A stretch of DNA of 64,000 nucleotides from Brucella grignonensis (GTDB lineage Bacteria > Pseudomonadota > Alphaproteobacteria > Rhizobiales > Rhizobiaceae). The notes below the pieces were generated by a model. The model was not told the DNA's origin. It worked only from the letters and a program-made list of their open reading frames with translations, and did no database searches. Positions 1-64,000 of this stretch are shown here, in pieces. Every line of letters begins with the position of its first letter. Position 1 is the first letter of the stretch. A program made the translations under genes and the position numbers. Location: the NCBI RefSeq assembly GCF_002252505.1, contig NZ_NNRL01000148.1, forward strand, positions 248,001-312,000, in the 5' to 3' direction.

Positions 1-378
1 CAGAACAAGCTTGCGCCGCTCGCCAGCTCTCAGAACGCTGTGAACCAGCCTGTCAGTCGCAAACGGCTTGGCTATGAAATCATATGCGCCATCCTGGATA
101 GCCCGAACCGCCATCGGAATGTCGCCATGACCAGTGATCAGGATAACCGGCAAATCCACATCTATTTCACGAATGCGGGCGAAAAGCTCAAGCCCATCGA
201 TCTGTGGCATACGCACATCTGTAACGATCACACCTTCGAATGAGGTGCTGATGACGGTCAGGGCTTCATTGGCACTTGCAAAATCCAACACCTCATAACC
301 TGCAAGTTCCAGTGTCTGTCTGGTTGCGTGACGTAGTGCTTTGTCGTCATCGACGAGTATAACTGGAATATTCATCAT
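1..378 (-). CDS. dctD: C4-dicarboxylate response regulator DctD, N-terminal part only (cut by left edge)
   Basis: NtrC-class response regulator expected to activate sigma-54 transcription of dctA when DctB signals external succinate, malate or fumarate. Only the receiver domain (about 126 residues) is inside the window; the AAA+ and DNA-binding domains would lie beyond base 1. Visible receiver signatures are the acidic triplet DDD at residues 10-12, the phospho-acceptor Asp in VTDVRMP near residue 54, the switch Thr in LITGHGD and the Lys in IAKPF. The first ATG overlaps the dctB stop in an ATGA arrangement, so the two genes are translationally coupled; a second ATG follows at once and either may be used. 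The DctD rather than generic NtrC call rests on the dctB/dctA neighbours. Confidence 0.93.
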
Positions 379-2231
379 GCTTTCTTGAATTCCACGCGGA
401 ATTGAGTGCCATCAGCGCTGCTTTTCACTGAAATCTTGCCGCCGTAATCGGTCAGAATTTCCTTGGCGATCACCAGGCCAAGCCCAAGGCCTCGTTCCTT
501 AGATGTGTTGAACGGCGTAAAAAGATTATCCAGAATGTGTTTTGGAATGCCGGAGCCATTATCGGAAACTGTCACCACAACGCTCTTCGAGAGAGCTTTC
601 GTACGCACTTCAATATGCCCTTCATTTCCTTTATTTTCAACAGCTTCCAGAGCATTTTGAAACAGGTTTATAAGCACTTGCTCAAGTCGAATTGAATGTC
701 CGGTTACGCAGAGGTCAGGCGCAGGCAGTTCGATATTGAGCTGATCCATGCTGCCCGCAAACCGGCTGCGCAGTAGCACCAATGCGCCTGAAATCACTTG
801 CGCAAGCGGCACGGGCTCTGAAGCACGATGACCTTTGCGCGCGAAAGCGCGTAAATCGCCGGTAATCGTTCCGATACGTTCCGTGAGCGATGCAATTTCC
901 GCCAGATTATCCGCCGCCGCATCCAATCGCTTTCGATCGATGAAGGTGCGGGCATTGTCCGCATAAGCACGAATTGTCGCGACTGGCTGGTTGATCTCAT
1001 GCGCTACACCTGCCGCGACTTGCCCCATGATCGCCAAACGGTTTGCATGAACGAGGTCTTGTTGCACACCTTGCAGCATGCTCTCGGTTTTATGGTGATC
1101 ACTTATTTCGGATTCCAGACGATCACGCGCTGTAATGAGATCGCTGGTGCGCTCGGCCACGCGCTGCTCGAGTTCAATCTGCCTGCGTTGAGCGTCGGCA
1201 ATTCGCGCGGCAACGCGCTGGCGACGACGCAACAGGATTCCAGCAACAGTGGCGATACTCGCAAGCAGAATGAAGGCAATCAGCCGTGCTTCACGTATGG
1301 CCGCTTCGACAGGCTGTCTGATGGGCGCGAGGCTATACATCAACCATGGTGTACTCGGCACATGGGAGCGAATGGCCAAAAAGTCCGTGCTACGTGCCGA
1401 GCCGGGCAGAATGGCATCGACCAGAACCATATCGTCTCCAGCCACGGGCTTTAGCGACAGTGGCAATGGCTTCAAAGGCGCATCGCCAAACTGGAGGCTA
1501 TTGCGGATGGTTTCAACATTCTGAGGCTGTATTTCACCAATCGTCATGAACCGCCAGGACGGCATAGTCGTGATCAATACGATATTTCGATTATCGGTCA
1601 CGAAAGTCGGGCGACCAGTTTCGTTCCAGTCGCTTTCGAGCTGATCGAACGACAGTTTCACCACAACAACGCCAAGCGGTCCATTTGGCCCATCGACACG
1701 GCGCGAAATATAAAGACCCGGACGACGGCTTACATTACCGAGTGCAAAATACTCGGCATTGGTATTTTTCAAAGCGTCGTTGAAGTAAGGACGAAACTTA
1801 TAGTCGTTGCCGACAAAGCTGTCAGGCTCGCTCCAGTTGCTGGCCGATATCGCATAGCCGTGAAGGCCGACAAGATAGATCACGGCTGCTTGCGTACCTT
1901 CAGCGAGCGCCTCCAGCTTACGGTTCAGCTGATCGATAGCCACCGCACTCGGCATTGCGAGCGCATCCGCCAGTTCCTTGTCTTTGGAAAGGACCAATGG
2001 AAGTGCACGCTGTTTCTCCAGAACCGTACGGAGGAGGGCCGTGTTCAGATTAGCATCAATCCGCGTCTGTTCACCCAGCGAGAGCAAAGCGCGCTCGCGC
2101 GCAGCATCGCCAACAATCCAGAAAGCCATTGCGAAAATGCCAGCGCAAATCACGCCAAATATCCACCAAGTGCGGCGATTATTGGCGGGTGGCGAGCTTG
2201 TTTCGACTACGGAGCCGGTGACTTCTTTCAT
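375..2231 (-). CDS. dctB: C4-dicarboxylate sensor histidine kinase DctB
   Basis: Membrane sensor kinase that detects C4-dicarboxylates and phosphorylates DctD. The 618 residues show a first membrane helix at about 22-40, a periplasmic sensor region of about 270 residues (double-PAS/dCache type in this family), a second helix at about 317-335, a coiled-coil linker at 340-400, then a HisKA domain with the phospho-acceptor His411 in AHEINQP. The ATPase domain has the N-box around LFQNALEA (residue 526), the G1 box DNGSGIP (557-563) and the G2 box GLGLGL (581-586). Length matches rhizobial DctB. It is divergent from dctA and overlaps dctD by 4 nt, the usual rhizobial dct layout. Confidence 0.95.
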
Positions 2232-2240
2232 GGAGCCTAT

Positions 2241-2256
2241 TGTGCATTATTCCACA
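2241..2256. promoter_or_regulatory. candidate distal DctD-binding site (imperfect dyad)
   Basis: TGTGCATTATTCCACA lies just upstream of the dctB start and about 110 bp upstream of the dctA -24/-12 promoter. It resembles the perfect dyad at 2274-2291 but its arms are imperfect. Rhizobial dctA promoters carry tandem DctD enhancer sites, so a paired site is expected here. The assignment is inferred from position and similarity only. Confidence 0.5.
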
Positions 2257-2273
2257 CTAACTGAAAAGATGAA

Positions 2274-2291
2274 TGTGCGATAATTCGCACA
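2274..2291. promoter_or_regulatory. candidate DctD enhancer site (perfect dyad)
   Basis: TGTGCGATAATTCGCACA is a perfect 7-4-7 inverted repeat centred about 85 bp upstream of the sigma-54 promoter of dctA. That distance suits an enhancer-binding protein acting by DNA looping. With the neighbouring imperfect site it forms a tandem pair, as in other rhizobial dctA control regions. Confidence 0.7.
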
Positions 2292-2363
2292 AGTGAAAGG
2301 AAGTACTCGGCATGAAATAAAAAATATCATTATATTTCAGTATATTAATCTACGCAAAGGAAA

Positions 2364-2380
2364 CTGGCACAGACCTTGCA
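2364..2380 (+). promoter_or_regulatory. sigma-54 promoter of dctA
   Basis: CTGGCACAGACCTTGCA matches the -24/-12 consensus, with GG at 2366-2367 and GC at 2378-2379 separated by exactly 10 nt. Transcription would start near 2391, leaving a leader of about 85 nt before dctA. Together with the upstream dyads and the adjacent dctBD genes this gives a complete DctB/DctD/RpoN control module. Confidence 0.93.
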
Positions 2381-2475
2381 ATTCATGATGTGAGCGGCGG
2401 CGAGGGCCGCTGAACAAGAGGACGAAAGGCTCGGGAGGCTGGACGGGGTCCAGACAGAGCCGAACGGAGGACATC

Positions 2476-3822
2476 ATGATTGCCGTACCGAATGGCGCTG
2501 TGGCCGAACCACGCCGCCCAATCCCGTTTTACAAGCAGCTTTATGTGCAGGTTCTGTTTGCAATTGCCGCAGGTATTCTGCTTGGACATTTCTATCCTGA
2601 GCTCGGCACGTCTTTGAAGCCTTTGGGCGATGCCTTCATCAAGCTCGTGAAGATGATTATCGCTCCGGTGATCTTCCTGACAGTTGCAACCGGCATTGCC
2701 GGCATGACCGATATAAAAAAAGTCGGGCGTGTGGCTGGTAAAGCCATGATCTACTTCCTGACATTTTCCACGCTGGCACTTATCATTGGCCTCATCGTTG
2801 CGAATGTCGTGCAACCAGGCGCCGGCATGCATATCGACCCTGCCTCGCTTGATCCAAGTGCCGTCGCAAACTACACCGAAAAGGCACATGAGCAGTCGAT
2901 CACAGGCTTCCTGTCCAACATCATCCCAACCACAATCGTTGGTGCATTCGCTTCAGGCGACATCCTTCAGGTTCTGTTCTTCTCGGTCCTGTTCGGCGTA
3001 TCTCTTGCCATGGTTGGCGATAAAGGCAAGCCAGTTACAGACTTTCTGCAGATGCTGACGACACCTGTTTTCAAGCTGGTTTCGATCCTGATGAAAGCTG
3101 CACCAATCGGTGCTTTCGGCGCAATGGCGTTCACAATCGGCAAATATGGCATCGGGTCGATTGCCAATCTGGCAATGCTCATCGCGACGTTCTACATCAC
3201 GGCATTGTTGTTCGTGCTTGTGGTCCTGGGTGCTGTTGCCCGCTACAATGGTTTCTCGATCATTGCGCTCATTCGCTACATCAAGGAAGAGCTGCTGCTG
3301 GTTTTGGGTACATCTTCCTCGGAAGCTGCGCTGCCCAGCCTCATGGACAAAATGGAAAAGGCAGGTTGCAAGCGCTCCGTCGTTGGCCTCGTTATTCCAA
3401 CTGGCTACTCATTCAACCTTGATGGCACGAATATTTACATGACGCTTGCCGCGCTCTTTATCGCGCAGGCAACGGACATTCCATTGTCCCTCACCGATCA
3501 GATTCTGCTGCTTCTGGTGGCTATGCTGAGCTCGAAGGGCGCGGCAGGTATTACTGGTGCAGGCTTCATTACGCTGGCCGCCACGCTTTCAGTTGTTCCT
3601 GCGGTTCCAGTTGCCGGTATGGCGCTAATCCTCGGTATCGACCGCTTCATGTCGGAATGTCGTGCATTGACCAATCTGGTCGGCAATGCAGTGGCAACCA
3701 TCGTCGTTGCGCGTTGGGAAAACGAGCTTGATGTCGAACGCTTGAATGCAGCTATGAATGGTAAACCAATAGTCATAGAACCGGAGCCAGTGGGCGAACT
3801 GGTTTTGCAACCCGCAGAGTAA
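2476..3822 (+). CDS. dctA: C4-dicarboxylate transporter DctA
   Basis: Inner-membrane proton/sodium-coupled symporter of the DAACS family that imports succinate, fumarate and malate. At 448 residues it matches rhizobial DctA. Diagnostic features are the serine-rich re-entrant loop [15 protein letters not shown], the TM7 motif [10 protein letters not shown], and many hydrophobic helices, starting with a charged N-terminus ahead of the first helix ([13 protein letters not shown]). The ATG is preceded by a GGAGGA Shine-Dalgarno at about 2466-2471. It is transcribed divergently from dctBD from a sigma-54 promoter and closed by an intrinsic terminator at 3838-3866. Confidence 0.97.
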
Positions 3823-3837
3823 TATCTCAGGCAACAG

Positions 3838-3866
3838 AAACGGCCCGCTTTTAGCGGGCCGTTTTG
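3838..3866. terminator. intrinsic terminator between convergent dctA and ndh
   Basis: The stem AAACGGCCCGC / GCGGGCCGTTT has a five-base loop (TTTTA) and is T-rich after the plus-strand arm and A-rich before it. It can therefore stop dctA on the plus strand and the NADH dehydrogenase gene, whose stop is at 3869, on the minus strand. Confidence 0.93.
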
Positions 3867-3868
3867 CT

Positions 3869-5143
3869 TTACTTATTGTCCTCTGCGGCTTTGCCTTGCG
3901 TAATCAGGCGCGCACTGTGCTGGCCTGATATGAAGGTCCAGAGCCAGCTCCAGGCAACAGCTGCGCGACTACGCGTACCGATCAGGAAAAAGATATGGGC
4001 AATCCCCCATACCCACCAGGCAATAGCGCCTTTTAGCTTGATGCGTCCCATATCAACCACAGCCGCACCCCGACCGATGGTCGCGAGATTGCCCTGATGG
4101 CGATAGCGGAATGGTGCCGGGATGGCCTTACCGGACGTGCGGCTGCGAATAACCTTCGCAACATAGGCTCCTTGTTGCTTGGCCGCCGGCGCAATACCGG
4201 GCACGGGCTTTCCATCTGGCCCTTCAACCAAAGCTGTATCGCCGATCACGAAGATGTTCTCATGGCCAGCGACAGTCAGATTGGGAAGGACACGAACCCG
4301 GCCAGCGCGGTCGCTTTCAGCCCCCAGCCACGCCGCTGCAGGTGATGCAGCAACACCAGCAGCCCAAATGGTAGTTTTGCAAGGAATGAATTCCTCACCA
4401 ACAGTCACGCCATCCTCTGTGATTTCCTTGACCGGCACGCCGAGGCGAACTTCAACGCCAATCTTCTCCAAAGCATTTTGCGCGTAGTTTGATAGATCTT
4501 CCGGAAATGCTGCCAGAATACGTGGGCCCGCCTCAACGAGCAGAATGCGTGCCTGCCGCGTATCGATATTGCGGAATTCCGGCCACATGGTCTGCTTGGC
4601 CAGTTCTGCAATAATGCCCGCCAATTCCACGCCGGTCGGCCCCCCACCGACCACCGAGAATGTGAGCAAGGCCTGTTGTTTTGCAGGATCGGTTTCGCGC
4701 TCCGCACGTTCAAATGCAAGAAGCAAACGGCGGCGAATGGTCGTGGCGTCCTCCAACGCTTTCAGACCAGGAGCAACTTTTTCCCAACGATCATTGCCAA
4801 AATATGCGTGGCGCGCACCCGTTGCGAGCACCAGCGTGTCATAGGCAATCTCCTCACCGTTTTCGAGCCGCACCTTTTGGGCAGCAGTATCCACTCCGAC
4901 AACCGTTCCAAGCAAGGTCGAGACATCCTTGCGATCACGAAAGAGGTGGCGGATCGGCCAGGCAATTTCAGAAGTGGCGAGAATTGTCGTCGCAACCTGA
5001 TAAAGCAGTGGCTGAAAAAGATGATGATTGCGTTGATCGACGAGCGTAATGCGAACATTCGCGCCTTTCAGATCATGGATGAATTGCAGGCCGCCAAAGC
5101 CTGCGCCGACGACAAGGATATGGGGGGTATCCGGTCCGTTCAT
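3869..5143 (-). CDS. ndh: type II NADH:quinone oxidoreductase (NDH-2)
   Basis: Single-subunit, non-proton-pumping flavoprotein that oxidises NADH and reduces quinone at the cytoplasmic face of the inner membrane. With the ATG at 5143 the protein has 424 residues, normal for NDH-2. It shows an FAD-binding GAGFGG at residues 13-18, an NADH-binding second Rossmann motif VVGGGPTGVE, the FAD-contacting IGDTA segment, and a hydrophobic/amphipathic C-terminus (WWVWGIAHIFFLIG) for membrane attachment. The frame is open to a TTG at 5191, but that extension lacks a ribosome site and would put 16 basic residues before the Rossmann strand, so the internal ATG is preferred. It follows the MarR gene on the same strand. 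Confidence 0.93.
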   Translation of the reverse strand: MNGPDTPHILVVGAGFGGLQFIHDLKGANVRITLVDQRNHHLFQPLLYQVATTILATSEIAWPIRHLFRDRKDVSTLLGTVVGVDTAAQKVRLENGEEIAYDTLVLATGARHAYFGNDRWEKVAPGLKALEDATTIRRRLLLAFERAERETDPAKQQALLTFSVVGGGPTGVELAGIIAELAKQTMWPEFRNIDTRQARILLVEAGPRILAAFPEDLSNYAQNALEKIGVEVRLGVPVKEITEDGVTVGEEFIPCKTTIWAAGVAASPAAAWLGAESDRAGRVRVLPNLTVAGHENIFVIGDTALVEGPDGKPVPGIAPAAKQQGAYVAKVIRSRTSGKAIPAPFRYRHQGNLATIGRGAAVVDMGRIKLKGAIAWWVWGIAHIFFLIGTRSRAAVAWSWLWTFISGQHSARLITQGKAAEDNK

Positions 5144-5344
5144 GGAAATTACACACCTGCGTTTGGCGTGATGTCGTGTCACGCTCGTCAAAAGATAGAT
5201 ACGCTTTGCAGACTAACGCTATCAGGTGGATGGTAAAGAGCCTAGAACATTTGAACCAAAAGTGCGAAACAGTTTTACGCCAGATAATTAGTAAATACAG
5301 ATAGTTAGAAATTTTCCAACGATTCAGTCCGAAATCCAGCCGCT

Positions 5345-5794
5345 CTAGCGGCAAAGTGACAATAACTCCCGGCGAAACAACTCAAGGTTATAGCCGGGAA
5401 ATGTGCTTTCAAGTTTTGCATGCGCTGCCATCCAGATAGGAACGGCAGAAGAAAGTACCGACTGACCTTCAGATGTCAAAACAAGCAGCCGCTCGCGGCG
5501 ATCCTTCGGATTAACAATGACTTCAACCCAGCCATTACGCTGCAAGGGTTTCAGTGCTGCGGTGAGGGTGGTCTGATCCATGGCGAGAAGCTCAGCCACC
5601 GGTTTCATGGGCGGTGGGCTAGGGCGGTTGAGCGACATGAGCAATGAGAATTGTCCATTATTCAGGCCCGATGGGCGCAACTCCTCATCAAAATAGCGCG
5701 CAAGAGCACGCGCCGCACGCTGAACATGCAGACATAAACAGGTGTCACGCACAAGAAGCGTGGTTTCAAACGGGACGTCGCGAACTTCTGGCAT
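5345..5794 (-). CDS. MarR-family transcriptional regulator
   Basis: A 149-residue winged-helix regulator. The family pattern is an N-terminal dimerisation helix, a winged helix-turn-helix around KPVAELLAMDQTTLTAALKPL (roughly residues 67-87), and the beta-wing signature NPKDRRERLLVLTSEG. The DRRxRxxxLT core is diagnostic of MarR proteins. MarR proteins usually repress their own promoter and a nearby gene and release DNA on binding a small phenolic or oxidant ligand; the ligand here cannot be read. The palindrome TTGATATCAA 13-22 bp upstream of its start is a likely autoregulatory operator. Neighbours are the small membrane protein upstream and ndh downstream, all on the minus strand. Confidence 0.9.
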   Translation of the reverse strand: MPEVRDVPFETTLLVRDTCLCLHVQRAARALARYFDEELRPSGLNNGQFSLLMSLNRPSPPPMKPVAELLAMDQTTLTAALKPLQRNGWVEVIVNPKDRRERLLVLTSEGQSVLSSAVPIWMAAHAKLESTFPGYNLELFRRELLSLCR

Positions 5795-5806
5795 TGCCTA
5801 GTAATG

Positions 5807-5816
5807 TTGATATCAA
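5807..5816. promoter_or_regulatory. candidate MarR operator
   Basis: The perfect 10-bp palindrome TTGATATCAA sits directly upstream of the MarR start codon, between it and the 33-codon gene. AT-rich palindromes of this form are common MarR-family operators. Binding here is inferred from position. Confidence 0.5.
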
Positions 5817-5862
5817 TCTAATTCGTCAAGCCAGTTGGTTAGCTTCGTCACTAAAGGCACGC

Positions 5863-5964
5863 CTAAAAATCATCACCGTGATGCATATGGCGAAGATAGG
5901 CGAAAGCTGTCCCCGCCAGAATAGGCAGAATAACAAGCGCCATCCAGAAAATAATATTGCTCAT
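5863..5964 (-). CDS. 33-residue single-pass membrane protein (unrecognised)
   Basis: Short gene on the minus strand with a near-consensus Shine-Dalgarno (GGGAGGGAAAC immediately before the ATG at 5964) and a TAG stop at 5863-5865. The product begins MSNIIFWMALVILP, continues as one uninterrupted hydrophobic helix of about 22 residues, and ends in a short polar tail rich in His and Asp (YLRHMHHGDDF). This resembles small accessory membrane peptides such as those that attach to respiratory or transport complexes, but I recognise no family. It lies 68 bp upstream of the MarR gene on the same strand and could be co-transcribed with it. The function is unknown; the ribosome site and clean membrane topology are the evidence that it is real. 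Confidence 0.62.
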   Translation of the reverse strand: MSNIIFWMALVILPILAGTAFAYLRHMHHGDDF

Positions 5965-6234
5965 GTTTCCCTCCCTTTTTCCGCCAGTTTAACATATCTG
6001 CCGGATAAAGGAAAAACGCATGAAATGGCAGCTTGTTCCCGAAACATATCAATTGCGAAGCTTCCGCTCGGAAGTGCTTACCCACTTTGAAAGACAGCCC
6101 ATTTCGTCTTCGACCTGTAAGCGCAATCTGACCGCTTCCATCATGCTAATAATTAGAATGAAATTCCACTTCGTTGAATCGATGGATGTTTAATCACTAT
6201 TGCCAGCACGCATCAGTTTGAGTAGAACTGTCAT

Positions 6235-6322
6235 CACATCAAGAGTTGGGGCGACGCCCAACGCCAACCTGCCTTTCCGGGCAAGGTGGTACTTCCTAAA
6301 AAGGAAGGATGTGGCCAACCGG
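6235..6322 (+). promoter_or_regulatory. SAM riboswitch of the SAM-I/SAM-IV superfamily, upstream of metA
   Basis: P1 is CACATC (6235-6240) paired with GATGTG (6308-6313). The J1/2 sequence ATCAAGAG matches the SAM-I core. P2 is a compact hairpin GTTGGG/CCCAAC (6245-6250 with 6257-6262). The conserved GCCAACC precedes P3 (CCTGCC with GGGCA-AGG), followed by GGTGGTACTTCC, and P4 is TTCC/GGAA (6293-6296 with 6303-6306). CCGG at 6319-6322 could pair with the P3 loop as in SAM-IV. P2 is too short for the SAM-I kink-turn, so a SAM-I/IV variant is the closest class. No terminator is visible before metA, so translational control is likely. Confidence 0.85.
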
Positions 6323-6380
6323 CAAATATACGGATGAAGCCACGCGCGTCTGCTCTGATACAACGAAGGACCGACGCGAT

Positions 6381-7301
6381 ATGCCTATTAAAATTCCTGA
6401 CGATCTGCCCGCAACCAGTGTTCTCGAAGCCGAGGGCGTTATGGTCATGCGTGAGGCGGATGCTATCCGTCAGGATATCAGGCCGCTAAAGATTGGCCTT
6501 CTCAATCTGATGCCGAATAAAGCGACGACGGAAACGCAGATTGCGCGGTTATTGGGTGCAACCCCGCTGCAGCTCGAATTAACACTCGTACGCATTACCA
6601 ATCATGTCGCACGTCATACGTCAGCCGATCATATGCTCTCCTTCTATCGTCCATGGGAAGAGGTGCGTGATGAGCGCTTTGATGGCTTTGTCATTACGGG
6701 CGCGCCGGTTGAACGCATGCCATTTGAGGAGGTCACCTATTGGGATGAAATGCAGCGCGTTTTCGACTGGACGCAGACGCATGTTCATCGCACGCTGAAT
6801 ATCTGCTGGGCGGCACAGGCGGCAGTGCATCATTTTCACGGCATGGGCAAATATGATCTGCCCGGTAAAGCCTCTGGCGTTTACAGCCAACAAAATTTGG
6901 CACCGTCTTCGCCCTATCTGCGTGGCTTCTCCGATGATTTTGCAATTCCGGTCTCTCGCTGGACAGAAGTGCGCAAGGAAGACATTCCAACAGATAGCAG
7001 CCTGAAGGTTCTGGTTGATAGTCCGGAGAGTGGCCTGTGCCTGTTGGAAGATCCGCAGCATCGCGCGCTGCATATGTTCAACCATGTTGAATATGATACG
7101 ACATCGCTTGCAGATGAATATTTCCGGGATATCCAGCTTCAGCCCGAAACGCCGCCGCCTGCCAACTATTTTCCGAATGACGACGTAAGCCGCAAACCGC
7201 AAAATTGCTGGCGCGGCCATGCACATCTGCTTTTTGGCAACTGGATCAATGAGATGTACCAGTCTACGCCTTACGATCTCGAAAATATCGGCAAATCGTG
7301 A
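6381..7301 (+). CDS. metA: homoserine O-acetyltransferase (MetA family)
   Basis: Cytoplasmic enzyme that acylates the homoserine hydroxyl, the first committed step of methionine synthesis. The 306-residue protein carries the catalytic Cys142 in NICWAAQA and the acyl-CoA selectivity loop ITGAPVE with Glu111. In this family Glu at 111 is associated with acetyl-CoA use and Gly with succinyl-CoA, so acetyl transfer is predicted despite the common name homoserine succinyltransferase. The ATG at 6381 follows a GAAGGA Shine-Dalgarno. The frame is open upstream to 6309, but that extension would be encoded inside the riboswitch aptamer and is rejected. A SAM-sensing riboswitch in the leader gives end-product control. 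Confidence 0.95.
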
Positions 7302-7313
7302 TCCGATGAATGA

Positions 7314-7337
7314 GCTAATCCCCAAAAGGGGATTAGC
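7314..7337. terminator. stem-loop between convergent metA and GH25 gene
   Basis: A perfect 10-bp inverted repeat, GCTAATCCCC / GGGGATTAGC, with an AAAA loop lies 13 bp past the metA stop and 11 bp past the stop of the opposing lipoprotein gene. The T-tract is weak (ATTCT), so termination or 3' end protection are both possible. Confidence 0.75.
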
Positions 7338-7347
7338 ATTCTAAACA

Positions 7348-8403
7348 TCAGGATTGACTGGCAAAACGGTCAACCCATTTGTGCCATTGCTCTTCGCTTC
7401 CGTGGAATACGTTCAGGTCAATCTTACCATTGACACCCTGAGACAGGCCCGAGCCAGAATACTGCCAGAAAACCCAGCGACGACCTGGATAAACCTTGGA
7501 TGGGTGCTGAGCCACGGCACGCAGCCAGAACGGATAATCCGTGAACGCGCCCTTGAGGTTGTCATCATAGAAATCCGGGGCCGTGTAGATAACCGGACGC
7601 TTGCCATAATGGCGTTCAAGCGCATCCATGAACACCTGCATCTTTTCGCGCACCTGTGCCGGCGATGGGCGACGCTTACAAGATGAATCGCCATTCCATT
7701 CCACATCGATCACAGGTGGAAGTGCGTCAGGATCAACGGGCACATTACGGATAAACCAATCGGCTTGCTGGCTTGCTACACGGCACCAATAGAAGAAGTG
7801 ATAAGCACCACGTTTCAAGCCCGCAGCCTTTGCATCGCGCCAATTCTTGCGGAACATCGGATCAAGATGGTCGCCACCGTCTGTCGCCTTGATATAGGCG
7901 AAATTTGCCCCGTTCTTGCGAAGGGTTGCCCAGTCGATATTTCCCTGCCAACGCGAGACATCGACACCATGAACGGCGTGTCTGCGTGGAGATACGCTGC
8001 CGAAATTGATTGGTTTCGCATCACGGAAGCGCTGGCTGTAAACCCGCGAACGCTCTTGCGGTGCAAGACGCACAGGCGGATAGGCCGCGACTTCCGGCTT
8101 GGGAACGGAGATAGGCGCAGCCACCCTTTGTTCGGGGGGCCGGGTCAAAGGAGCAGGAGGTTCAGCTTTAAAAGGTCCTGCATCCGGAACTGGTCCCGCC
8201 CAGGCCAGAACTTCTTCCTGCGGTGCGGTGGGCATCGATTGCGGTGCCCTCACGGTTTCCATTACGGGCGTAGATGGCCGGACCACAGAGCTGGTCAGCT
8301 CAGCGGATGGCTGTGGCATAAGACCGTCGATGCCGGAACTTGACGTACAGCCCGCCAGAGCGGTGCAGGCAAGGGCAATTGCTGACACAATTGAAAAACG
8401 CAT
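7348..8403 (-). CDS. GH25-family muramidase, predicted lipoprotein
   Basis: A 351-residue exported protein with a lipoprotein signal (MRFSIVSAIALACTALAGC, lipidated Cys19), a Pro/Ala-rich linker of about 120 residues, and a C-terminal glycoside hydrolase 25 domain from about residue 143. The domain starts with the typical HGVDVSRWQG and contains the catalytic DxE pair in VIDVEWN (Asp233, Glu235), then IYTAPDFY and FWQYS. GH25 enzymes cleave the MurNAc-GlcNAc bond of peptidoglycan. The frame extends to a TTG at 8418, but the ATG at 8403 begins a proper signal peptide. The linker would let the enzyme reach the wall from the membrane. It is a single gene, convergent with metA. Confidence 0.9.
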   Translation of the reverse strand: MRFSIVSAIALACTALAGCTSSSGIDGLMPQPSAELTSSVVRPSTPVMETVRAPQSMPTAPQEEVLAWAGPVPDAGPFKAEPPAPLTRPPEQRVAAPISVPKPEVAAYPPVRLAPQERSRVYSQRFRDAKPINFGSVSPRRHAVHGVDVSRWQGNIDWATLRKNGANFAYIKATDGGDHLDPMFRKNWRDAKAAGLKRGAYHFFYWCRVASQQADWFIRNVPVDPDALPPVIDVEWNGDSSCKRRPSPAQVREKMQVFMDALERHYGKRPVIYTAPDFYDDNLKGAFTDYPFWLRAVAQHPSKVYPGRRWVFWQYSGSGLSQGVNGKIDLNVFHGSEEQWHKWVDRFASQS

Positions 8404-8697
8404 GATACCCGTACACAAAACTCAGGCGCTCTACAGCCAAACAAAAAAGGTTGCAGAAATGCCATCAACCAACACTCGCAACGCTCCTCCCGAGCAAATT
8501 GCTAACCAAAGATTACCGCATAAAGCTGAATCCAAAGTTTACGAAAGGCTTAAAGACCGTCGAATACAGGGGTGAGGCACAATCAATCACTATGACGTAA
8601 AAACAATATGTTATATGTCTAAATTAACACTCTGCATTAAATACCAAAACTGTAGCAATTGAATGCCGCATAAATTTTTTCGAGTTTTACGGAGGTG

Positions 8698-8979
8698 TCA
8701 GGCATTCTTTACGCTGCGATCTAAATCCTGCTCAAAGATTTGCTCTGCATATGGCTTTGGCTTCACGCTTTCGACCCGGATCATGAGATCGGCGATTTTC
8801 TGAGGATCTGAAATACCACATTCATAAATCTGGATGATCTCAAGCGCCATTTCATCCTTCTGAGGGGAGGTTATGGGGCAACGCCCCAGACGCTGGCACG
8901 TCTCCATGAAAGCCGCCTGCAACTGTTCGAGTTCAGCGGGCTTGAAACGCTTAAAATAATAATCTCTTGAGAACGGCAT
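8698..8979 (-). CDS. small conserved protein, paralogue of the 9213-9437 product
   Basis: A 93-residue soluble protein that I do not recognise as a named family. It begins MPFSRDYYFKRFKPAEL and shares an ordered pattern with the next minus-strand gene: MPF-x-YY-x-F-x-P-x-(E/D)L, then QAA, CxxLxRCP, KDxxA, II, and DPxKIA with RVE. The two therefore form a diverged tandem pair. It is predicted all-helical, with two Cys spaced as in Cys-x5-Cys (CQRLGRC) and an extra 19-residue acidic/basic tail absent from its partner. No membrane segment or signal is visible. No strong Shine-Dalgarno precedes the ATG. The intergenic gap of 233 bp suggests separate promoters. Confidence 0.75.
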   Translation of the reverse strand: MPFSRDYYFKRFKPAELEQLQAAFMETCQRLGRCPITSPQKDEMALEIIQIYECGISDPQKIADLMIRVESVKPKPYAEQIFEQDLDRSVKNA

Positions 8980-9212
8980 ATCAATTCATTCGCAGTCTGG
9001 TCGTGATTGACCGAATTTCATTACCTGGACGATAGCTTAAGAGCACTTATCGATCTGATTGCACCAGATAGGCGCTCTATTTCTTTGTCTTAACGTACAT
9101 CTTGTCCGAAAACCGCTTCAAATTTATCGGGATGCAATCTAAAGGCATGTCCTTAGTAAATCTGGATGCACTACTACCATACATGTTGATAGTTTACATT
9201 CAGTAACTGGTT

Positions 9213-9437
9213 TCAACTGCGCATAAGTTCTACTCGCGCTGCGATTGCAGCAATCTTCTCTGGGTCGCACTCACCGGACTGAAACGTCCTGATAATGGCG
9301 CGTGCGAGATCGTCTTTGGCCTCATGCGTCGTTGGACAACGCTCCAACAAAGCACAGCTTCGGTTATAAGCGGCTTGCATCAACTGCAAGTCCTCGGGCG
9401 TGAACGTTCCGTAATATTGGCTGCCTCTGAATGGCAT
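9213..9437 (-). CDS. small conserved protein, paralogue of the 8698-8979 product
   Basis: A 74-residue helical protein starting MPFRGSQYYGTFTPEDL, with a strong Shine-Dalgarno (GGGGGAG) before its ATG. It aligns without gaps to the neighbouring 93-residue protein over nearly its full length, sharing YY, QAAY/F, the Cys-x5-Cys motif CALLERC followed by P, the KDDLA/KDEMA segment, GxxDPxKIA and the RVE end. The paired Cys could form a disulfide or bind a metal, which is speculation. Neighbouring genes (GH25 muramidase and mogA) give no functional clue. Function unknown. Confidence 0.78.
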   Translation of the reverse strand: MPFRGSQYYGTFTPEDLQLMQAAYNRSCALLERCPTTHEAKDDLARAIIRTFQSGECDPEKIAAIAARVELMRS

Positions 9438-9613
9438 AGTGTTCTCCCCCTGAATTATTTGATTGAAGCTCTAATTTCAAAGGAAAGCAACAGCATTTTA
9501 AAATGCGCCTGATAAACTGCTGTTGCGATATATCCGCTTGGGCCCCAAACCTTCACAAGCCTTAGCGGCAGCTATATAAGCCAAGCCAAAAGTGCAATGA
9601 AAAGGATACGATA

Positions 9614-10132
9614 GTGAAAATCGGCGTCGTTACAGTTTCTGACCGTGCAAGCCGCGGCGAATACGAAGATTTGAGCGGTCCAGCAATCGAATCCTGGCTT
9701 AAAAGCGCGATTGTAACGCCGTACGAAATCGTCAAACGCATCATTCCTGACGGGATGGAATCCGTGCGCGATACACTGATGGATCTCGCAGACAATGTCG
9801 GATGCGATTTAATCCTGACCACAGGCGGTACAGGCCCGAGCCCACGTGATGAAACACCCGAAGCGATGAAGGCCGTTTTACATAAAGAATTGCCTGGGTT
9901 TGGCGAACAGATGCGCCGCGCAAGCCTCGAGCAAACACCGACGGCAATCCTCTCTCGTCAGACTGCGGGCAGTCGCGGCAAAAGCTTCATACTCAATTTG
10001 CCGGGCAAACCCGTATCCATCGCGATGACCTTACAGGCCATTTTCCCGGCTGTGCCTTATTGCCTCGACTTAATCGGAGCAGGCCGCATTGAAACCAATC
10101 CGACAGTTGTCAAAGTCCATCGTCCGGGCTGA
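9614..10132 (+). CDS. mogA: molybdopterin adenylyltransferase MogA
   Basis: Cytoplasmic enzyme that adenylates molybdopterin before molybdate insertion in molybdenum cofactor synthesis. The 172-residue protein has the MoaB/Mog fold signatures IGVVTVSDRAS at the N-terminus, LILTTGGTGPSPRDETPEA (the nucleotide- and pterin-binding loop, roughly residues 66-84) and the LPGKP motif near residue 135. The start is a GTG preceded by AAAGGA. It stands alone; the rest of the Moco pathway is not in the window. MoaB is the main alternative, but the RDETPEA form and length favour MogA. Confidence 0.9.
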   Translation: MKIGVVTVSDRASRGEYEDLSGPAIESWLKSAIVTPYEIVKRIIPDGMESVRDTLMDLADNVGCDLILTTGGTGPSPRDETPEAMKAVLHKELPGFGEQMRRASLEQTPTAILSRQTAGSRGKSFILNLPGKPVSIAMTLQAIFPAVPYCLDLIGAGRIETNPTVVKVHRPG

Positions 10133-10288
10133 AAATTGCAACCGAATATCAGTTGCGCGGAATTAGAAACTATTACCAAATCGCTGTCGCGACGAAATTG
10201 CGCAACCCAGCCTTGCGCTTTTGCATGATATGCACACTTGCATTTCCCTGATTTGAAGCTGAATATTAGCGAAAAGAAGGGGAATTAA

Positions 10289-11701
10289 GTGAAGCCATTT
10301 GATGAGATGCTCAATCATGGCGGGAGTGTCCGCCAACCATACGAATTTCTCAAGCAGTGGCTCGACCAGCAGGATCAACACAAACTTCTGCAGAAAACGC
10401 AGGATGCCGAGAGCGTCTTTCGCAAGACGGGTATTACTTTTGCTGTTTATGGCGATGAAAACGCGGCGGAGCGGCTGATCCCGTTCGACATCATTCCACG
10501 TATTATTTCAGGTCAGGAATGGCGACGGCTTTCACAAGGTATCGAGCAACGCGTCATGGCGCTCAATGCTTTTCTGGACGATATCTATCATCGACAGGAG
10601 ATTGTCAGAGCAGGGCGTATCCCCAAGGAACTCATTACCAATAATGAGGCTTTCCTGCCGGAAATGATCGGGTTTCGTCCACCCGGCAATGTCTATACGC
10701 ACATCATTGGCGTCGATATTGTGCGCACAGCTGAAAACCAGTTCTATGTGCTCGAAGACAATGCCCGCACACCTTCCGGTGTGTCTTATATGCTGGAAAA
10801 CCGGGAAACCATGATGCAGCTCTTCCCGGAGTTGTTTCAGAATGTGAAGGTTCGCCCCGTCGAGAACTATCCGCAATTGCTGCGCCAATCACTGGCGAGT
10901 GTTGCACCGCCCGGAACACAAGGCGTACCAACGGTGGCAGTGCTGACGCCCGGCATCTACAACTCAGCCTATTTCGAACATGCCTTCCTGGCGGATCAAA
11001 TGGGCGTGGAACTTGTTGAGGGGAGTGACTTGCGCGTCGTGGATGGGCGTGTCGCCATGCGCACAACGAAGGGCTATCGCGCGATTGATGTGCTTTATCG
11101 CCGTGTCGATGATGATTTCCTTGATCCACTGACATTCAGACCGGATTCAACACTGGGCGTCCCGGGCATCATGGATGTCTATCGGGCAGGCAATATCACA
11201 ATTGCCAATGCCCCCGGGACCGGCATTGCGGATGACAAGGCGATCTATTCCTACATGCCGGAGATCGTGGAGTTCTATACGGGCCGCAAGGCCATTCTTG
11301 AAAACGTGCCGACCTGGCGCTGTTCGGAGCCGGACAGCTTGGCCTATGTGCTCGATAATCTTGCCGATCTCGTCGTCAAGGAAGTGCATGGTTCCGGCGG
11401 CTATGGGATGTTGGTCGGCCCAGCAGCGACCAAGGCCGAACGCGATAGTTTTGCGGAGAAGCTGAAAGCGCGCCCTCGCAACTATATTGCGCAACCGACA
11501 TTGGCACTTTCAACGACACCGATCTTCACCGAATGCGGTCTTGCGCCACGCCACGTTGATTTAAGACCGTTCGTACTGGTTTCGGACCGCATTCGTATTA
11601 CACCCGGCGGATTGACGCGTGTGGCGCTGAAGGAAGGTTCTCTCGTTGTAAATTCCAGTCAGGGTGGTGGCACGAAGGATACTTGGGTACTCGACGATTA
11701 A
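10289..11701 (+). CDS. circularly permuted ATP-grasp protein (CP_ATPgrasp family)
   Basis: A 470-residue member of the circularly permuted ATP-grasp family (formerly DUF404/DUF407). Family landmarks are the N-terminal GITFAVYGDE, FDIIPRIIS, and the ATP-grasp core YVLEDNARTPSGVSYMLENR, with the C-terminal VVKEVHGSGGYGMLVGP acting as the nucleotide loop, then the LRPFVL strand. The family is predicted to make amide bonds by acyl-phosphate chemistry; no substrate is established. The start is a GTG behind AGAAGGGG. It is the first gene of a co-directional cluster with alpha-E, transglutaminase-like and Anbu protease genes, an arrangement conserved across many proteobacteria. Confidence 0.92.
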   Translation: MKPFDEMLNHGGSVRQPYEFLKQWLDQQDQHKLLQKTQDAESVFRKTGITFAVYGDENAAERLIPFDIIPRIISGQEWRRLSQGIEQRVMALNAFLDDIYHRQEIVRAGRIPKELITNNEAFLPEMIGFRPPGNVYTHIIGVDIVRTAENQFYVLEDNARTPSGVSYMLENRETMMQLFPELFQNVKVRPVENYPQLLRQSLASVAPPGTQGVPTVAVLTPGIYNSAYFEHAFLADQMGVELVEGSDLRVVDGRVAMRTTKGYRAIDVLYRRVDDDFLDPLTFRPDSTLGVPGIMDVYRAGNITIANAPGTGIADDKAIYSYMPEIVEFYTGRKAILENVPTWRCSEPDSLAYVLDNLADLVVKEVHGSGGYGMLVGPAATKAERDSFAEKLKARPRNYIAQPTLALSTTPIFTECGLAPRHVDLRPFVLVSDRIRITPGGLTRVALKEGSLVVNSSQGGGTKDTWVLDD

Positions 11702-11702
11702 A

Positions 11703-11746
11703 GCGCGTCTCCCAAAAGTGGGAACCGGTTTTGAGAAAAGACATGC
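11703..11746. repeat. palindromic intergenic repeat, copy 1
   Basis: A 44-bp element between the ATP-grasp and alpha-E genes. The outer arms are roughly GCGCGTCT / AGACATGC, the inner arms CCAAAA / TTTTG, and the central block is GTGGGAACCGG. The same ordered core occurs at 14355-14399 and 54725-54769. It belongs to the small hairpin-forming repeats scattered through Rhizobiales genomes. Its RNA form would be a two-tier stem-loop inside the operon transcript. Confidence 0.8.
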
Positions 11747-11819
11747 TTTAAGGACAGTTTTTGGAATTACGCATCAAAACCGGCGATAAGACCGGAGCGT
11801 GTGGAAGGGGAATGAATTT

Positions 11820-12761
11820 ATGCTTCTTGGCCGTACGGCAAACGGGCTTTACTGGATGTTCCGCTATATCGAGCGCGCTGAAAACATGGCGCGTCTGGTG
11901 GATGCGGGGCTGCGTATGGCACTTACAAAAACATCGGATGCGCCGGAAGAGTGGTCTTCTGTGGTGGTATCGGCTGGCGCGAGCCAGACATTTTCAGAAA
12001 AATATCAAACATTTAATGCAGCCAACGTCGCCGACTTTTTGCTGCGTGACATGGACAATCCGTCAAGTGTGATGTCTTGCATGGAAACAGCACGTTCCAA
12101 CGGGCGGATGGTGCGAACAGCGCTAACCCGTGAAGCATGGGAAAGTGTCAATGAAGCGTGGATGGTGCTTAAAAAATCGCTCTGCAAGCCACTGAAAGAA
12201 GCTGATTTGCCACCACTTCTCGATCAGATAAAACGCGAGACAGCGCTGATCCGGGGTGCCTTTCACGGTACGATGTTGCGCAACGAGATCTTCGATTTTG
12301 CGGGGCTCGGAACCTTTATTGAACGTGCGGACAATACGGCACGCATTCTCGATGTGAAATATTATGTGCTTCTGCCGGCGGTTTCTTATGTGGGAACCAC
12401 GCTCGACAATTATCAGTGGGAGTCGATCTTACGGTCAGTTTCGGCGCACCGGTCTTATCGCTGGGTTTATGACGGCGACTATCGTCCTGCGCATGTCGCT
12501 GATTATCTGATCCTTAACGGGCGTATGCCGCGATCACTCAACTATTGCTATCAGAGCATCAATGGTCATTTAAACTATCTGGCGAAGGATTATGGCGATA
12601 GCGATGTCTGTCACCAGACCGGCGAGAAAATCTATGCCACGCTGCAAAATCAGGACATTGGTGCTATCTTCGATGTGGGCTTGCATGAATTCCTGACTGA
12701 TTTCATTTCCCGCAACAACCGGCTCGGCAACGAGATCGCTGAAACCTATAATTTTTATTGA
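11820..12761 (+). CDS. alpha-E domain protein (DUF403)
   Basis: A 313-residue all-helical protein of the alpha-E family, recognised by its opening LLGRTANGLYWMFRYIERAEN, the internal FIERADNTARILDVKYYVLL and the SLNYC segment. The frame is open from a GTG at 11799, but the ATG at 11820 has the GGAAGGGG Shine-Dalgarno and starts at the conserved family N-terminus. Alpha-E proteins occur almost only beside circularly permuted ATP-grasp genes and are thought to act with them, perhaps as an adaptor or second catalytic component; the biochemistry is unknown. It lies 118 bp downstream of the ATP-grasp gene with a palindromic repeat in the gap, and 9 bp before the transglutaminase-like gene. Confidence 0.92.
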   Translation: MLLGRTANGLYWMFRYIERAENMARLVDAGLRMALTKTSDAPEEWSSVVVSAGASQTFSEKYQTFNAANVADFLLRDMDNPSSVMSCMETARSNGRMVRTALTREAWESVNEAWMVLKKSLCKPLKEADLPPLLDQIKRETALIRGAFHGTMLRNEIFDFAGLGTFIERADNTARILDVKYYVLLPAVSYVGTTLDNYQWESILRSVSAHRSYRWVYDGDYRPAHVADYLILNGRMPRSLNYCYQSINGHLNYLAKDYGDSDVCHQTGEKIYATLQNQDIGAIFDVGLHEFLTDFISRNNRLGNEIAETYNFY

Positions 12762-12770
12762 GGTGATTGC

Positions 12771-13568
12771 TTGTTGCTCAATATCCGCCACGTTTCACAT
12801 TATCGATATGAAAACCCGGTTCCTTATGCGGTTCAGCGGTTGCGTCTACGCCCGCCAACATTGCCCGGCCAGTTGATTAAACATTGGGAACTGAAGGTCG
12901 AAGGTGGTGAGCCGGAGGTTTCCTATATTGATGGCTTTGGCAACAAGACTGATCTTGTCCAGCACGCGCGCAATGTGAATGAGATAATCATTACCGCAAG
13001 TGGCAGTGTTGAAGTGGAAGATCGTGTTGGCGTTCTGGGTCCGGTCTATGGCTATGCGCCATTGTGGCTGTTTGAACGCGAAACACATCTGACTACACCG
13101 GGCGAACGTATCCGGGCACTGATTGGCGATCTGGCGAAAGATCAGGATCGCCTTGCATTGCTGCATGAACTGATGAATTCTGTTCACACAGCGGTTAACT
13201 ATATGCCCGGCACCACAAGTGTTGCAACCAACGCGGAAAGCGCACTTGAGGAGGGCAAGGGCGTTTGTCAGGATCACAGCCATATCTTTCTGTCGGCAGC
13301 ACGACTGCTTAAAATTCCGGCCCGCTACGTTTCCGGCTATCTGCTAATGGAAGGCACCGAGGAGCAGACCGCAAGCCATGCCTGGGCGGAAGCGCATATC
13401 GATGGACTTGGCTGGGTAGGATTTGATGCTGCAAACAATGTCTGTCCCAATGATCGCTATGTTCGTCTGGCGACCGGGCTTGATTATCGTGATGCAGCAC
13501 CAATTTCCGGGGTAAGGCTTGGCGGCGCTGTCGAAAGTCTTGCGGTTCACATCAATGTAGGACAGTGA
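12771..13568 (+). CDS. transglutaminase-like protein of the ATP-grasp/alpha-E cluster
   Basis: A 265-residue protein with an N-terminal beta domain characteristic of bacterial transglutaminase-like proteins (IRHVSHYRYENPVPYAVQRLRLRPP) and a papain-like core carrying the full triad: Cys166 in GKGVCQDHSH, His203 in ASHAWAE and Asp219 in GFDAANN. It could cleave or form amide or isopeptide bonds. No signal peptide is present, so it acts in the cytoplasm. The start is TTG (a second TTG follows) behind GAGGTG, 9 bp after the alpha-E gene. With the ATP-grasp, alpha-E and Anbu genes it suggests a peptide ligation and hydrolysis module. Confidence 0.92.
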   Translation: MLLNIRHVSHYRYENPVPYAVQRLRLRPPTLPGQLIKHWELKVEGGEPEVSYIDGFGNKTDLVQHARNVNEIIITASGSVEVEDRVGVLGPVYGYAPLWLFERETHLTTPGERIRALIGDLAKDQDRLALLHELMNSVHTAVNYMPGTTSVATNAESALEEGKGVCQDHSHIFLSAARLLKIPARYVSGYLLMEGTEEQTASHAWAEAHIDGLGWVGFDAANNVCPNDRYVRLATGLDYRDAAPISGVRLGGAVESLAVHINVGQ

Positions 13569-13605
13569 TTGTTTAAGATTGTAAAGTGCCTGCCGGAAAC
13601 TGCTA

Positions 13606-14340
13606 ATGACTTACTGCGTTGGAATGAAAATTGATCGCGGCCTCGTGTTTATGTCCGATACACGGACAAATGCAGGTCTCGATAACATCTCGACATTCTC
13701 GAAAATGCGGAGCTGGAACAAAGCTGGCGAACGCGTGATCGTACTTTTATCAGCTGGTAATCTCGCCACCACGCAAGCAGTTGCCAGCTTGCTTGAAGAG
13801 CGCATGAAGGCTCCGGAAGACAGGCACCCGTCGGTGTTCGATGCACCATCCATGTTTCAGGTGGCGCGCCTCATCGGCGATACGGTCAAGGAAGTGATTG
13901 CGAACTCGGCAACGGGCGGGCAAAGCGCAGACGCATTCGGCGCATCGTTCATTCTGGGTGGACAGATCAAAGGTGGTCAGCCAAGGCTCTTCTATATCTA
14001 TCCTGAAGGCAATTTCATCGAAAGCTCAACTGATACGCCGTTTTTCCAGATTGGCGAGAATAAATACGGCAAGCCAATTCTGGTGCGCGCCTATCAGGAG
14101 ACGATGAACTTCGAGGACGCCGTCAAGCTTCTTCTCGTTTCTTTTGACTCGACGCTAAAGGCAAATCTTTCAGTCGGCCTGCCACTTGATATGCAGATTT
14201 ACGAGACTGACAGCCTCGAGCTCGGCGAACACAGGCGCTTTGAAGCAAGCGACCCTTACTATCAGACAGTTTCGGAAAGCTGGTCAGAGGCACTGAAGTC
14301 GGCGCTCGAGCAATTGCCACCTTTCAGCTTTGATAAATAG
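13606..14340 (+). CDS. Anbu proteasome-type peptidase
   Basis: A 244-residue Ntn-hydrolase of the bacterial proteasome-like Anbu family. After removal of Met1 the nucleophile would be Thr1 (MTYCVGMK); the other expected residues are Asp in FMSDTRTNAG (mature 17) and Lys in TFSKMRSW (mature 32). The GGQSADAFGASFILGG segment supports the fold. Anbu proteins assemble into open or helical rings rather than the closed barrel of the 20S proteasome, and natural substrates are not known. It is the last gene of the ATP-grasp/alpha-E/transglutaminase cluster, 37 bp after the transglutaminase-like gene, and is followed by a repeat and a large palindrome. Confidence 0.93.
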   Translation: MTYCVGMKIDRGLVFMSDTRTNAGLDNISTFSKMRSWNKAGERVIVLLSAGNLATTQAVASLLEERMKAPEDRHPSVFDAPSMFQVARLIGDTVKEVIANSATGGQSADAFGASFILGGQIKGGQPRLFYIYPEGNFIESSTDTPFFQIGENKYGKPILVRAYQETMNFEDAVKLLLVSFDSTLKANLSVGLPLDMQIYETDSLELGEHRRFEASDPYYQTVSESWSEALKSALEQLPPFSFDK

Positions 14341-14354
14341 AAAAGCTGGGTGTT

Positions 14355-14399
14355 AGAGCGCATCCCGAAAAGTGTGAAACGGTTTTAGGAACTGATGCG
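14355..14399. repeat. palindromic intergenic repeat, copy 2
   Basis: A 45-bp element with outer arms CGCATC / GATGCG, a core CCGAAAAGTGTGAAACGG and a TTTT arm, diverged from copies 1 and 3 but with the same order. It lies 15 bp after the Anbu stop and directly abuts the 33-bp palindrome at 14405-14437, giving a composite element like that at 54725-54826. Confidence 0.75.
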
Positions 14400-14404
14400 T
14401 GTCG

Positions 14405-14437
14405 GAGTGCCGATCTGATTGAATCGGATCGGCACTC
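14405..14437. terminator. long near-perfect palindrome after the Anbu gene (probable terminator or REP-like hairpin)
   Basis: GAGTGCCGATC pairs perfectly with GATCGGCACTC (11 bp), and the central GATT/AATC can extend the stem further. It sits between the convergent Anbu gene and the peptide-binding protein gene, whose stop is at 14459. A T-rich stretch (CTCTTTTTTC) follows about 10 bp further on. A bidirectional 3' end or a repeat-family hairpin are both possible. Confidence 0.7.
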
Positions 14438-14458
14438 TAAATCACTCTTTTTTCTACT

Positions 14459-16138
14459 TTAGTCCTTGGTTACAGTCGCAACATAGTTCGCATCAGCTAC
14501 CATGTCGAAATTGTGAACGTTGGATGCTGTCACAGCCGTTTCGATCTGCTGATAAATGACCGTGATCGGACTGTCTTCCTGAAACTTCTTTTGAAGATCA
14601 TGGTACATGGCTTCGCGCTTGGCAGTATCGCGTTCCTCCGCCGCCGCCATGGTTTCCGCTGTCAGTTCAGGAATATCCCATGAAGCTTGCCAGGCGGTTG
14701 TGCGCAGATTCACTTCATCACCATTATTTGGGTTGTTGGTGAATGTGACGGCATTAGTGTGTGGGTCCCAATAATCCGGCCCCCAGATACCCAAAGCGAG
14801 CTGATGCTTGCGCGCACGAACCTTGGTGGTGGTGAGCTTGCCATCGCCTTGCAGGATTTCAACATTGATCCCGGCCTTGGCCATGGTTTGCTGGATACTT
14901 TCAGCAATTCCGACATATGGCTGGTTGTTACGAACATCAAGCGTTATGCTCAGTCCATCTTTTAGCCCTGCCTTTTCAAGCAGTTCTTTTGCTTTCTCAA
15001 CATCATACTTGAAAGGCTTGTCATCGACCGCACCAAACATGCCGACCGGCAGGAAGGATTGATGTGTGCGGCCAATGCCTTTGATCAGGGTCGCTTCAAT
15101 CGTGTCGTAATCGATCAGATACTTCAGTGCCTGACGCACTTCTGGTTTAGCCAGCTCCGGCACATTTTGGTTCGCGCTCAGATAATAAATACGACCCTTC
15201 GGCGCATTGATCACGCTGAACTTGGCATCTTTGCCCAGCTCTTCAATGTCACCGGGTTCGAGATTGCGGGCAATGTCGATATCCCCGGCCTGAAGCAGCA
15301 GCCGTTGCGATACACCTTCCTTCACGTGACGATAAATGACACGCTTCATGGCTGGCTTGGGGTCAGCATAGTTCTCATTGCGTTCGAGAAGCATAACTTC
15401 ATTGGCACGCCACTGTTTCAAAGCGAACGGACCGGAACCGGCGTAATTGTTTTTCAGCCACTCGTATCCGAAGTCGGTGCCATAAGCATAAGTGTCCGTC
15501 TTCTCGGTCTTCTGCTCGTGTTCCTTCACCAGTTTGCTGTCGACAATCGATGCAACGCTGGACGTCAGGCAGTTCATGACGAAACTTGGTGCGAACGCCT
15601 TGCCGGTGGTGAAAACGAATGTCTTGTCATCGGTTGCAACGACATTCTGATCAACATTCTCAGCTGTGATGCCAAACTGGCTCAGAATGAATGCAGGGCT
15701 TTTGTCGAGCTTGATTGCGCGCTGGAGCGAATAAGCAGCATCATGCGCCGTAATTGGGTTGCCGGAGGCAAACTTAAGACCATCACGAATTTTGAACGTG
15801 ATCGATTTGCCGTCGTCGGAGAAACTCCAGCTCTCAGCAATCTGTGGAATAATCTTGGTTGGGTCTTTCGTGTCTGTCGTCACAAGGCGTTCATAAGTGC
15901 TGGTCAGCATTTCAGACGTCGTGATTTCAAAGATTTCTGCCGGATCGAGCGAAATGATATCGTCAATACTCATTGCAATCACGAGCGTATCGGATGGCGT
16001 GGCGGCTTCGACGGCTTTTGGTGATGCTGACAGGCAAAGCGCAAACGCCAGTGCCGCAGGAATGGACGCGCGCTTCAGTCTTGTGGTGAGCGTTCCGCGC
16101 TGCAAAGCAATAACGGGTAGTGCAGTTCCGAATTTCAT
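14459..16138 (-). CDS. peptide/solute ABC transporter substrate-binding protein (family 5), orphan
   Basis: A 559-residue periplasmic binding protein of the SBP_bac_5 (dipeptide/oligopeptide/nickel) family. A long signal region (basic start, hydrophobic LAFALCLSASP, cleavage near AVEAAT) is followed by the family opening SIDDIISLDPAEIFEITTSEM and the conserved motif SDDGKSITFKIRDGLKFASGNPITAHDAAYS; later VRQALKYLIDYDTIE matches the family. The ATG at 16138 has AGGGGAAAA upstream; an in-frame start at 16165 adds nine residues and no better signal. No permease or ATPase genes are adjacent, so it must work with a transporter encoded elsewhere. The ligand cannot be predicted. Confidence 0.9.
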   Translation of the reverse strand: MKFGTALPVIALQRGTLTTRLKRASIPAALAFALCLSASPKAVEAATPSDTLVIAMSIDDIISLDPAEIFEITTSEMLTSTYERLVTTDTKDPTKIIPQIAESWSFSDDGKSITFKIRDGLKFASGNPITAHDAAYSLQRAIKLDKSPAFILSQFGITAENVDQNVVATDDKTFVFTTGKAFAPSFVMNCLTSSVASIVDSKLVKEHEQKTEKTDTYAYGTDFGYEWLKNNYAGSGPFALKQWRANEVMLLERNENYADPKPAMKRVIYRHVKEGVSQRLLLQAGDIDIARNLEPGDIEELGKDAKFSVINAPKGRIYYLSANQNVPELAKPEVRQALKYLIDYDTIEATLIKGIGRTHQSFLPVGMFGAVDDKPFKYDVEKAKELLEKAGLKDGLSITLDVRNNQPYVGIAESIQQTMAKAGINVEILQGDGKLTTTKVRARKHQLALGIWGPDYWDPHTNAVTFTNNPNNGDEVNLRTTAWQASWDIPELTAETMAAAEERDTAKREAMYHDLQKKFQEDSPITVIYQQIETAVTASNVHNFDMVADANYVATVTKD

Positions 16139-16280
16139 GTGTTTTCCCCTGGAGATCACGCCCATCCCCGGACGTTCTCATCAACTCTCTGTTCGTTCCG
16201 GTGACGACTCTCCTGAACGCGGAAGTATTAGATTCCGTTTTTATAGGGGACACAATGGTGGGAGATACTTAGCCGCAAAT

Positions 16281-16310
16281 AAAAAAACGGCTGGAAAATT
16301 CCAGCCGTTT
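16281..16310 (-). terminator. intrinsic terminator of the nitroreductase gene
   Basis: On the minus strand AAACGGCTGGAA pairs with TTCCAGCCGTTT and is followed by a run of seven T (the A run at 16281-16287). It begins about 20 bp past the stop of the nitroreductase gene. Confidence 0.9.
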
Positions 16311-16330
16311 CACAAAGCAATAGCAAAGGA

Positions 16331-16930
16331 TTATGCGAAGATTTTGAACCGTTCGGTGTCATCCATGAACACCTTATCGCCAAAAGCCTGCTCGTTCGAA
16401 CCAAATGGCATCTGGGCGCGCAATTTCCACGACGATGGAATGTTCCAGGCTTTGGCGACTTCAGCATCGATCAGTGGATTATAGTGTTGAAGGCTTGCAC
16501 CAATATCTTCATTAGCAAGCGCCGACCAAACCGAAAGCTGTGCCATGCCACCGGCCTGTTCTGACCAGACAGGGAAATTGTCTGCATAGAGTGCAAAGTT
16601 TTCCTGCAAGCCCTTAACAACATTCTGGTCTTCAAAAAACAGCACAGTGCCTGCACCGGCAGCAAAACTGTCGATCTTGGCTTCGGTCTGCTCGAAAGCA
16701 TCGGCAGGAACGATCTTGCGGAGTTCTTCCTTGGCGATATTCCAGAGCTTTTCGCTCTCAGCACCAAAAAGAACAATAGCGCGTGAGCTTTGCGAATTGA
16801 AAGAGGATGGCGAATGCTTGATTGCTTCGCGGATCAGTTCGGCGGTCGCATCCTGGGAGAGGGGAAGATTCTTGCCGAGTGCGTATTGTGTACGACGCTT
16901 CTTGAGAGCGGCGATATAACTGTTGCTCAT
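16331..16930 (-). CDS. nitroreductase-family oxidoreductase
   Basis: A 199-residue FMN-dependent NAD(P)H oxidoreductase of the nitroreductase superfamily. It has the typical N-terminal RRTQYALGKNLPLS segment (FMN-phosphate contact), SPSSFNSQSSRAIVLFG (FMN-binding Ser and Asn residues), and the C-terminal ALANEDIGASLQHYNP with MPFGS. This is the short HBN1/YdgI-like subgroup that reduces nitro compounds and quinones. Three consecutive ATG codons (16936, 16933, 16930) follow AGGA; the last gives the best spacing of 8 nt. The frame is open to 17164, but the added residues are basic and unlike the family. It is divergent from the FAD/NAD(P) gene. Confidence 0.87.
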   Translation of the reverse strand: MSNSYIAALKKRRTQYALGKNLPLSQDATAELIREAIKHSPSSFNSQSSRAIVLFGAESEKLWNIAKEELRKIVPADAFEQTEAKIDSFAAGAGTVLFFEDQNVVKGLQENFALYADNFPVWSEQAGGMAQLSVWSALANEDIGASLQHYNPLIDAEVAKAWNIPSSWKLRAQMPFGSNEQAFGDKVFMDDTERFKIFA

Positions 16931-17251
16931 CATCATTGTCCTGTTTTTGCAGCGATTCTGTGCTGCGAACTTATTGCAGCGCCTGGGAAAATCTCGTGCA
17001 AAATATTGTGATTTTAAAGCAGGGCGCCAGCCTGTATTTCTGAAACACACTGTCAACAGATGACGCGTTTGTCCGTCAGATTGTTTCAATTTTTTTGAAC
17101 GGAACGGCGGGGATTTTAGAGATAGTTTAGCTTTTGCCTTTCGCTTCCAATCAAAATCTGACAAAATTTATCGGAATATGGGAACGTAAAAGAAAAAATT
17201 GGTGTGAACCGCCGGTTCAAAACTGACTAAAAGTTACGAGGTCACAATCAT
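16931..17251. other. 321-bp divergent promoter region
   Basis: Intergenic region between the divergent nitroreductase and FAD/NAD(P) genes. It is AT-rich towards the plus-strand gene and holds the palindrome at 17205-17219. I see no small gene with a credible ribosome site and no RNA structure. Confidence 0.6.
17205..17219. promoter_or_regulatory. candidate repressor operator (palindrome)
   Basis: TGAACCGCCGGTTCA is a perfect 6-3-6 inverted repeat ending 32 bp before the TTG start of the FAD/NAD(P) gene. Its shape is typical of a TetR-family or similar dimeric repressor site. No candidate regulator gene is adjacent. Confidence 0.5.
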
Positions 17252-18589
17252 TTGAAGTCATTTATAATTATCGGAGGCGGTGCGAGCGGTGTTCTCATGG
17301 CCGCACAATTGCTTGGCCAATCGGCTGAAACCACAGTCCGTATTTTCGAGCGCTCAGGTAGCTTAGGCGCAGGGATCGCTTATTCTACACAAAATCCCAA
17401 CCATCTGTTGAATGTCCGCGCCAGCAATATGAGTGCGTTTCCAGATCAACCCGAACATTTTCTCCACTGGCTTCAAAACAATTCTCACGCCGTGACAAAA
17501 GGCGAGTGGCAACCCCAATCCTTCGCACCACGCGCTTTCTATCGGCTCTACCTCAATGATTTGCTCAAGCCATATTTCGCGAGTGATAAGCCACGTATTT
17601 TCATTGAAAACACAGACGTTTCCGACGTTTCGTATGACGGCATCAAACCGCAGGTAACGAGTTCTGAGGGAGAATGCTTTCCGGCCGATGCTGTGATTGT
17701 TGCCACGGGCAATGAAGCCGCAATTGCTACGTCCGGCAGCCATGTCACAGAATACTGGTCCAGCAACGGTTATTTCGACATTCCGTCAGATCATTCAATT
17801 GCAATTTTTGGCACAGGGCTATCGATGATCGACAGCGTGATTTCGCTGCTCGATCAGGGACATAAGGGGAAGATCCATACAATTTCGCGGCGCGGTCTGC
17901 TGCCTGCACGCCATGCATCGGCTGAACCATTCCCAATCAATGCGGATGCGTTGCCGGTTGCCGATGGGTTGCCTTCACTCTTGTATATTGTTCGTAAGAT
18001 AATTGAACAATGCGAAGCAGAAGGCAAAAGCTGGCGCAGCGTCATTGACGGATTGCGACCTCACACGAAAAATATCTGGAACAGATTGCCATTGAGGCAA
18101 CGCCAGAGCTTTTTGCGCCATCTGCGACCGTGGTGGGACGTTCATCGTCATCGCATGGCCCCGGAAATCGCTGATCGTATTGAATCCGCACAGCAATCAG
18201 GACAGCTTACAATCACTGCTGCCCATCTCGCTTCTGTTAAAAGCAAGGCTGAGAACATCGCAATTCGCTACCGTAAACGGCGGGGCGAGGGACTTGAGGA
18301 GCTTGATGTCCAAACGATTATCGATTGTCGTGGCGGAAGCTCGCGATTTTCAACGACCCGCAATCCTGCACTGATAAGCCTGATGGAGCACGGACTTGCA
18401 AAGCCAGATGCCATTGATCTTGGCCTTGATGTTACGAACGATCTGCAGATCTTGAATGCGCGCGGTGAACCGTCGGGGCCAATCTTTGCCATTGGACCGG
18501 TCACAAAAGGCAGCTTCTGGGAAGTGACGGCAGTGCCGGATATTCGGGTTCAGGCAGAAAAACTCGCCAGGACAGTTATTGAAGGTTAG
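17252..18589 (+). CDS. FAD/NAD(P)-binding protein (NAD_binding_9 type)
   Basis: A 445-residue flavoprotein-like protein. The N-terminal Rossmann motif is IIIGGGASGVLMAAQLL, then FERSGSLGAGIAYSTQNPNHLLNVRASNMSAF, which is characteristic of the NAD_binding_9 family, then a second dinucleotide motif ADAVIVATGNE and IAIFGTGLSMIDSV. The family is poorly characterised; some members sit beside nitrogen, cysteine or secondary-metabolite enzymes. The start is a TTG with GAGG upstream. It is transcribed divergently from the nitroreductase. No substrate can be proposed. Confidence 0.85.
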   Translation: MKSFIIIGGGASGVLMAAQLLGQSAETTVRIFERSGSLGAGIAYSTQNPNHLLNVRASNMSAFPDQPEHFLHWLQNNSHAVTKGEWQPQSFAPRAFYRLYLNDLLKPYFASDKPRIFIENTDVSDVSYDGIKPQVTSSEGECFPADAVIVATGNEAAIATSGSHVTEYWSSNGYFDIPSDHSIAIFGTGLSMIDSVISLLDQGHKGKIHTISRRGLLPARHASAEPFPINADALPVADGLPSLLYIVRKIIEQCEAEGKSWRSVIDGLRPHTKNIWNRLPLRQRQSFLRHLRPWWDVHRHRMAPEIADRIESAQQSGQLTITAAHLASVKSKAENIAIRYRKRRGEGLEELDVQTIIDCRGGSSRFSTTRNPALISLMEHGLAKPDAIDLGLDVTNDLQILNARGEPSGPIFAIGPVTKGSFWEVTAVPDIRVQAEKLARTVIEG

Positions 18590-18914
18590 GAATCGCTAAT
18601 TCAATCAGCCGACGCGCACGGAGTAACCGTCATTCGACTGCAAAAATTACACGTCAATATGCCCGACAAAGTGTGGTTGTGTGGAAACCTGGTCCCAAGG
18701 AAGCCTTTTTCGCACGCATTTGCAGACTGAAATGATTCAAAATATCGCGATAAGCCATTGAAAGCTATTGCCATAATAACCTCTAGCCCGTCATAATAAA
18801 GACATCGGAACATATGATTCCTCTCGACATCTTACCGGAGCATTCCTGTTGCTGTTTTCATGAGCGGTGTCTGCTTCGGATCAACCTTGATTACGGAATG
18901 GAGGCCTGTGGCGC
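18590..18914. other. 325-bp intergenic region upstream of the Mrp operon
   Basis: No clear gene or RNA. A minus-strand frame from an ATG at 18774 (57 codons) has an AGAGGT Shine-Dalgarno-like sequence but a product with no recognisable pattern, so it is not called. The region presumably contains the Mrp operon promoter; no confident -35/-10 pair was found. Confidence 0.5.
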
Positions 18915-21830
18915 ATGACGATGGACGGCAGAATGCTCTTTTTGCTCGTCCTTTTACCGTTTCTTGGCAGCGCTATCACAGGTCTATTCAAAGGGGTTGA
19001 TCGCACAGGATCGGCATGGTTCACAGCAGCCATCGCGCTTGTAGCCTTTGTCATCACAGCAAGCCTTTATCCTATCGTAGCCGATGGTGGTGTTGTTCGC
19101 GGATCAATTGACTGGCTTCCAAATTACGGCCTGAATGTAACATTTCGAATGGATGGTTTCGCCTGGCTTTTTGCCATGTTGATTACCGGCATTGGCCTGT
19201 TGGTTGTCATTTACGCGCGTTATTACATGTCACCGGAAGACCCGGTCCCACGTTTTTTCTCGTTCCTGCTATCCTTCATGGGTTCGATGCTCGGCGTTGT
19301 GCTATCGGGTAATATTGTTCTGCTCGCCGTTTTCTGGGAGCTGACCAGCATCTTCTCGTTCCTGCTCATTGGCTACTGGTATCACAACGCCAGCGCACGT
19401 GATGGCGCACGTATGGCTTTGACAGTAACCGGTATCGGCGGCTTCTGTTTGCTTGCAGGCGTGCTTTTGCTCGGCCACATTGTCGGCAGCTACGATCTGG
19501 ACAAGGTTCTCGAAGCAGGAAACGTCGTTCGCGCCCACCCACTTTATACGGTCGCGCTTGTCCTCATTCTGATAGCGGCTTTCACCAAGTCAGCGCAGTT
19601 CCCCTTCCATTTCTGGCTACCCAATGCGATGGCGGCGCCAACACCGGTTTCCGCCTATCTGCATTCTGCAACAATGGTGAAAGCGGGTGTTTTCCTGCTC
19701 GCGCGCTTGTGGCCGATCTTTGCCGGCACCGAAGAATGGTTCTGGATTTTGGGCCTTGCCGGTCTGACGACCTTGCTGATCGGCAGCTTCTTTGCGGTAT
19801 TCCAGCAGGACCTCAAAGGTTTGCTGGCTTATTCAACCATCAGCAACCTTGGGCTTATTACGGTTCTGTTGAGCCTTGGCAGTCCGCTTGCTGCCGTCGC
19901 AGCGATCTTCCACATGGTCAATCACGCCATCTTCAAAGCATCTTTGTTCATGGCAGCAGGTATCATCGACCACGAAACCGGCACACGTGACATGCGCAAG
20001 CTGAGCGGTCTTGCGCGCGCCATGCCTTATACTGCAACGCTTGCCATGGTTGCGAGCGCGTCCATGGCTGGTGTTCCGCTGCTCAATGGCTTCCTCTCCA
20101 AGGAAATGTTTTTTGCCGAAGCTGTTGAAACACATATGGCTTCGTCGTTGGATACGCTCACGCCATATATCGCAACGCTGGCGGGTGTATTCACAGTCGC
20201 TTATTCGGTGCGTTTCATTTATTCAACATTCTTCGGTCCTGCACCCCACGATCTGCCGAAACAACCGCATGAACCGCCGCACTGGATGCGTCGTCCGATC
20301 GAACTTCTGGTCTTGCTCTGCCTGTTGATCGGCATCATTCCAAATATCGCAATCGGACCTTTCCTGCACTCGGCTGTGGTTTCAGTACTTGGAGATGCGA
20401 CACCACAATATAGCCTCTCAGTCTGGCATGGATTTAATCTTCCGTTGATGATGAGTATTGTGGCGATGATTGGCGGTATCATTCTGCATTGGGCGCTGAA
20501 AAATTATCTTGCGACCAGTGAAGACGGGCCCCCATTCTTCCGTCATTTGCAGGGACAACGTATTTTCGAGCGCGTGCTCGTCACCGTTTCCTGGAACTGG
20601 GCACGTAAGGCTGAAAGTTTCTTCAGCACGCGTCGCCTTCAGCCGCAGCTTCGCATTGTTGTAACCGTTGCACTCGTCGCTGCGGCATGGCCAATTTTGG
20701 AAGATGGTATCCATGCGGGTATGCTTGGCGTTCAGCCTGTCGATCCGATCTTTGCTGGTCTTTGGATTTTGGGTGGAGCCTGTGCGATTGGCGCTGCTTA
20801 TCAGGCAAAATATCACCGTCTTGCAGCGTTGATTTTGCTCGGCGGGGCAGGGCTTATCACCTGTATTACATTTGTCTGGCTTTCTGCACCCGATCTCGCT
20901 GTGACGCAGTTGCTGGTGGAAATCGTGACCACCGTTCTGCTTTTGCTTGGCCTGCGCTGGCTGCCCAAGCGCTGGGAAGATCCAGATCCTATTCCAGTGA
21001 AGTTCGGCCCAAGACTGCGCCGCTATCGCGATTTCGCGCTGGCCATTGGCACTGGCGTCGGTGTGTTTATTATCTCTTACGCAATGATGACCCGCCCATC
21101 GCCGGTTAGTATTGGCGATTACTTTCTGCAGAATGCCTATTTGGGTGGCGGCGGCAAGAATGTCGTGAACGTCATTCTGGTTGATTTCCGCGCCTTCGAT
21201 ACTTTTGGTGAGATCGCGGTTCTCGGCATCGTAGGCCTGACGGTCTTTGCGCTGTTGCGTCGTTTCCGCCCTGCACCTGACAGCACCGGTTCGACTGCAC
21301 AGCAGAAGATTCAGGACGCTTATGATGAAGCCATGGAAGACCGCGAGAAGGGCGAAACGCTCACCGACTATCTGGCGGTGCCTTCTGTAATCATGCAGTG
21401 GCTGTTCCCGGTCATTATTGTACTCGCGGTTCATCTGATCCTGCGCGGACACGACCTGCCCGGCGGTGGCTTTGCGGCCGGCATCACCTTGGCGATTGCG
21501 TTCATTCTGCAATATCTTGCCGCTGGTACGCGTTGGGTGGAAGATCATCTGCGTATCCTGCCTGTACGCTGGATAGGCATAGGGCTGCTTGTCGCTGCTG
21601 TGACAGGGGCGGGCGCATGGATATTCGGGTATCCGTTCCTCACATCCTTCTTCCAGTATGCCGATATACCGAACATCGGAAAAATGCCCCTTGCGAGTGC
21701 ACTCTTGTTTGATATCGGCGTCTTCACTCTGGTCGTGGGTGCTACCGTTCTGATTTTGATTGCACTGGCCCACCAGTCGATCCGTAAACATCGTGTTGAA
21801 AAACTTGCCGCTGCGAAGGAGGAGAACTGA
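18915..21830 (+). CDS. mrpA: Mrp/Pha cation:proton antiporter subunit A (A-B fusion)
   Basis: A 971-residue membrane protein, the largest Mrp subunit. The N-terminal half is homologous to respiratory complex I subunit NuoL (proton-channel helices with NAMAAPTPVSAYLHSATMVKAGVFLLARL and the helix-breaking LLAYSTISNLG). The C-terminal part carries the MrpA-specific region and then an MrpB-like domain (HLILRGHDLPGGGFAAGI near residue 840), so this is the fused PhaA form of rhizobial six-gene operons. The complex exchanges Na+ or K+ for H+. The ATG at 18915 has GGAGG upstream; an ATG two codons later is an alternative. First gene of a tightly coupled operon. Confidence 0.95.
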   Translation: MTMDGRMLFLLVLLPFLGSAITGLFKGVDRTGSAWFTAAIALVAFVITASLYPIVADGGVVRGSIDWLPNYGLNVTFRMDGFAWLFAMLITGIGLLVVIYARYYMSPEDPVPRFFSFLLSFMGSMLGVVLSGNIVLLAVFWELTSIFSFLLIGYWYHNASARDGARMALTVTGIGGFCLLAGVLLLGHIVGSYDLDKVLEAGNVVRAHPLYTVALVLILIAAFTKSAQFPFHFWLPNAMAAPTPVSAYLHSATMVKAGVFLLARLWPIFAGTEEWFWILGLAGLTTLLIGSFFAVFQQDLKGLLAYSTISNLGLITVLLSLGSPLAAVAAIFHMVNHAIFKASLFMAAGIIDHETGTRDMRKLSGLARAMPYTATLAMVASASMAGVPLLNGFLSKEMFFAEAVETHMASSLDTLTPYIATLAGVFTVAYSVRFIYSTFFGPAPHDLPKQPHEPPHWMRRPIELLVLLCLLIGIIPNIAIGPFLHSAVVSVLGDATPQYSLSVWHGFNLPLMMSIVAMIGGIILHWALKNYLATSEDGPPFFRHLQGQRIFERVLVTVSWNWARKAESFFSTRRLQPQLRIVVTVALVAAAWPILEDGIHAGMLGVQPVDPIFAGLWILGGACAIGAAYQAKYHRLAALILLGGAGLITCITFVWLSAPDLAVTQLLVEIVTTVLLLLGLRWLPKRWEDPDPIPVKFGPRLRRYRDFALAIGTGVGVFIISYAMMTRPSPVSIGDYFLQNAYLGGGGKNVVNVILVDFRAFDTFGEIAVLGIVGLTVFALLRRFRPAPDSTGSTAQQKIQDAYDEAMEDREKGETLTDYLAVPSVIMQWLFPVIIVLAVHLILRGHDLPGGGFAAGITLAIAFILQYLAAGTRWVEDHLRILPVRWIGIGLLVAAVTGAGAWIFGYPFLTSFFQYADIPNIGKMPLASALLFDIGVFTLVVGATVLILIALAHQSIRKHRVEKLAAAKEEN

Positions 21831-22168
21831 TGGAACTGGTTCTCGCTATAGCAATCGGTGTGTTGATGTCATCCGGTGTCTGGCTGATCCTGCGTCCGCG
21901 CACATTTCAGGTCGCCATTGGACTGGCACTTGTGTCTTATGCGGTTAATCTGTTCATCTTCTCGATGGGCCGTTTGCGCACCAACGCACCGCCTGTGCTT
22001 GACTCCGGCATCAATGTTCAGGCTGCGCAATATACCGACCCTGTGCCTCAGGCGCTGGTTCTGACCGCTATCGTAATCGGCTTTGCAATGACCGCGCTTT
22101 TCCTTGTCGTGTTGCTCGCTTCGCGCGGAATGACACGTACCGACCATGTCGACGGCAAGGAGAATTGA
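21830..22168 (+). CDS. mrpC: Mrp/Pha antiporter subunit C
   Basis: A 112-residue, three-helix membrane protein homologous to NuoK, a structural and ion-path component of the Mrp complex. Typical features are the opening LAIAIGVLMSSGVWLILRPR, IGLALVSYAVNLFIFSMGRL and DPVPQALVLTAIVIGFAMTA, which carries the family DPxPQALVLTAIVI motif. The start overlaps the subunit A stop by one base (TGATG) and has GAAGGAGGAG upstream, indicating translational coupling. Confidence 0.96.
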   Translation: MELVLAIAIGVLMSSGVWLILRPRTFQVAIGLALVSYAVNLFIFSMGRLRTNAPPVLDSGINVQAAQYTDPVPQALVLTAIVIGFAMTALFLVVLLASRGMTRTDHVDGKEN

Positions 22169-23799
22169 TGATGGATTGGAAATCGCACCTCATCGTCGCA
22201 CCCATTATCTTGCCGCTTGTAACGGCTGCATTGTTGTTGTTGTTCGATGAACGCAAGCGCAAGCTCAAAATGGCGATCAATACGATTTCCATCATGGGCT
22301 TGATCTACATCGCGTACACGCTACTCGGAATTGCCAGCGAAACGGCACCGGAAGCTTCAGTTTACCTGATCGGCAACTGGCCTGCACCATTCGGCATTGT
22401 GCTGGTTCTCGACAGGCTTGCTGCATTGATGCTGATGCTGACCAGTGTGCTTGCTCTGGCCGCTCTCAGCTTTGCGCTTGCTCATTGGCACAAGGCGAGC
22501 CCGAATTTTCATACGATCTTCCAGCTCCTGCTGATGGGCCTGAATGGCGCATTTCTGACGGGCGATCTCTTCAATCTCTTCGTGTTCTTCGAAGTTATGC
22601 TCGCAGCATCTTACGGCCTGGCACTCCATGGTTCAGGACCGGCGCGCGTCAAGGCGGGCATGCATTATATCGCGGTCAATCTGGTTGCGTCGTCACTATT
22701 CCTAATCGGCGTCAGTCTGATTTACGGTGTGACGGGTACGCTTAATATGGCAGATCTCGCACAGAAGATTTCGCAAGTAACGCCGGAAGATCGCATGCTT
22801 CTTGAAGCAGGCGCCGCCATTCTCGCGGTCGCCTTCCTGGTGAAAGCAGGCATGTGGCCGCTCAATTTTTGGCTGGTGCCTGCTTATACGGCAGCGGCCG
22901 CTCCAATTGCGGCTATTTTCGCGATTATGAGTAAGGTCGGCATATACGTCCTTTTGCGTCTTTCGCCGCTCATGTTCGGTATAGGTGCTGGCGAATCCTA
23001 TGGCTTTGGTAATGACTGGCTTTATTATGGCGGCATGGTCACGCTGGCTTTCGGCCTGATCGGCGTGGTTGCATCGCAGGCTATGGGGCGTCTGGCGAGC
23101 TACAGCATTTTGGTGTCATCCGGTACATTGCTTGCAGCCATCGGCAGTGGCAATACCGCAATGACTGGTGCAGCACTCTTCTACATGGTCAGCTCAACGC
23201 TGACGATTGCTGCTTTCTTCCTTCTGATCGAACTTGTCGAACGCGGTCAGGATGCAGCGGCAAACGTTCTTGCGGTCACGATGGAAGCCTATGGCGACGA
23301 CGAGGAAGAAGAAGAGGAAGAGGAAGTTGGCGTCGTTCTGCCTGCGACCCTTGCCATTCTCGGCACCTGCTTTGCCATAGTAGCAATTCTTCTGATTGGC
23401 TTGCCGCCATTCTCGGGCTTCATTGCCAAGTTCCTGATCCTTGCAGCCGTTTTCAACGGCGATGGAGCAGCCCCGACATTAGCTATGCCCGTCAGCCCTG
23501 CAAGTTGGGCACTGATAGCGCTTATCCTGCTTTCAGGCCTTTCAGCGCTGATTGCGATGACCCGCACAGGCATTCGCACATTCTGGGCCTCGCTTGAGGG
23601 CAATGTTCCACGTGTTCTGGTTCGCGAAGTGGTGCCGATTGCCGGTCTTCTGGCCGTCTGTCTGGCGCTGACCATCGCAGCAGGTCCGGCCATGGGATAT
23701 ATGGATGCGACAGCTCGTTCGCTGCACAATCCAAAAGACTACATCAACAGTGTCCTTAAAGCGCCGCGGGTGGGCGGAGAAACGGTGGAGGTAAAATGA
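22168..23799 (+). CDS. mrpD: Mrp/Pha antiporter subunit D
   Basis: A 543-residue membrane subunit related to NuoM/NuoN, with about 14 helices. The conserved Glu helix (NLFVFFEVMLAASYGL) and the Lys helix (FLVKAGMWPLNFWLVPAYTAAAAP) mark the proton path. An unusual acidic segment, DD followed by eight Glu, sits in a loop at about residues 376-386. The start is placed at the ATG overlapping the subunit C stop; a TTG three bases earlier and a second ATG directly after are also in frame. It overlaps subunit E by 4 nt. Confidence 0.95.
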   Translation: MMDWKSHLIVAPIILPLVTAALLLLFDERKRKLKMAINTISIMGLIYIAYTLLGIASETAPEASVYLIGNWPAPFGIVLVLDRLAALMLMLTSVLALAALSFALAHWHKASPNFHTIFQLLLMGLNGAFLTGDLFNLFVFFEVMLAASYGLALHGSGPARVKAGMHYIAVNLVASSLFLIGVSLIYGVTGTLNMADLAQKISQVTPEDRMLLEAGAAILAVAFLVKAGMWPLNFWLVPAYTAAAAPIAAIFAIMSKVGIYVLLRLSPLMFGIGAGESYGFGNDWLYYGGMVTLAFGLIGVVASQAMGRLASYSILVSSGTLLAAIGSGNTAMTGAALFYMVSSTLTIAAFFLLIELVERGQDAAANVLAVTMEAYGDDEEEEEEEEVGVVLPATLAILGTCFAIVAILLIGLPPFSGFIAKFLILAAVFNGDGAAPTLAMPVSPASWALIALILLSGLSALIAMTRTGIRTFWASLEGNVPRVLVREVVPIAGLLAVCLALTIAAGPAMGYMDATARSLHNPKDYINSVLKAPRVGGETVEVK

Positions 23800-24311
23800 G
23801 AAAAATTCTACCTTTCCCGCTGCTCTTCTTATCTTTGATTGTGTTCTGGCTTTTGCTGAACGGGTTTACACGTGCGCAGCTAATCTTGGGTATCATTATT
23901 GCGCTCTTTGCTTGCCTTGCGATGACAGCGCTTCAGCCGCAGAAAAATCATCTGCGCTCACTCCCGACCATGTTGTGGCTGTTCGGCGCCGTCAGCATCG
24001 ACATTCTCACATCAAATATTGCGGTTGTGAAGCTGATCCTGTCGCCGCGTAAGGAGCGTCACCCGGGCTTCGTGGTCATTCCACTCGATCTTGAAAACCG
24101 GACAGGACTGGCGGTCCTTGCTTGCATCATCACCACAACGCCGGGAACTGCCTGGGTTGATTACAACGTTGCCCGCAAGGCGCTGACGATCCATGTTCTT
24201 GATCTGGAAGACGCAAAAACCTGGCGAACGACAATCAAGCAGCGCTATGAACAGCCTCTTATTCGTATATTCGGAGCGCGAGACATAGTGAAAGAGGAGC
24301 AATCGGCATGA
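23796..24311 (+). CDS. mrpE: Mrp/Pha antiporter subunit E
   Basis: A 171-residue protein with two or three N-terminal helices (FPLLFLSLIVFWLLLNGF, LILGIIIALFACLAM) and a cytoplasmic C-terminal domain with the family motif LACIITTTPGTAWVDY. MrpE is required for full assembly and activity of the antiporter and has no complex I counterpart. The ATGA overlap with subunit D and the ATGA overlap with subunit F show tight coupling. Confidence 0.95.
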   Translation: MRKILPFPLLFLSLIVFWLLLNGFTRAQLILGIIIALFACLAMTALQPQKNHLRSLPTMLWLFGAVSIDILTSNIAVVKLILSPRKERHPGFVVIPLDLENRTGLAVLACIITTTPGTAWVDYNVARKALTIHVLDLEDAKTWRTTIKQRYEQPLIRIFGARDIVKEEQSA

Positions 24312-24589
24312 GCGCAGTTATTCTTTTCTGGTCGCTGCTCGCTGCACAGGTCATGCTCATAGCAGCTATGGGCTGTGTGGTTTATCGCTTGCTCATCGGA
24401 CCACGCGCGCAAGATCGCGTGCTGGCGACCGACGCTCTCTATCTCAACGCACTTCTGTTGCTGCTTACTTTTGGCATGCGCACGGGCAGCGTCATCTATT
24501 TTGAAGCCGCACTTATCATTTCGCTGCTTGGGTTTGTCGCCACTGTGGCACTTGCCAAATTTCTGATGCGCGGGGAGGTGATCGAATGA
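24308..24589 (+). CDS. mrpF: Mrp/Pha antiporter subunit F
   Basis: A 93-residue, three-helix membrane protein. The segment VYRLLIGPRAQDRVLATDAL is the MrpF hallmark (R-x-GP-x3-DR-x2-A-x-D). It is a small structural subunit lining the antiporter complex. Both ends overlap neighbours by 4 nt (ATGA). Confidence 0.95.
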   Translation: MSAVILFWSLLAAQVMLIAAMGCVVYRLLIGPRAQDRVLATDALYLNALLLLLTFGMRTGSVIYFEAALIISLLGFVATVALAKFLMRGEVIE

Positions 24590-24939
24590 TCGGAGCCGCT
24601 GATCTGCCCGTCTGGGCCGCCATCGTCATTTCATTTTTTCTAGTCTCCGGTGCTTTCCTGACGCTCGTCGGTTGCATTGGACTTGTTCGTTTCAAGAGTT
24701 TTTATGAACGCATTCACGCGCCGACAATTGGTTCTTCGTTCGGCGCCGGTGGAATCTTGATCGCTTCCATCATGTTTTTCTCCATCTTGCAATCCAAGCC
24801 GATTCTGCATGAAGTGTTGATTACCGTCTTTGTGGTCATCACAACGCCGGTAACGCTCATGTTGCTGAGCCGTGCAGTGATTCATCGTGATCAGACGCAG
24901 GACAGCAAAGAGCTTCCTTCATCTTCCGACCAGAAATGA
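24586..24939 (+). CDS. mrpG: Mrp/Pha antiporter subunit G
   Basis: A 117-residue, three-helix subunit closing the operon. FLTLVGCIGLVRFKSFYERIHAPTIGSSFGAG contains the family GxIGLxRFxDxYxRxHA pattern, followed by VFVVITTPVTLMLLSRA and a polar tail. ATGA overlap with subunit F. No terminator is seen after the stop; the next gene starts 162 bp later. Confidence 0.95.
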   Translation: MIGAADLPVWAAIVISFFLVSGAFLTLVGCIGLVRFKSFYERIHAPTIGSSFGAGGILIASIMFFSILQSKPILHEVLITVFVVITTPVTLMLLSRAVIHRDQTQDSKELPSSSDQK

Positions 24940-25053
24940 TGGTTGGAAGCATCGGCTTGAGGCATTTGGAGGAGTGCTGAAGGCTGCGGCCAATTGTCCA
25001 TATGCACCTTGCATCCAGACATGCGGATTGAAGGTCGAGACCATTTGAATTAT

Positions 25054-25082
25054 CTGAATTTCAGTAATTTCTGAAAATTCAG
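25054..25082. promoter_or_regulatory. candidate operator of the GbsR-type regulator
   Basis: CTGAATTTCAG and CTGAAAATTCAG flank a TAATTT centre, forming a nested dyad (inner TTCAG/CTGAA) 20 bp upstream of the TTG start of the regulator gene. The position and symmetry suggest autoregulation and control of the downstream cyd genes. Confidence 0.55.
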
Positions 25083-25101
25083 AATTTACGGGAGAGAGAG
25101 C

Positions 25102-25686
25102 TTGGAATTATCGCCAATTGTTCAGTCGTTTGTACTCCACTTCGGAGAGATGGGTAGCCGCTGGGGTATCAACCGTACGGTTGGACAGATTTATGCGCTG
25201 CTCTATCTATCGTCTGAACCCTTGTGTGCGGATGATATCGTTGATGCGCTTGGTGTTTCGCGCTCCAACGTTTCGATGGGCATCCGCGAGTTACAGGGCT
25301 GGAATCTTGTGCTGCTGAAGCACATACCCGGTGATCGTCGCGACTTTTTCACGACTCCGGGCGACGTATGGCTGATTTTGCGAACGCTTGCGGAAGAACG
25401 CAAGAAGCGCGAAATCGATCCGACTTTGTCGGTGCTTCGCGAAGTTCTGATGGAGCAACCGGAAGGCGACAGCGACCGTTTTGCGCAAGATCGCATGAAG
25501 GACATGTACGCGCTCATCGAGCGACTGACCAATTGGTACGACGACGTCAAGAAACTCGATACCGACAGATTGACCAGCCTTCTGGCGCTTGGCGCCAAGG
25601 TAACCCGCTTTCTGGAAACCACGGACAAGATCGTGGCGCTGGGACGCGGGAGAGCATCGGCCAAAAAGGAGCCTAAACGAGAGTGA
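25102..25686 (+). CDS. GbsR/MarR-type transcriptional regulator linked to cyd genes
   Basis: A 194-residue regulator of the GbsR branch of MarR-like proteins. The opening FVLHFGEMGSRWGINRTVGQIYALLYLSSEPLCADDIVDALGVSRSNVSMGIRELQ contains the typical G-x-P/N-R-x-x-G-Q-x-Y-x-L-L segment and the winged helix (roughly residues 40-70). The C-terminal half is helical. Known GbsR proteins are choline- or osmolyte-responsive repressors; here the gene overlaps cydD by 4 nt (GTGA), so a role in controlling the bd oxidase is more likely. The start is a TTG after GGGAGAGAG. Confidence 0.88.
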   Translation: MELSPIVQSFVLHFGEMGSRWGINRTVGQIYALLYLSSEPLCADDIVDALGVSRSNVSMGIRELQGWNLVLLKHIPGDRRDFFTTPGDVWLILRTLAEERKKREIDPTLSVLREVLMEQPEGDSDRFAQDRMKDMYALIERLTNWYDDVKKLDTDRLTSLLALGAKVTRFLETTDKIVALGRGRASAKKEPKRE

Positions 25687-27422
25687 AACCCGTTGTCCCC
25701 CGAACGGAAGAAACGGCACAACAAGACGGCGAAACACCAGACGGCAAGCGTCGTCCGCATCGGCGTCCAGTTCCGTCTCTGCTGAAAACGGGGGCAAGGA
25801 TTCAGGCCTTGGCGGCCCTTTTATGGCTGCCACAGGCCGCACTTCTCGCCTATGGCGTGGGCTATTTAGCCAATACAGGCTTTGATGCCACAATCTATTA
25901 TCTTGCTGCCGGGCTTTTTCTTATAGGCTGTTTGCGCAGCCTTCTGGACGCACATGGCGCGACCAAGGCTTTCGATGCAGCAAGAAATGAATTAGCCAAG
26001 CTCCGGGAAAAAGCTGTAGCTGCGCTATCGCAGCGCTCACCCCTTGATACATCGCGTCCATCTTCCGGAGAGGCCGCAAGCATACTCACTGAGCAGGCAG
26101 AGATGGTGGTTCCTTATCTCTCTCGCTTTGTGCCGGTTCGCATTCGCGTCATGCTGGTTCCGTTGGCAATTCTTGCAGTCGTCCTGTGGTTTTCCTGGGT
26201 AGCAGCCCTGATCCTGCTGATAGCGGCACCTTTGATCCCGATTTTCATGGCGCTGATCGGCTGGCGTGCAAAAGCCGCCAGTGAAAAGCAACTCATTGCT
26301 TTGGGCGACATGAACGGTTTTCTGCTCGATCGTCTGCGGGGCCTTGCAACAATTCGCAGTTTTAATGCTGTCGATATGACCGCAACACGTCTCCGCGATA
26401 ATGCCGAGACGTTGCGCAGCAAGACAATGATTGTTCTGCGTATCGCTTTTCTCTCATCTGCCGTTCTGGAGCTTTTCGCAGCCCTTGGCGTCGCTATGGT
26501 AGCGGTTTATATCGGCTTTCATCTGCTTGGGCCTCTGGGCTTTGGTGCATGGGGGCATAAGTTGAGCCTCGCTGAAGGCCTGTTCATTCTCTTGCTTGCA
26601 CCCTCATTCTTTGAACCTCTGCGCGATCTCTCAGCCGTTTGGCATGACAGGGCGTCAGGTGAAGCTGCCATTGACGCGCTGGAAGAGCTTGCAAAACACG
26701 AAATGCCAGTAGTCGGTGGCATCAAGGCTACGGAAACGGTCAGGAACGCACCTTCGCTGATGCTTCGGAATATCCGCTTTCGGTATTCCACAGGCGAAGA
26801 TGTATTCGCCCACTTCAATCTGGATATTGAGCCGGGTGAACATGTGGCGCTTCTCGCACCGAGTGGTTATGGCAAGTCGACATTGCTCGCCTTGATTGCT
26901 GGATTGGCAGCCCCCCAAGAAGGCGAAATCCGTATTGGCGGTGTTGTACTTCACGATGAAACGACCACAAGTCTCCGGGCGAGAATGCGATGGGTCGGTC
27001 AGAAGCCACATATTTTTGCAGGAAGTGCCCGGCATAATATAACCCTTGGCCGTAATGCCGATGCAGATAAGACCGCGTCAATAATCGACCAGATGGCCCT
27101 GAGTCATGTGGCAGGCATTACCGGAACCGGTGTGATCGGCGAAAATGGTGCAGGGCTTTCTGGTGGTGAAGCACTTCGATTGGCCTTGGCACGCATCGCT
27201 GTCGATCAAGACGCCGATATTATTCTCGCAGACGAGCCAACTGCACATCTTGACCACGAAACGGCGAACCACATCGCCGACACTCTGATCAGCCTCGCTA
27301 AAGGCAAGACGCTCATCATTTCGACGCATGATGAGAAACTCGCAAGCCGTATGGATCGCATTGTTCGGCTCGATGATTTGAGTGGCGAAGCCCAAGTCTG
27401 GCAGACGAGGGCAGCAGAATGA
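25683..27422 (+). CDS. cydD: thiol-reductant ABC exporter subunit CydD
   Basis: A 579-residue half-transporter with six N-terminal helices and a C-terminal ATPase. With CydC it exports cysteine/glutathione (haem has also been linked) to the periplasm and is needed to assemble cytochrome bd. The ATPase has ALLAPSGYGKST as the P-loop, signature LSGGEALRLALARI and Walker B IILADEPTAHLDHE. The first P-loop Gly is replaced by Ala (APSGYGKS), unlike CydC. The N-terminus carries an extra polar stretch of about 35 residues. Starts with GTG overlapping the regulator stop and overlaps cydC by 4 nt. Confidence 0.94.
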   Translation: MKPVVPRTEETAQQDGETPDGKRRPHRRPVPSLLKTGARIQALAALLWLPQAALLAYGVGYLANTGFDATIYYLAAGLFLIGCLRSLLDAHGATKAFDAARNELAKLREKAVAALSQRSPLDTSRPSSGEAASILTEQAEMVVPYLSRFVPVRIRVMLVPLAILAVVLWFSWVAALILLIAAPLIPIFMALIGWRAKAASEKQLIALGDMNGFLLDRLRGLATIRSFNAVDMTATRLRDNAETLRSKTMIVLRIAFLSSAVLELFAALGVAMVAVYIGFHLLGPLGFGAWGHKLSLAEGLFILLLAPSFFEPLRDLSAVWHDRASGEAAIDALEELAKHEMPVVGGIKATETVRNAPSLMLRNIRFRYSTGEDVFAHFNLDIEPGEHVALLAPSGYGKSTLLALIAGLAAPQEGEIRIGGVVLHDETTTSLRARMRWVGQKPHIFAGSARHNITLGRNADADKTASIIDQMALSHVAGITGTGVIGENGAGLSGGEALRLALARIAVDQDADIILADEPTAHLDHETANHIADTLISLAKGKTLIISTHDEKLASRMDRIVRLDDLSGEAQVWQTRAAE

Positions 27423-29101
27423 ACGGACTTCAATCGCTCCGCCCAATCCTGCAACTTTTCTTCCGCACAAAAGGGCTGATGCTTTACGCGGGCATTGCAG
27501 CTGCAACAGCGACGGTTCTCACAGGCATTGCTCTGCTCGGCCTTTCCGGGTGGTTTATCACGGCCACCGCTATCGCCGGTTTGAGTGTTGCAACAGCCAT
27601 GGTCTTCGATGTTTTTGCACCAGCCGCCGGTATTCGTCTTCTTGCAGTTTTACGCACAGGCGCACGCTATCTGGAACGCCTTGTAACGCATGATGCGACG
27701 CTCGCCATTCTCGCAGCGCTGCGCGAAAAGCTGTTCCGCAGCTGGGCCCGCCCGACGGCAGCGAATGCATTGCTCAAACGACCAGCACGGCTTCTATTTC
27801 GACTAACCGCGGATATCGATGCGCTTGATTCACTCTATCTACGCGTCCTTGTGCCAGCAGGTGCGGCGCTTGCAACCGCACTCATTGCTGGTGTGGCGCT
27901 TGGCCTGATGCATCCGCTTTTTGGTTTGATCATTGCGTTGACGCTGCTTTGTGTCGGACTGGGACTGCCGCTTGTTGCAGCCAAACGCGCTGAAAAGCCG
28001 ATGCGTCAGCGCGCCAAAGGCACCGAAGCGCTGCGTGCACGGACAGTCGATCTGGTCGCAGGGCAGACTGAACTCATCATGGCTGGACGGATGGACAGTC
28101 AGAATGCAAGTATCATGCGAGCCGATAGCTACATTGCATCAAGCGACCGCGTTCTCAATCGCATTGAAATTTCGACTGGTGCCGGTCTTGGCATTCTCCA
28201 TGCGGGGCTCCTGGCAGGTGGACTGATTGGCGCCGGGCTTCTTATGCAAGCTGGATTGATCAATGCCCCTGTAGCTGCTCTCGCGCTGCTGATTATCCTT
28301 GGCGCAATGGAACCATTTGCGGCACTGCGTCGTGGCGCATTGGAACTCGGCCGCACAATACTTGCTGCACGCCGCATCACTCCAGCACTTGAAGCATCGG
28401 ACGCGATCCAGTCGTTGCCATCGCCCGCAAAGGGCAGTGCGGTGACCCTCGAACAGGTCGGCCTTCGTCATGAAGGTTCTATAACGAAAGCTCTTGATGC
28501 GTTTGATCTGAACATTGTCGCGGGTGATCGCGTAGCGATCATCGGCTCCAGCGGCGCTGGTAAGTCTACACTTTTCAATCTGCTGGCAGGTGAGATCAGC
28601 GCCGAAAATGGCACTGTCCGAGTTTTACCAGCACGACTTCTGACGCAACGAACTGAGCTTTTCAAAGACAGTCTTCGTAACAATCTCAAGCTCGCGAAGT
28701 CAGATGCAAATGATGCGGAATTGAATGCCGCATTGGAAGCCGCCGGTTTGGGCGACTTCATGGAAGCCCAGACCGAGGGACTGGATACGGTTCTGGGCGA
28801 GGGAGGACTTGGGCTTTCTGGTGGTCAGGCCAGACGCCTAGCTTTAGCCAGGCTGTTTCTGACAGATGCTCCTTTATGGCTCCTTGATGAGCCCACTGAA
28901 GGGCTCGATCAGGCTACTGCCGAGGATGTGCTTTACCGCCTTGATGAACAGGCCAAAGACCGAACCTTGTTGATAGCGACGCATATTCAACGCGAAGCAC
29001 GCATCTGTGATCGTGCGATTGTTTTGGAACAAGGCGCGCTCGTTAACTCGATGACCAAAGGAGAACCCTCTTTCGAAGAAGCCCTCAAATCCTTGAGGTA
29101 A
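27419..29101 (+). CDS. cydC: thiol-reductant ABC exporter subunit CydC
   Basis: A 560-residue partner of CydD. Membrane helices occupy about residues 20-310 (GLMLYAGIAAATATVLTGIALLGLSGWFITA is the conserved CydC opening, with FITATAIAG). The ATPase domain has IIGSSGAGKST, signature LSGGQARRLALARLFL and Walker B LWLLDEPTEGLD. ATGA overlap with cydD gives equal translation of the heterodimer. A short gap of 83 bp with a hairpin separates it from cydA. Confidence 0.94.
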   Translation: MNGLQSLRPILQLFFRTKGLMLYAGIAAATATVLTGIALLGLSGWFITATAIAGLSVATAMVFDVFAPAAGIRLLAVLRTGARYLERLVTHDATLAILAALREKLFRSWARPTAANALLKRPARLLFRLTADIDALDSLYLRVLVPAGAALATALIAGVALGLMHPLFGLIIALTLLCVGLGLPLVAAKRAEKPMRQRAKGTEALRARTVDLVAGQTELIMAGRMDSQNASIMRADSYIASSDRVLNRIEISTGAGLGILHAGLLAGGLIGAGLLMQAGLINAPVAALALLIILGAMEPFAALRRGALELGRTILAARRITPALEASDAIQSLPSPAKGSAVTLEQVGLRHEGSITKALDAFDLNIVAGDRVAIIGSSGAGKSTLFNLLAGEISAENGTVRVLPARLLTQRTELFKDSLRNNLKLAKSDANDAELNAALEAAGLGDFMEAQTEGLDTVLGEGGLGLSGGQARRLALARLFLTDAPLWLLDEPTEGLDQATAEDVLYRLDEQAKDRTLLIATHIQREARICDRAIVLEQGALVNSMTKGEPSFEEALKSLR

Positions 29102-29116
29102 AATTTAAGTAGGGGG

Positions 29117-29144
29117 GCTGTGAGCCGACCATCGTCGGTAACAG
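29117..29144 (+). other. stem-loop in the cydC-cydA gap
   Basis: GCTGT-(3)-CCGAC-CATC-GTCGG-(2)-ACAGC forms an interrupted hairpin with no T-run after it, about 40 nt before the cydA start. It may set the ratio of exporter to oxidase mRNA by protecting a processed 5' end; this is inference. Confidence 0.5.
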
Positions 29145-29184
29145 CTCATAACATCAGGAGGGCCGGATTTGCCGGCTTAAAGAG

Positions 29185-30762
29185 ATGGAATTCGATATTG
29201 TCTCCCTGTCGAGATTGCAGTTTGCAATCACGGCACTTTATCACTTCCTCTTCGTACCTCTGACATTGGGTCTATCCGTGCTGCTTGCCATCATGGAAAC
29301 CGTTTATGTCATGACCGGAAGGCTCATCTGGCGGCAGATGACCAAGTTCTGGGGTACGCTGTTTGGTATCAACTTCGCCATGGGCGTCGCTACCGGCGTT
29401 GTGATGGAGTTCCAGTTCGGTATGAACTGGAGTTATTACAGCCATTATGTAGGCGATATTTTCGGAGCTCCTCTGGCGATCGAAGGCCTGATGGCCTTCT
29501 TCCTTGAAGCAACATTCGTGGGTCTGTTCTTCTTCGGTTGGGATCGCCTTTCCAAGATCGGGCACCTTATGGTGACCTATGCCATTGCTGCCGCTTCAAA
29601 TTTCTCCGCACTCTGGATTTTGATAGCGAATGGCTGGATGCAGAACCCGGTCGGCTCAGCTTTCAATCCAGAAACCATGCGCATGGAAATCACCGATTTC
29701 TTTGCGGTTCTCATGAACCCTGTCGCACAAGCGAAGTTCGTTCATACAGTTTCGGCTGGCTATGTAATCGCTTCGGTTTTCGTACTCGGCATTTCTGCCT
29801 GGTATCTGCTAAAGGGGCGCTCAACCGAGCTTGCCAAGCGGTCGATGACCGTTGCGGCATCTTTCGGCCTTGCGGCTTCTCTCTCCGTGGTGGTTCTCGG
29901 CGATGAAAGCGGTTATCTCGCCAACGAGCATCAAAAGATGAAAATCGCGGCCATCGAAGCCATGTGGGAAACAGAGCCAGCTCCGGCTTCCTTCACACTC
30001 TTCGGTTTTCCAGATCAGGAAGCGCGTGAAACCCATTATGCCGTGCATATTCCCTGGGTCATGGGCCTGATCGGTACACGCTCGCTCACAACGCCGATTG
30101 AAGGCATCGAACAGCTTGTCGAAAACGCGCAAGGACATATCCGCAAGGGCATCCTCGCCTATGACGCGCTTCAGAAAATCCGTGCTGCAGGCGATACAAA
30201 CGCTGTGCCACAGGATGTTAAGGACGTTTTCGCCGACAACAGCCAGTGGATGGGCTATGCGCTGCTTTTGAAGCGCTATGTCGATGATCCGCGTCAGGCG
30301 ACAGATGCACAGATCACGCAGGCGGCCAACGATACGGTTCCGGGCGTTCTGCCGCTGTTCTGGGCATTCCGCATCATGGTCGGTATTGGCTTCTTCATGA
30401 TCCTGTTGACGGGCACATTCTTTGTGTTGTCAGCGCGACGCAAGCTGGATCGTTATCCGTTCCTGCTGAAAGTTGCAGTATTCGCAATCCCACTTCCCTG
30501 GATCGCCGCTGAGATGGGCTGGATCGTTGCCGAATTCGGACGGCAACCATGGATTATTGAAGGCATTCTGCCGACAGCGGTTGCAGTCTCCAATCTTGGT
30601 GCCTCGACGGTTCTTTTGACCATCGCTGGATTTGTCGCGATCTATACGGTCCTCTTCATCATCGAAATGGGCCTCATGTTCCGCGCGATCAAAGCTGGAC
30701 CAGCACCCGACAGCAAACCTGAAGCAAAGCTTGCACCTGTAAGCATTGCGCCAGCGGAGTAA
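29185..30762 (+). CDS. cydA: cytochrome bd ubiquinol oxidase subunit I
   Basis: A 525-residue membrane subunit that binds haems b558, b595 and d and oxidises quinol, reducing oxygen to water with high affinity. The opening LSRLQFAITALYHFLFVPLTLG contains haem-ligand His20; FVHTVSAGYVIA carries the second ligand at His187; GRQPW near the C-terminus is the family signature. The length and the segment around residues 255-330 fit the long Q-loop type found in E. coli CydA. A GGAGGG Shine-Dalgarno lies upstream (29157-29162) and cydB starts 5 bp after its stop. Confidence 0.96.
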   Translation: MEFDIVSLSRLQFAITALYHFLFVPLTLGLSVLLAIMETVYVMTGRLIWRQMTKFWGTLFGINFAMGVATGVVMEFQFGMNWSYYSHYVGDIFGAPLAIEGLMAFFLEATFVGLFFFGWDRLSKIGHLMVTYAIAAASNFSALWILIANGWMQNPVGSAFNPETMRMEITDFFAVLMNPVAQAKFVHTVSAGYVIASVFVLGISAWYLLKGRSTELAKRSMTVAASFGLAASLSVVVLGDESGYLANEHQKMKIAAIEAMWETEPAPASFTLFGFPDQEARETHYAVHIPWVMGLIGTRSLTTPIEGIEQLVENAQGHIRKGILAYDALQKIRAAGDTNAVPQDVKDVFADNSQWMGYALLLKRYVDDPRQATDAQITQAANDTVPGVLPLFWAFRIMVGIGFFMILLTGTFFVLSARRKLDRYPFLLKVAVFAIPLPWIAAEMGWIVAEFGRQPWIIEGILPTAVAVSNLGASTVLLTIAGFVAIYTVLFIIEMGLMFRAIKAGPAPDSKPEAKLAPVSIAPAE

Positions 30763-30767
30763 AGATC

Positions 30768-31922
30768 ATGATACTCAGCGATTTATTGGACTATGAAACA
30801 CTTCGCATCATCTGGTGGGTGCTGCTCGGTGTATTGCTGATCGCCTTTGCCGCGATGGACGGCTTCGATCTCGGTGTCGGTATATTGTTGCCGTTCGTGG
30901 GCAGAACCGATGTGGAACGCCGCGTTGTCATCAATACGATCGGTCCGGTATGGGAAGGCAATCAGGTGTGGCTGATCGTTGGCGGTGGCTCTGTCTTCGC
31001 AGCCTGGCCGCTGCTTTATGCTGTGTCCTTCTCAGGCTTCTATCTGGCAATGTTCATCATATTGTTTGCCCTGATCCTGCGTCCGGTTGGCTTCAAATTT
31101 CGCTCCAAGCGCGATAGCGTCGTTTGGCGTACGAGTTGGGACTGGGCACTGTTCATTGGCGGCTTTGTGCCTGCGTTGATCTTCGGCGTTGCTATGGGAA
31201 ACGTATTGCAGGGTGTGCCATTCCGCTTCAACAATGATCTCCAGATCTTCTATGAAGGGACTTTCTTCGGCTTGCTCAATCCGTTTGCACTTCTTTGCGG
31301 CGTCCTTTCTGTTACGATGCTGATTATGCTGGGAGCAAGCTGGCTGGTGCTGAAGACCACTGATGAGGTGCAGGCACGGGCGCGTTCATATGGCAGCATT
31401 GCTGCGCTGCTGACGACCGTACTCTACGTGGTGGCAGGTATCATCAACTGGTCCTGGGTGTCGGGATATGCCATCACAAGCGCTGTGGTGACGGATGGGC
31501 CATCCAACCCGCTACGCAAGGCTGTTGAGCTCGATCATAGTGCCTGGTTCGTCAATTATGCGAACTACCCGGTACTGCTGATCGCGCCCGCGCTCGGTAT
31601 TCTTGCTCCGTTGCTGCTCTTCATCACGCTTCGAACTAAACGAGAGGTGGCGCCGATACTTATCGGGCAACTATCTGTCTTCGGCATCATAGCCTCCGTC
31701 GGCGTTTCGATGTTCCCGTTCATTCTGCCATCTTCGAGCGATCCACGCTCGAGCCTGACAGTATGGGATGCTTCGTCAAGCCACATGACTTTGTTCATCA
31801 TGCTGGTGGTGTCGTTGATCTTCCTTCCGCTTATCGTCGCCTATACCTCATGGGTCTACAAAGTCCTGTGGGGCAAGGTTGATAAGGAAATGATCGAAGA
31901 CGAAAGCAACCACGCTTATTAG
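30768..31922 (+). CDS. cydB: cytochrome bd ubiquinol oxidase subunit II
   Basis: A 384-residue membrane subunit, the structural partner of CydA. Diagnostic sequences are IIWWVLLGVLLIAFAAMDGFDLGVGILLPF, INTIGPVWEGNQVWLI, and MSFPFILPSSSDPRSSLTVWDASSS-like C-terminal sequence (here starting SMFPFILPSS). It lies 5 bp after cydA and 38 bp before cydX, so the three are co-transcribed. Confidence 0.96.
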   Translation: MILSDLLDYETLRIIWWVLLGVLLIAFAAMDGFDLGVGILLPFVGRTDVERRVVINTIGPVWEGNQVWLIVGGGSVFAAWPLLYAVSFSGFYLAMFIILFALILRPVGFKFRSKRDSVVWRTSWDWALFIGGFVPALIFGVAMGNVLQGVPFRFNNDLQIFYEGTFFGLLNPFALLCGVLSVTMLIMLGASWLVLKTTDEVQARARSYGSIAALLTTVLYVVAGIINWSWVSGYAITSAVVTDGPSNPLRKAVELDHSAWFVNYANYPVLLIAPALGILAPLLLFITLRTKREVAPILIGQLSVFGIIASVGVSMFPFILPSSSDPRSSLTVWDASSSHMTLFIMLVVSLIFLPLIVAYTSWVYKVLWGKVDKEMIEDESNHAY

Positions 31923-31960
31923 AGCGCCCGATAAATCCAAACTGAGAAAGGAAGAGCAAA

Positions 31961-32116
31961 ATGTGGTATTTTTCCTGGCTTCTGGGCCTGCCGCTTGCCG
32001 TCGCTTTCGCCGTATTAAACGCCATGTGGTATGAGTTGATGGATGATAGGGCGCGCAAGCGCCTCGCTGGCGACCCAACCGCTGATCTGGCTCGCGAAGG
32101 CACCAAGCATCATTGA
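31961..32116 (+). CDS. cydX: cytochrome bd small subunit CydX
   Basis: A 51-residue protein reading MWYFSWLLGLPLAV at the start, the hallmark of CydX/YbgT, with a single membrane helix to about residue 22 (ending AMWYELMDD) and a polar cytoplasmic tail. CydX sits at the CydA surface and stabilises the haems. A GAAAGGAAGAG Shine-Dalgarno precedes the ATG. It is short enough to be missed by size-filtered gene calling. Followed at once by an intrinsic terminator, so it ends the cyd operon. Confidence 0.95.
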   Translation: MWYFSWLLGLPLAVAFAVLNAMWYELMDDRARKRLAGDPTADLAREGTKHH

Positions 32117-32125
32117 GTTACAAAA

Positions 32126-32159
32126 AGAAATGGTCCGGAAACGGGCCATTTCTTTATTT
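32126..32159 (+). terminator. intrinsic terminator of the cyd operon
   Basis: AGAAATGGTCC pairs with GGGCCATTTCT (one G-T pair) around a six-base loop, followed by TTATTT. It starts 9 bp after the cydX stop. Confidence 0.88.
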
Positions 32160-33890
<1,731 letters not shown>

Positions 33891-33893
33891 GAC

Positions 33894-34916
33894 ATGATCA
33901 AGACGACAAAAATGACGATGATCGAGGCCATTCAGAACGCCCATGACATTGCCATGGAGCGCGATCAGAAGGTTGTCGTGTTCGGTGAGGATGTTGGCTA
34001 CTTTGGCGGCGTGTTTCGGTGCACCGCCGGTTTGCAGAAAAAATACGGCAAAGAGCGCTGCTTCGACGCGCCGATCAGTGAGCTCGGTATTGTCGGTACA
34101 GCCATCGGCATGGCGACTTATGGCTTGCGCCCCTGTATCGAAGTGCAATTTGCGGACTATGTTTATCCGGCCTATGACCAGATCGTCTCGGAAGCAGCGC
34201 GCTTGCGCTATCGCTCGGCGGGCGAGTTTACATGCCCTCTGGTGATCCGTATGCCGTCAGGCGGCGGCATCTATGGCGGGCAGACACACAGCCAGAGCCC
34301 GGAGGCACTTTTCACTCATGTTTCGGGCTTGAAAACAGTGATGCCTTCGACACCTGCCGATGCGAAAGGCCTGCTGCTGGCAGCCATCGAAGACCCCGAT
34401 CCCGTCATCATGTTTGAGCCGAAGCGGCTTTATAACGGACCTTTCGATGGTCACCATGATAAGCCGGTCACGTCCTGGAAAAAGCATGATCTGGGTGATG
34501 TGCCTGAAGGCTATTACACCGTACCACTCGGCAAGGCTGCGATCCGTCGCGAAGGTAATGATGTGACCGTGCTGGCATACGGCACCATGGTTCATGTGGC
34601 TCTCGCAGCCGCAGAAGAGACAGGCGTCGATGCTGAAATCATCGATCTACGCACGCTACTGCCGCTGGATACCGAAACCATCATGGCGTCTGTCAAAAAG
34701 ACCGGACGCTGTGTGATCGTGCATGAAGCAACACTTACCTGTGGCTATGGAGCGGAGCTTGCAGCCCTCGTGCAGCGTGATTGTTTCTATCATCTCGAGG
34801 CGCCGATCGTTCGTGTGACCGGCTGGGACACGCCATATCCCCATGCGCAGGAATGGGCCTATTTCCCTGGTCCTGACCGGGTCGGCCGCGCGCTCACATC
34901 GATCATGGAAGCCTGA
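33894..34916 (+). CDS. bkdA2: branched-chain 2-oxoacid dehydrogenase E1 beta subunit
   Basis: A 340-residue transketolase-like E1 beta subunit forming an alpha2beta2 heterotetramer with the preceding product. Typical segments are VVFGEDVGYFGGVFRCTAGL, FDAPISELGIVGTAIGMA, EVQFADYVYPAYDQI and RMPSGGGIYGGQTHSQSPEALF, with a C-terminal GWDTPYPHAQEWAYFPG. The length equals BkdA2 of pseudomonads. Short spacings (3 bp upstream and 12 bp downstream) place it in the bkd operon. Confidence 0.95.
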   Translation: MIKTTKMTMIEAIQNAHDIAMERDQKVVVFGEDVGYFGGVFRCTAGLQKKYGKERCFDAPISELGIVGTAIGMATYGLRPCIEVQFADYVYPAYDQIVSEAARLRYRSAGEFTCPLVIRMPSGGGIYGGQTHSQSPEALFTHVSGLKTVMPSTPADAKGLLLAAIEDPDPVIMFEPKRLYNGPFDGHHDKPVTSWKKHDLGDVPEGYYTVPLGKAAIRREGNDVTVLAYGTMVHVALAAAEETGVDAEIIDLRTLLPLDTETIMASVKKTGRCVIVHEATLTCGYGAELAALVQRDCFYHLEAPIVRVTGWDTPYPHAQEWAYFPGPDRVGRALTSIMEA

Positions 34917-34928
34917 GGGGAGAGAAAC

Positions 34929-36245
34929 ATGGCTCATTTTACAATCAAACTCCCCGATGTTGGCGAAGGCGTTGCAGAGGCCGAACTTGTCGAATGGCAT
35001 GTGAAGGTTGGCGATATCGTGCGCGAAGATGATCTTCTTGCCGCCGTCATGACCGATAAGGCGACAGTAGAAATTCCCTCATCGCGCGGCGGCAAGGTCA
35101 TCGCCGTCAATGGCGAAGTTGGTGAAAAGATCGCTGTCGGATCCGAACTGGTCCGTCTGGAGATAGAGGGCGGTACGACTGAAGAAAAGCCTGTCGAAAA
35201 AATCGAGGAAAATCCGGCTCCTGCGACTGTGGAAACGGTCAAACCGCAAGCAGCAGCAGCTCCTGAAACACCCGTTCTGTTGCAGACGCCGGTTCCTCCG
35301 AAGCCCGCTGCGCCGAAGCGTGAAAGTGCAGGTCGACCATTCACCGGCGCTGGTCCAGTACGCGGTGAGGGCGAAAAGCCGCTGGCAACACCATCCGTCA
35401 GACTGCGCGCCCGCGATGCAGGCGTCGATTTGCGTCGTGTTCGCGGCACGGGTCCGGCGGGACGTATCACGCATGAAGATCTCGACCTCTTTTTCCAGCA
35501 GGAAACTGACGGGGCACCGGCTCTGTCCGGTTACGCAGCCGATAGTTCGGTCAACGAGATCAAGGTTATCGGCCTTCGCCGCAAGATTGCCGAACGCATG
35601 GCCGAGGCGAAGCGCCATATTCCGCATATTACCATCGTTGAAGAAGTGGACGTGACACAGCTTGAAGAACTGCGTGCGGGTCTTAACAATGAGAAGAAGG
35701 AAGGGCGTCCGCGGTTGACGCTGCTGCCTTTCGTCATCCGCACAATCGTCAAGGCTGTGAAAGAGCAGCCGGGACTGAATGCGCATTTTGACGACGAAGC
35801 CGACATTATCCGTCAGTTCGGCGGCGTGCATGTTGGCATTGCCACACAGACGCCGAATGGGCTGATCGTTCCGGTCGTACGCCATGCTGAAAGCATGAGT
35901 GTGTTTGCAGCTGCAACCGAGCTTATGCGCGTCACAGAAGCTGCACGCAACGGCACTGCAAAGCGCGAAGAACTGTCCGGCTCCACAATCACAATCACAT
36001 CGCTGGGGCCACTTGGCGCGATTGCTACGACACCGATCATCAATCGACCGGAAGTTGCGATTGTCGGTATTAACAAGATGGCCGTCCGCCCGATGTGGGA
36101 CGGCACACAATTTGTGCCGCGCAAAATGATGAACCTTTCGTGCAGCTTCGACCATCGTGTGATTGATGGCTGGGACGCTGCTGTTTTTGTACAGAAACTA
36201 AAAAGCCTGCTCGAAACACCTGCGATGATCTTTGTGGAAGGCTAG
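34929..36245 (+). CDS. bkdB: branched-chain 2-oxoacid dehydrogenase E2 (dihydrolipoamide acyltransferase)
   Basis: A 438-residue core acyltransferase of the complex. Domains in order: lipoyl domain 1-80 with lipoylated Lys44 in TDKATVEIPS; a Pro/Ala/Glu linker 80-150; the E1/E3-binding domain near 155-190 (TPSVRLRARDAGVDLRRVRG); a second linker; and the catalytic domain from about 205, ending with the active-site CSFDHRVIDGWDA near residue 405. It moves the acyl group from E1 to CoA. A GGGGAGAG Shine-Dalgarno precedes the ATG. Confidence 0.95.
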   Translation: MAHFTIKLPDVGEGVAEAELVEWHVKVGDIVREDDLLAAVMTDKATVEIPSSRGGKVIAVNGEVGEKIAVGSELVRLEIEGGTTEEKPVEKIEENPAPATVETVKPQAAAAPETPVLLQTPVPPKPAAPKRESAGRPFTGAGPVRGEGEKPLATPSVRLRARDAGVDLRRVRGTGPAGRITHEDLDLFFQQETDGAPALSGYAADSSVNEIKVIGLRRKIAERMAEAKRHIPHITIVEEVDVTQLEELRAGLNNEKKEGRPRLTLLPFVIRTIVKAVKEQPGLNAHFDDEADIIRQFGGVHVGIATQTPNGLIVPVVRHAESMSVFAAATELMRVTEAARNGTAKREELSGSTITITSLGPLGAIATTPIINRPEVAIVGINKMAVRPMWDGTQFVPRKMMNLSCSFDHRVIDGWDAAVFVQKLKSLLETPAMIFVEG

Positions 36246-36303
36246 GGGCTCGGTCCAAGTGTGGTGAAATGAGGCGCAACGCGGGTAGTAAAGGACAAGA
36301 TAA

Positions 36304-36645
36304 ATGACCGGCGATGACTGGGTTTTTTCTCTTGCTGACGTAATAACACAACTTCCCACGGAGTCTGCCGATACAATGCGGTTTCACTACGCACTGAAAC
36401 ACGGCACCATGAAACTAGGATTATATGGACCGCTGCAAATCGACACCCAAACGCCCCACAAACAAGATGAGCTTTATGTAATTGCCTCAGGATCTGGCCA
36501 TTTTACTAAAAACGGAAATCGAAGAAGTTTCGGTCCCAACGATGTCATCTTTGTTGAAGCAGGTGCTGAACATCGGTTCGAGGATTTTACCAAAGACTTT
36601 CTGACGTGGGTGATCTTCTGGGGACGTGAAGGTGGTGAGTGCTGA
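36304..36645 (+). CDS. cupin-domain protein inserted in the bkd operon
   Basis: A 113-residue single-domain cupin. The two cupin motifs are visible as HKQDELYVIASGSGHF (G-x-H-x-E type, with His and Glu ligands) and FVEAGAEHRFED (His ligand near the C-terminus). Small cupins bind a metal and either catalyse or sense; the role here is unknown. The gene lies 58 bp after E2 and 45 bp before E3, on the same strand, splitting the usual E2-E3 pair, and reads less GC-rich than its neighbours. Possible later insertion. Confidence 0.82.
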   Translation: MTGDDWVFSLADVITQLPTESADTMRFHYALKHGTMKLGLYGPLQIDTQTPHKQDELYVIASGSGHFTKNGNRRSFGPNDVIFVEAGAEHRFEDFTKDFLTWVIFWGREGGEC

Positions 36646-36690
36646 TGATTGCTGCATTCCAAAAATTAACTTTGCACAAGGCTTGATGAT

Positions 36691-38085
36691 ATGAGTGAAA
36701 TTTCCTGCAAGCTTTTGATCATCGGTGGTGGTCCCGGCGGCTATGTCTGCGGCATCCGCGCAGGTCAGCTTGGTGTTGATACCGTACTCGTCGAAAAGAA
36801 GCGTCTCGGCGGTACATGTCTGAACGTCGGCTGTATTCCGTCGAAGGCGCTGATCCATGCCGCAGACGAGTTCCATCGTCTCACAACATTCGCAAACAAG
36901 GGTTCTCTTGGCATTACGGCGCAGAGCCCCGCGATTGATTTTGCCAAAACCCTTGAGTGGAAAGACGGTATCGTCAACCGCCTCAATAGCGGCGTGGCAG
37001 GGCTTCTGAAACGCTCTCATGTGCGCATGTTTCAGGGGCAGGCCCGGTTCGTCGATGGAAAGACCGTGCTGGTCGACACCGATACCGGACGCCAGACAAT
37101 CCACGCAGAAAATATCGTTATTGCGACGGGCTCTGTGCCGGTCGAAATCACCTCATTGCCGTTTGGTGGCAATATCATTTCATCGACCGAAGCACTGGCT
37201 CTCGAAAAGATACCCGAAAAACTGGCAATCGTTGGGGGCGGATATATCGGGCTCGAAATTGGCACCGCCTTTGCCAAACTCGGCTCGAAAGTCACGATCG
37301 TTGAAGCAACTGACCGGATTTTACCACAGTACGATGTGGAACTGACGCGACCAATCATGGCACGATTGAAACAGCTAGGTGTTGAGGTGCTCACCAATAC
37401 CTCTGCCAAAGGTATGAAATCGGACGGCAAAGCGTTGGAAGTCACCACATCTGATGGCGCGACCCGTTCTATCGATGCGGACAAGGTTCTCGTCACGGTC
37501 GGCCGCAAGCCGCAGACCGATGGCTGGGGGCTCAGCGAAATCCGGCTTGATATGGAAGGGCGTTTTATCCGCATTGACGATAAATGCCGCACATCCATGC
37601 GCGGTGTTTATGCAATTGGTGATGTGACCGGCGAACCGATGCTTGCTCACAGGGCTATGGTTCAAGGTGAAATGGTGGCCGAGATTATTGCGGGCGGCAA
37701 ACAGGTCTGGGACAAACGCTGCATTCCTGCAGTCTGCTTTACCGATCCTGAAATCGTGACAGTGGGCTTATCTCCTGATGAAGCCCGCAAGGCCGGATAC
37801 AATATTCAGACCGGTATTTTCCCATTCCAAGCCAATGGTCGCGCAATGACCATCGAGAGGGAGGACGGCATGATCCGCGTTGTGGCGCGGGCTGACAATC
37901 ACGTCATCCTTGGTATTCAGGCGGTCGGGGTCGGCATTTCGGAATTGTCAGCGGCTTTCGCTCAAGCGGTCGAAATGGGCGCGCGTCTGGAAGATATCGC
38001 AGGTACGATCCATGCCCACCCGACACTCAGCGAAGGCTTTGCCGAAGCCAGCATGAAGGCACTCGGCCACGCGCTCCACGTTTAA
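36691..38085 (+). CDS. lpdV: dihydrolipoamide dehydrogenase (E3) of the branched-chain complex
   Basis: A 464-residue FAD disulfide oxidoreductase that reoxidises the lipoyl groups of E2 with NAD+. FAD motif IGGGPGGYVCGIRAGQLG (residues 11-28), redox-active Cys43 and Cys48 in GGTCLNVGCIPSK, NAD motif IVGGGYIGLEIG near 180, the FAD-contacting YAIGDVTGEPMLAH, and the active-site base pair in HAHPTLSEG near 440. The bkd position identifies it as the dedicated E3. Its stop codon overlaps the stop of the convergent SURF1 gene. Confidence 0.94.
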   Translation: MSEISCKLLIIGGGPGGYVCGIRAGQLGVDTVLVEKKRLGGTCLNVGCIPSKALIHAADEFHRLTTFANKGSLGITAQSPAIDFAKTLEWKDGIVNRLNSGVAGLLKRSHVRMFQGQARFVDGKTVLVDTDTGRQTIHAENIVIATGSVPVEITSLPFGGNIISSTEALALEKIPEKLAIVGGGYIGLEIGTAFAKLGSKVTIVEATDRILPQYDVELTRPIMARLKQLGVEVLTNTSAKGMKSDGKALEVTTSDGATRSIDADKVLVTVGRKPQTDGWGLSEIRLDMEGRFIRIDDKCRTSMRGVYAIGDVTGEPMLAHRAMVQGEMVAEIIAGGKQVWDKRCIPAVCFTDPEIVTVGLSPDEARKAGYNIQTGIFPFQANGRAMTIEREDGMIRVVARADNHVILGIQAVGVGISELSAAFAQAVEMGARLEDIAGTIHAHPTLSEGFAEASMKALGHALHV

Positions 38086-38837
38086 TCTTTTGGCTTGCGC
38101 TCGTGCCGCCAGACAAAAATGGCGGCACCGGCAACCATTGCTGCAAGTGCAAACCATGTAATCGCATAAGAAAGATGGTTGTTGCGGAAAGTGACAACAG
38201 TCAGACCACCAATTGGCACGTTGCCCGGATTTGACTGTGCGTCAGCGTCGATGAAATAGGGCGCTACAGTGCCAAGACCTTCCTTGGTTGCAAAAGCCAT
38301 CACATCGCGTGAGTTCCATTCATTACGGTCGGGGTCATTGGGGCGAAGGAAAAAGCCATCCGGCTCAGGCATGCGCAGAAGACCAGTCACGGTCGTCTCA
38401 CCTGCAATCTGTGTTTCGACCCGCGTTGCAGGATCGCGCCTGGCGTCCGGTATAAAGCCACGATTGATAAATGTCAGAGCACCATCATCCGAGCGCATGG
38501 GGGTAAGGACCCAAAAACCTGATCCGCGTTCGGTCAGTGCACGGACGAGTATTTCCTTGTCGTTAAGATAGGTTCCGGTCAGCGCGACATGCCTGTATTC
38601 ATCTTCAGCCTGATTGACATTGGCCCAGTCATCACGCCCCGGCGCTGCAACTGGTTCTGCATGCACGCGAGCATCAACCCGCGCAATGAGATCAAGTTTC
38701 CATTGCAACCGCTCCACCTGCCAAATCCCCAAACCAAGAAACAAGGCAAAGAAACCCAGAGCCAGAACTGACAAAAAGCCGAGGAAGAAGCGCGATTTCT
38801 TCTGAGGAGCTTCATTCGTTTCGGCCGGGACGGACAT
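38082..38837 (-). CDS. SURF1-family cytochrome oxidase assembly protein
   Basis: A 251-residue inner-membrane protein of the SURF1/Shy1 family, which helps insert haem a into haem-copper oxidases. Two membrane helices (FLGFLSVLALGFFALFLGLGIWQVERLQWK near 17-45 and YAITWFALAAMVAGAAIFVWRHERKP at the C-terminus) flank a periplasmic domain with GFWVLTPM and FINRGFIPD. GxWQxxRxxxK and the C-terminal Y-x-x-x-W-x-x-x-A pattern are family signatures. The ATG at 38837 has AGGAAA upstream; the in-frame 38897 start is rejected. No oxidase structural genes are adjacent, so it stands alone. Confidence 0.88.
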   Translation of the reverse strand: MSVPAETNEAPQKKSRFFLGFLSVLALGFFALFLGLGIWQVERLQWKLDLIARVDARVHAEPVAAPGRDDWANVNQAEDEYRHVALTGTYLNDKEILVRALTERGSGFWVLTPMRSDDGALTFINRGFIPDARRDPATRVETQIAGETTVTGLLRMPEPDGFFLRPNDPDRNEWNSRDVMAFATKEGLGTVAPYFIDADAQSNPGNVPIGGLTVVTFRNNHLSYAITWFALAAMVAGAAIFVWRHERKPKD

Positions 38838-38950
38838 CGCAATTTCCTGATCTTGGGGGGAGGGATAGGCTGCCCTCAGATACCTCAGAAGACACATTTA
38901 AGAAAGTGCAGCACACGGCAAAAGAATGTTACTGAAAAGCGATCTTAGCC

Positions 38951-38992
38951 AAAAAAACAGCGCCGTATGTCCTCTGGGCGGACATGGCGCTG
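38951..38992 (-). terminator. strong intrinsic terminator of the 59-codon gene
   Basis: On the minus strand a stem of CAGCGCC/GGCGCTG plus ATGTCC/GGACAT (with a two-base bulge) is followed by seven T (38957-38951). It starts 17 bp past the stop of the small ORF at 39009-39188. Confidence 0.92.
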
Positions 38993-39008
38993 GCATTTAT
39001 CAATTCGG

Positions 39009-39188
39009 TTATGCGCTTTTATGAACTCTGCGTCTGCGATGCGAATAACCACCTTTTGAAAGGCGCAAAACATTGCAAACCTGTGTCCGATCTTCGGACG
39101 GCTTTTCCATCTGGGATTTTATGTTTATCAATGCCTGCTGTGTGACCACTCGATCTCTGTCGCTAGGTCCAACAATTATGCTTTTCAT
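39009..39188 (-). CDS. 59-residue basic protein (unrecognised small ORF)
   Basis: The minus-strand frame starts at the ATG at 39188 with AGGGAG eight nt upstream and ends with TAA at 39009. The product (MKSIIVGPSDRDRVVTQQ at the start, KGGYSHRRRRVHKSA at the end) is hydrophilic and strongly basic at the C-terminus, with no membrane helix. It has its own spacing from neighbours (ftsK about 200 bp upstream, SURF1 about 170 bp downstream) and a strong terminator directly after the stop, so it is a separate transcription unit. I recognise no family; nucleic-acid binding is a guess from the Arg-rich tail. A non-coding RNA of the same extent cannot be excluded. Confidence 0.62.
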   Translation of the reverse strand: MKSIIVGPSDRDRVVTQQALINIKSQMEKPSEDRTQVCNVLRLSKGGYSHRRRRVHKSA

Positions 39189-39341
39189 CGATCATTCTCC
39201 CTGTTTTTGGGCGCGGCGACAGTTTCGAAAACTACGCCGACCGGTAGTCAAGAATGTACGAATGAACCAATTATTAACCTAAATGGGTAGCTTGACAAGC
39301 GCCGTTTTGCAACTTTGCGTAAGCCCTTGTCCATACGCATG

Positions 39342-39373
39342 AAAAAGCCGGAACGCCCATGCGCCCCGGCTTT
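39342..39373 (-). terminator. intrinsic terminator of the ftsK-like gene
   Basis: On the minus strand AAAGCCGG / CCGGCTTT pairs around a GC-rich loop, followed by TTTTT at 39346-39342. It lies about 23 bp past the stop at 39396. Confidence 0.88.
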
Positions 39374-39395
39374 CTGACACCGTTATCTCAACCGA

Positions 39396-41924
39396 TCAGT
39401 CGCGATTGCCACTCAGAATTTCGCGTTTTCCGACATGATTGGCAGCACCAACCAGACCTTCCTGTTCCATACGTTCAACGAGCGAAGCAGCACGGTTATA
39501 GCCGATACCCAAACGGCGCTGGATATAGGAGGTCGAGCATTTCTTGTCACGCATCACAACCTTGACGGCCTGCTCATAGACATCGTCGCCATCTTCCGAA
39601 TCCATCGCAGAGTTGTCAAAAACCGCGACATCCTGCGCTGTGTCTTCTTCTTCCTCATCTTCGGTCACAGTTGCCAGATAGTCTGGACGACCTTGTTCCT
39701 TCAGATGATTGACGACCTTCTCGACTTCTTCATCTGAAACGAACGGCCCATGGACGCGGACGATACGGCCACCACCGGCCATATGAAGCATATCGCCCTG
39801 GCCGAGGAGTTGTTCTGCGCCCATTTCGCCAAGGATCGTACGGCTGTCGATCTTGGACGTCACCTGGAACGAGATACGGGTCGGGAAGTTGGCCTTGATG
39901 GTGCCGGTGATAACGTCGACCGAAGGGCGCTGCGTTGCCATGATGAGGTGAATACCAGCCGCACGAGCCATCTGTGCGAGACGCTGTACGGCACCTTCGA
40001 TGTCCTTGCCAGCAACCATCATCAGGTCGGCCATTTCGTCGATAATAACGACGATATACGGCATCGGCGTCAGGTCGAGTTCTTCCTGAACGTAAGTTGG
40101 CTCGCCTGTTTCCTTGTCAAAGCCGGACTGCACCGTGCACATTACGGTTTCGCCCTTGCCCTTGGCAGAAGCTGCGCGCTGATTGAAACCTTCGATGTTA
40201 CGCACGCCCAGACGTGCCATCTTGCGATAGCGGTCTTCCATTTCGCGCACGGCCCATTTCAGAGCCACAACGGCCTTCTTCGGGTCGGTAACGACTGGCG
40301 TCAGAAGGTGCGGAATACCATCATAGATGGAGAGCTCCAGCATCTTTGGATCGACCATGATCAGGCGGCATTCTTCCGGTTTGAAGCGGTAGAGCAGCGA
40401 CAGGATCATCGTGTTGATGGCGACCGACTTACCGGAACCGGTGGTGCCGGCAACGAGCAGGTGAGGCATCTTTGCCAGTTCTGCGATGATCGGCTCGCCA
40501 CCGATGCCTTTACCGAGGCAAAGTGGCAGACGATAATTTGAAGACTCGAACGTACGAGAGTCGATCATCTCACGGAGATAAACCGTTTCGCGATTGGCAT
40601 TCGGCAGTTCAATACCGATGACATTGCGACCCGGAACGACGGCGACGCGAGCCGACAATGCCGACATCGAACGGGCAATATCATCAGCAAGACCAATGAC
40701 ACGGGAAGACTTCACACCCGGTGCAGGTTCAAATTCATAGAGCGTAACGACCGGGCCGGGGCGAACATGAATGATCTCGCCACGCACGCCAAAATCTTCC
40801 AGCACGCTTTCGAGAAGACCAGCACTGCGTTCAAGCATTTCCTGCGTGATCACATTGCCTTCAAGCGATGGCGGCTCCTGAAGCAGATCACGCGGCGGAA
40901 ACTCATAGTCGCCATGCATAACGATCGCCTCTGTCCGGGGGAGGGGCTGAGGCTGATAAAGCGCAATAGAAGGTGCTGCTTTCGCTGGAACAGGAGCAGC
41001 AACTGGCGCTGGTTGTTCTGCTTCTTCAACAATCTGCTCTTCGACAACATTGAGAACCACATCGGCTTCGACAGGTTCTTCAACTGCCGCTACGACTTCC
41101 TCAATCTTCGGTGCCGCCGCTTCAACGGCTGGTGTCGCAGGCGCTTCGATCTGAACGGCAACAGATTCCGGTATAATCGGTGCTTCAACCTTTACCTCTG
41201 CTACAGGCGCAACAACAGGCTGTGGCGCAGGTTCGGTGACGACTGGCTGCGCGACCGCAGCAACTGGTGCATCTTCAACTTTCTGCTTGTTCCACTCGAC
41301 AGTGCGGAACTGCGCAATGATGGATTCAACCGTTGGAACAGGACGCTTTGGTGTCTCTGCGACGACAGCGGCAACTGGCTGCGCCGGGGCTGAATCGAAA
41401 TCGAAGCTTTCCCAGAATGCGAAATCCGACAGATGGGCAAATGCGGAAACAGCTGCATTACTGATCGGTTCAGCATGCACCGTTACTGCAACCTGCACGG
41501 GTGCAACTTCAATCGACTGCACAACGGGCGGCTGCGCGATGGGGGCAACAGCGGCGGCCGTCACAACTGGTGGCACAGGTGCGACAGGCGTACGAACCAT
41601 ATTTTGTGAGACGGATTGCTGTAGAGCTGCAACAGCCATCGGCTGAGATTCAGCGGCTTTCGCAACTTCGGCAGAAGAAGTTTCTGGAGCGACTACCTTC
41701 GTGCGACCGTTGATATCCGGCAGATCTTCGCCGCGGCGGCGAACGAGTTCAACCTCCGGCGTACGGGTAAAGCGTACATTTGCCCCCAGCGAGAAATGCG
41801 CCTTCCACGCTCCGTCCGAATCCGGTGAATGCGCTCCCAACGGGTCGCGTTGCTGCTTCTGCTCAGAAGCAGATTCTGCACGATTACCATTATTATGGGG
41901 AAAATTTTCTCTCAAATTACGCAT
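39396..41924 (-). CDS. FtsK/SpoIIIE-family DNA translocase without membrane segments
   Basis: An 842-residue DNA pump. The N-terminal 340 residues are a disordered Ala/Pro/Val/Glu linker with no transmembrane helices, unlike canonical FtsK (four). Then come the alpha domain (about 345-430), the RecA-like beta domain with Walker [15 protein letters not shown] near residue 490 and Walker [13 protein letters not shown], and the gamma winged helix at the C-terminus ([25 protein letters not shown]) that reads polar KOPS-type sequences. The motor region is close to FtsK. Many Rhizobiales carry a membrane-bound FtsK and a second soluble one; this appears to be the second. ATG with AGGTAT upstream. 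Confidence 0.9.
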
Positions 41925-42441
41925 GATACCTGAACCATAGATATGTCGCCCGAATGAGCCTTAGTAATAAAAAATGAAGGTTAACAACCCCCTTCACAAA
42001 TCACTCAAAACCGACAAATTTCTTGGAGGGGATAAGCCGCAAGGTAATCATGGAATCCATAGATTAAAGAGCATTATTAATAAATAACATATATTTATGT
42101 ATATTTATTAATTTGAATTATTAGAACAAAGCCAGTGCACGATAAGGTTTACAGTTGCGATGGCGATTGAATGTGCACTCCGCCCCGAGACTCATCGTGC
42201 CACCACCTGTTCGAGTCGCTTGTCGGTAAGCAGCATCCACTTCTGAAAAGCGTGCCGAGCTGGAAGCTGCGTCCCGCATCGAAGCGCTTTGAGAGTGTCA
42301 TGAAAGCCGCACCGGCCCATTACTTATGCTCACTTTAAGCAAAAGTGCGGATTTTTCTCAGGGCTCTCATTGACAGATGCCATTCGGAGGCGCAGCAAAA
42401 GCACCGTAGAATTTCGGCCGGAAAGAGGGGATCAGCGCGGC
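41925..42441. other. 517-bp intergenic region between ftsK-like and MFS genes
   Basis: Divergent promoter region. It has an AT-rich segment (about 42060-42125) with the dyad TTAATAAATA / TATTTATTAA at 42077-42111, then GC-richer sequence towards the MFS gene. No ORF with a ribosome site and no RNA structure was found. Confidence 0.6.
42077..42111. promoter_or_regulatory. AT-rich dyad, candidate nucleoid-protein or repressor site
   Basis: A perfect 10-bp inverted repeat, TTAATAAATA / TATTTATTAA, is separated by 15 bp of T/A-step-rich sequence. Such tracts bind xenogeneic silencers and MucR/Ros-type proteins in Rhizobiales. The assignment is by composition only. Confidence 0.4.
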
Positions 42442-43752
42442 ATGAAAGTTACTATCGAACAAACGCTCGATCAGGCCGGAGCAGGCTCCTTCCAGCGTAA
42501 CCTTCTCGGCGTATTCGGACTGGTCTGGGCTGCGGATGCCATGCAGGTATTGGCTGTAGGTTTCACCGCCGCTTCGATCGCCATGACTTTCGACTTAACC
42601 GTCCCGCAAGCCCTGCAGACCGGAACCCTGTTCTTTCTGGGCATGTTGATAGGTGCAGCGCTTTTCGGCCGGCTCGCTGATAAATATGGTCGTCGTCGCG
42701 TGCTTCTCATCACCGTTGCCTGCGATGCCGTGTTCGGGCTGCTGTCAGCTTTCTCTCCCAATTTTGCCATTCTGCTTGGCTTGCGCTTTCTGACAGGCAT
42801 CGCGGTTGGTGGTACCTTACCTGTCGATTATGCGATGATGGCAGAATTCCTTCCCTCCAAGAACCGTGGCCACTGGCTGGTGATGCTTGAAGGTTTCTGG
42901 GCTGTCGGCACCGTCATCATTGCGCTGGCCGCATGGGCCGCAAGCCTTGCAGGCGTGGCGGATGCCTGGCGCTATATCTTTGTCGTGACTGCGGCACCGG
43001 CTTTGATTGGCATCTGGTTGCGTTTCTGGGTGCCGGAATCGCCGATGCATCTGCTCAAAACGGGCCAGGCCAAAGAAGCAAAGGCCGTTATGAATCGCGT
43101 CCTTCGCAAGAACGGCAAATCTGAACTGCCACCGAAGGCGATGCTTGAAGCACCGCTTCTCGTGACCAACGAAAGGCTGTTATCGCCCAACTTGCGTCAG
43201 CGCACGCTAACCACGTTGGCGATCTGGTTTCTGGTGTCGGTCTCCTATTACGGCATTTTCACATGGATCCCGGCGAAGCTTGCCGGTGACGGCTTCGGTT
43301 TTGTGCGCGGATATGGTTTTCTGGTTATCGTCGCTCTGGCGCAATTGCCGGGCTATGCGCTTGCGGCCTATGGCGTCGAAGCATGGGGGCGCAAGAAGAC
43401 GCTGATCGGCTTTCTCTTCATCAGTGCGGCGGCATGCGCGCTCTTCACAGTTGCTGGCAGTTCGACCCTGGTTGGCGCTTCAATCCTGATCATGAGCTTT
43501 GCTCTGCTTGGGACCTGGGGCGCACTTTATGCCTTTACGCCTGAGCTTTATCCAACAGCCCTGCGTGCAAGCGGGATGGGTGCGGCAGGCGCTATGGCTC
43601 GCCTTGGTGGCCTACTCGCACCATCTGCCCTCGCTTTGGTCATCAGCCAAAGCTTCAATATGGCAGTAGCAATGTTTGCTGGATTGCTGGCATTGGCCGG
43701 AATCATTGCATTTTTCATCAATGTGGAAACGCGTGACAAGGCACTGAACTGA
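42442..43752 (+). CDS. MFS transporter, NiaP/SV2-like
   Basis: A 436-residue, 12-helix major facilitator protein. The motif A copy GRLADKYGRRRVLL follows helix 2, and helix 4-5 has the NiaP/SV2-type sequence LPVDYAMMAEFLPSKNRGHWLVMLEGFWAVG. Relatives transport organic acids such as nicotinate, aromatic acids or sugars; the substrate here is not clear. The frame is open to 42370, but the ATG at 42442 begins the family N-terminus and has AGAGGGG upstream. It is followed by a bidirectional terminator and convergent with rhaK. Confidence 0.87.
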   Translation: MKVTIEQTLDQAGAGSFQRNLLGVFGLVWAADAMQVLAVGFTAASIAMTFDLTVPQALQTGTLFFLGMLIGAALFGRLADKYGRRRVLLITVACDAVFGLLSAFSPNFAILLGLRFLTGIAVGGTLPVDYAMMAEFLPSKNRGHWLVMLEGFWAVGTVIIALAAWAASLAGVADAWRYIFVVTAAPALIGIWLRFWVPESPMHLLKTGQAKEAKAVMNRVLRKNGKSELPPKAMLEAPLLVTNERLLSPNLRQRTLTTLAIWFLVSVSYYGIFTWIPAKLAGDGFGFVRGYGFLVIVALAQLPGYALAAYGVEAWGRKKTLIGFLFISAAACALFTVAGSSTLVGASILIMSFALLGTWGALYAFTPELYPTALRASGMGAAGAMARLGGLLAPSALALVISQSFNMAVAMFAGLLALAGIIAFFINVETRDKALN

Positions 43753-43756
43753 TAAA

Positions 43757-43795
43757 AAAGCCCGGATTTCATACTTGAAATCCGGGCTTTCTTTA
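43757..43795. terminator. bidirectional intrinsic terminator between MFS gene and rhaK
   Basis: A 15-bp perfect stem, AAAGCCCGGATTTCA / TGAAATCCGGGCTTT, with a TACT loop. CTTT follows on the plus strand and TTTT (complement of the A run) on the minus strand, so both convergent units end here. Confidence 0.95.
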
Positions 43796-43804
43796 ACAAA
43801 TTTA

Positions 43805-45166
43805 TTAACTAGACAGACTTAACCATTGTTTTTTATAATTTTTATATCGATCATTATCCGCTGAATATCTTTGATTGTGCATCACGGGAATTGTGGCTCC
43901 GGCTAATAGTGCTGCACCTGATGCCGTTCCAGTCGACCCCGAAACAGCAATCACTTCCCGCTCTGAAAAGCCAGCCAGTGCTGAGAGATAGAAACTGTTT
44001 GCTGCAAATGGTCCTTCAACAATAATTGGTCCGTCGGCACCCAACAGATCAAGACATGCTTCCGTCATCAGCGCTGCATAAAGGCAAGCGGCCACATAAC
44101 GCGCTTCCGAGCTGGCGCCTTCTGCATTAACCCAGCGCAGACTTCTATCCGGGTAAGGACCGCAGCTGGGCACAGCCGACGGCAGTGCCATGATGCCACG
44201 GTTCAGAACCTCATCAAGTATTCCGGTACGCTTACTCAATGAAGGCGCCTCAAGACCGTCTGTCATCAGGTCGAATTCCCGCCCGCCCATATAACGTGCA
44301 GATGGAACCGCACGGCCATAGGCATCAACATTGGCCAGTGTATCGCGTTTTGGGTCGAGGCCATTCAGATCACCGCCCACCGCAAAGCTCACCACCCAGG
44401 TGCCGGTGGAGACGACCGAAAACGGTGGCTTACGATCCAAGAGGTGCGCCAGCAGCGACGCATTGGAATCGTGAATACCGCAGTGAACCTGCACACAACT
44501 CGACAATCCTATTTCATCGGCGAGCTCTGGACACAGCGCCCCGAGCGCATCAAATGCAGATCTTAAAGGGGGAAATTTGCCTTCAAGGCCCAGATTTTCG
44601 ACCAGCGATGAATAGGTGCCGCTCTTTGGACACCACAGATCGGTGTGGCAACCAAGCGATGTAACTTCAACGGAAGCAATGCCGGTAAGCCGATACGCCC
44701 AATATTGCGGATAGGTCAGAATGAGGTGCACGTCGGCAAAATTATCGGGAAACTCGGTTTTCAGATAATGAAGCTGTGCGCCGACATTGAGCCCAAGCGA
44801 TAGTGTCGATGAGAAGGTTTCATCAAAAGGTGGTTTGATACGCGCATAAGCTGCGCGAATTTCAGGCCCGTAGTCATGCTCGTAATCGAGCACAGGCATG
44901 GCGAGTTCGCCATTCTTGTCTAGCAGGGCAACACTCGCACCGTGGGTCGTTATCGATATGGCGTCAAAGCCCGGTTCTTTCGCAAAGGCTTTCAGACTAT
45001 GGAGGAAAAAGCTCCACAAGGCCTCAATGTTATAATGCGGATAGGGGCCATCGCGTCGTACTGTGTTTGGTGTACGATGAACGGCGATCTCTTCTCCCGT
45101 TTTGGCGTTCAAAAGAACGGTCTTGGCATTGGTTTTGCCAATATCAAGAATGGCAATGCGCTTCAT
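43805..45166 (-). CDS. rhaK: rhamnulose/rhamnose kinase RhaK (FGGY family)
   Basis: A 453-residue FGGY-family sugar kinase, last gene of the rhaRSTPQUK operon. The N-terminal phosphate loop is [28 protein letters not shown] and [12 protein letters not shown] follow, the [16 protein letters not shown] segment contains the catalytic Asp, and STGTWVVSF is the adenosine-side loop; [16 protein letters not shown] closes the domain. In Rhizobium leguminosarum RhaK is needed both for catabolism and for ABC-dependent rhamnose uptake. It overlaps rhaU by 4 nt. Confidence 0.93.
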
Positions 45167-45483
45167 GGCATATGAAATACGGGTTTGAGGTCTGAGGAAA
45201 TCGGCGAATTATCTGGATTGGTTTCCATGATGTCCGCCATATGCGCCCACCACTTTTTCATCACGGAATGATCGGGCAGGGCGGCCATGCCATGCAGCTT
45301 CGTGCGCGTGAGAACCCCAAATAGGATATGCGTTTGTTCATCCAGCCATATTGAATAATCAGACACGCCCGCCTCATGCAGAAGACCAACAAGTTCAGGC
45401 CAGATTTCGTCGTGGCGGCGTCGATACTCAGCCTCCATACCGGGATGAAGCTGCATACGAAAAGCATAACGTTCCGTTGTCAT
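45163..45483 (-). CDS. rhaU: L-rhamnose mutarotase RhaU
   Basis: A 106-residue ferredoxin-fold mutarotase that interconverts alpha- and beta-L-rhamnose. The family sequence is [45 protein letters not shown], with the catalytic His in RRRHDEIWP and the C-terminal [22 protein letters not shown]. Size matches RhaU/RhaM. ATGA overlap with rhaK and a similar overlap with rhaQ show coupling. Confidence 0.96.
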
Positions 45484-46481
45484 GTTCTGTGCCTCGCCTT
45501 GAATTTGCGCCCAAGGATGGGAAGTGAAATGGTGATGATCAGCAGAAGCCCGATGAAGATCGACATTACGATGCCCGGCACATTGAGAAGCCCAAGCCCG
45601 AAGGTCACAAGTCCCATCACGAAGGCTGCGATCACCACACCGATAATGCTTCCGGCACCGCCCAGGATCGACACGCCGCCAAGAACCACCATTGTCACCA
45701 CCTCAAGTTCCCATCCCTGCGCGATAGAAGGGCGGGTAGAGCCAAGGCGGGACGTAAGACAGACAGCTGCAATGCCGCTCATGACGCCGGTCAGCAAAAA
45801 CAGAGTGAATTTCATCCGCTCTACCGGAATGCCGGAAAAGCGCGCTGCAAACTCATTATTGCCGATGGCATAAATCCGGCGACCAAAGCTGGTGCAATGG
45901 AGAAGCACGCCGAAAATAATGGCGGCAACAATGAACAGCACAAATTCAAATGAGAAAACCCAGAAGACGTAGCCCTGTCCGAAATAGGCAAAGCTTGCCG
46001 GGTAGCCGCCATAGGCTTTATCACCAAGCACAATATAGGAAATGCCGCGAAAGAGGCTCATGGTGCCGATGGTGACGACAATGGAAGGGAGTTTCAGCCC
46101 CGCAACAAGACCGCCATTGATCGCTCCGCAGACAAGGCCTGTACCAATACCGATAAACACCAATCCGGGCGTGCCGACGCCTGCTTGTGCTGCAGCTCCC
46201 ATCGCTGTGGAGGCCAGTGCGATAATCGCCGCTACCGACAGATCAATCTCGCCAGAGATGATCAATAGCGTCATGGCAAAAGCGATGAGTGCTTTTTCCG
46301 TGAAATTGAAAGTCGCGTCCGACAGGTTCCACGCATTGAGGAAAAACGGCGAGGCAAACGCATTTGCAATGAAGATCGCAATCGCAACACCAAGCAGCAG
46401 CATTTCCCAACTGGCGAACAGGCGGGTATAGGAGGTTCCCAGCCGATCGGGGATTTGGCGGCGTTCGGTTATGTCGCTCAC
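45480..46481 (-). CDS. rhaQ: L-rhamnose ABC transporter permease RhaQ
   Basis: A 333-residue membrane permease of the ribose/autoinducer (CUT2) type, with about eight to ten helices. Conserved features are [30 protein letters not shown] (the SGxIDLSVG motif), [24 protein letters not shown] and [26 protein letters not shown]. Together with RhaP it forms the pore. ORF overlaps its neighbours on both sides by 4 nt. Confidence 0.92.
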
Positions 46482-47482
46482 GCTGCTGGCTCCTCATAAG
46501 TTTTTGCGGCTTTCTCACGCAAAATTATGCGTCCACCGCGCTTTTCCTGTCGTGCATTGAAGATTACGGCTGCGATGATCACCGCGCCGGAAATTGCCAT
46601 CTGCCAGAATGGGGAAATGTTGATGACGGGCAGGGCGTTCTTGATGACGCCAAGAAACAAAGCCCCAAGCACCGCACCAACTGCTGTACCGATGCCGCCC
46701 ACAATGGAAATACCGCCAATGACACAGGCTGCGACACTGTCGAGTTCAAACCCGTTGGCGATATCGACATAGGCAACCGCATAGCGCGAGACCCAGAGGT
46801 ATCCGCACAGCCCGGCCAGCGAACCAGAGAGTACAAAAGCCAGAAAGCGTGTGCGCCCGACATCAATTCCCGCATAGACTGCTGCTGTAGGATTACCGCC
46901 GGATGCATAAAGCGCGCGCCCGAAGAAACTGCGTGTCAGCAGCACAAAGACCAGCGCAACAATTATGATGGCTGTCCAGCCAAGCAGAGGCAGACCAAGG
47001 ACGACTGTGCGCGGTGTATTCAGAAACGGTGCCGTCATCTGATGAGCATTCACCCATGCCCCCCCAGAAAGCACAAAGGCCATGCCGCGATAGATTGTGA
47101 GTGTGCCAAGCGTGACAACAATCGCCGGAATATCGAGTTTCCAGACGAGGATACCGTTGATTGCGCCGAGGATCGCACCGACACCAATCGCGGTTATGAT
47201 CAACAGGATCAGCGGCAGATCCGGGAAGTTGGCATTGAGCATTGCCACAGCCATGCCGGTAAAAGCGAGATTGGCCGCCACGGATAGATCAATGGACTTG
47301 GTGAGGATGACCGACATCTGACCCAGCGCCAGAATGATCAGAATCGATGTGTCATTGAAGATATTCGCGAGATTGCTCGGGGACGCAAAACCTGGCGCGC
47401 GCAGCGAGAACAGCCCGATCATGATCGCAATAATGAACAGGAGCAGGAGTTCGCGCTGTTTGAGAAGCTGTTTCATGTTCAC
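46478..47482 (-). CDS. rhaP: L-rhamnose ABC transporter permease RhaP
   Basis: A 334-residue CUT2-type permease, paralogue of RhaQ. Motifs are QMSVILTKSIDLSVAANLAFTGMAVAMLN, LVWKLDIPAIVVTLGTLTIYRGMAFVLSGG and ISIVGGIGTAVGAVLGALFLGVIKNAL. Its start overlaps the rhaT stop and its stop overlaps the rhaQ start by 4 nt each. The P/Q assignment follows the order rhaRSTPQUK known from R. leguminosarum. Confidence 0.92.
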   Translation of the reverse strand: MNMKQLLKQRELLLLFIIAIMIGLFSLRAPGFASPSNLANIFNDTSILIILALGQMSVILTKSIDLSVAANLAFTGMAVAMLNANFPDLPLILLIITAIGVGAILGAINGILVWKLDIPAIVVTLGTLTIYRGMAFVLSGGAWVNAHQMTAPFLNTPRTVVLGLPLLGWTAIIIVALVFVLLTRSFFGRALYASGGNPTAAVYAGIDVGRTRFLAFVLSGSLAGLCGYLWVSRYAVAYVDIANGFELDSVAACVIGGISIVGGIGTAVGAVLGALFLGVIKNALPVINISPFWQMAISGAVIIAAVIFNARQEKRGGRIILREKAAKTYEEPAA

Positions 47483-49032
47483 TCCGCATTTCCCGTGGCA
47501 GCACGCACCAGCACTTCCGCATCCAGCCCTGCACGATCAAAAATGCCTTCTACCAGACCTTCGCGCATGACCATGACGCGATCCGACATGCCAATGATTT
47601 CAGGCAGTTCTGATGAAATCATGATAATGCTGAGACCTTCGGCAGCAAGCTCGCTGATAAATTCATGAACGGCGGCCTTGGAGCCAATATCGATGCCTTT
47701 GGTCGGCTCATCGAGAATGATGACCTTTGGATTGGTGGCAAGCCATTTGCCAATAACGACCTTCTGCTGATTGCCACCCGAAAGCGTTCCGACAGGTACG
47801 GAAAGTGCCGCAGCGCGAAGATCAAAACGTTCGGCATATTTACGCGCAAGCTTGAACTCTTCTGCCATGCGCAGAAACCCATGACGCGAAGTGCGTCCAA
47901 GCGAGGGTAGGGAAACATTCTGGAAAATCGGCATCTGCAAAACCGCACCATGCCGCCCGCGTTCTTCAGGAACATAAACAATGCCATGCGCGATGGCTTC
48001 ACCGGAGCGGCGTATTCTGATTTCCTTGTCCTCCAAGGCAACCCGCCCTTCAGATGGCGTCGTCATACCGAACAATGATTGCGCGAACTCTGAGCGGCCG
48101 GCACCGACAAGTCCGTAAATGCCAAGTATCTCGCCGCGTCGCAGTTCAAAGGATATGTCGCGAAACTCGGTCGGATGGGAATAATGTTCCACTTTCAGCA
48201 CCGTGTCGCCGAGCACAACATCCTGCTTGGGAAAAGCTTTCTCCACGGCACGTCCAACCATCAGCCGGACGATTTCTTTCTCATTCATTTCTGAGAGAAG
48301 TCCATGCCCAACCGCACAGCCGTCACGGAAGACCGCATAATGATCGGCGATCTCATAAACTTCATCAAACTTGTGACTGATGAACAGGATCGCTTTGCCC
48401 TGTGTCTTCAAACGCTCGACGATCCTAAAGAGATCGTCGACTTCCTTGCGTGAAAGTGCTGCCGTTGGCTCGTCCATGATAACGATCTGCGCATCAACGG
48501 AAAGGGCGCGCGCGATGGCCACCAGATGCCGCTGCGCAATCGAAAGCTCTTTGAGCTTGATGCGTGCGTCAACAGTGATTTCCAGTGAGGAGAGCAGGGC
48601 CTGTGCCCGCGCATAGACGGCTTTCCAATTCACAAAACCAAGCTTTGTGCGCGGCGCATGACCGAGATAGATATTTTCACCGACGGATAACTCGTCGAAA
48701 AGTACGGTTTCCTGATGAATTGCTGTTACGCCTGCATTGGTTGCATCCTGTGCGGTCGCAAAATGCAGTGCTTTGCCGCCGATAAATATCTCGCCTTCAT
48801 CGGGCTGGTAGATCCCTGTCAGGATTTTAACGAGGGTGGATTTGCCTGCACCGTTTTCGCCAATGAGTGCAGTTACCTTGCCGGGGTAAAGGGCAATATT
48901 GACATTATCGAGTGCGCGGACGCCGGGAAATGTCTTGGCAATGCCACGCATTTCCAGCAACGGTTGAACCGTTCCGTCAGCAGGCCCCGCAGACAAGGTC
49001 GACTGCCCGCTTTTTTGCAAAGCTGCATTCAT
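47479..49032 (-). CDS. rhaT: L-rhamnose ABC transporter ATP-binding protein RhaT
   Basis: A 517-residue protein with two ABC domains in tandem, as usual for CUT2 sugar importers. The first domain has a full Walker A GENGAGKSTLVK, signature LSIAQRHLVAIARAL and Walker B VIMDEPTAALS. The second has the degenerate GLVGAGRSEFAQ P-loop with intact LSGGNQQKVVIGKWL and VIILDEPTKGIDIG. It energises the RhaPQ permease. It is separated from rhaS by a stable stem-loop that may lower its expression relative to the binding protein. Confidence 0.93.
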   Translation of the reverse strand: MNAALQKSGQSTLSAGPADGTVQPLLEMRGIAKTFPGVRALDNVNIALYPGKVTALIGENGAGKSTLVKILTGIYQPDEGEIFIGGKALHFATAQDATNAGVTAIHQETVLFDELSVGENIYLGHAPRTKLGFVNWKAVYARAQALLSSLEITVDARIKLKELSIAQRHLVAIARALSVDAQIVIMDEPTAALSRKEVDDLFRIVERLKTQGKAILFISHKFDEVYEIADHYAVFRDGCAVGHGLLSEMNEKEIVRLMVGRAVEKAFPKQDVVLGDTVLKVEHYSHPTEFRDISFELRRGEILGIYGLVGAGRSEFAQSLFGMTTPSEGRVALEDKEIRIRRSGEAIAHGIVYVPEERGRHGAVLQMPIFQNVSLPSLGRTSRHGFLRMAEEFKLARKYAERFDLRAAALSVPVGTLSGGNQQKVVIGKWLATNPKVIILDEPTKGIDIGSKAAVHEFISELAAEGLSIIMISSELPEIIGMSDRVMVMREGLVEGIFDRAGLDAEVLVRAATGNAE

Positions 49033-49064
49033 CGGAAATACCTGAAATGAAAATCGGAAGATGA

Positions 49065-49095
49065 TGGCGGTGTTGGGCGCTCCCCTACACCGCCA
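49065..49095 (-). other. stem-loop between rhaS and rhaT
   Basis: TGGCGGTGT pairs perfectly with ACACCGCCA, and GGG/CCC can pair inside the 13-nt loop. There is no T-run, so it is better read as an mRNA processing or stabilising hairpin downstream of the highly expressed binding-protein gene than as a full terminator. Confidence 0.7.
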
Positions 49096-49121
49096 GCCTC
49101 ATTCAAAGTCCCAATCTGAAA

Positions 49122-50117
49122 TCAGAAGACCTTGGAGAACTCGTCGATGTTCGAGGCGTCATAAACAAAGGGATCGCTCATTGCCGCTTCGCCATTTTCG
49201 CCGATCTTGATCTTGCCCATGCGTCCGGCTTCGATTTCCGAGCCCGGCTTGCCATCGGCATCACCCTTTACGAGGTGATAGGCAATCTGCGTGGCCGAAT
49301 AGCCAAGGTCGATCGGGTTCCAGATCGCAAATTCCTTGGTCGCGCCCGACTTGATGGCACCAGCCATTTCGGACGGAAGACCAAGGCCGGTCACATAGAC
49401 ATCGCCGATCTTGCCAGCATCCTTGACTGCCTGCGAGGCTGCGAGCACGCCAACGGTGGTCGGAGCGACAATCACCTTCACATTCGGATTGGAGGTGAGG
49501 AGCCCCTGCGCTTCGCGATAGCTCTTATCGGCAAGATCATCGCCGTAAACAGTGGTTACGAGATTGAGGCCCGGAAAATCCTTGAGCTGCTTCTTCATCT
49601 CGTCAATCCAGATGTTCTGGTTGGTCGAGGTGGTCGTGGCCGACAGGATTGCGAAATCGCCCTTGCCATCTGGCAGATGGTGCGCCGCAAGCGTCAGACA
49701 CATCTTGCCGATCAGATCATTGGACGAGGGATTAAGATGGACAATGCGGCCTTCCGCTGCGACACCGGAATCCCACGAGATAACCTTGATGCCGCGCTGT
49801 GCCGCTTTCTTGAGCGCTGGAACAACTGCATCCGGATCGTTGGCAGAGATGGCAATTGCATCGACACCTTGAGCGATCAGCGAATTGATGACTTCGATCT
49901 GACCTTCAGCTGTGGTTGTAGTCGGACCTGTATAGATAACTTCAACGCCACCCAGTTCCTTGGCTGCTTCCTGTGCGCCTTTATTGGCAGCTTCAAAAAA
50001 GCCGTTACCAAGCGATTTCGCAACAAGTGCGATCTTCATATCGGCAGCCTGAGCGGCTGTCGCCATGAAGGCAACGGCCAGCGCTGTGCCCATTGCCAGT
50101 TTCTTGAAAAGTTTCAT
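49122..50117 (-). CDS. rhaS: L-rhamnose-binding protein RhaS
   Basis: A 331-residue periplasmic binding protein (Peripla_BP_4). Signal peptide MKLFKKLAMGTALAVAFMATAAQA with cleavage before ADMKIALVAKSLGNGFF; the mature part has GPTTTTAEGQIEVINSLIAQGVDAIAISANDPDAVVPALKKA, typical of sugar-binding proteins. It delivers rhamnose to RhaPQ. It lies 45 bp after rhaR and 89 bp before rhaT, with AGGAGG-type sequence upstream of the ATG. Confidence 0.94.
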   Translation of the reverse strand: MKLFKKLAMGTALAVAFMATAAQAADMKIALVAKSLGNGFFEAANKGAQEAAKELGGVEVIYTGPTTTTAEGQIEVINSLIAQGVDAIAISANDPDAVVPALKKAAQRGIKVISWDSGVAAEGRIVHLNPSSNDLIGKMCLTLAAHHLPDGKGDFAILSATTTSTNQNIWIDEMKKQLKDFPGLNLVTTVYGDDLADKSYREAQGLLTSNPNVKVIVAPTTVGVLAASQAVKDAGKIGDVYVTGLGLPSEMAGAIKSGATKEFAIWNPIDLGYSATQIAYHLVKGDADGKPGSEIEAGRMGKIKIGENGEAAMSDPFVYDASNIDEFSKVF

Positions 50118-50162
50118 GTCCTATTCCTCCCGATTAAGAACATTAAGATTGATAAATCCGGT

Positions 50163-50987
50163 TCAGGCGACTTCTGTGGCTTCCCCCCGTTCGCTACCCT
50201 TACCAACATTGGCAGAAACCTGAGCTACGATGAGCTTAATGCCTGCATTTTCAACCATCCGCCGCGCCTCATCCGAAATGCCGTCATCGGTGATCAGCGT
50301 GCTGATACGGTCGAGAGGACAAAGAATGAGACTGGAGCGACGGATGAATTTCGATGAATCGACCATCAGAACAATATCATCTGCCTGACCCATCAGTTTT
50401 TGTTCACTCTGAATGATCAGTGCGTCCGATTCCATTACGCCGAGAGGGCTAACGCCCTGACAGCCCATGAACATGCGCCGACCGTAGAAATTACGGATCA
50501 CATCATTATCGAAGGGCGAGAGAATAAGGCTCTGATCGCGATAAATGGCTCCGCCAGGTACGATAACTGTGCTTTTGGACTGGCGCAGAAGATGTTCCGC
50601 AATGGCAAAGGAATTGGTCAGTACCTGCAACCGGCGCGCGGCAAGATAATGCACCATCTGAAAAGTGGTTGAACCACCATTGATGATAATGCTGTCACCT
50701 TCCTCACAAAGCGATACGGCCTCACGAGCGATTGCACGCTTGCGGTCGGTATTTTCCGTCTCCGATACTTTAAAAGGTCTGCCAGCAAGACTGCCAAGCT
50801 GCGGTGGATGAATGGCCTCCGCGCCACCACGCACCCGCTTGATGCGGCCCTGCATATGAAGCGATGCAATGTCGCGCCGAAGGGTCGCTTCCGACGCCTC
50901 CGTCAATTCCACCAGATCCTGAATGGTAATCACCGGCTTTTCCTGAACTGCGCTCAGGATAATACGGTGGCGCTCTCTTTCGTGCAT
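50163..50987 (-). CDS. rhaR: DeoR-family repressor RhaR of the rhamnose locus
   Basis: A 274-residue DeoR-family regulator. The N-terminal winged helix-turn-helix (ERHRIILSAVQEKPVITIQDLVELTEASEATLRRDIASLHMQGRIKRVRGGAEA) contains the diagnostic S-E-x-T-x-R-R-D motif. The C-terminal sugar-phosphate sensor domain has IINGGSTTFQMVHYL and VIVPGGAIY. The ATG at 50987 has AGGAGGAG upstream; the extension to 51017 is rejected. It faces the divergent rhaDI genes across a region with three related operator-like sites, and is first in the rhaRSTPQUK unit. Confidence 0.93.
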   Translation of the reverse strand: MHERERHRIILSAVQEKPVITIQDLVELTEASEATLRRDIASLHMQGRIKRVRGGAEAIHPPQLGSLAGRPFKVSETENTDRKRAIAREAVSLCEEGDSIIINGGSTTFQMVHYLAARRLQVLTNSFAIAEHLLRQSKSTVIVPGGAIYRDQSLILSPFDNDVIRNFYGRRMFMGCQGVSPLGVMESDALIIQSEQKLMGQADDIVLMVDSSKFIRRSSLILCPLDRISTLITDDGISDEARRMVENAGIKLIVAQVSANVGKGSERGEATEVA

Positions 50988-51027
50988 GGCTCCTCCTCTT
51001 TCTTGTATCAAACACAAATGCGGTCAG

Positions 51028-51046
51028 TGTCAATCACAAACAATCA
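51028..51046. promoter_or_regulatory. candidate RhaR operator 1
   Basis: TGTCAATCACAAACAATCA is the exact reverse complement of the 19-bp site at 51082-51100, the two centres lying 54 bp apart in the rhaR-rhaD divergent region. DeoR proteins often bind such inverted pairs and loop DNA. Confidence 0.75.
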
Positions 51047-51081
51047 ACTTTATGCAAAATAAGAACACTAATGCTCATTTA

Positions 51082-51100
51082 TGATTGTTTGTGATTGACA
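51082..51100. promoter_or_regulatory. candidate RhaR operator 2
   Basis: TGATTGTTTGTGATTGACA, exact inverted copy of operator 1. The internal half-sites TGATTG and TGATTG are direct repeats around TTTG, a typical DeoR layout. Confidence 0.75.
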
Positions 51101-51135
51101 TTAATTTCCACATTACGCCATATCTGTCATCAACA

Positions 51136-51152
51136 TGATCGTTTGTGCGTGA
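51136..51152. promoter_or_regulatory. candidate RhaR operator 3 (diverged)
   Basis: TGATCGTTTGTGCGTGA matches operator 2 at 14 of 17 positions, in the same orientation, 48 bp upstream of the rhaD start. It could be a secondary site that fine-tunes rhaDI. Confidence 0.55.
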
Positions 51153-51199
51153 AAAAGAAAGCGCGCAATCAGGTCTTCACCATAAAACGGGAGGATGAC

Positions 51200-53296
51200 A
51201 TGGTGGCCCAAAGCAGGCTTTTGGATAACCGGTGGGATAATGCCAAAGCAGCGATGCTGGATGAACCGGGCAAACTGCTCTATCGCTCCAATCTCCTCGG
51301 CTCCGACAAGCGCATCACCAATTACGGTGGCGGCAATACGTCTGCAAAGGTTGAGGAAATTGATCCGCTGACAGGTCAGAAGGTTCAGGTTCTCTGGGTC
51401 AAAGGCTCAGGTGGCGACGTCGGCACGATCAAGCTTGATGGCTTTGCCACGCTTTATCAAGACAAGCTCAATGCACTGAAAGGGATTTACAAAGGCGTTG
51501 ACGATGAAGACCGCATGGTCGGCTTTCTTCCGCATTGTACCTTCAACCTCAATCCGCGCGCAGCGTCCATCGATACCCCACTGCATGGTTTCGTACCATT
51601 CACCCATGTCGATCACATGCATCCAGATGCGATCATCGCGATCGCCGCTTCGAAAAACTCCCGCGAACTGACGGCCGAGATTTTTGGCGATGACATTGGC
51701 TGGCTGCCATGGCGTCGTCCCGGCTTTCAGCTGGGTCTCGACCTCGAAGCCTTTGTGAAGTCAAATCCGAAGGCAAGGGGCGTAGTCCTTGAAAGTCATG
51801 GGCTTTTCACCTGGGCCAATGATGCAAAGACTTGTTATGAGACAACCCTTGCAATCATCAACAAGGCTATAGAATGGCTTGACCAGAAGACGAATGGCAA
51901 GGCTGCATTCGGCGGAGCTGTTGCGCAAAGCCTTGATGCATTGGAACGTCGCGCCATTGCGGCGCGTCTTATGCCGGAGATTCGCGGATTGATCAGCAAA
52001 GACGAGCGTAAGCTTGGCCATTTCGATGATCAGGATGCCGTGCTTGAATTCGTAAATGCGAAAGATCTGCAGCCGCTGGCCCGCCTCGGCACGTCTTGTC
52101 CAGATCACTTCCTGCGTACGAAAATTCGCCCGCTCGTGATCGATTTCAATCCGGCCAAGCCGGATATTGACGGCATCGTTGCCGGACTTGAAGCATCACT
52201 TGAAGCCTATCGCGCTGATTACACGCGCTATTATGAGAGCTGCAAGCACGACAACTCACCCAAAATGCGCGATCCCAACCCGGTGATTTTCCTCATTCCC
52301 GGCGTTGGAATGCTGTCATTTGCACGCGACAAGGCCACCGCACGCATTGCTGGCGAGTTCTACGTCAACGCGATCAACGTTATGCGCGGCGCGTCTGCCG
52401 TGTCCGAATATCAGGGTTTGCCTGAACAGGAAGCCTTCGACATCGAATATTGGTTGCTTGAGGAAGCCAAACTTCAGCGTATGCCGAAGCCTAAAAGCCT
52501 TGCAGGTCGAATTGCATTCATCACCGGTGGAGCAGGCGGTATCGGTTATGCGACCGCAGAACGCCTTGCAGGCGAGGGCGCTTGCGTGGTTTTGGCAGAT
52601 ATTGATGCAGGATCGCTCAAATCCGCTCACGATAACCTATCGAAACGCTTCGGCTCGGATCAGGTACGCAGCGTCGAGCTGAATGTGACTGATGAAAAGG
52701 CGGTGATAAACGCCTTCACTGAGGCCAGCGCCGAACTCGGCGGCATCGATATTCTCGTGTCCAATGCAGGCATTGCATCGTCGGCACCGATCGAGACGAC
52801 AGAATTTTCGATGTGGAACCGCAATATAGATATTCTGGCAACGGGCTATTTCCTCGTTTCACGCGAGGCGTTCCGCTTGTTTCGACGTCAGAAGATTGGC
52901 GGCAATGTTGTCTTCGTTGCCTCAAAGAACGGCCTTGCCGCGTCACCCGGCGCATCTGCCTATTGCACGGCAAAGGCAGCTGAAATTCATCTGGCACGTT
53001 GTCTGGCGCTTGAAGGTGCAGAGGCGGGCATCCGGGTGAATGTCGTCAACCCTGATGCGGTTTTGCGTGGCTCGAAAATCTGGGACGGTGAGTGGCGTGA
53101 GCAGCGTGCGGCATCTTCCAAAATCGATGTCACGGAACTGGAAGAGCATTATCGCAAGCGCTCGCTGTTAAAGCTCAATGTGCTGCCGGAAGATATTGCG
53201 GAAGCGATCTACTTCCTTGCGAGTGATGCTTCGGCCAAATCCACCGGCAATATCATCAATGTGGATGCAGGAAACCAGCAGAGCTTTCCGCGCTGA
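51200..53296 (+). CDS. rhaD: bifunctional rhamnulose-1-phosphate aldolase/short-chain dehydrogenase RhaD
   Basis: A 698-residue fusion. Residues 1 to about 400 are a class II aldolase/adducin domain (zinc ligands in THVDHMHPDA and ESHGLFTW; GGGNTSAK near the N-terminus) that splits rhamnulose-1-phosphate into dihydroxyacetone phosphate and L-lactaldehyde. Residues from about 435 are an SDR domain (ITGGAGGIGYA, VSNAGIA, and the SAYCTAKAAE Tyr-Lys pair) expected to oxidise L-lactaldehyde. The frame is open from 51095, but the ATG at 51200 follows GGGAGGATGAC and clears the operator sites, so it is preferred. First of the divergent rhaDI unit. Confidence 0.94.
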   Translation: MVAQSRLLDNRWDNAKAAMLDEPGKLLYRSNLLGSDKRITNYGGGNTSAKVEEIDPLTGQKVQVLWVKGSGGDVGTIKLDGFATLYQDKLNALKGIYKGVDDEDRMVGFLPHCTFNLNPRAASIDTPLHGFVPFTHVDHMHPDAIIAIAASKNSRELTAEIFGDDIGWLPWRRPGFQLGLDLEAFVKSNPKARGVVLESHGLFTWANDAKTCYETTLAIINKAIEWLDQKTNGKAAFGGAVAQSLDALERRAIAARLMPEIRGLISKDERKLGHFDDQDAVLEFVNAKDLQPLARLGTSCPDHFLRTKIRPLVIDFNPAKPDIDGIVAGLEASLEAYRADYTRYYESCKHDNSPKMRDPNPVIFLIPGVGMLSFARDKATARIAGEFYVNAINVMRGASAVSEYQGLPEQEAFDIEYWLLEEAKLQRMPKPKSLAGRIAFITGGAGGIGYATAERLAGEGACVVLADIDAGSLKSAHDNLSKRFGSDQVRSVELNVTDEKAVINAFTEASAELGGIDILVSNAGIASSAPIETTEFSMWNRNIDILATGYFLVSREAFRLFRRQKIGGNVVFVASKNGLAASPGASAYCTAKAAEIHLARCLALEGAEAGIRVNVVNPDAVLRGSKIWDGEWREQRAASSKIDVTELEEHYRKRSLLKLNVLPEDIAEAIYFLASDASAKSTGNIINVDAGNQQSFPR

Positions 53297-53372
53297 TCAT
53301 TGAAAAGGCGGGCAAGGCGATCTTGCCTTCCTGCCTTTTATCCAGGAAATTGAGGACATTCTGGGAGGAACC

Positions 53373-54665
53373 ATGTCCGAACAACGTATTGCAGCCGATT
53401 TCATCGCTGAGCATAACTTCGGTTACGAAGACGCATTGAAGAGCGACTATCAGGCCCTTGGCGAGCAGCTTGCACGTCGCGGCATTGAAATCGAAAAGAT
53501 TACAGAAAAAGTGGCGAAATATTTCGTTGCCGTGCCTTCATGGGGTACAGGTACCGGGGGCACACGCTTCGGTCGCTTCCCCGGTCGCGGTGAACCACGC
53601 GGTATTTTCGACAAGCTCAATGATTGTGCCGTCATCAACGAGCTCTCCCGCGCAACACCAAATGTCTCGCTACATATTCCATGGGACAAAGCCGATCCAA
53701 AAAAGCTGATCGCACATGCCACTGCCTTGGGACTTGGTTTTGACGCGATGAATTCCAACACGTTCGCGGATTCAGCCGATCAGCAGCATTCCTATAAATA
53801 TGGCTCGCTTACGCATGTGGATGCGGCTGTCCGCGCGCAGGCTGTAGACCATAATATTGAGTGCATCGAAATCGGAGATGCCATTGGTTCAAAAGCGTTG
53901 ACCGTTTGGCTTGCTGACGGCTCCAACTTTCCGGGACAGCAGAATTTCACTCGCGCTTTCGAGCGCTATCTGCATTCGATGGGCGAGATTTATAAGGCAC
54001 TACCGGACGATTGGCGGCTGTTTTCCGAACATAAAATGTACGAGCCAGCCTTCTATTCCACCGTCGTACAGGACTGGGGCACCAATTATCTCATAGCGAC
54101 CACGCTCGGTCCGAAAGCACAATGTCTCGTTGATCTCGGTCACCATGCGCCCAACACCAATATCGAAATGATCGTTGCGCGACTGATGCAGTTCGGAAAA
54201 CTTGGCGGCTTCCACTTCAACGACAGTAAATATGGCGACGACGATCTCGATGCAGGATCTATCGATCCTTATCGCCTGTTCCTCGTTTTCAATGAGTTGG
54301 TTGATGCGGACTATCGCGGTGTGAAGGATTTTCATCCCGCCCACATGATCGATCAGTCGCACAATGTAACCGATCCACTGGAAAGTCTTATCTCTTCAGC
54401 CAATGAAATCCGCCGCGCCTATGCGCAAGCGCTATTGGTGGATCGCGAAGCGCTGGAAACCTATCAGCAGGAAAATGATGCACTGATGGCGTCAGACACG
54501 TTGAAACGTGCTTATCGCACAGATGTAGAACCGATATTGGCCGAAGCACGTCGCCGAACAGGCGGAGCGATTGAGCCGATTTCAGCTTATCGCGCGAGTG
54601 GCTATCGTGAGAAAGTTGCCAAAGAGCGCCCGGAAAGCAGAAGTGACGGCGGCGCTTTCAACTAA
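53373..54665 (+). CDS. rhaI: L-rhamnose isomerase RhaI
   Basis: A 430-residue TIM-barrel aldose isomerase of the Pseudomonas stutzeri type, converting L-rhamnose to L-rhamnulose. Metal ligands fall in SEHKMYEPAFY, VDLGHHAPNTNIE and FHFNDSKYGDDDLDAGS, and the FPGRGEPRGIFDKL segment near the N-terminus is family-specific. It differs from the E. coli RhaA type in sequence and size. Start ATG with GGGAGGAACC upstream, 76 bp after rhaD, followed by an intrinsic terminator. Confidence 0.95.
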   Translation: MSEQRIAADFIAEHNFGYEDALKSDYQALGEQLARRGIEIEKITEKVAKYFVAVPSWGTGTGGTRFGRFPGRGEPRGIFDKLNDCAVINELSRATPNVSLHIPWDKADPKKLIAHATALGLGFDAMNSNTFADSADQQHSYKYGSLTHVDAAVRAQAVDHNIECIEIGDAIGSKALTVWLADGSNFPGQQNFTRAFERYLHSMGEIYKALPDDWRLFSEHKMYEPAFYSTVVQDWGTNYLIATTLGPKAQCLVDLGHHAPNTNIEMIVARLMQFGKLGGFHFNDSKYGDDDLDAGSIDPYRLFLVFNELVDADYRGVKDFHPAHMIDQSHNVTDPLESLISSANEIRRAYAQALLVDREALETYQQENDALMASDTLKRAYRTDVEPILAEARRRTGGAIEPISAYRASGYREKVAKERPESRSDGGAFN

Positions 54666-54679
54666 GGCAAGTCTCAATA

Positions 54680-54717
54680 GGAGAACGTCCTTATAAGAAC
54701 GTTCTCCGTTTCTTTTG
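54680..54717 (+). terminator. intrinsic terminator after rhaI
   Basis: GGAGAACGT pairs with ACGTTCTCC around a 10-nt loop, followed by GTTTCTTTT. It begins 15 bp after the rhaI stop. Confidence 0.85.
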
Positions 54718-54724
54718 GTCTAGA

Positions 54725-54769
54725 GCATGTCTCCCAAAAGTGGGAACCGGTTTTGGGATAAAGACATGC
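54725..54769. repeat. palindromic intergenic repeat, copy 3
   Basis: The best-preserved copy: arms GCATGTCT / AGACATGC, inner arms CCCAAAA / TTTTGGG and centre GTGGGAACCGG. The central 22 bp are identical to copy 1 at 11703-11746. It is followed by a second hairpin at 54785-54826. Confidence 0.85.
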
Positions 54770-54784
54770 GTAAAAACAAATGGA

Positions 54785-54826
54785 TAGAGCATTTCCAATG
54801 ACTCAAGCAAAACAGGAAATGCTCTA
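54785..54826. repeat. second hairpin of the composite repeat, overlapping the alkB stop
   Basis: TAGAGCATTTCC and GGAAATGCTCTA form a perfect 12-bp inverted repeat with an 18-bp centre. Its right arm includes the last codons and TAG stop (54824-54826) of the minus-strand AlkB gene, so the element reaches into the coding end. In minus-strand RNA it could act as a 3' hairpin. Confidence 0.8.
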
Positions 54827-55462
54827 TTGAGCTTTTCTGAATGTCAGATTGTATCGATAGCGTCCCAACTGCGGGTGTTCCCCGTCTTTAAGCGCCAGAA
54901 TACCATGATAGAACAGCCGTGAAGGGCCACCCCAGACGACCACGTCGCCATGATGCAGCACAAATTTGCGCACAGGGTCGTTGCGCTGCAAACCACCGAA
55001 CTGAAATGTCGCGGGAATGCCAAGCGATACGGATACAATCGGATTGGTGAAATCCTTCTCGTCCTTGTCCTGATGCAGCGACATCTTCGCGCCCGGCTCA
55101 TAGCGATTAATCAGGCACGCATCGGGTGAAAAACCGGCATAGCCAGATTCCTGTGCAGCAGTTTCCGCAAGGCTACGCAAAGCATCCGGCATCGGAGGCC
55201 AAGGCCGGTCAGTCTCCGGATCAATCGGACTGTAACGATAGCCGCGTCGATCCGTGACCCAACCGTATTTGCCACAATTGGTCATCGCCACTGACATGCG
55301 AAAACCGCCCGGGGTCGTCATGTGGCGAAACGGTGCTTCACCAGCAACACCTTCTAGGGCACTGATAATATTTCTGTCCTTCGCAAGAGCAAAGCCGCGC
55401 AAAAGCACGGCGCCGTCCGCCAGTTTTTCGCGTGTCTCGAGGCTGGAAAAGAGATCGTTCAT
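54824..55462 (-). CDS. alkB: AlkB-type alpha-ketoglutarate-dependent dioxygenase
   Basis: A 212-residue Fe(II)/2-oxoglutarate dioxygenase that removes alkyl groups from DNA and RNA bases by oxidative dealkylation. The facial triad is His and Asp in SLHQDKDE and His in LFYHGILAL; the 2-oxoglutarate-binding arginines are in RYRYNLTFR; CLINRYEPGAKMS and QFGGLQR fit E. coli AlkB. The ATG at 55462 is used (an in-frame TTG precedes it). It is divergent from the Rrf2 gene, and its stop lies in a repeat hairpin. Confidence 0.93.
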   Translation of the reverse strand: MNDLFSSLETREKLADGAVLLRGFALAKDRNIISALEGVAGEAPFRHMTTPGGFRMSVAMTNCGKYGWVTDRRGYRYSPIDPETDRPWPPMPDALRSLAETAAQESGYAGFSPDACLINRYEPGAKMSLHQDKDEKDFTNPIVSVSLGIPATFQFGGLQRNDPVRKFVLHHGDVVVWGGPSRLFYHGILALKDGEHPQLGRYRYNLTFRKAQ

Positions 55463-55523
55463 CAAGCGATCTTAGCACAAAGCCTTGCCGCCGCTTCCCG
55501 AAAATTGCTTCCAAATTTCGTGC

Positions 55524-55561
55524 TCTTGACAATGTTCAAGACTCGTAACATATAAAGTTAC
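55524..55561 (+). promoter_or_regulatory. promoter and operators of the rrf2-type gene (leaderless start)
   Basis: -35 TTGACA at 55526-55531, 17-bp spacer, -10 CATATA at 55549-55554; transcription would start at about 55561-55562, the A of the start codon. Two dyads overlap it: TCTTGA-(6)-TCAAGA (55524-55541) over the -35 and GTAAC-(7)-GTTAC (55545-55561) over the -10. Both suit autorepression. Confidence 0.65.
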
Positions 55562-56029
55562 ATGAAAAGAGATAGCAAATTATCGGGCGTTCTACACGTC
55601 CTCCTTCACATGGCAGAATATCAGAAGCCGGTGACTTCTGAGGTGCTGGCTAAAGCGATGGGCACCAATCCTGTTGTTGTCCGCCGTGTTATGGGCGGCC
55701 TGCGTGAGCAGGGTTATGTTCGTTCCGAAAAAGGACACCGTGGTGGCTGGGAGATCGCCTGTGATCTATCGAAGGTCACGTTGCGAGACATCTATAATGC
55801 CATCGGTAAACCTTCGCTGCTTGCCGTGAGCAACCGTACCGAAATGCCGGGATGCATTGTTGAGCAGGCAGTGAATGCTTCTCTGAACAAAGCGTTTCAC
55901 GATGCTGAGGAACTCTTGTTGAAACGCTTTGATGAAGTGTCACTCGCCATGTTGAGCGAGGATTTTCATCAACGCGCCCTCGAACGCGGCGCGACATTCG
56001 ATCTGGAGACAGCGCATGACGCATCATGA
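55562..56029 (+). CDS. Rrf2-family transcriptional regulator
   Basis: A 155-residue winged-helix regulator. The N-terminal KLSGVLHVLLHMAEYQKPVTSEVLAKAMGTNPVVVRRVMGGLREQGYVRSEKGHRGGWEIA is the Rrf2 DNA-binding domain with the G-x-x-GGW/Y wing. The three-Cys cluster binding the Fe-S centre in IscR/NsrR is absent; only one Cys (MPGCIVEQAV) lies in that region, so sensing by a single thiol is possible. No Shine-Dalgarno precedes the ATG. The last 14 nt overlap the flavin oxidoreductase gene, its probable target. Confidence 0.91.
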   Translation: MKRDSKLSGVLHVLLHMAEYQKPVTSEVLAKAMGTNPVVVRRVMGGLREQGYVRSEKGHRGGWEIACDLSKVTLRDIYNAIGKPSLLAVSNRTEMPGCIVEQAVNASLNKAFHDAEELLLKRFDEVSLAMLSEDFHQRALERGATFDLETAHDAS

Positions 56030-56912
56030 TGCAATCATTATCGGCGGAAGCTTTGCCGGGCTCACAGCCGCAACTTACATCGCACGCGGCAGACGATCTG
56101 TCCGCGTGATCGACACAGGCAAGCCCCGCAATCGCTTTGCTGAGCATTCGCATGGCTTCTTCGCACAGGATGGAAGCAATCCGGCAGCCATGCTCGAAAC
56201 GGCAAGGGCTCAGGTGCAAACCTATCCAAGTGTCGCCTTAACCCGAGGGAAGGCGATAGGTGGGGTCGGCGAGATTGATAATTTTTCAGTACAGCTCGAT
56301 TCTGGCGAGACGGTGCGCGGACGCAGACTCATTTTTGCCTTTGGTATCTCGGACGAATTACCGGATGTTTCGGGGCTTGCGGAACGATGGGGCAATTCGG
56401 TTATCCACTGTCCATATTGCCACGGCTATGAGTTCAGCGGCAGAAAACTTGGTGTGCTGAATCTATCACCGATGTCTGTCCATCAGGCCATGCTTATCGC
56501 AGAATGGGGACCGACAACATTCTATTTAAATGGTGGCGATGAACCGGATGCTGCGACACTCACAGAGCTGGAAAGGCGTGGCATCAATATAGAACCTGCC
56601 AAAGTGGTCCATTTACGCGGCGAGGGCACTTCTCTGTCGGAGATTGAATTGGTTGACGGTCGGATGTCTTCTGCGGAAGCTCTGTATATAGCTCCCCGCA
56701 ATCGGCTCAATAGTTCCATTGCCGAGCAGTTCGGCTGCACGCTCGAGGACATGCCGCTCGGTAAAACTATCAAGACCGACGAGATGAAAGCGACAAGTGT
56801 TGTGGGTATTTATGCAGCGGGCGACGTTTCACGCGGCGCGCATAGTGTTGCCTGGTCGGTTTCAGATGGCGTTACCGCAGGCGTTTCGGCTCACCGCTCG
56901 CTAGTCTTCTAA
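56016..56912 (+). CDS. FAD-dependent oxidoreductase, thioredoxin-reductase-like
   Basis: A 298-residue flavoprotein of the thioredoxin reductase-like family. FAD motif IIIGGSFAGLTAATYIARG at the N-terminus, the redox-active CPYCHGYE at about residues 132-139, and the C-terminal IYAAGDVSRGAHSVAWSVSDG for FAD. Members without a dedicated thioredoxin reduce disulfides or small molecules; the substrate is unknown. Coupling to the Rrf2 gene (14-nt overlap) suggests oxidative or thiol stress control. Confidence 0.9.
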   Translation: MTHHDAIIIGGSFAGLTAATYIARGRRSVRVIDTGKPRNRFAEHSHGFFAQDGSNPAAMLETARAQVQTYPSVALTRGKAIGGVGEIDNFSVQLDSGETVRGRRLIFAFGISDELPDVSGLAERWGNSVIHCPYCHGYEFSGRKLGVLNLSPMSVHQAMLIAEWGPTTFYLNGGDEPDAATLTELERRGINIEPAKVVHLRGEGTSLSEIELVDGRMSSAEALYIAPRNRLNSSIAEQFGCTLEDMPLGKTIKTDEMKATSVVGIYAAGDVSRGAHSVAWSVSDGVTAGVSAHRSLVF

Positions 56913-56929
56913 AGCTATACTTCATTACA

Positions 56930-56957
56930 AAAAAACGGGGCTAATGCCCCGTTTTTT
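56930..56957. terminator. bidirectional intrinsic terminator
   Basis: AAAAAACGGGGC / GCCCCGTTTTTT with a TAAT loop, flanked by A and T runs on opposite sides. It can end the plus-strand oxidoreductase and the minus-strand peptide-transporter operon (last stop at 56971). Confidence 0.95.
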
Positions 56958-56970
56958 ATATAATTTCGAG

Positions 56971-58581
56971 CTAAGCATCAGTGCCGAAACGCTCTTCGCT
57001 GAGTGCCGCCGCCATCAGCGCTTTGGTATATTCCTCACGCGGATTATCGAAGACCTGCTCCGTATCGCCTTGCTCTACGATCTTTCCGTTCTTCATAACG
57101 ATTACATAATCCGATACCGCACGGACCACTGCCATATCATGGCTGATGAAGAGGTAAGAAAGCCCATGATCCTTTTGCAAATCGCGCAAGAGGGTGACGA
57201 TCTGCTTCTGGACCGAGCGATCAAGCGCACTTGTCGGTTCGTCAAGCACGATCACCTTTGGCTTCAGGATCATGGTGCGCGCAATGGCGATGCGCTGACG
57301 CTGACCGCCTGAGAACTCATGCGGATAGCGATTACGCATGGCCGGGTCCATGTCGACTTCCTTGAGGGCTTCACATGCACGACGATCACGTTCTTTGGCC
57401 GAAAGGTTCGGCTCATGGATGAGAAGCCCTTCGGTGATGATGCGTCCCACGGTCATGCGCGGGCTGAGCGAGCCAAAAGGGTCCTGAAAAACGAGCTGCA
57501 ATTCGCGCCGCTTCGGACGCATCGCCTGCGATTCCGTCGGTAATTCCTTGCCAAGGTAAGCGATGCGGCCTTCTGATGGGAGAAGACGCAGAATAGCACG
57601 GCCCAGTGTCGATTTTCCGGAACCGGATTCACCCACGATGCCGATGGTCTGGCCCTGTTTGAGAGTCAGAGAAACATCATTGACGGCTGCAAGATAAGTT
57701 GCAGCGCCCAGCCATGGCTTGTTGATAAGGAAATTGACCTTCACATTATCAGCGCGGATGAGCACCGGCGCTTCATCAGGCGGTGAGAGTTTTTCACCTT
57801 CCGGTTCAGCATCCAGCAGCATCTTCGTATAGGGATGCTCCGGTGCGGTGAAGAGCTTTTCCGTTTCGTTGGTTTCAACCACTTCGCCGGAGCGCATCAC
57901 ATAGACCCGGTCCGCAAAGCGCCGCACGATGCCAAGATCGTGCGTGATGAAGACCACCGCCATGCCGAGCCGCTTCTGCAGATCTGCCAGCAGGTCAAGT
58001 ATCTGTGCTTGAATGGTAACGTCGAGCGCTGTCGTCAGCTCGTCAGCGATCAGAACATCCGGCTCGTTGGCGAGCGCCATGGCAATCATGACGCGCTGGC
58101 GCTGTCCGCCCGACAGCTCATAAGGGTAGCTGTCGATGCGGCGCTCCGGTTCTGGAATACCAACCAGTTTGAGCAGTTCAAGAATACGCGGACGCGCTTC
58201 CTTTTTGCTCATGCCACGATGATACCGTAGCGGTTCGGCCAACTGATCGCCAATGCGATAAAGCGGGTCGAGCGAGGTCATCGGCTCCTGAAAGATCATC
58301 GTAATCTTCGCACCGCGTATCTTATTGAGTGCCTTATCAGTCATGCCGATCAGATCCTGACCACGATAGAGCGCCTGGCCGGTTGCCTTGCCGTTTTGGG
58401 CCAGAAGACCCATCATCGCCATGGTCGTCTGGCTCTTGCCGGAACCGGACTCGCCGACAATGGCGATGGTTTCACCGGCTTTGACATCAAGATTGATGCC
58501 GCGCACCGCCTCTACCGGACCGTCATGCGTGTCGAATGTGACCTTCAGGTCGCGCACGCTCAGAATGTTTTCACTCGTCAT
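56971..58581 (-). CDS. oligopeptide ABC transporter fused ATP-binding protein (OppD-OppF type)
   Basis: A 536-residue protein with two peptide-type ABC domains, corresponding to fused OppD and OppF (YejF-like). Each domain has a complete P-loop (GESGSGKSQ near residue 46 and GESGSGKST near 335), a signature ([18 protein letters not shown]) and Walker B ([24 protein letters not shown]). [13 protein letters not shown] after the first is the oligopeptide-binding C-terminal tail. The ATG at 58581 has AAGGAT upstream and starts just beyond the permease stop; the 58623 extension is rejected. Confidence 0.93.
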
Positions 58582-58582
58582 C

Positions 58583-59719
58583 TCAGCGATCCTTCGGGTC
58601 AAGGCTGTCGCGCAGGCCGTCACCTAGGAAGTTCAGCGCAAACAGGATGATGGTCAGTGTTGCGGCAGGCCAGATCAATTGCCAGCTCGCGCCGCGCATG
58701 TTCTGGGCACCTTCGGAAATCAGCAGCCCCAGAGAGGTGAGGGGGTCCTGCACACCGAGACCGAGGAACGACAAGAGGCTTTCAAGAAGGATTGCCTTCG
58801 GCACCAGCAGCGTCACGAAAACGATGACGGGGCCGAGCGCATTCGGGATGATATGTCGTGTGATGACACCACGCCGTGTTGCGCCAAGTGCTTCCGCCGC
58901 CTGCACGAATTCCTGACGTTTGAGGCTCAATGTCTGTCCGCGCACGATGCGCGCCATATCCAGCCATTCCGTCGCGCCGATGGCGATGAAGATGATGAAA
59001 ATGGATCGCCCGAAGAAGACGAGCATCAATATCACGAAGAAGATGAAAGGCAGCGAATAAAGGATGTCGACAAGTCGCATCATAATGTTGTCGGCACGTC
59101 CGCCGAGGTAGCCCGATATCGCACCATATCCAACACCAAGCACCAAAGCCATTGCCGAAGCCAACAGACCGATGGCAAGCGACATACGAACGCCAATGAA
59201 GATGCGTGTCATCAGATCGCGACCGAGATTATCAGTACCAAGTACGAAATAATTACGCGCGACATTCAATGTAAGCTTACCCGACAGTCCATCAGCAGCG
59301 AGTTCGATCTTAGGATTGCTAAACAGGTCAGAGCGCTGGAAATAGCGCAACACCCGCTCATCCGTCGGACGCTGTGCGGTGAAGTCAACTACGATATTGT
59401 TGCCCGTCAGCTCCGGCTCCGCGGACGCATTCAGGCGGGCGCGGGCAAGCTCGCGTTCCAATCCGGGCATGATCGTATCAGCACGCGGATAAGCCTCCAG
59501 ACTTGGAGCCACGCGCACGAACTGCGGATAGATTTTGTCGTAAGGATGCGGGCTGACCATAGGGCCAAAAATGCCGACAAGTGCCAATATGATCAGGACG
59601 ATTGCACTTGTTACTGCTGCCTTGTTCTTGCGCAGGCGCAACCAGGCATCCTGCCAGAGCGAACGGCTTGCGACAGCTGCAAGCTTTTCTGTTTCTGTCG
59701 GTACGGTAAGGTCAGTCAT
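58583..59719 (-). CDS. oppC: oligopeptide ABC transporter permease (OppC type)
   Basis: A 378-residue binding-protein-dependent permease with about six helices. N-terminal anchor helix [18 protein letters not shown], then an unusually long periplasmic insertion (about residues 60-160), and the conserved EAA loop [28 protein letters not shown]. The insertion makes it longer than OppC/DppC (about 300). The start at 59719 overlaps the OppB stop by 8 nt; the 59746 extension is rejected. Confidence 0.92.
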
Positions 59720-60635
59720 AGCGAACCCTCGGATCAAGCCATGCATAAAGAAGGTCGACGATGAGATTGAACACCACGACGAAAACGGAAATCACAACCA
59801 CGGTGCCCATAACCATCGTGTAATCGCGGCTCAGCGCGCCTTGCACAAAGTAACGACCGATACCGGGAATACCGAAGATGGTTTCAACAACAACTGAGCC
59901 TGTGAGAAGTGCTGCAGCTGTTGGTCCGAGATAGGAAACTGCGGGCAGCATGGCAGCACGCAAGGCATGTACCCCAACCACAACACGCGACGGCAAACCA
60001 TAGGCGCGAGCGGTGCGAACATGATTGGCGCGCAATGCTTCAATCGTTGCACCGCGCACAAGACGGGCGATCACGCCAACTTGCGGTAAAGCCAGTGTCA
60101 GTACCGGCAATATCCAGTACGTGATATTCGCGGAGGACCAGCCACCGGCTGGCACCCAACCGAGAATGACGCCAAAAAGCAGGCTGAGGAGAGGAGCAAC
60201 AACGAAATTTGGCGTTGTAATGCCAAAAGTTGCCAGTGCGACGACAAAATAATCGATAGAAGAATTCTGTTTCAGGGCCGCAATTGTACCGAGAAATGTT
60301 CCGATAATTGCGGCGAGACTAAGCGCCAAAGTGCCCAGCATGATCGAAACCGGAAGGCCGGAAGCAAACAGGTCATTCACCGTAAAATCACGACGCGTGA
60401 AGCTTGGTCCAAGGTCGCCGTGCAGCAGATTGCCAAGATAAATGAGGTACTGCTGCCACAGCGGCGCATCCATATTGTAGGCTTTCTTGAGGTTTTCAAG
60501 GATCAGCGGATCGATCGGACGCTCCAGATCGAAAGGCCCGCCGGGTGCCAGCCTTATAAGGAAGAATGTCAAAGTCACTATTATAAAGATCGTGGGTATT
60601 GCACTACCCAATCGTCGGAGCGTGTAGCTCAGCAT
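59712..60635 (-). CDS. oppB: oligopeptide ABC transporter permease OppB
   Basis: A 307-residue permease of the OppB/DppB family with six helices. Opening MLSYTLRRLGSAIPTIFIIVTLTFFLIRLAPGGPF is diagnostic; the EAA loop is NHVRTARAYGLPSRVVVGVHALRAAMLPAVSYLG. It forms the transmembrane pore with OppC. A GAAGGG Shine-Dalgarno precedes the ATG; a stem-loop separates it from oppA upstream. Confidence 0.93.
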   Translation of the reverse strand: MLSYTLRRLGSAIPTIFIIVTLTFFLIRLAPGGPFDLERPIDPLILENLKKAYNMDAPLWQQYLIYLGNLLHGDLGPSFTRRDFTVNDLFASGLPVSIMLGTLALSLAAIIGTFLGTIAALKQNSSIDYFVVALATFGITTPNFVVAPLLSLLFGVILGWVPAGGWSSANITYWILPVLTLALPQVGVIARLVRGATIEALRANHVRTARAYGLPSRVVVGVHALRAAMLPAVSYLGPTAAALLTGSVVVETIFGIPGIGRYFVQGALSRDYTMVMGTVVVISVFVVVFNLIVDLLYAWLDPRVRYD

Positions 60636-60650
60636 TTGTTATTTCCCTTC

Positions 60651-60682
60651 TTTGCCGGACCGCTTTGAAACGATCCGGCAAA
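60651..60682 (-). other. stem-loop between oppA and oppB
   Basis: TTTGCCGGA pairs with TCCGGCAAA around a 14-nt loop, 30 bp past the oppA stop, without a clear T-run. It is positioned like the rhaS-rhaT hairpin and may raise binding-protein mRNA relative to the permeases. Confidence 0.72.
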
Positions 60683-60712
60683 TCCCACTAAGGGCGTGTT
60701 TCAGTTTTGTTT

Positions 60713-62290
60713 TTAATTCTTTATCGATAACCAACGTGTGCCGTGCGAATTCATGAGGTTATCTTCGTAACCCTGAATCTTATCAGCAACCAATGCGGTA
60801 GAAGCATAATACATCAAAGGCACAACAGCCCCGTCGCTAAGTAGTATCTTCTCTGCTTCAGAGAGAATTTTCGCTCGTTCGGCGAGATCGGTCGCCGTGG
60901 CAGATTTAGCCATCAACGCGTCGTAGTCCTTGTTCGACCAATCGGCATAATTGAAGTAATTGCCGGTGGTAAACAGCTCTAAAAATGAATTCGGGTCGTT
61001 ATAATCGCCGATCCAACCATCGCGCGTAATGTCAAACATCCCTTTTTCTTGAAGGAAATTAAAGTAAGTCGTGCCTTCGACTTCGTTCAACGTGGCATTA
61101 ATACCTATGTTTTTCAGCATGCTAGCGACTGCTGCCATGGTATTTTTGTGATTTTCAGACGTGTTATAACGCAAGGTAACCGAGAGCATTCCGGGCTCAA
61201 CGCCCGCTTCCTTCAACAACTCTTTCGCTTTATCCTCACGGTCGAGAATATCTTCATTACCAAAAGCCAGTTTCGGCGCATCGTTGATGTAGTTCGCAAT
61301 ACCGGGCGGAACCATGGAATAGGCTGGCAACATCACGCCGCGCCACACTTCTTCACCTATGAACTTACGATCTATAGCGAGTGAAATAGCCTCACGAACG
61401 CGCTTGTCGCGCAACTTTCCCGAAGGTTCACCCTTAATGTCAATGTAATAGATACCAAGATAGGGCGCATGTCGGAATTCCTTGCCGAAATGTTCTTTCA
61501 CATAGTCCATCTGCTCAGCTGAGACATCGGAACAAACATCGATTTCCTTGGCCTCAAAACGTCTCATGCAGCTTGCCCGATCTTCGAACGGTATCCAGTT
61601 CACCGCATCGATCTTAACATTGGAAGCGTCCCAATAATTCGGGTTCTTCTTCATCGCGATCTTGTCATTGGGATTGAAACTGACAAGCGTGTACGCGCCA
61701 TTGGTCACCATATTTCCGGGCAAGGTGAACTTGTCGCCAAACTTCTCGACAGCCTTCTTGTTGACCGGGAAACCGGTCTGATGGGTGAGAAGTTCGAGGA
61801 AATAAGGAGCAGGGTTCTTGAGAGTGATTTGCAGCGTCTTGTCGTCAAGCGCCTTCACGCCAAGCTGATCGACCGGCATCTTGCCGGTGGCAACTTTCTC
61901 GGCATTCTTGATGGCGTAAAGTACGCTGGCATAACCGGCAGCCGTCTTCGGATCCATGATGCGGCGGAAGGTAAATTCGAAATCGCCGGCGGTAACAGGA
62001 TCACCGTTCGACCATTTGGCATTCTCACGCATATGGAAAGTGTAGGTGAGGCCGTCCTCGGAAATATCCCAGGAAGATGCCGCTCCGGGAACGGCCACGC
62101 CCTTCTCGTTTTGCGCCAGCAAACCTTCATAAAGATCACGCAGCACACGGTTTTCCGAAATAGTGGTTGTGTGTTGCTGGTCCAGCGTGGCGGGGTCGGT
62201 ATCGTTGCCTCGGTTGAGTACTGTTTCTGCCGATGCGGCTCCAACTAGCGCCATCAGGCAAACGCCTGTCATCAAAAATCCACGAACCAT
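60713..62290 (-). CDS. oppA: oligopeptide-binding protein OppA (first of two tandem copies)
   Basis: A 525-residue SBP_bac_5 protein of the OppA/MppA type. The signal peptide (MVRGFLMTGVCLMALVGAASA) is cleaved before ETVLNRGNDTDPATLDQQHTTT, a family hallmark; WDISEDGLTYTFHMRENAKWSNGDPVTAGDFEF and SCMRRFEAKEIDVCSDVSAEQMDY follow. The ATG at 62290 has GGGAG upstream; the 62410 frame extension has no signal and is rejected. It shows very high similarity to the next gene, pointing to tandem duplication. Confidence 0.93.
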   Translation of the reverse strand: MVRGFLMTGVCLMALVGAASAETVLNRGNDTDPATLDQQHTTTISENRVLRDLYEGLLAQNEKGVAVPGAASSWDISEDGLTYTFHMRENAKWSNGDPVTAGDFEFTFRRIMDPKTAAGYASVLYAIKNAEKVATGKMPVDQLGVKALDDKTLQITLKNPAPYFLELLTHQTGFPVNKKAVEKFGDKFTLPGNMVTNGAYTLVSFNPNDKIAMKKNPNYWDASNVKIDAVNWIPFEDRASCMRRFEAKEIDVCSDVSAEQMDYVKEHFGKEFRHAPYLGIYYIDIKGEPSGKLRDKRVREAISLAIDRKFIGEEVWRGVMLPAYSMVPPGIANYINDAPKLAFGNEDILDREDKAKELLKEAGVEPGMLSVTLRYNTSENHKNTMAAVASMLKNIGINATLNEVEGTTYFNFLQEKGMFDITRDGWIGDYNDPNSFLELFTTGNYFNYADWSNKDYDALMAKSATATDLAERAKILSEAEKILLSDGAVVPLMYYASTALVADKIQGYEDNLMNSHGTRWLSIKN

Positions 62291-62390
62291 TGAAAACTCC
62301 CATAAAACTTTAAAAATATCTGTCCCATGAAAAAGGGACCCTCCGAACTTCCCGAGATCGAAAGAAAAAGGGGCTGCGCCATTAGAACCT

Positions 62391-62410
62391 GTGCGTCCTT
62401 TCGGACGCAC
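62391..62410 (-). other. stem-loop upstream of oppA
   Basis: GTGCGTCC-TTTC-GGACGCAC, a perfect 8-bp hairpin 100 bp upstream of the oppA start in the gap between the two binding-protein genes. An AT-rich interrupted hairpin (AAAAATCG/CGATTTTT) lies at about 62453-62472. Together they may reduce read-through from the first copy. Confidence 0.6.
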
Positions 62411-62507
62411 AAAGGGCGCTCTAACTCATTGAATCTACGCATCGTGCTTTTCAAAAATCGATTCCGATTTTTGGACCGATGCTGTAGGCGCAGCCCGGAC
62501 TGAAAAT

Positions 62508-64000
62508 TTATTGTTTGAACGAAAGCCAACGGGTCTTGTGGCTGTCCATAAGGTTGTCGTTCCATCCGTCGAGCTTGTCGGAAACAAGGGTGCGTGAGGA
62601 ATAATAAAGGATTGGAATATTGCTCATATCATCGAGCTTGAGCTGTTCTGCTTCAGCCAGAACTTTGGCACGCGCGTCGAGATCAAGGATCTTCTCTGCC
62701 TCGGCCATCTTGGCATCATATTCCGGGTTTTTCACCTTGGAGTAATTGAAGCTGACATCGCTCTGGCTGATGTAAAGGAAGTTCTGTGGATCGTTATAAT
62801 CGCCGATCCAGCCAGCGCGTGCGATATCGAACGGGCCATCTTCACGCAAGAAGTTGAAGTAAGTAGCACCTTCGGTTTCGTTGAGCGTCGCTTTCACGCC
62901 GATATTGCCAAGCTGATCAGCGATTGCCGCCATGGTATTCTTGTTGTTTTCAGACGTGTTGTAGAGCAGCTCAATCGAAAGCGTGTTTGGCTCAACACCT
63001 GCTTCTTTCAACAGCTCCTTGGCCTTGTCTTCACGATCCAGCATGTCGTCGGAATAGTTGAGCTTCGGCGCATCCTTGACATAGTGATTGATGCCCGGAG
63101 GGACCATTGAGTAACCCGGCAACATCGTACCTTGCCAGACCTGATTGGCGATGAAATCACGGTCGATAGCCATGGAAATTGCCTGACGGACGCGAGGGTC
63201 CTTCAGCTTGCTGTCTGCGGTCTTGCCCTTTACCGGTAGATAATAAACGCCAAGATAAGGTGCCAGACGGAATTCGTTGGCGAGGTTCTTCTTCACATAG
63301 TCCATCTGTTCAGCTGGAACATCAGAGCAAACCTGTACTTCCTTGGCTTCGAAACGGCGCATACAGCTGGCGCGATCTTCGAATGGGATCCAGTTGATCG
63401 TATCGATCTTCACCTGATCCGCTTCGTAGTAATTCGGGTTCTTCTTCATGACGATCTTGTCGTTCGGCGTGAAGCTGACAAGTTCATAAGCGCCATTCGT
63501 CACCATCTTACCAGGTGTCGTAAACTTGTCGCCATTTTCCTCAACGCTCTTCTGATGCAACGGGAAACCCGTCTGGTGTGTCAGAAGTTCAAGGAAATAC
63601 GGAGCAGGGGTGTTCAGAGTAACCTTCAGCGTGTGATCGTCAACGGCTTCGACGCCAAGCTCATTGACAGGCTTTTTGCCACCAGCAACATCTTCGGCGT
63701 TCTTGATAACAAATAGCATGCTGGCATAGCCCGCAGCGGTCTTCGGGTCCATCAGACGGCGGAAAGCAAACTGAAAGTCGCCAGCCGTGACCGGGTCGCC
63801 GTTCGACCATTTGGCGTTATCGCGCAGGTGAAAAGTGTATGAAATACCATCTTCGGAAATATCCCAAGACTTCGCGACACCCGGGATAGCTTCGCCATCT
63901 GCATTCTGAATGGTCAGGCCGTCGTAAAGATCACGAAGCACATTGCCTTCCGAAACAGTGGATGTCCGATGATGATCAAGCGTTGCGGGATCAGTGTCGT
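62508..64000 (-). CDS. oligopeptide-binding protein, tandem paralogue of OppA, cut by right edge
   Basis: At least 497 residues of an OppA-type binding protein; the frame runs off base 64000, so the signal peptide is missing. The visible part starts with DTDPATLDHHRTST and has VLRDLYDGL, NAKWSNGDPVTAGDFQFAFRRLMDPKTAAGYAS, SCMRRFEAKEVQVCSDVPAEQMDYVKK and a C-terminal YYSSRTLVSDKLDGWNDNLMDSHKTRWLSFK. It aligns residue for residue with the downstream OppA and is clearly more similar to it than different Opp proteins normally are. It probably serves the same permease with a shifted peptide range. Confidence 0.93.
   Translation of the reverse strand, partial: DTDPATLDHHRTSTVSEGNVLRDLYDGLTIQNADGEAIPGVAKSWDISEDGISYTFHLRDNAKWSNGDPVTAGDFQFAFRRLMDPKTAAGYASMLFVIKNAEDVAGGKKPVNELGVEAVDDHTLKVTLNTPAPYFLELLTHQTGFPLHQKSVEENGDKFTTPGKMVTNGAYELVSFTPNDKIVMKKNPNYYEADQVKIDTINWIPFEDRASCMRRFEAKEVQVCSDVPAEQMDYVKKNLANEFRLAPYLGVYYLPVKGKTADSKLKDPRVRQAISMAIDRDFIANQVWQGTMLPGYSMVPPGINHYVKDAPKLNYSDDMLDREDKAKELLKEAGVEPNTLSIELLYNTSENNKNTMAAIADQLGNIGVKATLNETEGATYFNFLREDGPFDIARAGWIGDYNDPQNFLYISQSDVSFNYSKVKNPEYDAKMAEAEKILDLDARAKVLAEAEQLKLDDMSNIPILYYSSRTLVSDKLDGWNDNLMDSHKTRWLSFKQ

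What the first reader, a model, noticed from the sequence alone, without database searches (positions are those of the whole stretch)
10289..14340. Four-gene ATP-grasp / alpha-E / transglutaminase / Anbu protease cluster: a possible peptide-tagging or peptide-making system
Seen: four co-directional genes with gaps of 118, 9 and 37 bp, in the order circularly permuted ATP-grasp, alpha-E, transglutaminase-like (full Cys166/His203/Asp219 triad) and Anbu (Thr nucleophile exposed after Met1). Known: these families recur together in many bacteria, but substrates are not established. Inference: a ligase makes an amide bond and the other two break or move it, forming a protein or peptide modification cycle. 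This is the best candidate in the window for a poorly described system.
Basis: partly seen in the sequence, partly recalled or inferred. Interest (0 to 1): 0.7.

Follow-up and report, generated by a model that had tools for sequence, protein, structure and literature searches.

The report
Anbu operon: nitrogen-starvation amide enzymes
This is a complete copy of a known but still unexplained four-gene bacterial set, a bond-making enzyme with its helical partner plus two likely bond-cutting enzymes; comparisons suggest a role in nitrogen shortage and show that one cutter is kept almost only where the bond-maker is.

Summary
The four genes are real, in the order and with the gaps stated: circularly permuted ATP-grasp, Alpha-E, transglutaminase-like (TG), Anbu. 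This is the published Anbu operon (Iyer 2009, as cited in PMC5666114 and PMC6376114).

(2) Anbu's catalytic Thr is kept in 118 of 119 (Ser in one), ATP-grasp D143/E156/N158 in 219 of 219, but the TG Cys is missing in 10 of 155, at least six supported changes, and all ten genomes hold a second TG locus. (3) 24 of 119 operons have sigma-54-type promoters, against 0-4 at wrong spacing or antisense; published homologues respond to nitrogen limitation and NtrC. The window's own operon has no such site. (4) Alpha-E is an internally duplicated helical protein. (5) The ATP-grasp fold is that of glutathione/glutathionylspermidine synthetases. (6) No fifth gene is shared by more than 12 of 120 loci.

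Best reading: a nitrogen-shortage amide ligase with two hydrolases. Substrate unknown.

The parts
10289..11701 (+). circularly permuted ATP-grasp ligase (CP_ATPgrasp_2), GTG start after aaggggaa; D143/E156/N158 invariant in homologues
   Evidence: predicted fold of glutathione/glutathionylspermidine synthetases; residues
11820..12761 (+). Alpha-E protein, all-helical, tandem duplication with two ER motifs (E17-R18 and E167-R168, counted from the codon at 11823)
12771..13568 (+). transglutaminase-like protein with intact C166/H203/D219 triad
13606..14340 (+). Anbu (type 1) proteasome-like Ntn protein, Thr directly after Met1; D18, K33 conserved
10133..10288 (+). upstream intergenic stretch; part next to the gene conserved in genus mates; no sigma-54 promoter (best 8 of 12 positions)

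Best explanation
A nitrogen-shortage amide ligase-hydrolase module. ATP-grasp and Alpha-E act as one ligase unit: ATP activates a carboxylate as acyl phosphate and an amine attacks it, giving a peptide-like amide. Anbu (N-terminal Thr) cuts that product or material carrying it. The TG-like protein is a second Cys hydrolase or transferase of the same chemistry and also a scaffold; its catalytic work can be taken over by the TGs of a paralogous second locus. The whole is used to release or re-route amino nitrogen when nitrogen is short. Shown here: gene set, predicted fold class of the ligase, invariant ligase and near-invariant Anbu active sites, ATP-grasp and Alpha-E in the same genomes, one-way dependence of Anbu on them, repeated absence of the TG Cys, sigma-54-type promoters in other lineages. 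Published: nitrogen/NtrC response of homologues, phosphate release from ATP by one ATP-grasp. Inferred: the bond made, the substrate, that TG and Anbu act on it, the scaffold role, and nitrogen control in the window's organism.
Against: The Anbu proteins tested cut none of three AMC peptides, and pull-down found no specific interaction of YbAnbu with the other operon proteins (PMC6376114). PMC5666114 prefers protein degradation and reports no partner. No product or substrate is known. Making a bond and cutting it in one operon is a futile cycle unless ligation activates or marks something. The window operon lacks the sigma-54 site, so nitrogen control there is by analogy. Anbu occurs without ATP-grasp in G133 and without a Bact_transglu_N match in G070, G121, G133, G141, G235. 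Genomes are related, so the co-occurrence counts are not independent, and HslV too is commoner in ATP-grasp genomes (79 of 85 versus 108 of 155), though less strictly.
Confidence: 0.5

Rival explanations
1. Protein tagging for degradation: ATP-grasp/Alpha-E attaches an amino acid or peptide to proteins, TG edits it, Anbu degrades tagged proteins or removes the tag.
Against: No linked tag gene: among 120 loci the next shared cluster of ORFs of 100 aa or more is in 12; ORFs of 30-99 aa are shared by at most 5 of 119 loci. No AAA+ unfoldase is among shared neighbours; the clpS-clpA neighbourhood of Anbu-2 looks ancestral. An unlinked tag or a single amino acid is not excluded.
Confidence: 0.2
2. 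Ligase-first scavenging of a small amine: the ATP-grasp caps an amine with an amino acid or peptide and the hydrolases release usable nitrogen, as in the gamma-glutamyl-putrescine route (recalled).
For: NtrC control together with urea and polyamine transport genes in the same table; association with urea-metabolism domains in marine metagenomes (PMC3597751); fold nearest to synthetases that join peptides to amino acids or polyamines.
Against: No transporter, oxidase or regulator is shared beside the four genes beyond 12 of 120 loci. A proteasome-type dodecamer is an odd choice for a small substrate.
Confidence: 0.2
3. The module makes a small peptide-like metabolite or store, and TG and Anbu mature or mobilise it.
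Against: Induction under nitrogen shortage argues against a nitrogen store; no tailoring or export gene is shared beyond 12 of 120 loci.
Confidence: 0.15
4. Anbu is an ordinary starvation protease and the other genes merely share its promoter.
For: PMC5666114 argues for degradation; proteasome inhibitors bind Pa-Anbu.
Against: Anbu follows the ATP-grasp even when unlinked: of 13 low-scoring Anbu matches in the class sample, 12 are Anbu-2-like genes away from the operon, and all 13 genomes hold the ATP-grasp, which 85 of 240 do.
Confidence: 0.1

Closest known systems
Anbu operon (Iyer 2009; Valas and Bourne 2008; structures 5nyj, 5nyf, 5lox and others)
   Same: same four families, same order, Anbu-1 residues; ATP-grasp 58-60% identical to 3n6x in the fold matches
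   Different: nothing essential; the window genome has a single ATP-grasp match, without the fused second locus that many other genomes hold
Glutathionylspermidine synthetase/amidase (E. coli Gss, 2io7)
   Different: no sequence similarity found; hydrolase is a separate TG-like protein; extra Alpha-E and Anbu
Eukaryotic-type glutathione synthetase and Cp1B
   Different: 11-14% identity; no Alpha-E, TG or Anbu known with them (recalled); by motif position a Gly (G141) stands where Cp1B has R139 (my reading, not a superposition)
Bacterial proteasome / Pup system (recalled)
   Same: a ligase gene with a proteasome-family protease
   Different: no linked tag gene or AAA+ ATPase found here; different ligase family

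Membership tests
Anbu (type 1) | Thr nucleophile directly after the start Met | tested here: met
   MTYC start; in the 119-row alignment Thr in 118, Ser in one
Anbu (type 1) | catalytic Asp17 and Lys32(33), counted from Thr1 (PMC6376114) | tested here: met
   window D18 and K33 counted from Met1, that is 17 and 32 from Thr1; 119 of 119 each
Anbu (type 1) | S1 pocket T20, F30, T48, L52, S55 (PMC5666114) | tested here: met
   window T21, F31, S49, L53, T56 from Met1; S48 and T55 are the residues of Y. bercovieri Anbu, read by hand
Anbu (type 1) | split-ring dodecamer | not testable with these tools
   no complex prediction offered
CP ATP-grasp type 2 | profile match over whole length | tested here: met
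   PF14403 2e-169, positions 1-374 of 374
Alpha-E | profile match with conserved ER motif | tested here: met
   PF04168 1.1e-95; E17 53, R18 54, E167 55, R168 54 of 55 rows
transglutaminase-like (Bact_transglu_N + core) | both domains and Cys-His-Asp triad | tested here: met
transglutaminase (enzyme activity) | acyl transfer from Gln | not testable with these tools
glutathionylspermidine synthetase (Gss) | detectable sequence homology to E. coli Gss | tested here: not met
   hhalign E 0.24, probability 0.2, against the single Gss sequence; profile against PDB sequences finds only 3n6x
glutathionylspermidine synthetase (Gss) | same ATP-grasp fold | tested here: met
   [not shown]
Pup/ubiquitin-like tagging | tag protein encoded beside the ligase | tested here: not met
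   no ORF of 100 aa or more shared beyond 12 of 120 loci, none of 30-99 aa beyond 5 of 119; unlinked tags not tested
NasR-type nitrate sensor fold (for Alpha-E) | fold match standing above helical background | tested here: inconclusive
   [not shown]

The most novel reading that the evidence does not exclude
The module is a nutrient-controlled amide ligation/cleavage system built on two paralogous loci. A ligase made of ATP-grasp plus Alpha-E writes a modification under sigma-54/NtrC control, Anbu is the dedicated hydrolase of its product rather than a general protease, and the small TG is turning into a non-catalytic subunit wherever the second locus supplies TG activity. This would be a bacterial writer-eraser modification, on protein or peptide, that needs no linked tag protein and no linked unfoldase.
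Probability: 0.25. Interest if true: 0.85.

Novelty: new member of a known kind. Interest (0 to 1): 0.45.

Why it matters
Anbu is a proteasome relative named in 2008 whose function was still called unknown in 2021 (PMC8665760); it is in 69 of 200 sampled genomes of the window's phylum. The one-way dependence on ATP-grasp/Alpha-E, the dispensable TG cysteine and the sigma-54 promoters say which mutants to compare and in which medium, and make the open question testable in an ordinary laboratory strain.

Tried and rejected
Anbu-2 and Clp: of 12 Anbu-2-like loci away from the operon, clpA lies within the stretch in 8, with ClpS-like ORFs found by short motifs in the same 8. In 14 genomes without an Anbu-2-like match (15 searched, one had no ClpA match), a dac-like gene lies within 7 kb of clpA in 10 and a phasin match in 7, so the neighbourhood looks ancestral and no link to Clp is claimed.

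TG Cys loss explained by Anbu loss: 8 of 47 without Anbu versus 2 of 108 with it (Fisher 0.0012). Against this reading: independent pairs give only p 0.0625 (on average 4.5 of 6 the same way, 0.0 the other way), two counterexamples exist (L261, L270), the 18 named loci counted as lacking Anbu were judged from their flanks only, and one genome with an Anbu-2-like gene was counted as lacking it. I therefore prefer redundancy.

Dropped before counts: in the TG count, loci without a TG beside Alpha-E and the incomplete L154 and L158; L160 was added by hand because its ATP-grasp is split and the script skipped it. In the promoter test 119 of 219 loci were used; the other 100 had under 200 bases upstream or an ATP-grasp score under 500. 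Four genomes with weak ATP-grasp matches (G060, G160, G191, G219) were set aside. The 69 Anbu genomes include a fragment (G188) and an Anbu-2-like gene (G055).
Full report
What is there. Four co-directional genes at 10289-14340 encode a circularly permuted type 2 ATP-grasp protein, an Alpha-E protein, a transglutaminase-like (TG) protein and Anbu. Neighbours are a molybdopterin adenylyltransferase gene upstream on the same strand (9614-10132) and a family 5 solute-binding protein gene on the other strand downstream. The nearest named relative found is Brucella tritici (ATP-grasp 96%); I treat the genome as Brucella in the wide sense. It has one ATP-grasp match and also HslV.

What is known. 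The operon was described by Iyer 2009 and Valas and Bourne 2008; I saw these only as cited (PMC3268129 is not held). I saw passages, not whole texts, of PMC5666114, PMC6376114, PMC8665760, PMC8407117, PMC5491218, PMC3597751, PMC6414703, PMC8050072, PMC13207237, PMC3325844 and PMC12568646. Anbu forms split rings, binds proteasome inhibitors and cut none of the AMC peptides tried; no operon complex was found; the ATP-grasp releases phosphate from ATP. PMC8665760 (2021) says no function is known. My searches listed nothing later that I saw to assign one; most subscription papers are not in that library.

Conservation of the set. Of 80 named loci fetched with an ATP-grasp alignment (the best 80 of 594 confirmed, hence mostly alphaproteobacteria), 60 hold ATP-grasp, Alpha-E, TG, Anbu in this order and 20 show no Anbu in the stretch held, some of them on short contigs. 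Clustering ORFs of 100 aa or more in 120 loci (40 unnamed, 80 named) gave the four families and then little: the next cluster is in 12 loci. ORFs of 30-99 aa outside larger genes are shared by at most 5 of 119 loci. No linked tag, regulator, transporter or unfoldase is common to the set.

Co-occurrence. In 200 genomes of the phylum, ATP-grasp and Alpha-E occupy the same 112 once four weak ATP-grasp matches are set aside; 108 of the 112 have a Bact_transglu_N match and two further genomes have it without ATP-grasp; Anbu is in 69, 68 of them in the 112. In 240 genomes of the class, ATP-grasp is in 85 and Anbu in 63, all inside the 85. Thirteen of the 63 score low (105-148 bits). Twelve of these are Anbu-2-like genes away from the operon: they score higher with one another than with Anbu-1, those printed have D-G-R-I/V-like residues where Anbu-1 has DTRTNAG, and in L294 show I20, A29 and R50, though not R46, of the Anbu-2 pocket given in PMC5666114 (read by hand). 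The thirteenth, in G303, is a fragment close to Anbu-1. As a control, HslV is in 79 of 85 ATP-grasp genomes and 108 of 155 others. In the genus, 21 of 23 other genomes have Anbu, and the two without it, G004 and G021, also lack the ATP-grasp. So Anbu depends on the ATP-grasp, not the reverse; relatedness of the genomes is not corrected for in these counts.

Second locus. Many genomes have a further ATP-grasp match on a frame of about 800-1250 aa that also matches Alpha-E, a fused protein. In L096, L097 and L099 it lies beside the short form, with a small TG, Anbu and another TG frame, 1127 aa in L099 and cut by the end of the stretch in the other two. The window's genome has no second match.

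Active sites. ATP-grasp D143, E156, N158, R160, K317 and K364 are kept in 219 of 219 rows. Anbu Thr is kept in 118 of 119 rows, Ser in one; Asp and Lys in 119. TG differs. Of 155 loci with a readable TG beside Alpha-E, 10 lack the Cys while the rest still matches the family profile: Ser, Ala, Gly, Tyr, Pro or Thr stand there, and L157 aligns ambiguously but has no Cys there. Nine of the ten keep His and Asp; L167 has Arg for His. A FastTree tree of the ATP-grasp needs at least 8 changes, 6 forced by supported branches; it does not give their direction. The five named genomes concerned each have a giant TG (frames of 1111-1169 aa) with intact triad; in four of the five a second small TG with intact triad was read, the fifth did not align. 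Whether these five hold Anbu elsewhere was not tested. The simplest reading is that TG catalysis is shared between loci and the small TG also serves as scaffold.

Nitrogen. In P. putida the operon genes are raised in nitrogen limitation and on nitrate, and the B. cenocepacia cluster I35_5080-5083 is in the NtrC table. Its layout, ATP-grasp, Alpha-E, TG, large TG, is that of L111 and L112 (B. stagnalis, B. lata), whose ATP-grasp is 85% identical to the window's and falls in a 13-row set (support 96) with Brucella, Phyllobacterium, Nitratireductor and Mesorhizobium as nearest rows, a likely horizontal transfer. PMC13207237 lists a sigma-54-like site upstream of an ATP-grasp gene of Bradyrhizobium, whose type I could not tell. 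Scanning 300 bases upstream of the ATP-grasp in 119 loci for the -24/-12 consensus gave 24 with 10 or more of 12 positions; seven other spacings gave 0-4, and the antisense strand 0-4 at all eight spacings. The loci are related, so this is not a count of independent events. The window scored 8 of 12, and its conserved upstream part holds no such site.

Structures. Alpha-E: AlphaFold2 mean pLDDT 90.8, pTM 0.89, all helical. Its halves are homologous (hhalign E 6e-15 to 4e-14 for three cut points), each with an ER motif, so Alpha-E is a tandem duplication. No significant PDB match (inconclusive). ATP-grasp: pLDDT 83.4; best fold matches 3n6x, then homoglutathione synthetase, Cp1B, YgiC/YjfC and Gss. 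No sequence relation to Gss was found. The characterised members of this fold class form amide bonds, which supports a ligase but does not name the substrate.

Conclusion. A known module, whole here and with intact active sites. The most likely action is amide bond formation by ATP-grasp/Alpha-E and cleavage by Anbu and TG as part of a response to nitrogen shortage. What I did not meet in the listings and passages named above is the counted one-way dependence of Anbu, the TG Cys loss tied to a second locus, the cross-lineage sigma-54 signal and the duplication of Alpha-E; this is no proof that they are unpublished.

Noticed in passing
8698-8979 and 9219-9437, - strand: A 93-aa protein without Pfam match has a second stretch 41% identical just beside it on the same strand, so perhaps a small paralogous pair.
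   Followed up: no
L111, L112: Burkholderia stagnalis and B. lata carry an ATP-grasp 85% identical to the window's, closer than Mesorhizobium's (81-82%), with Alpha-E, a TG with Cys-to-Ser, a giant TG downstream and no Anbu in the stretch: a likely transfer from rhizobia.
   Followed up: partly
L290-L301: Anbu-2-like genes in 12 alphaproteobacterial genomes lie near a dac-like gene (8 of 12) and clpS-clpA (8 of 12); the block looks ancestral.
   Followed up: yes
L160:5986-7404: The ATP-grasp of Devosia marina is split into two frames, a frameshift or sequencing error, beside a TG without its Cys.
   Followed up: no
L077, L113-L116: A short same-strand ORF roughly 240-350 bases upstream of the ATP-grasp frame looks like a stand-alone Lrp/AsnC ligand-sensing domain (my reading of the letters).
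   Followed up: no
L127, L128: Two extra small TG genes on the opposite strand lie just downstream of operons without Anbu, in a Rhizobiales bacterium and Rhizobium mongolense.
   Followed up: no
L094, L070, L071: ATP-grasp, Alpha-E and Anbu with no TG found nearby; G070 and G141 have no Bact_transglu_N match at all, G225 a weak one.
   Followed up: partly
[not shown]
   Followed up: no
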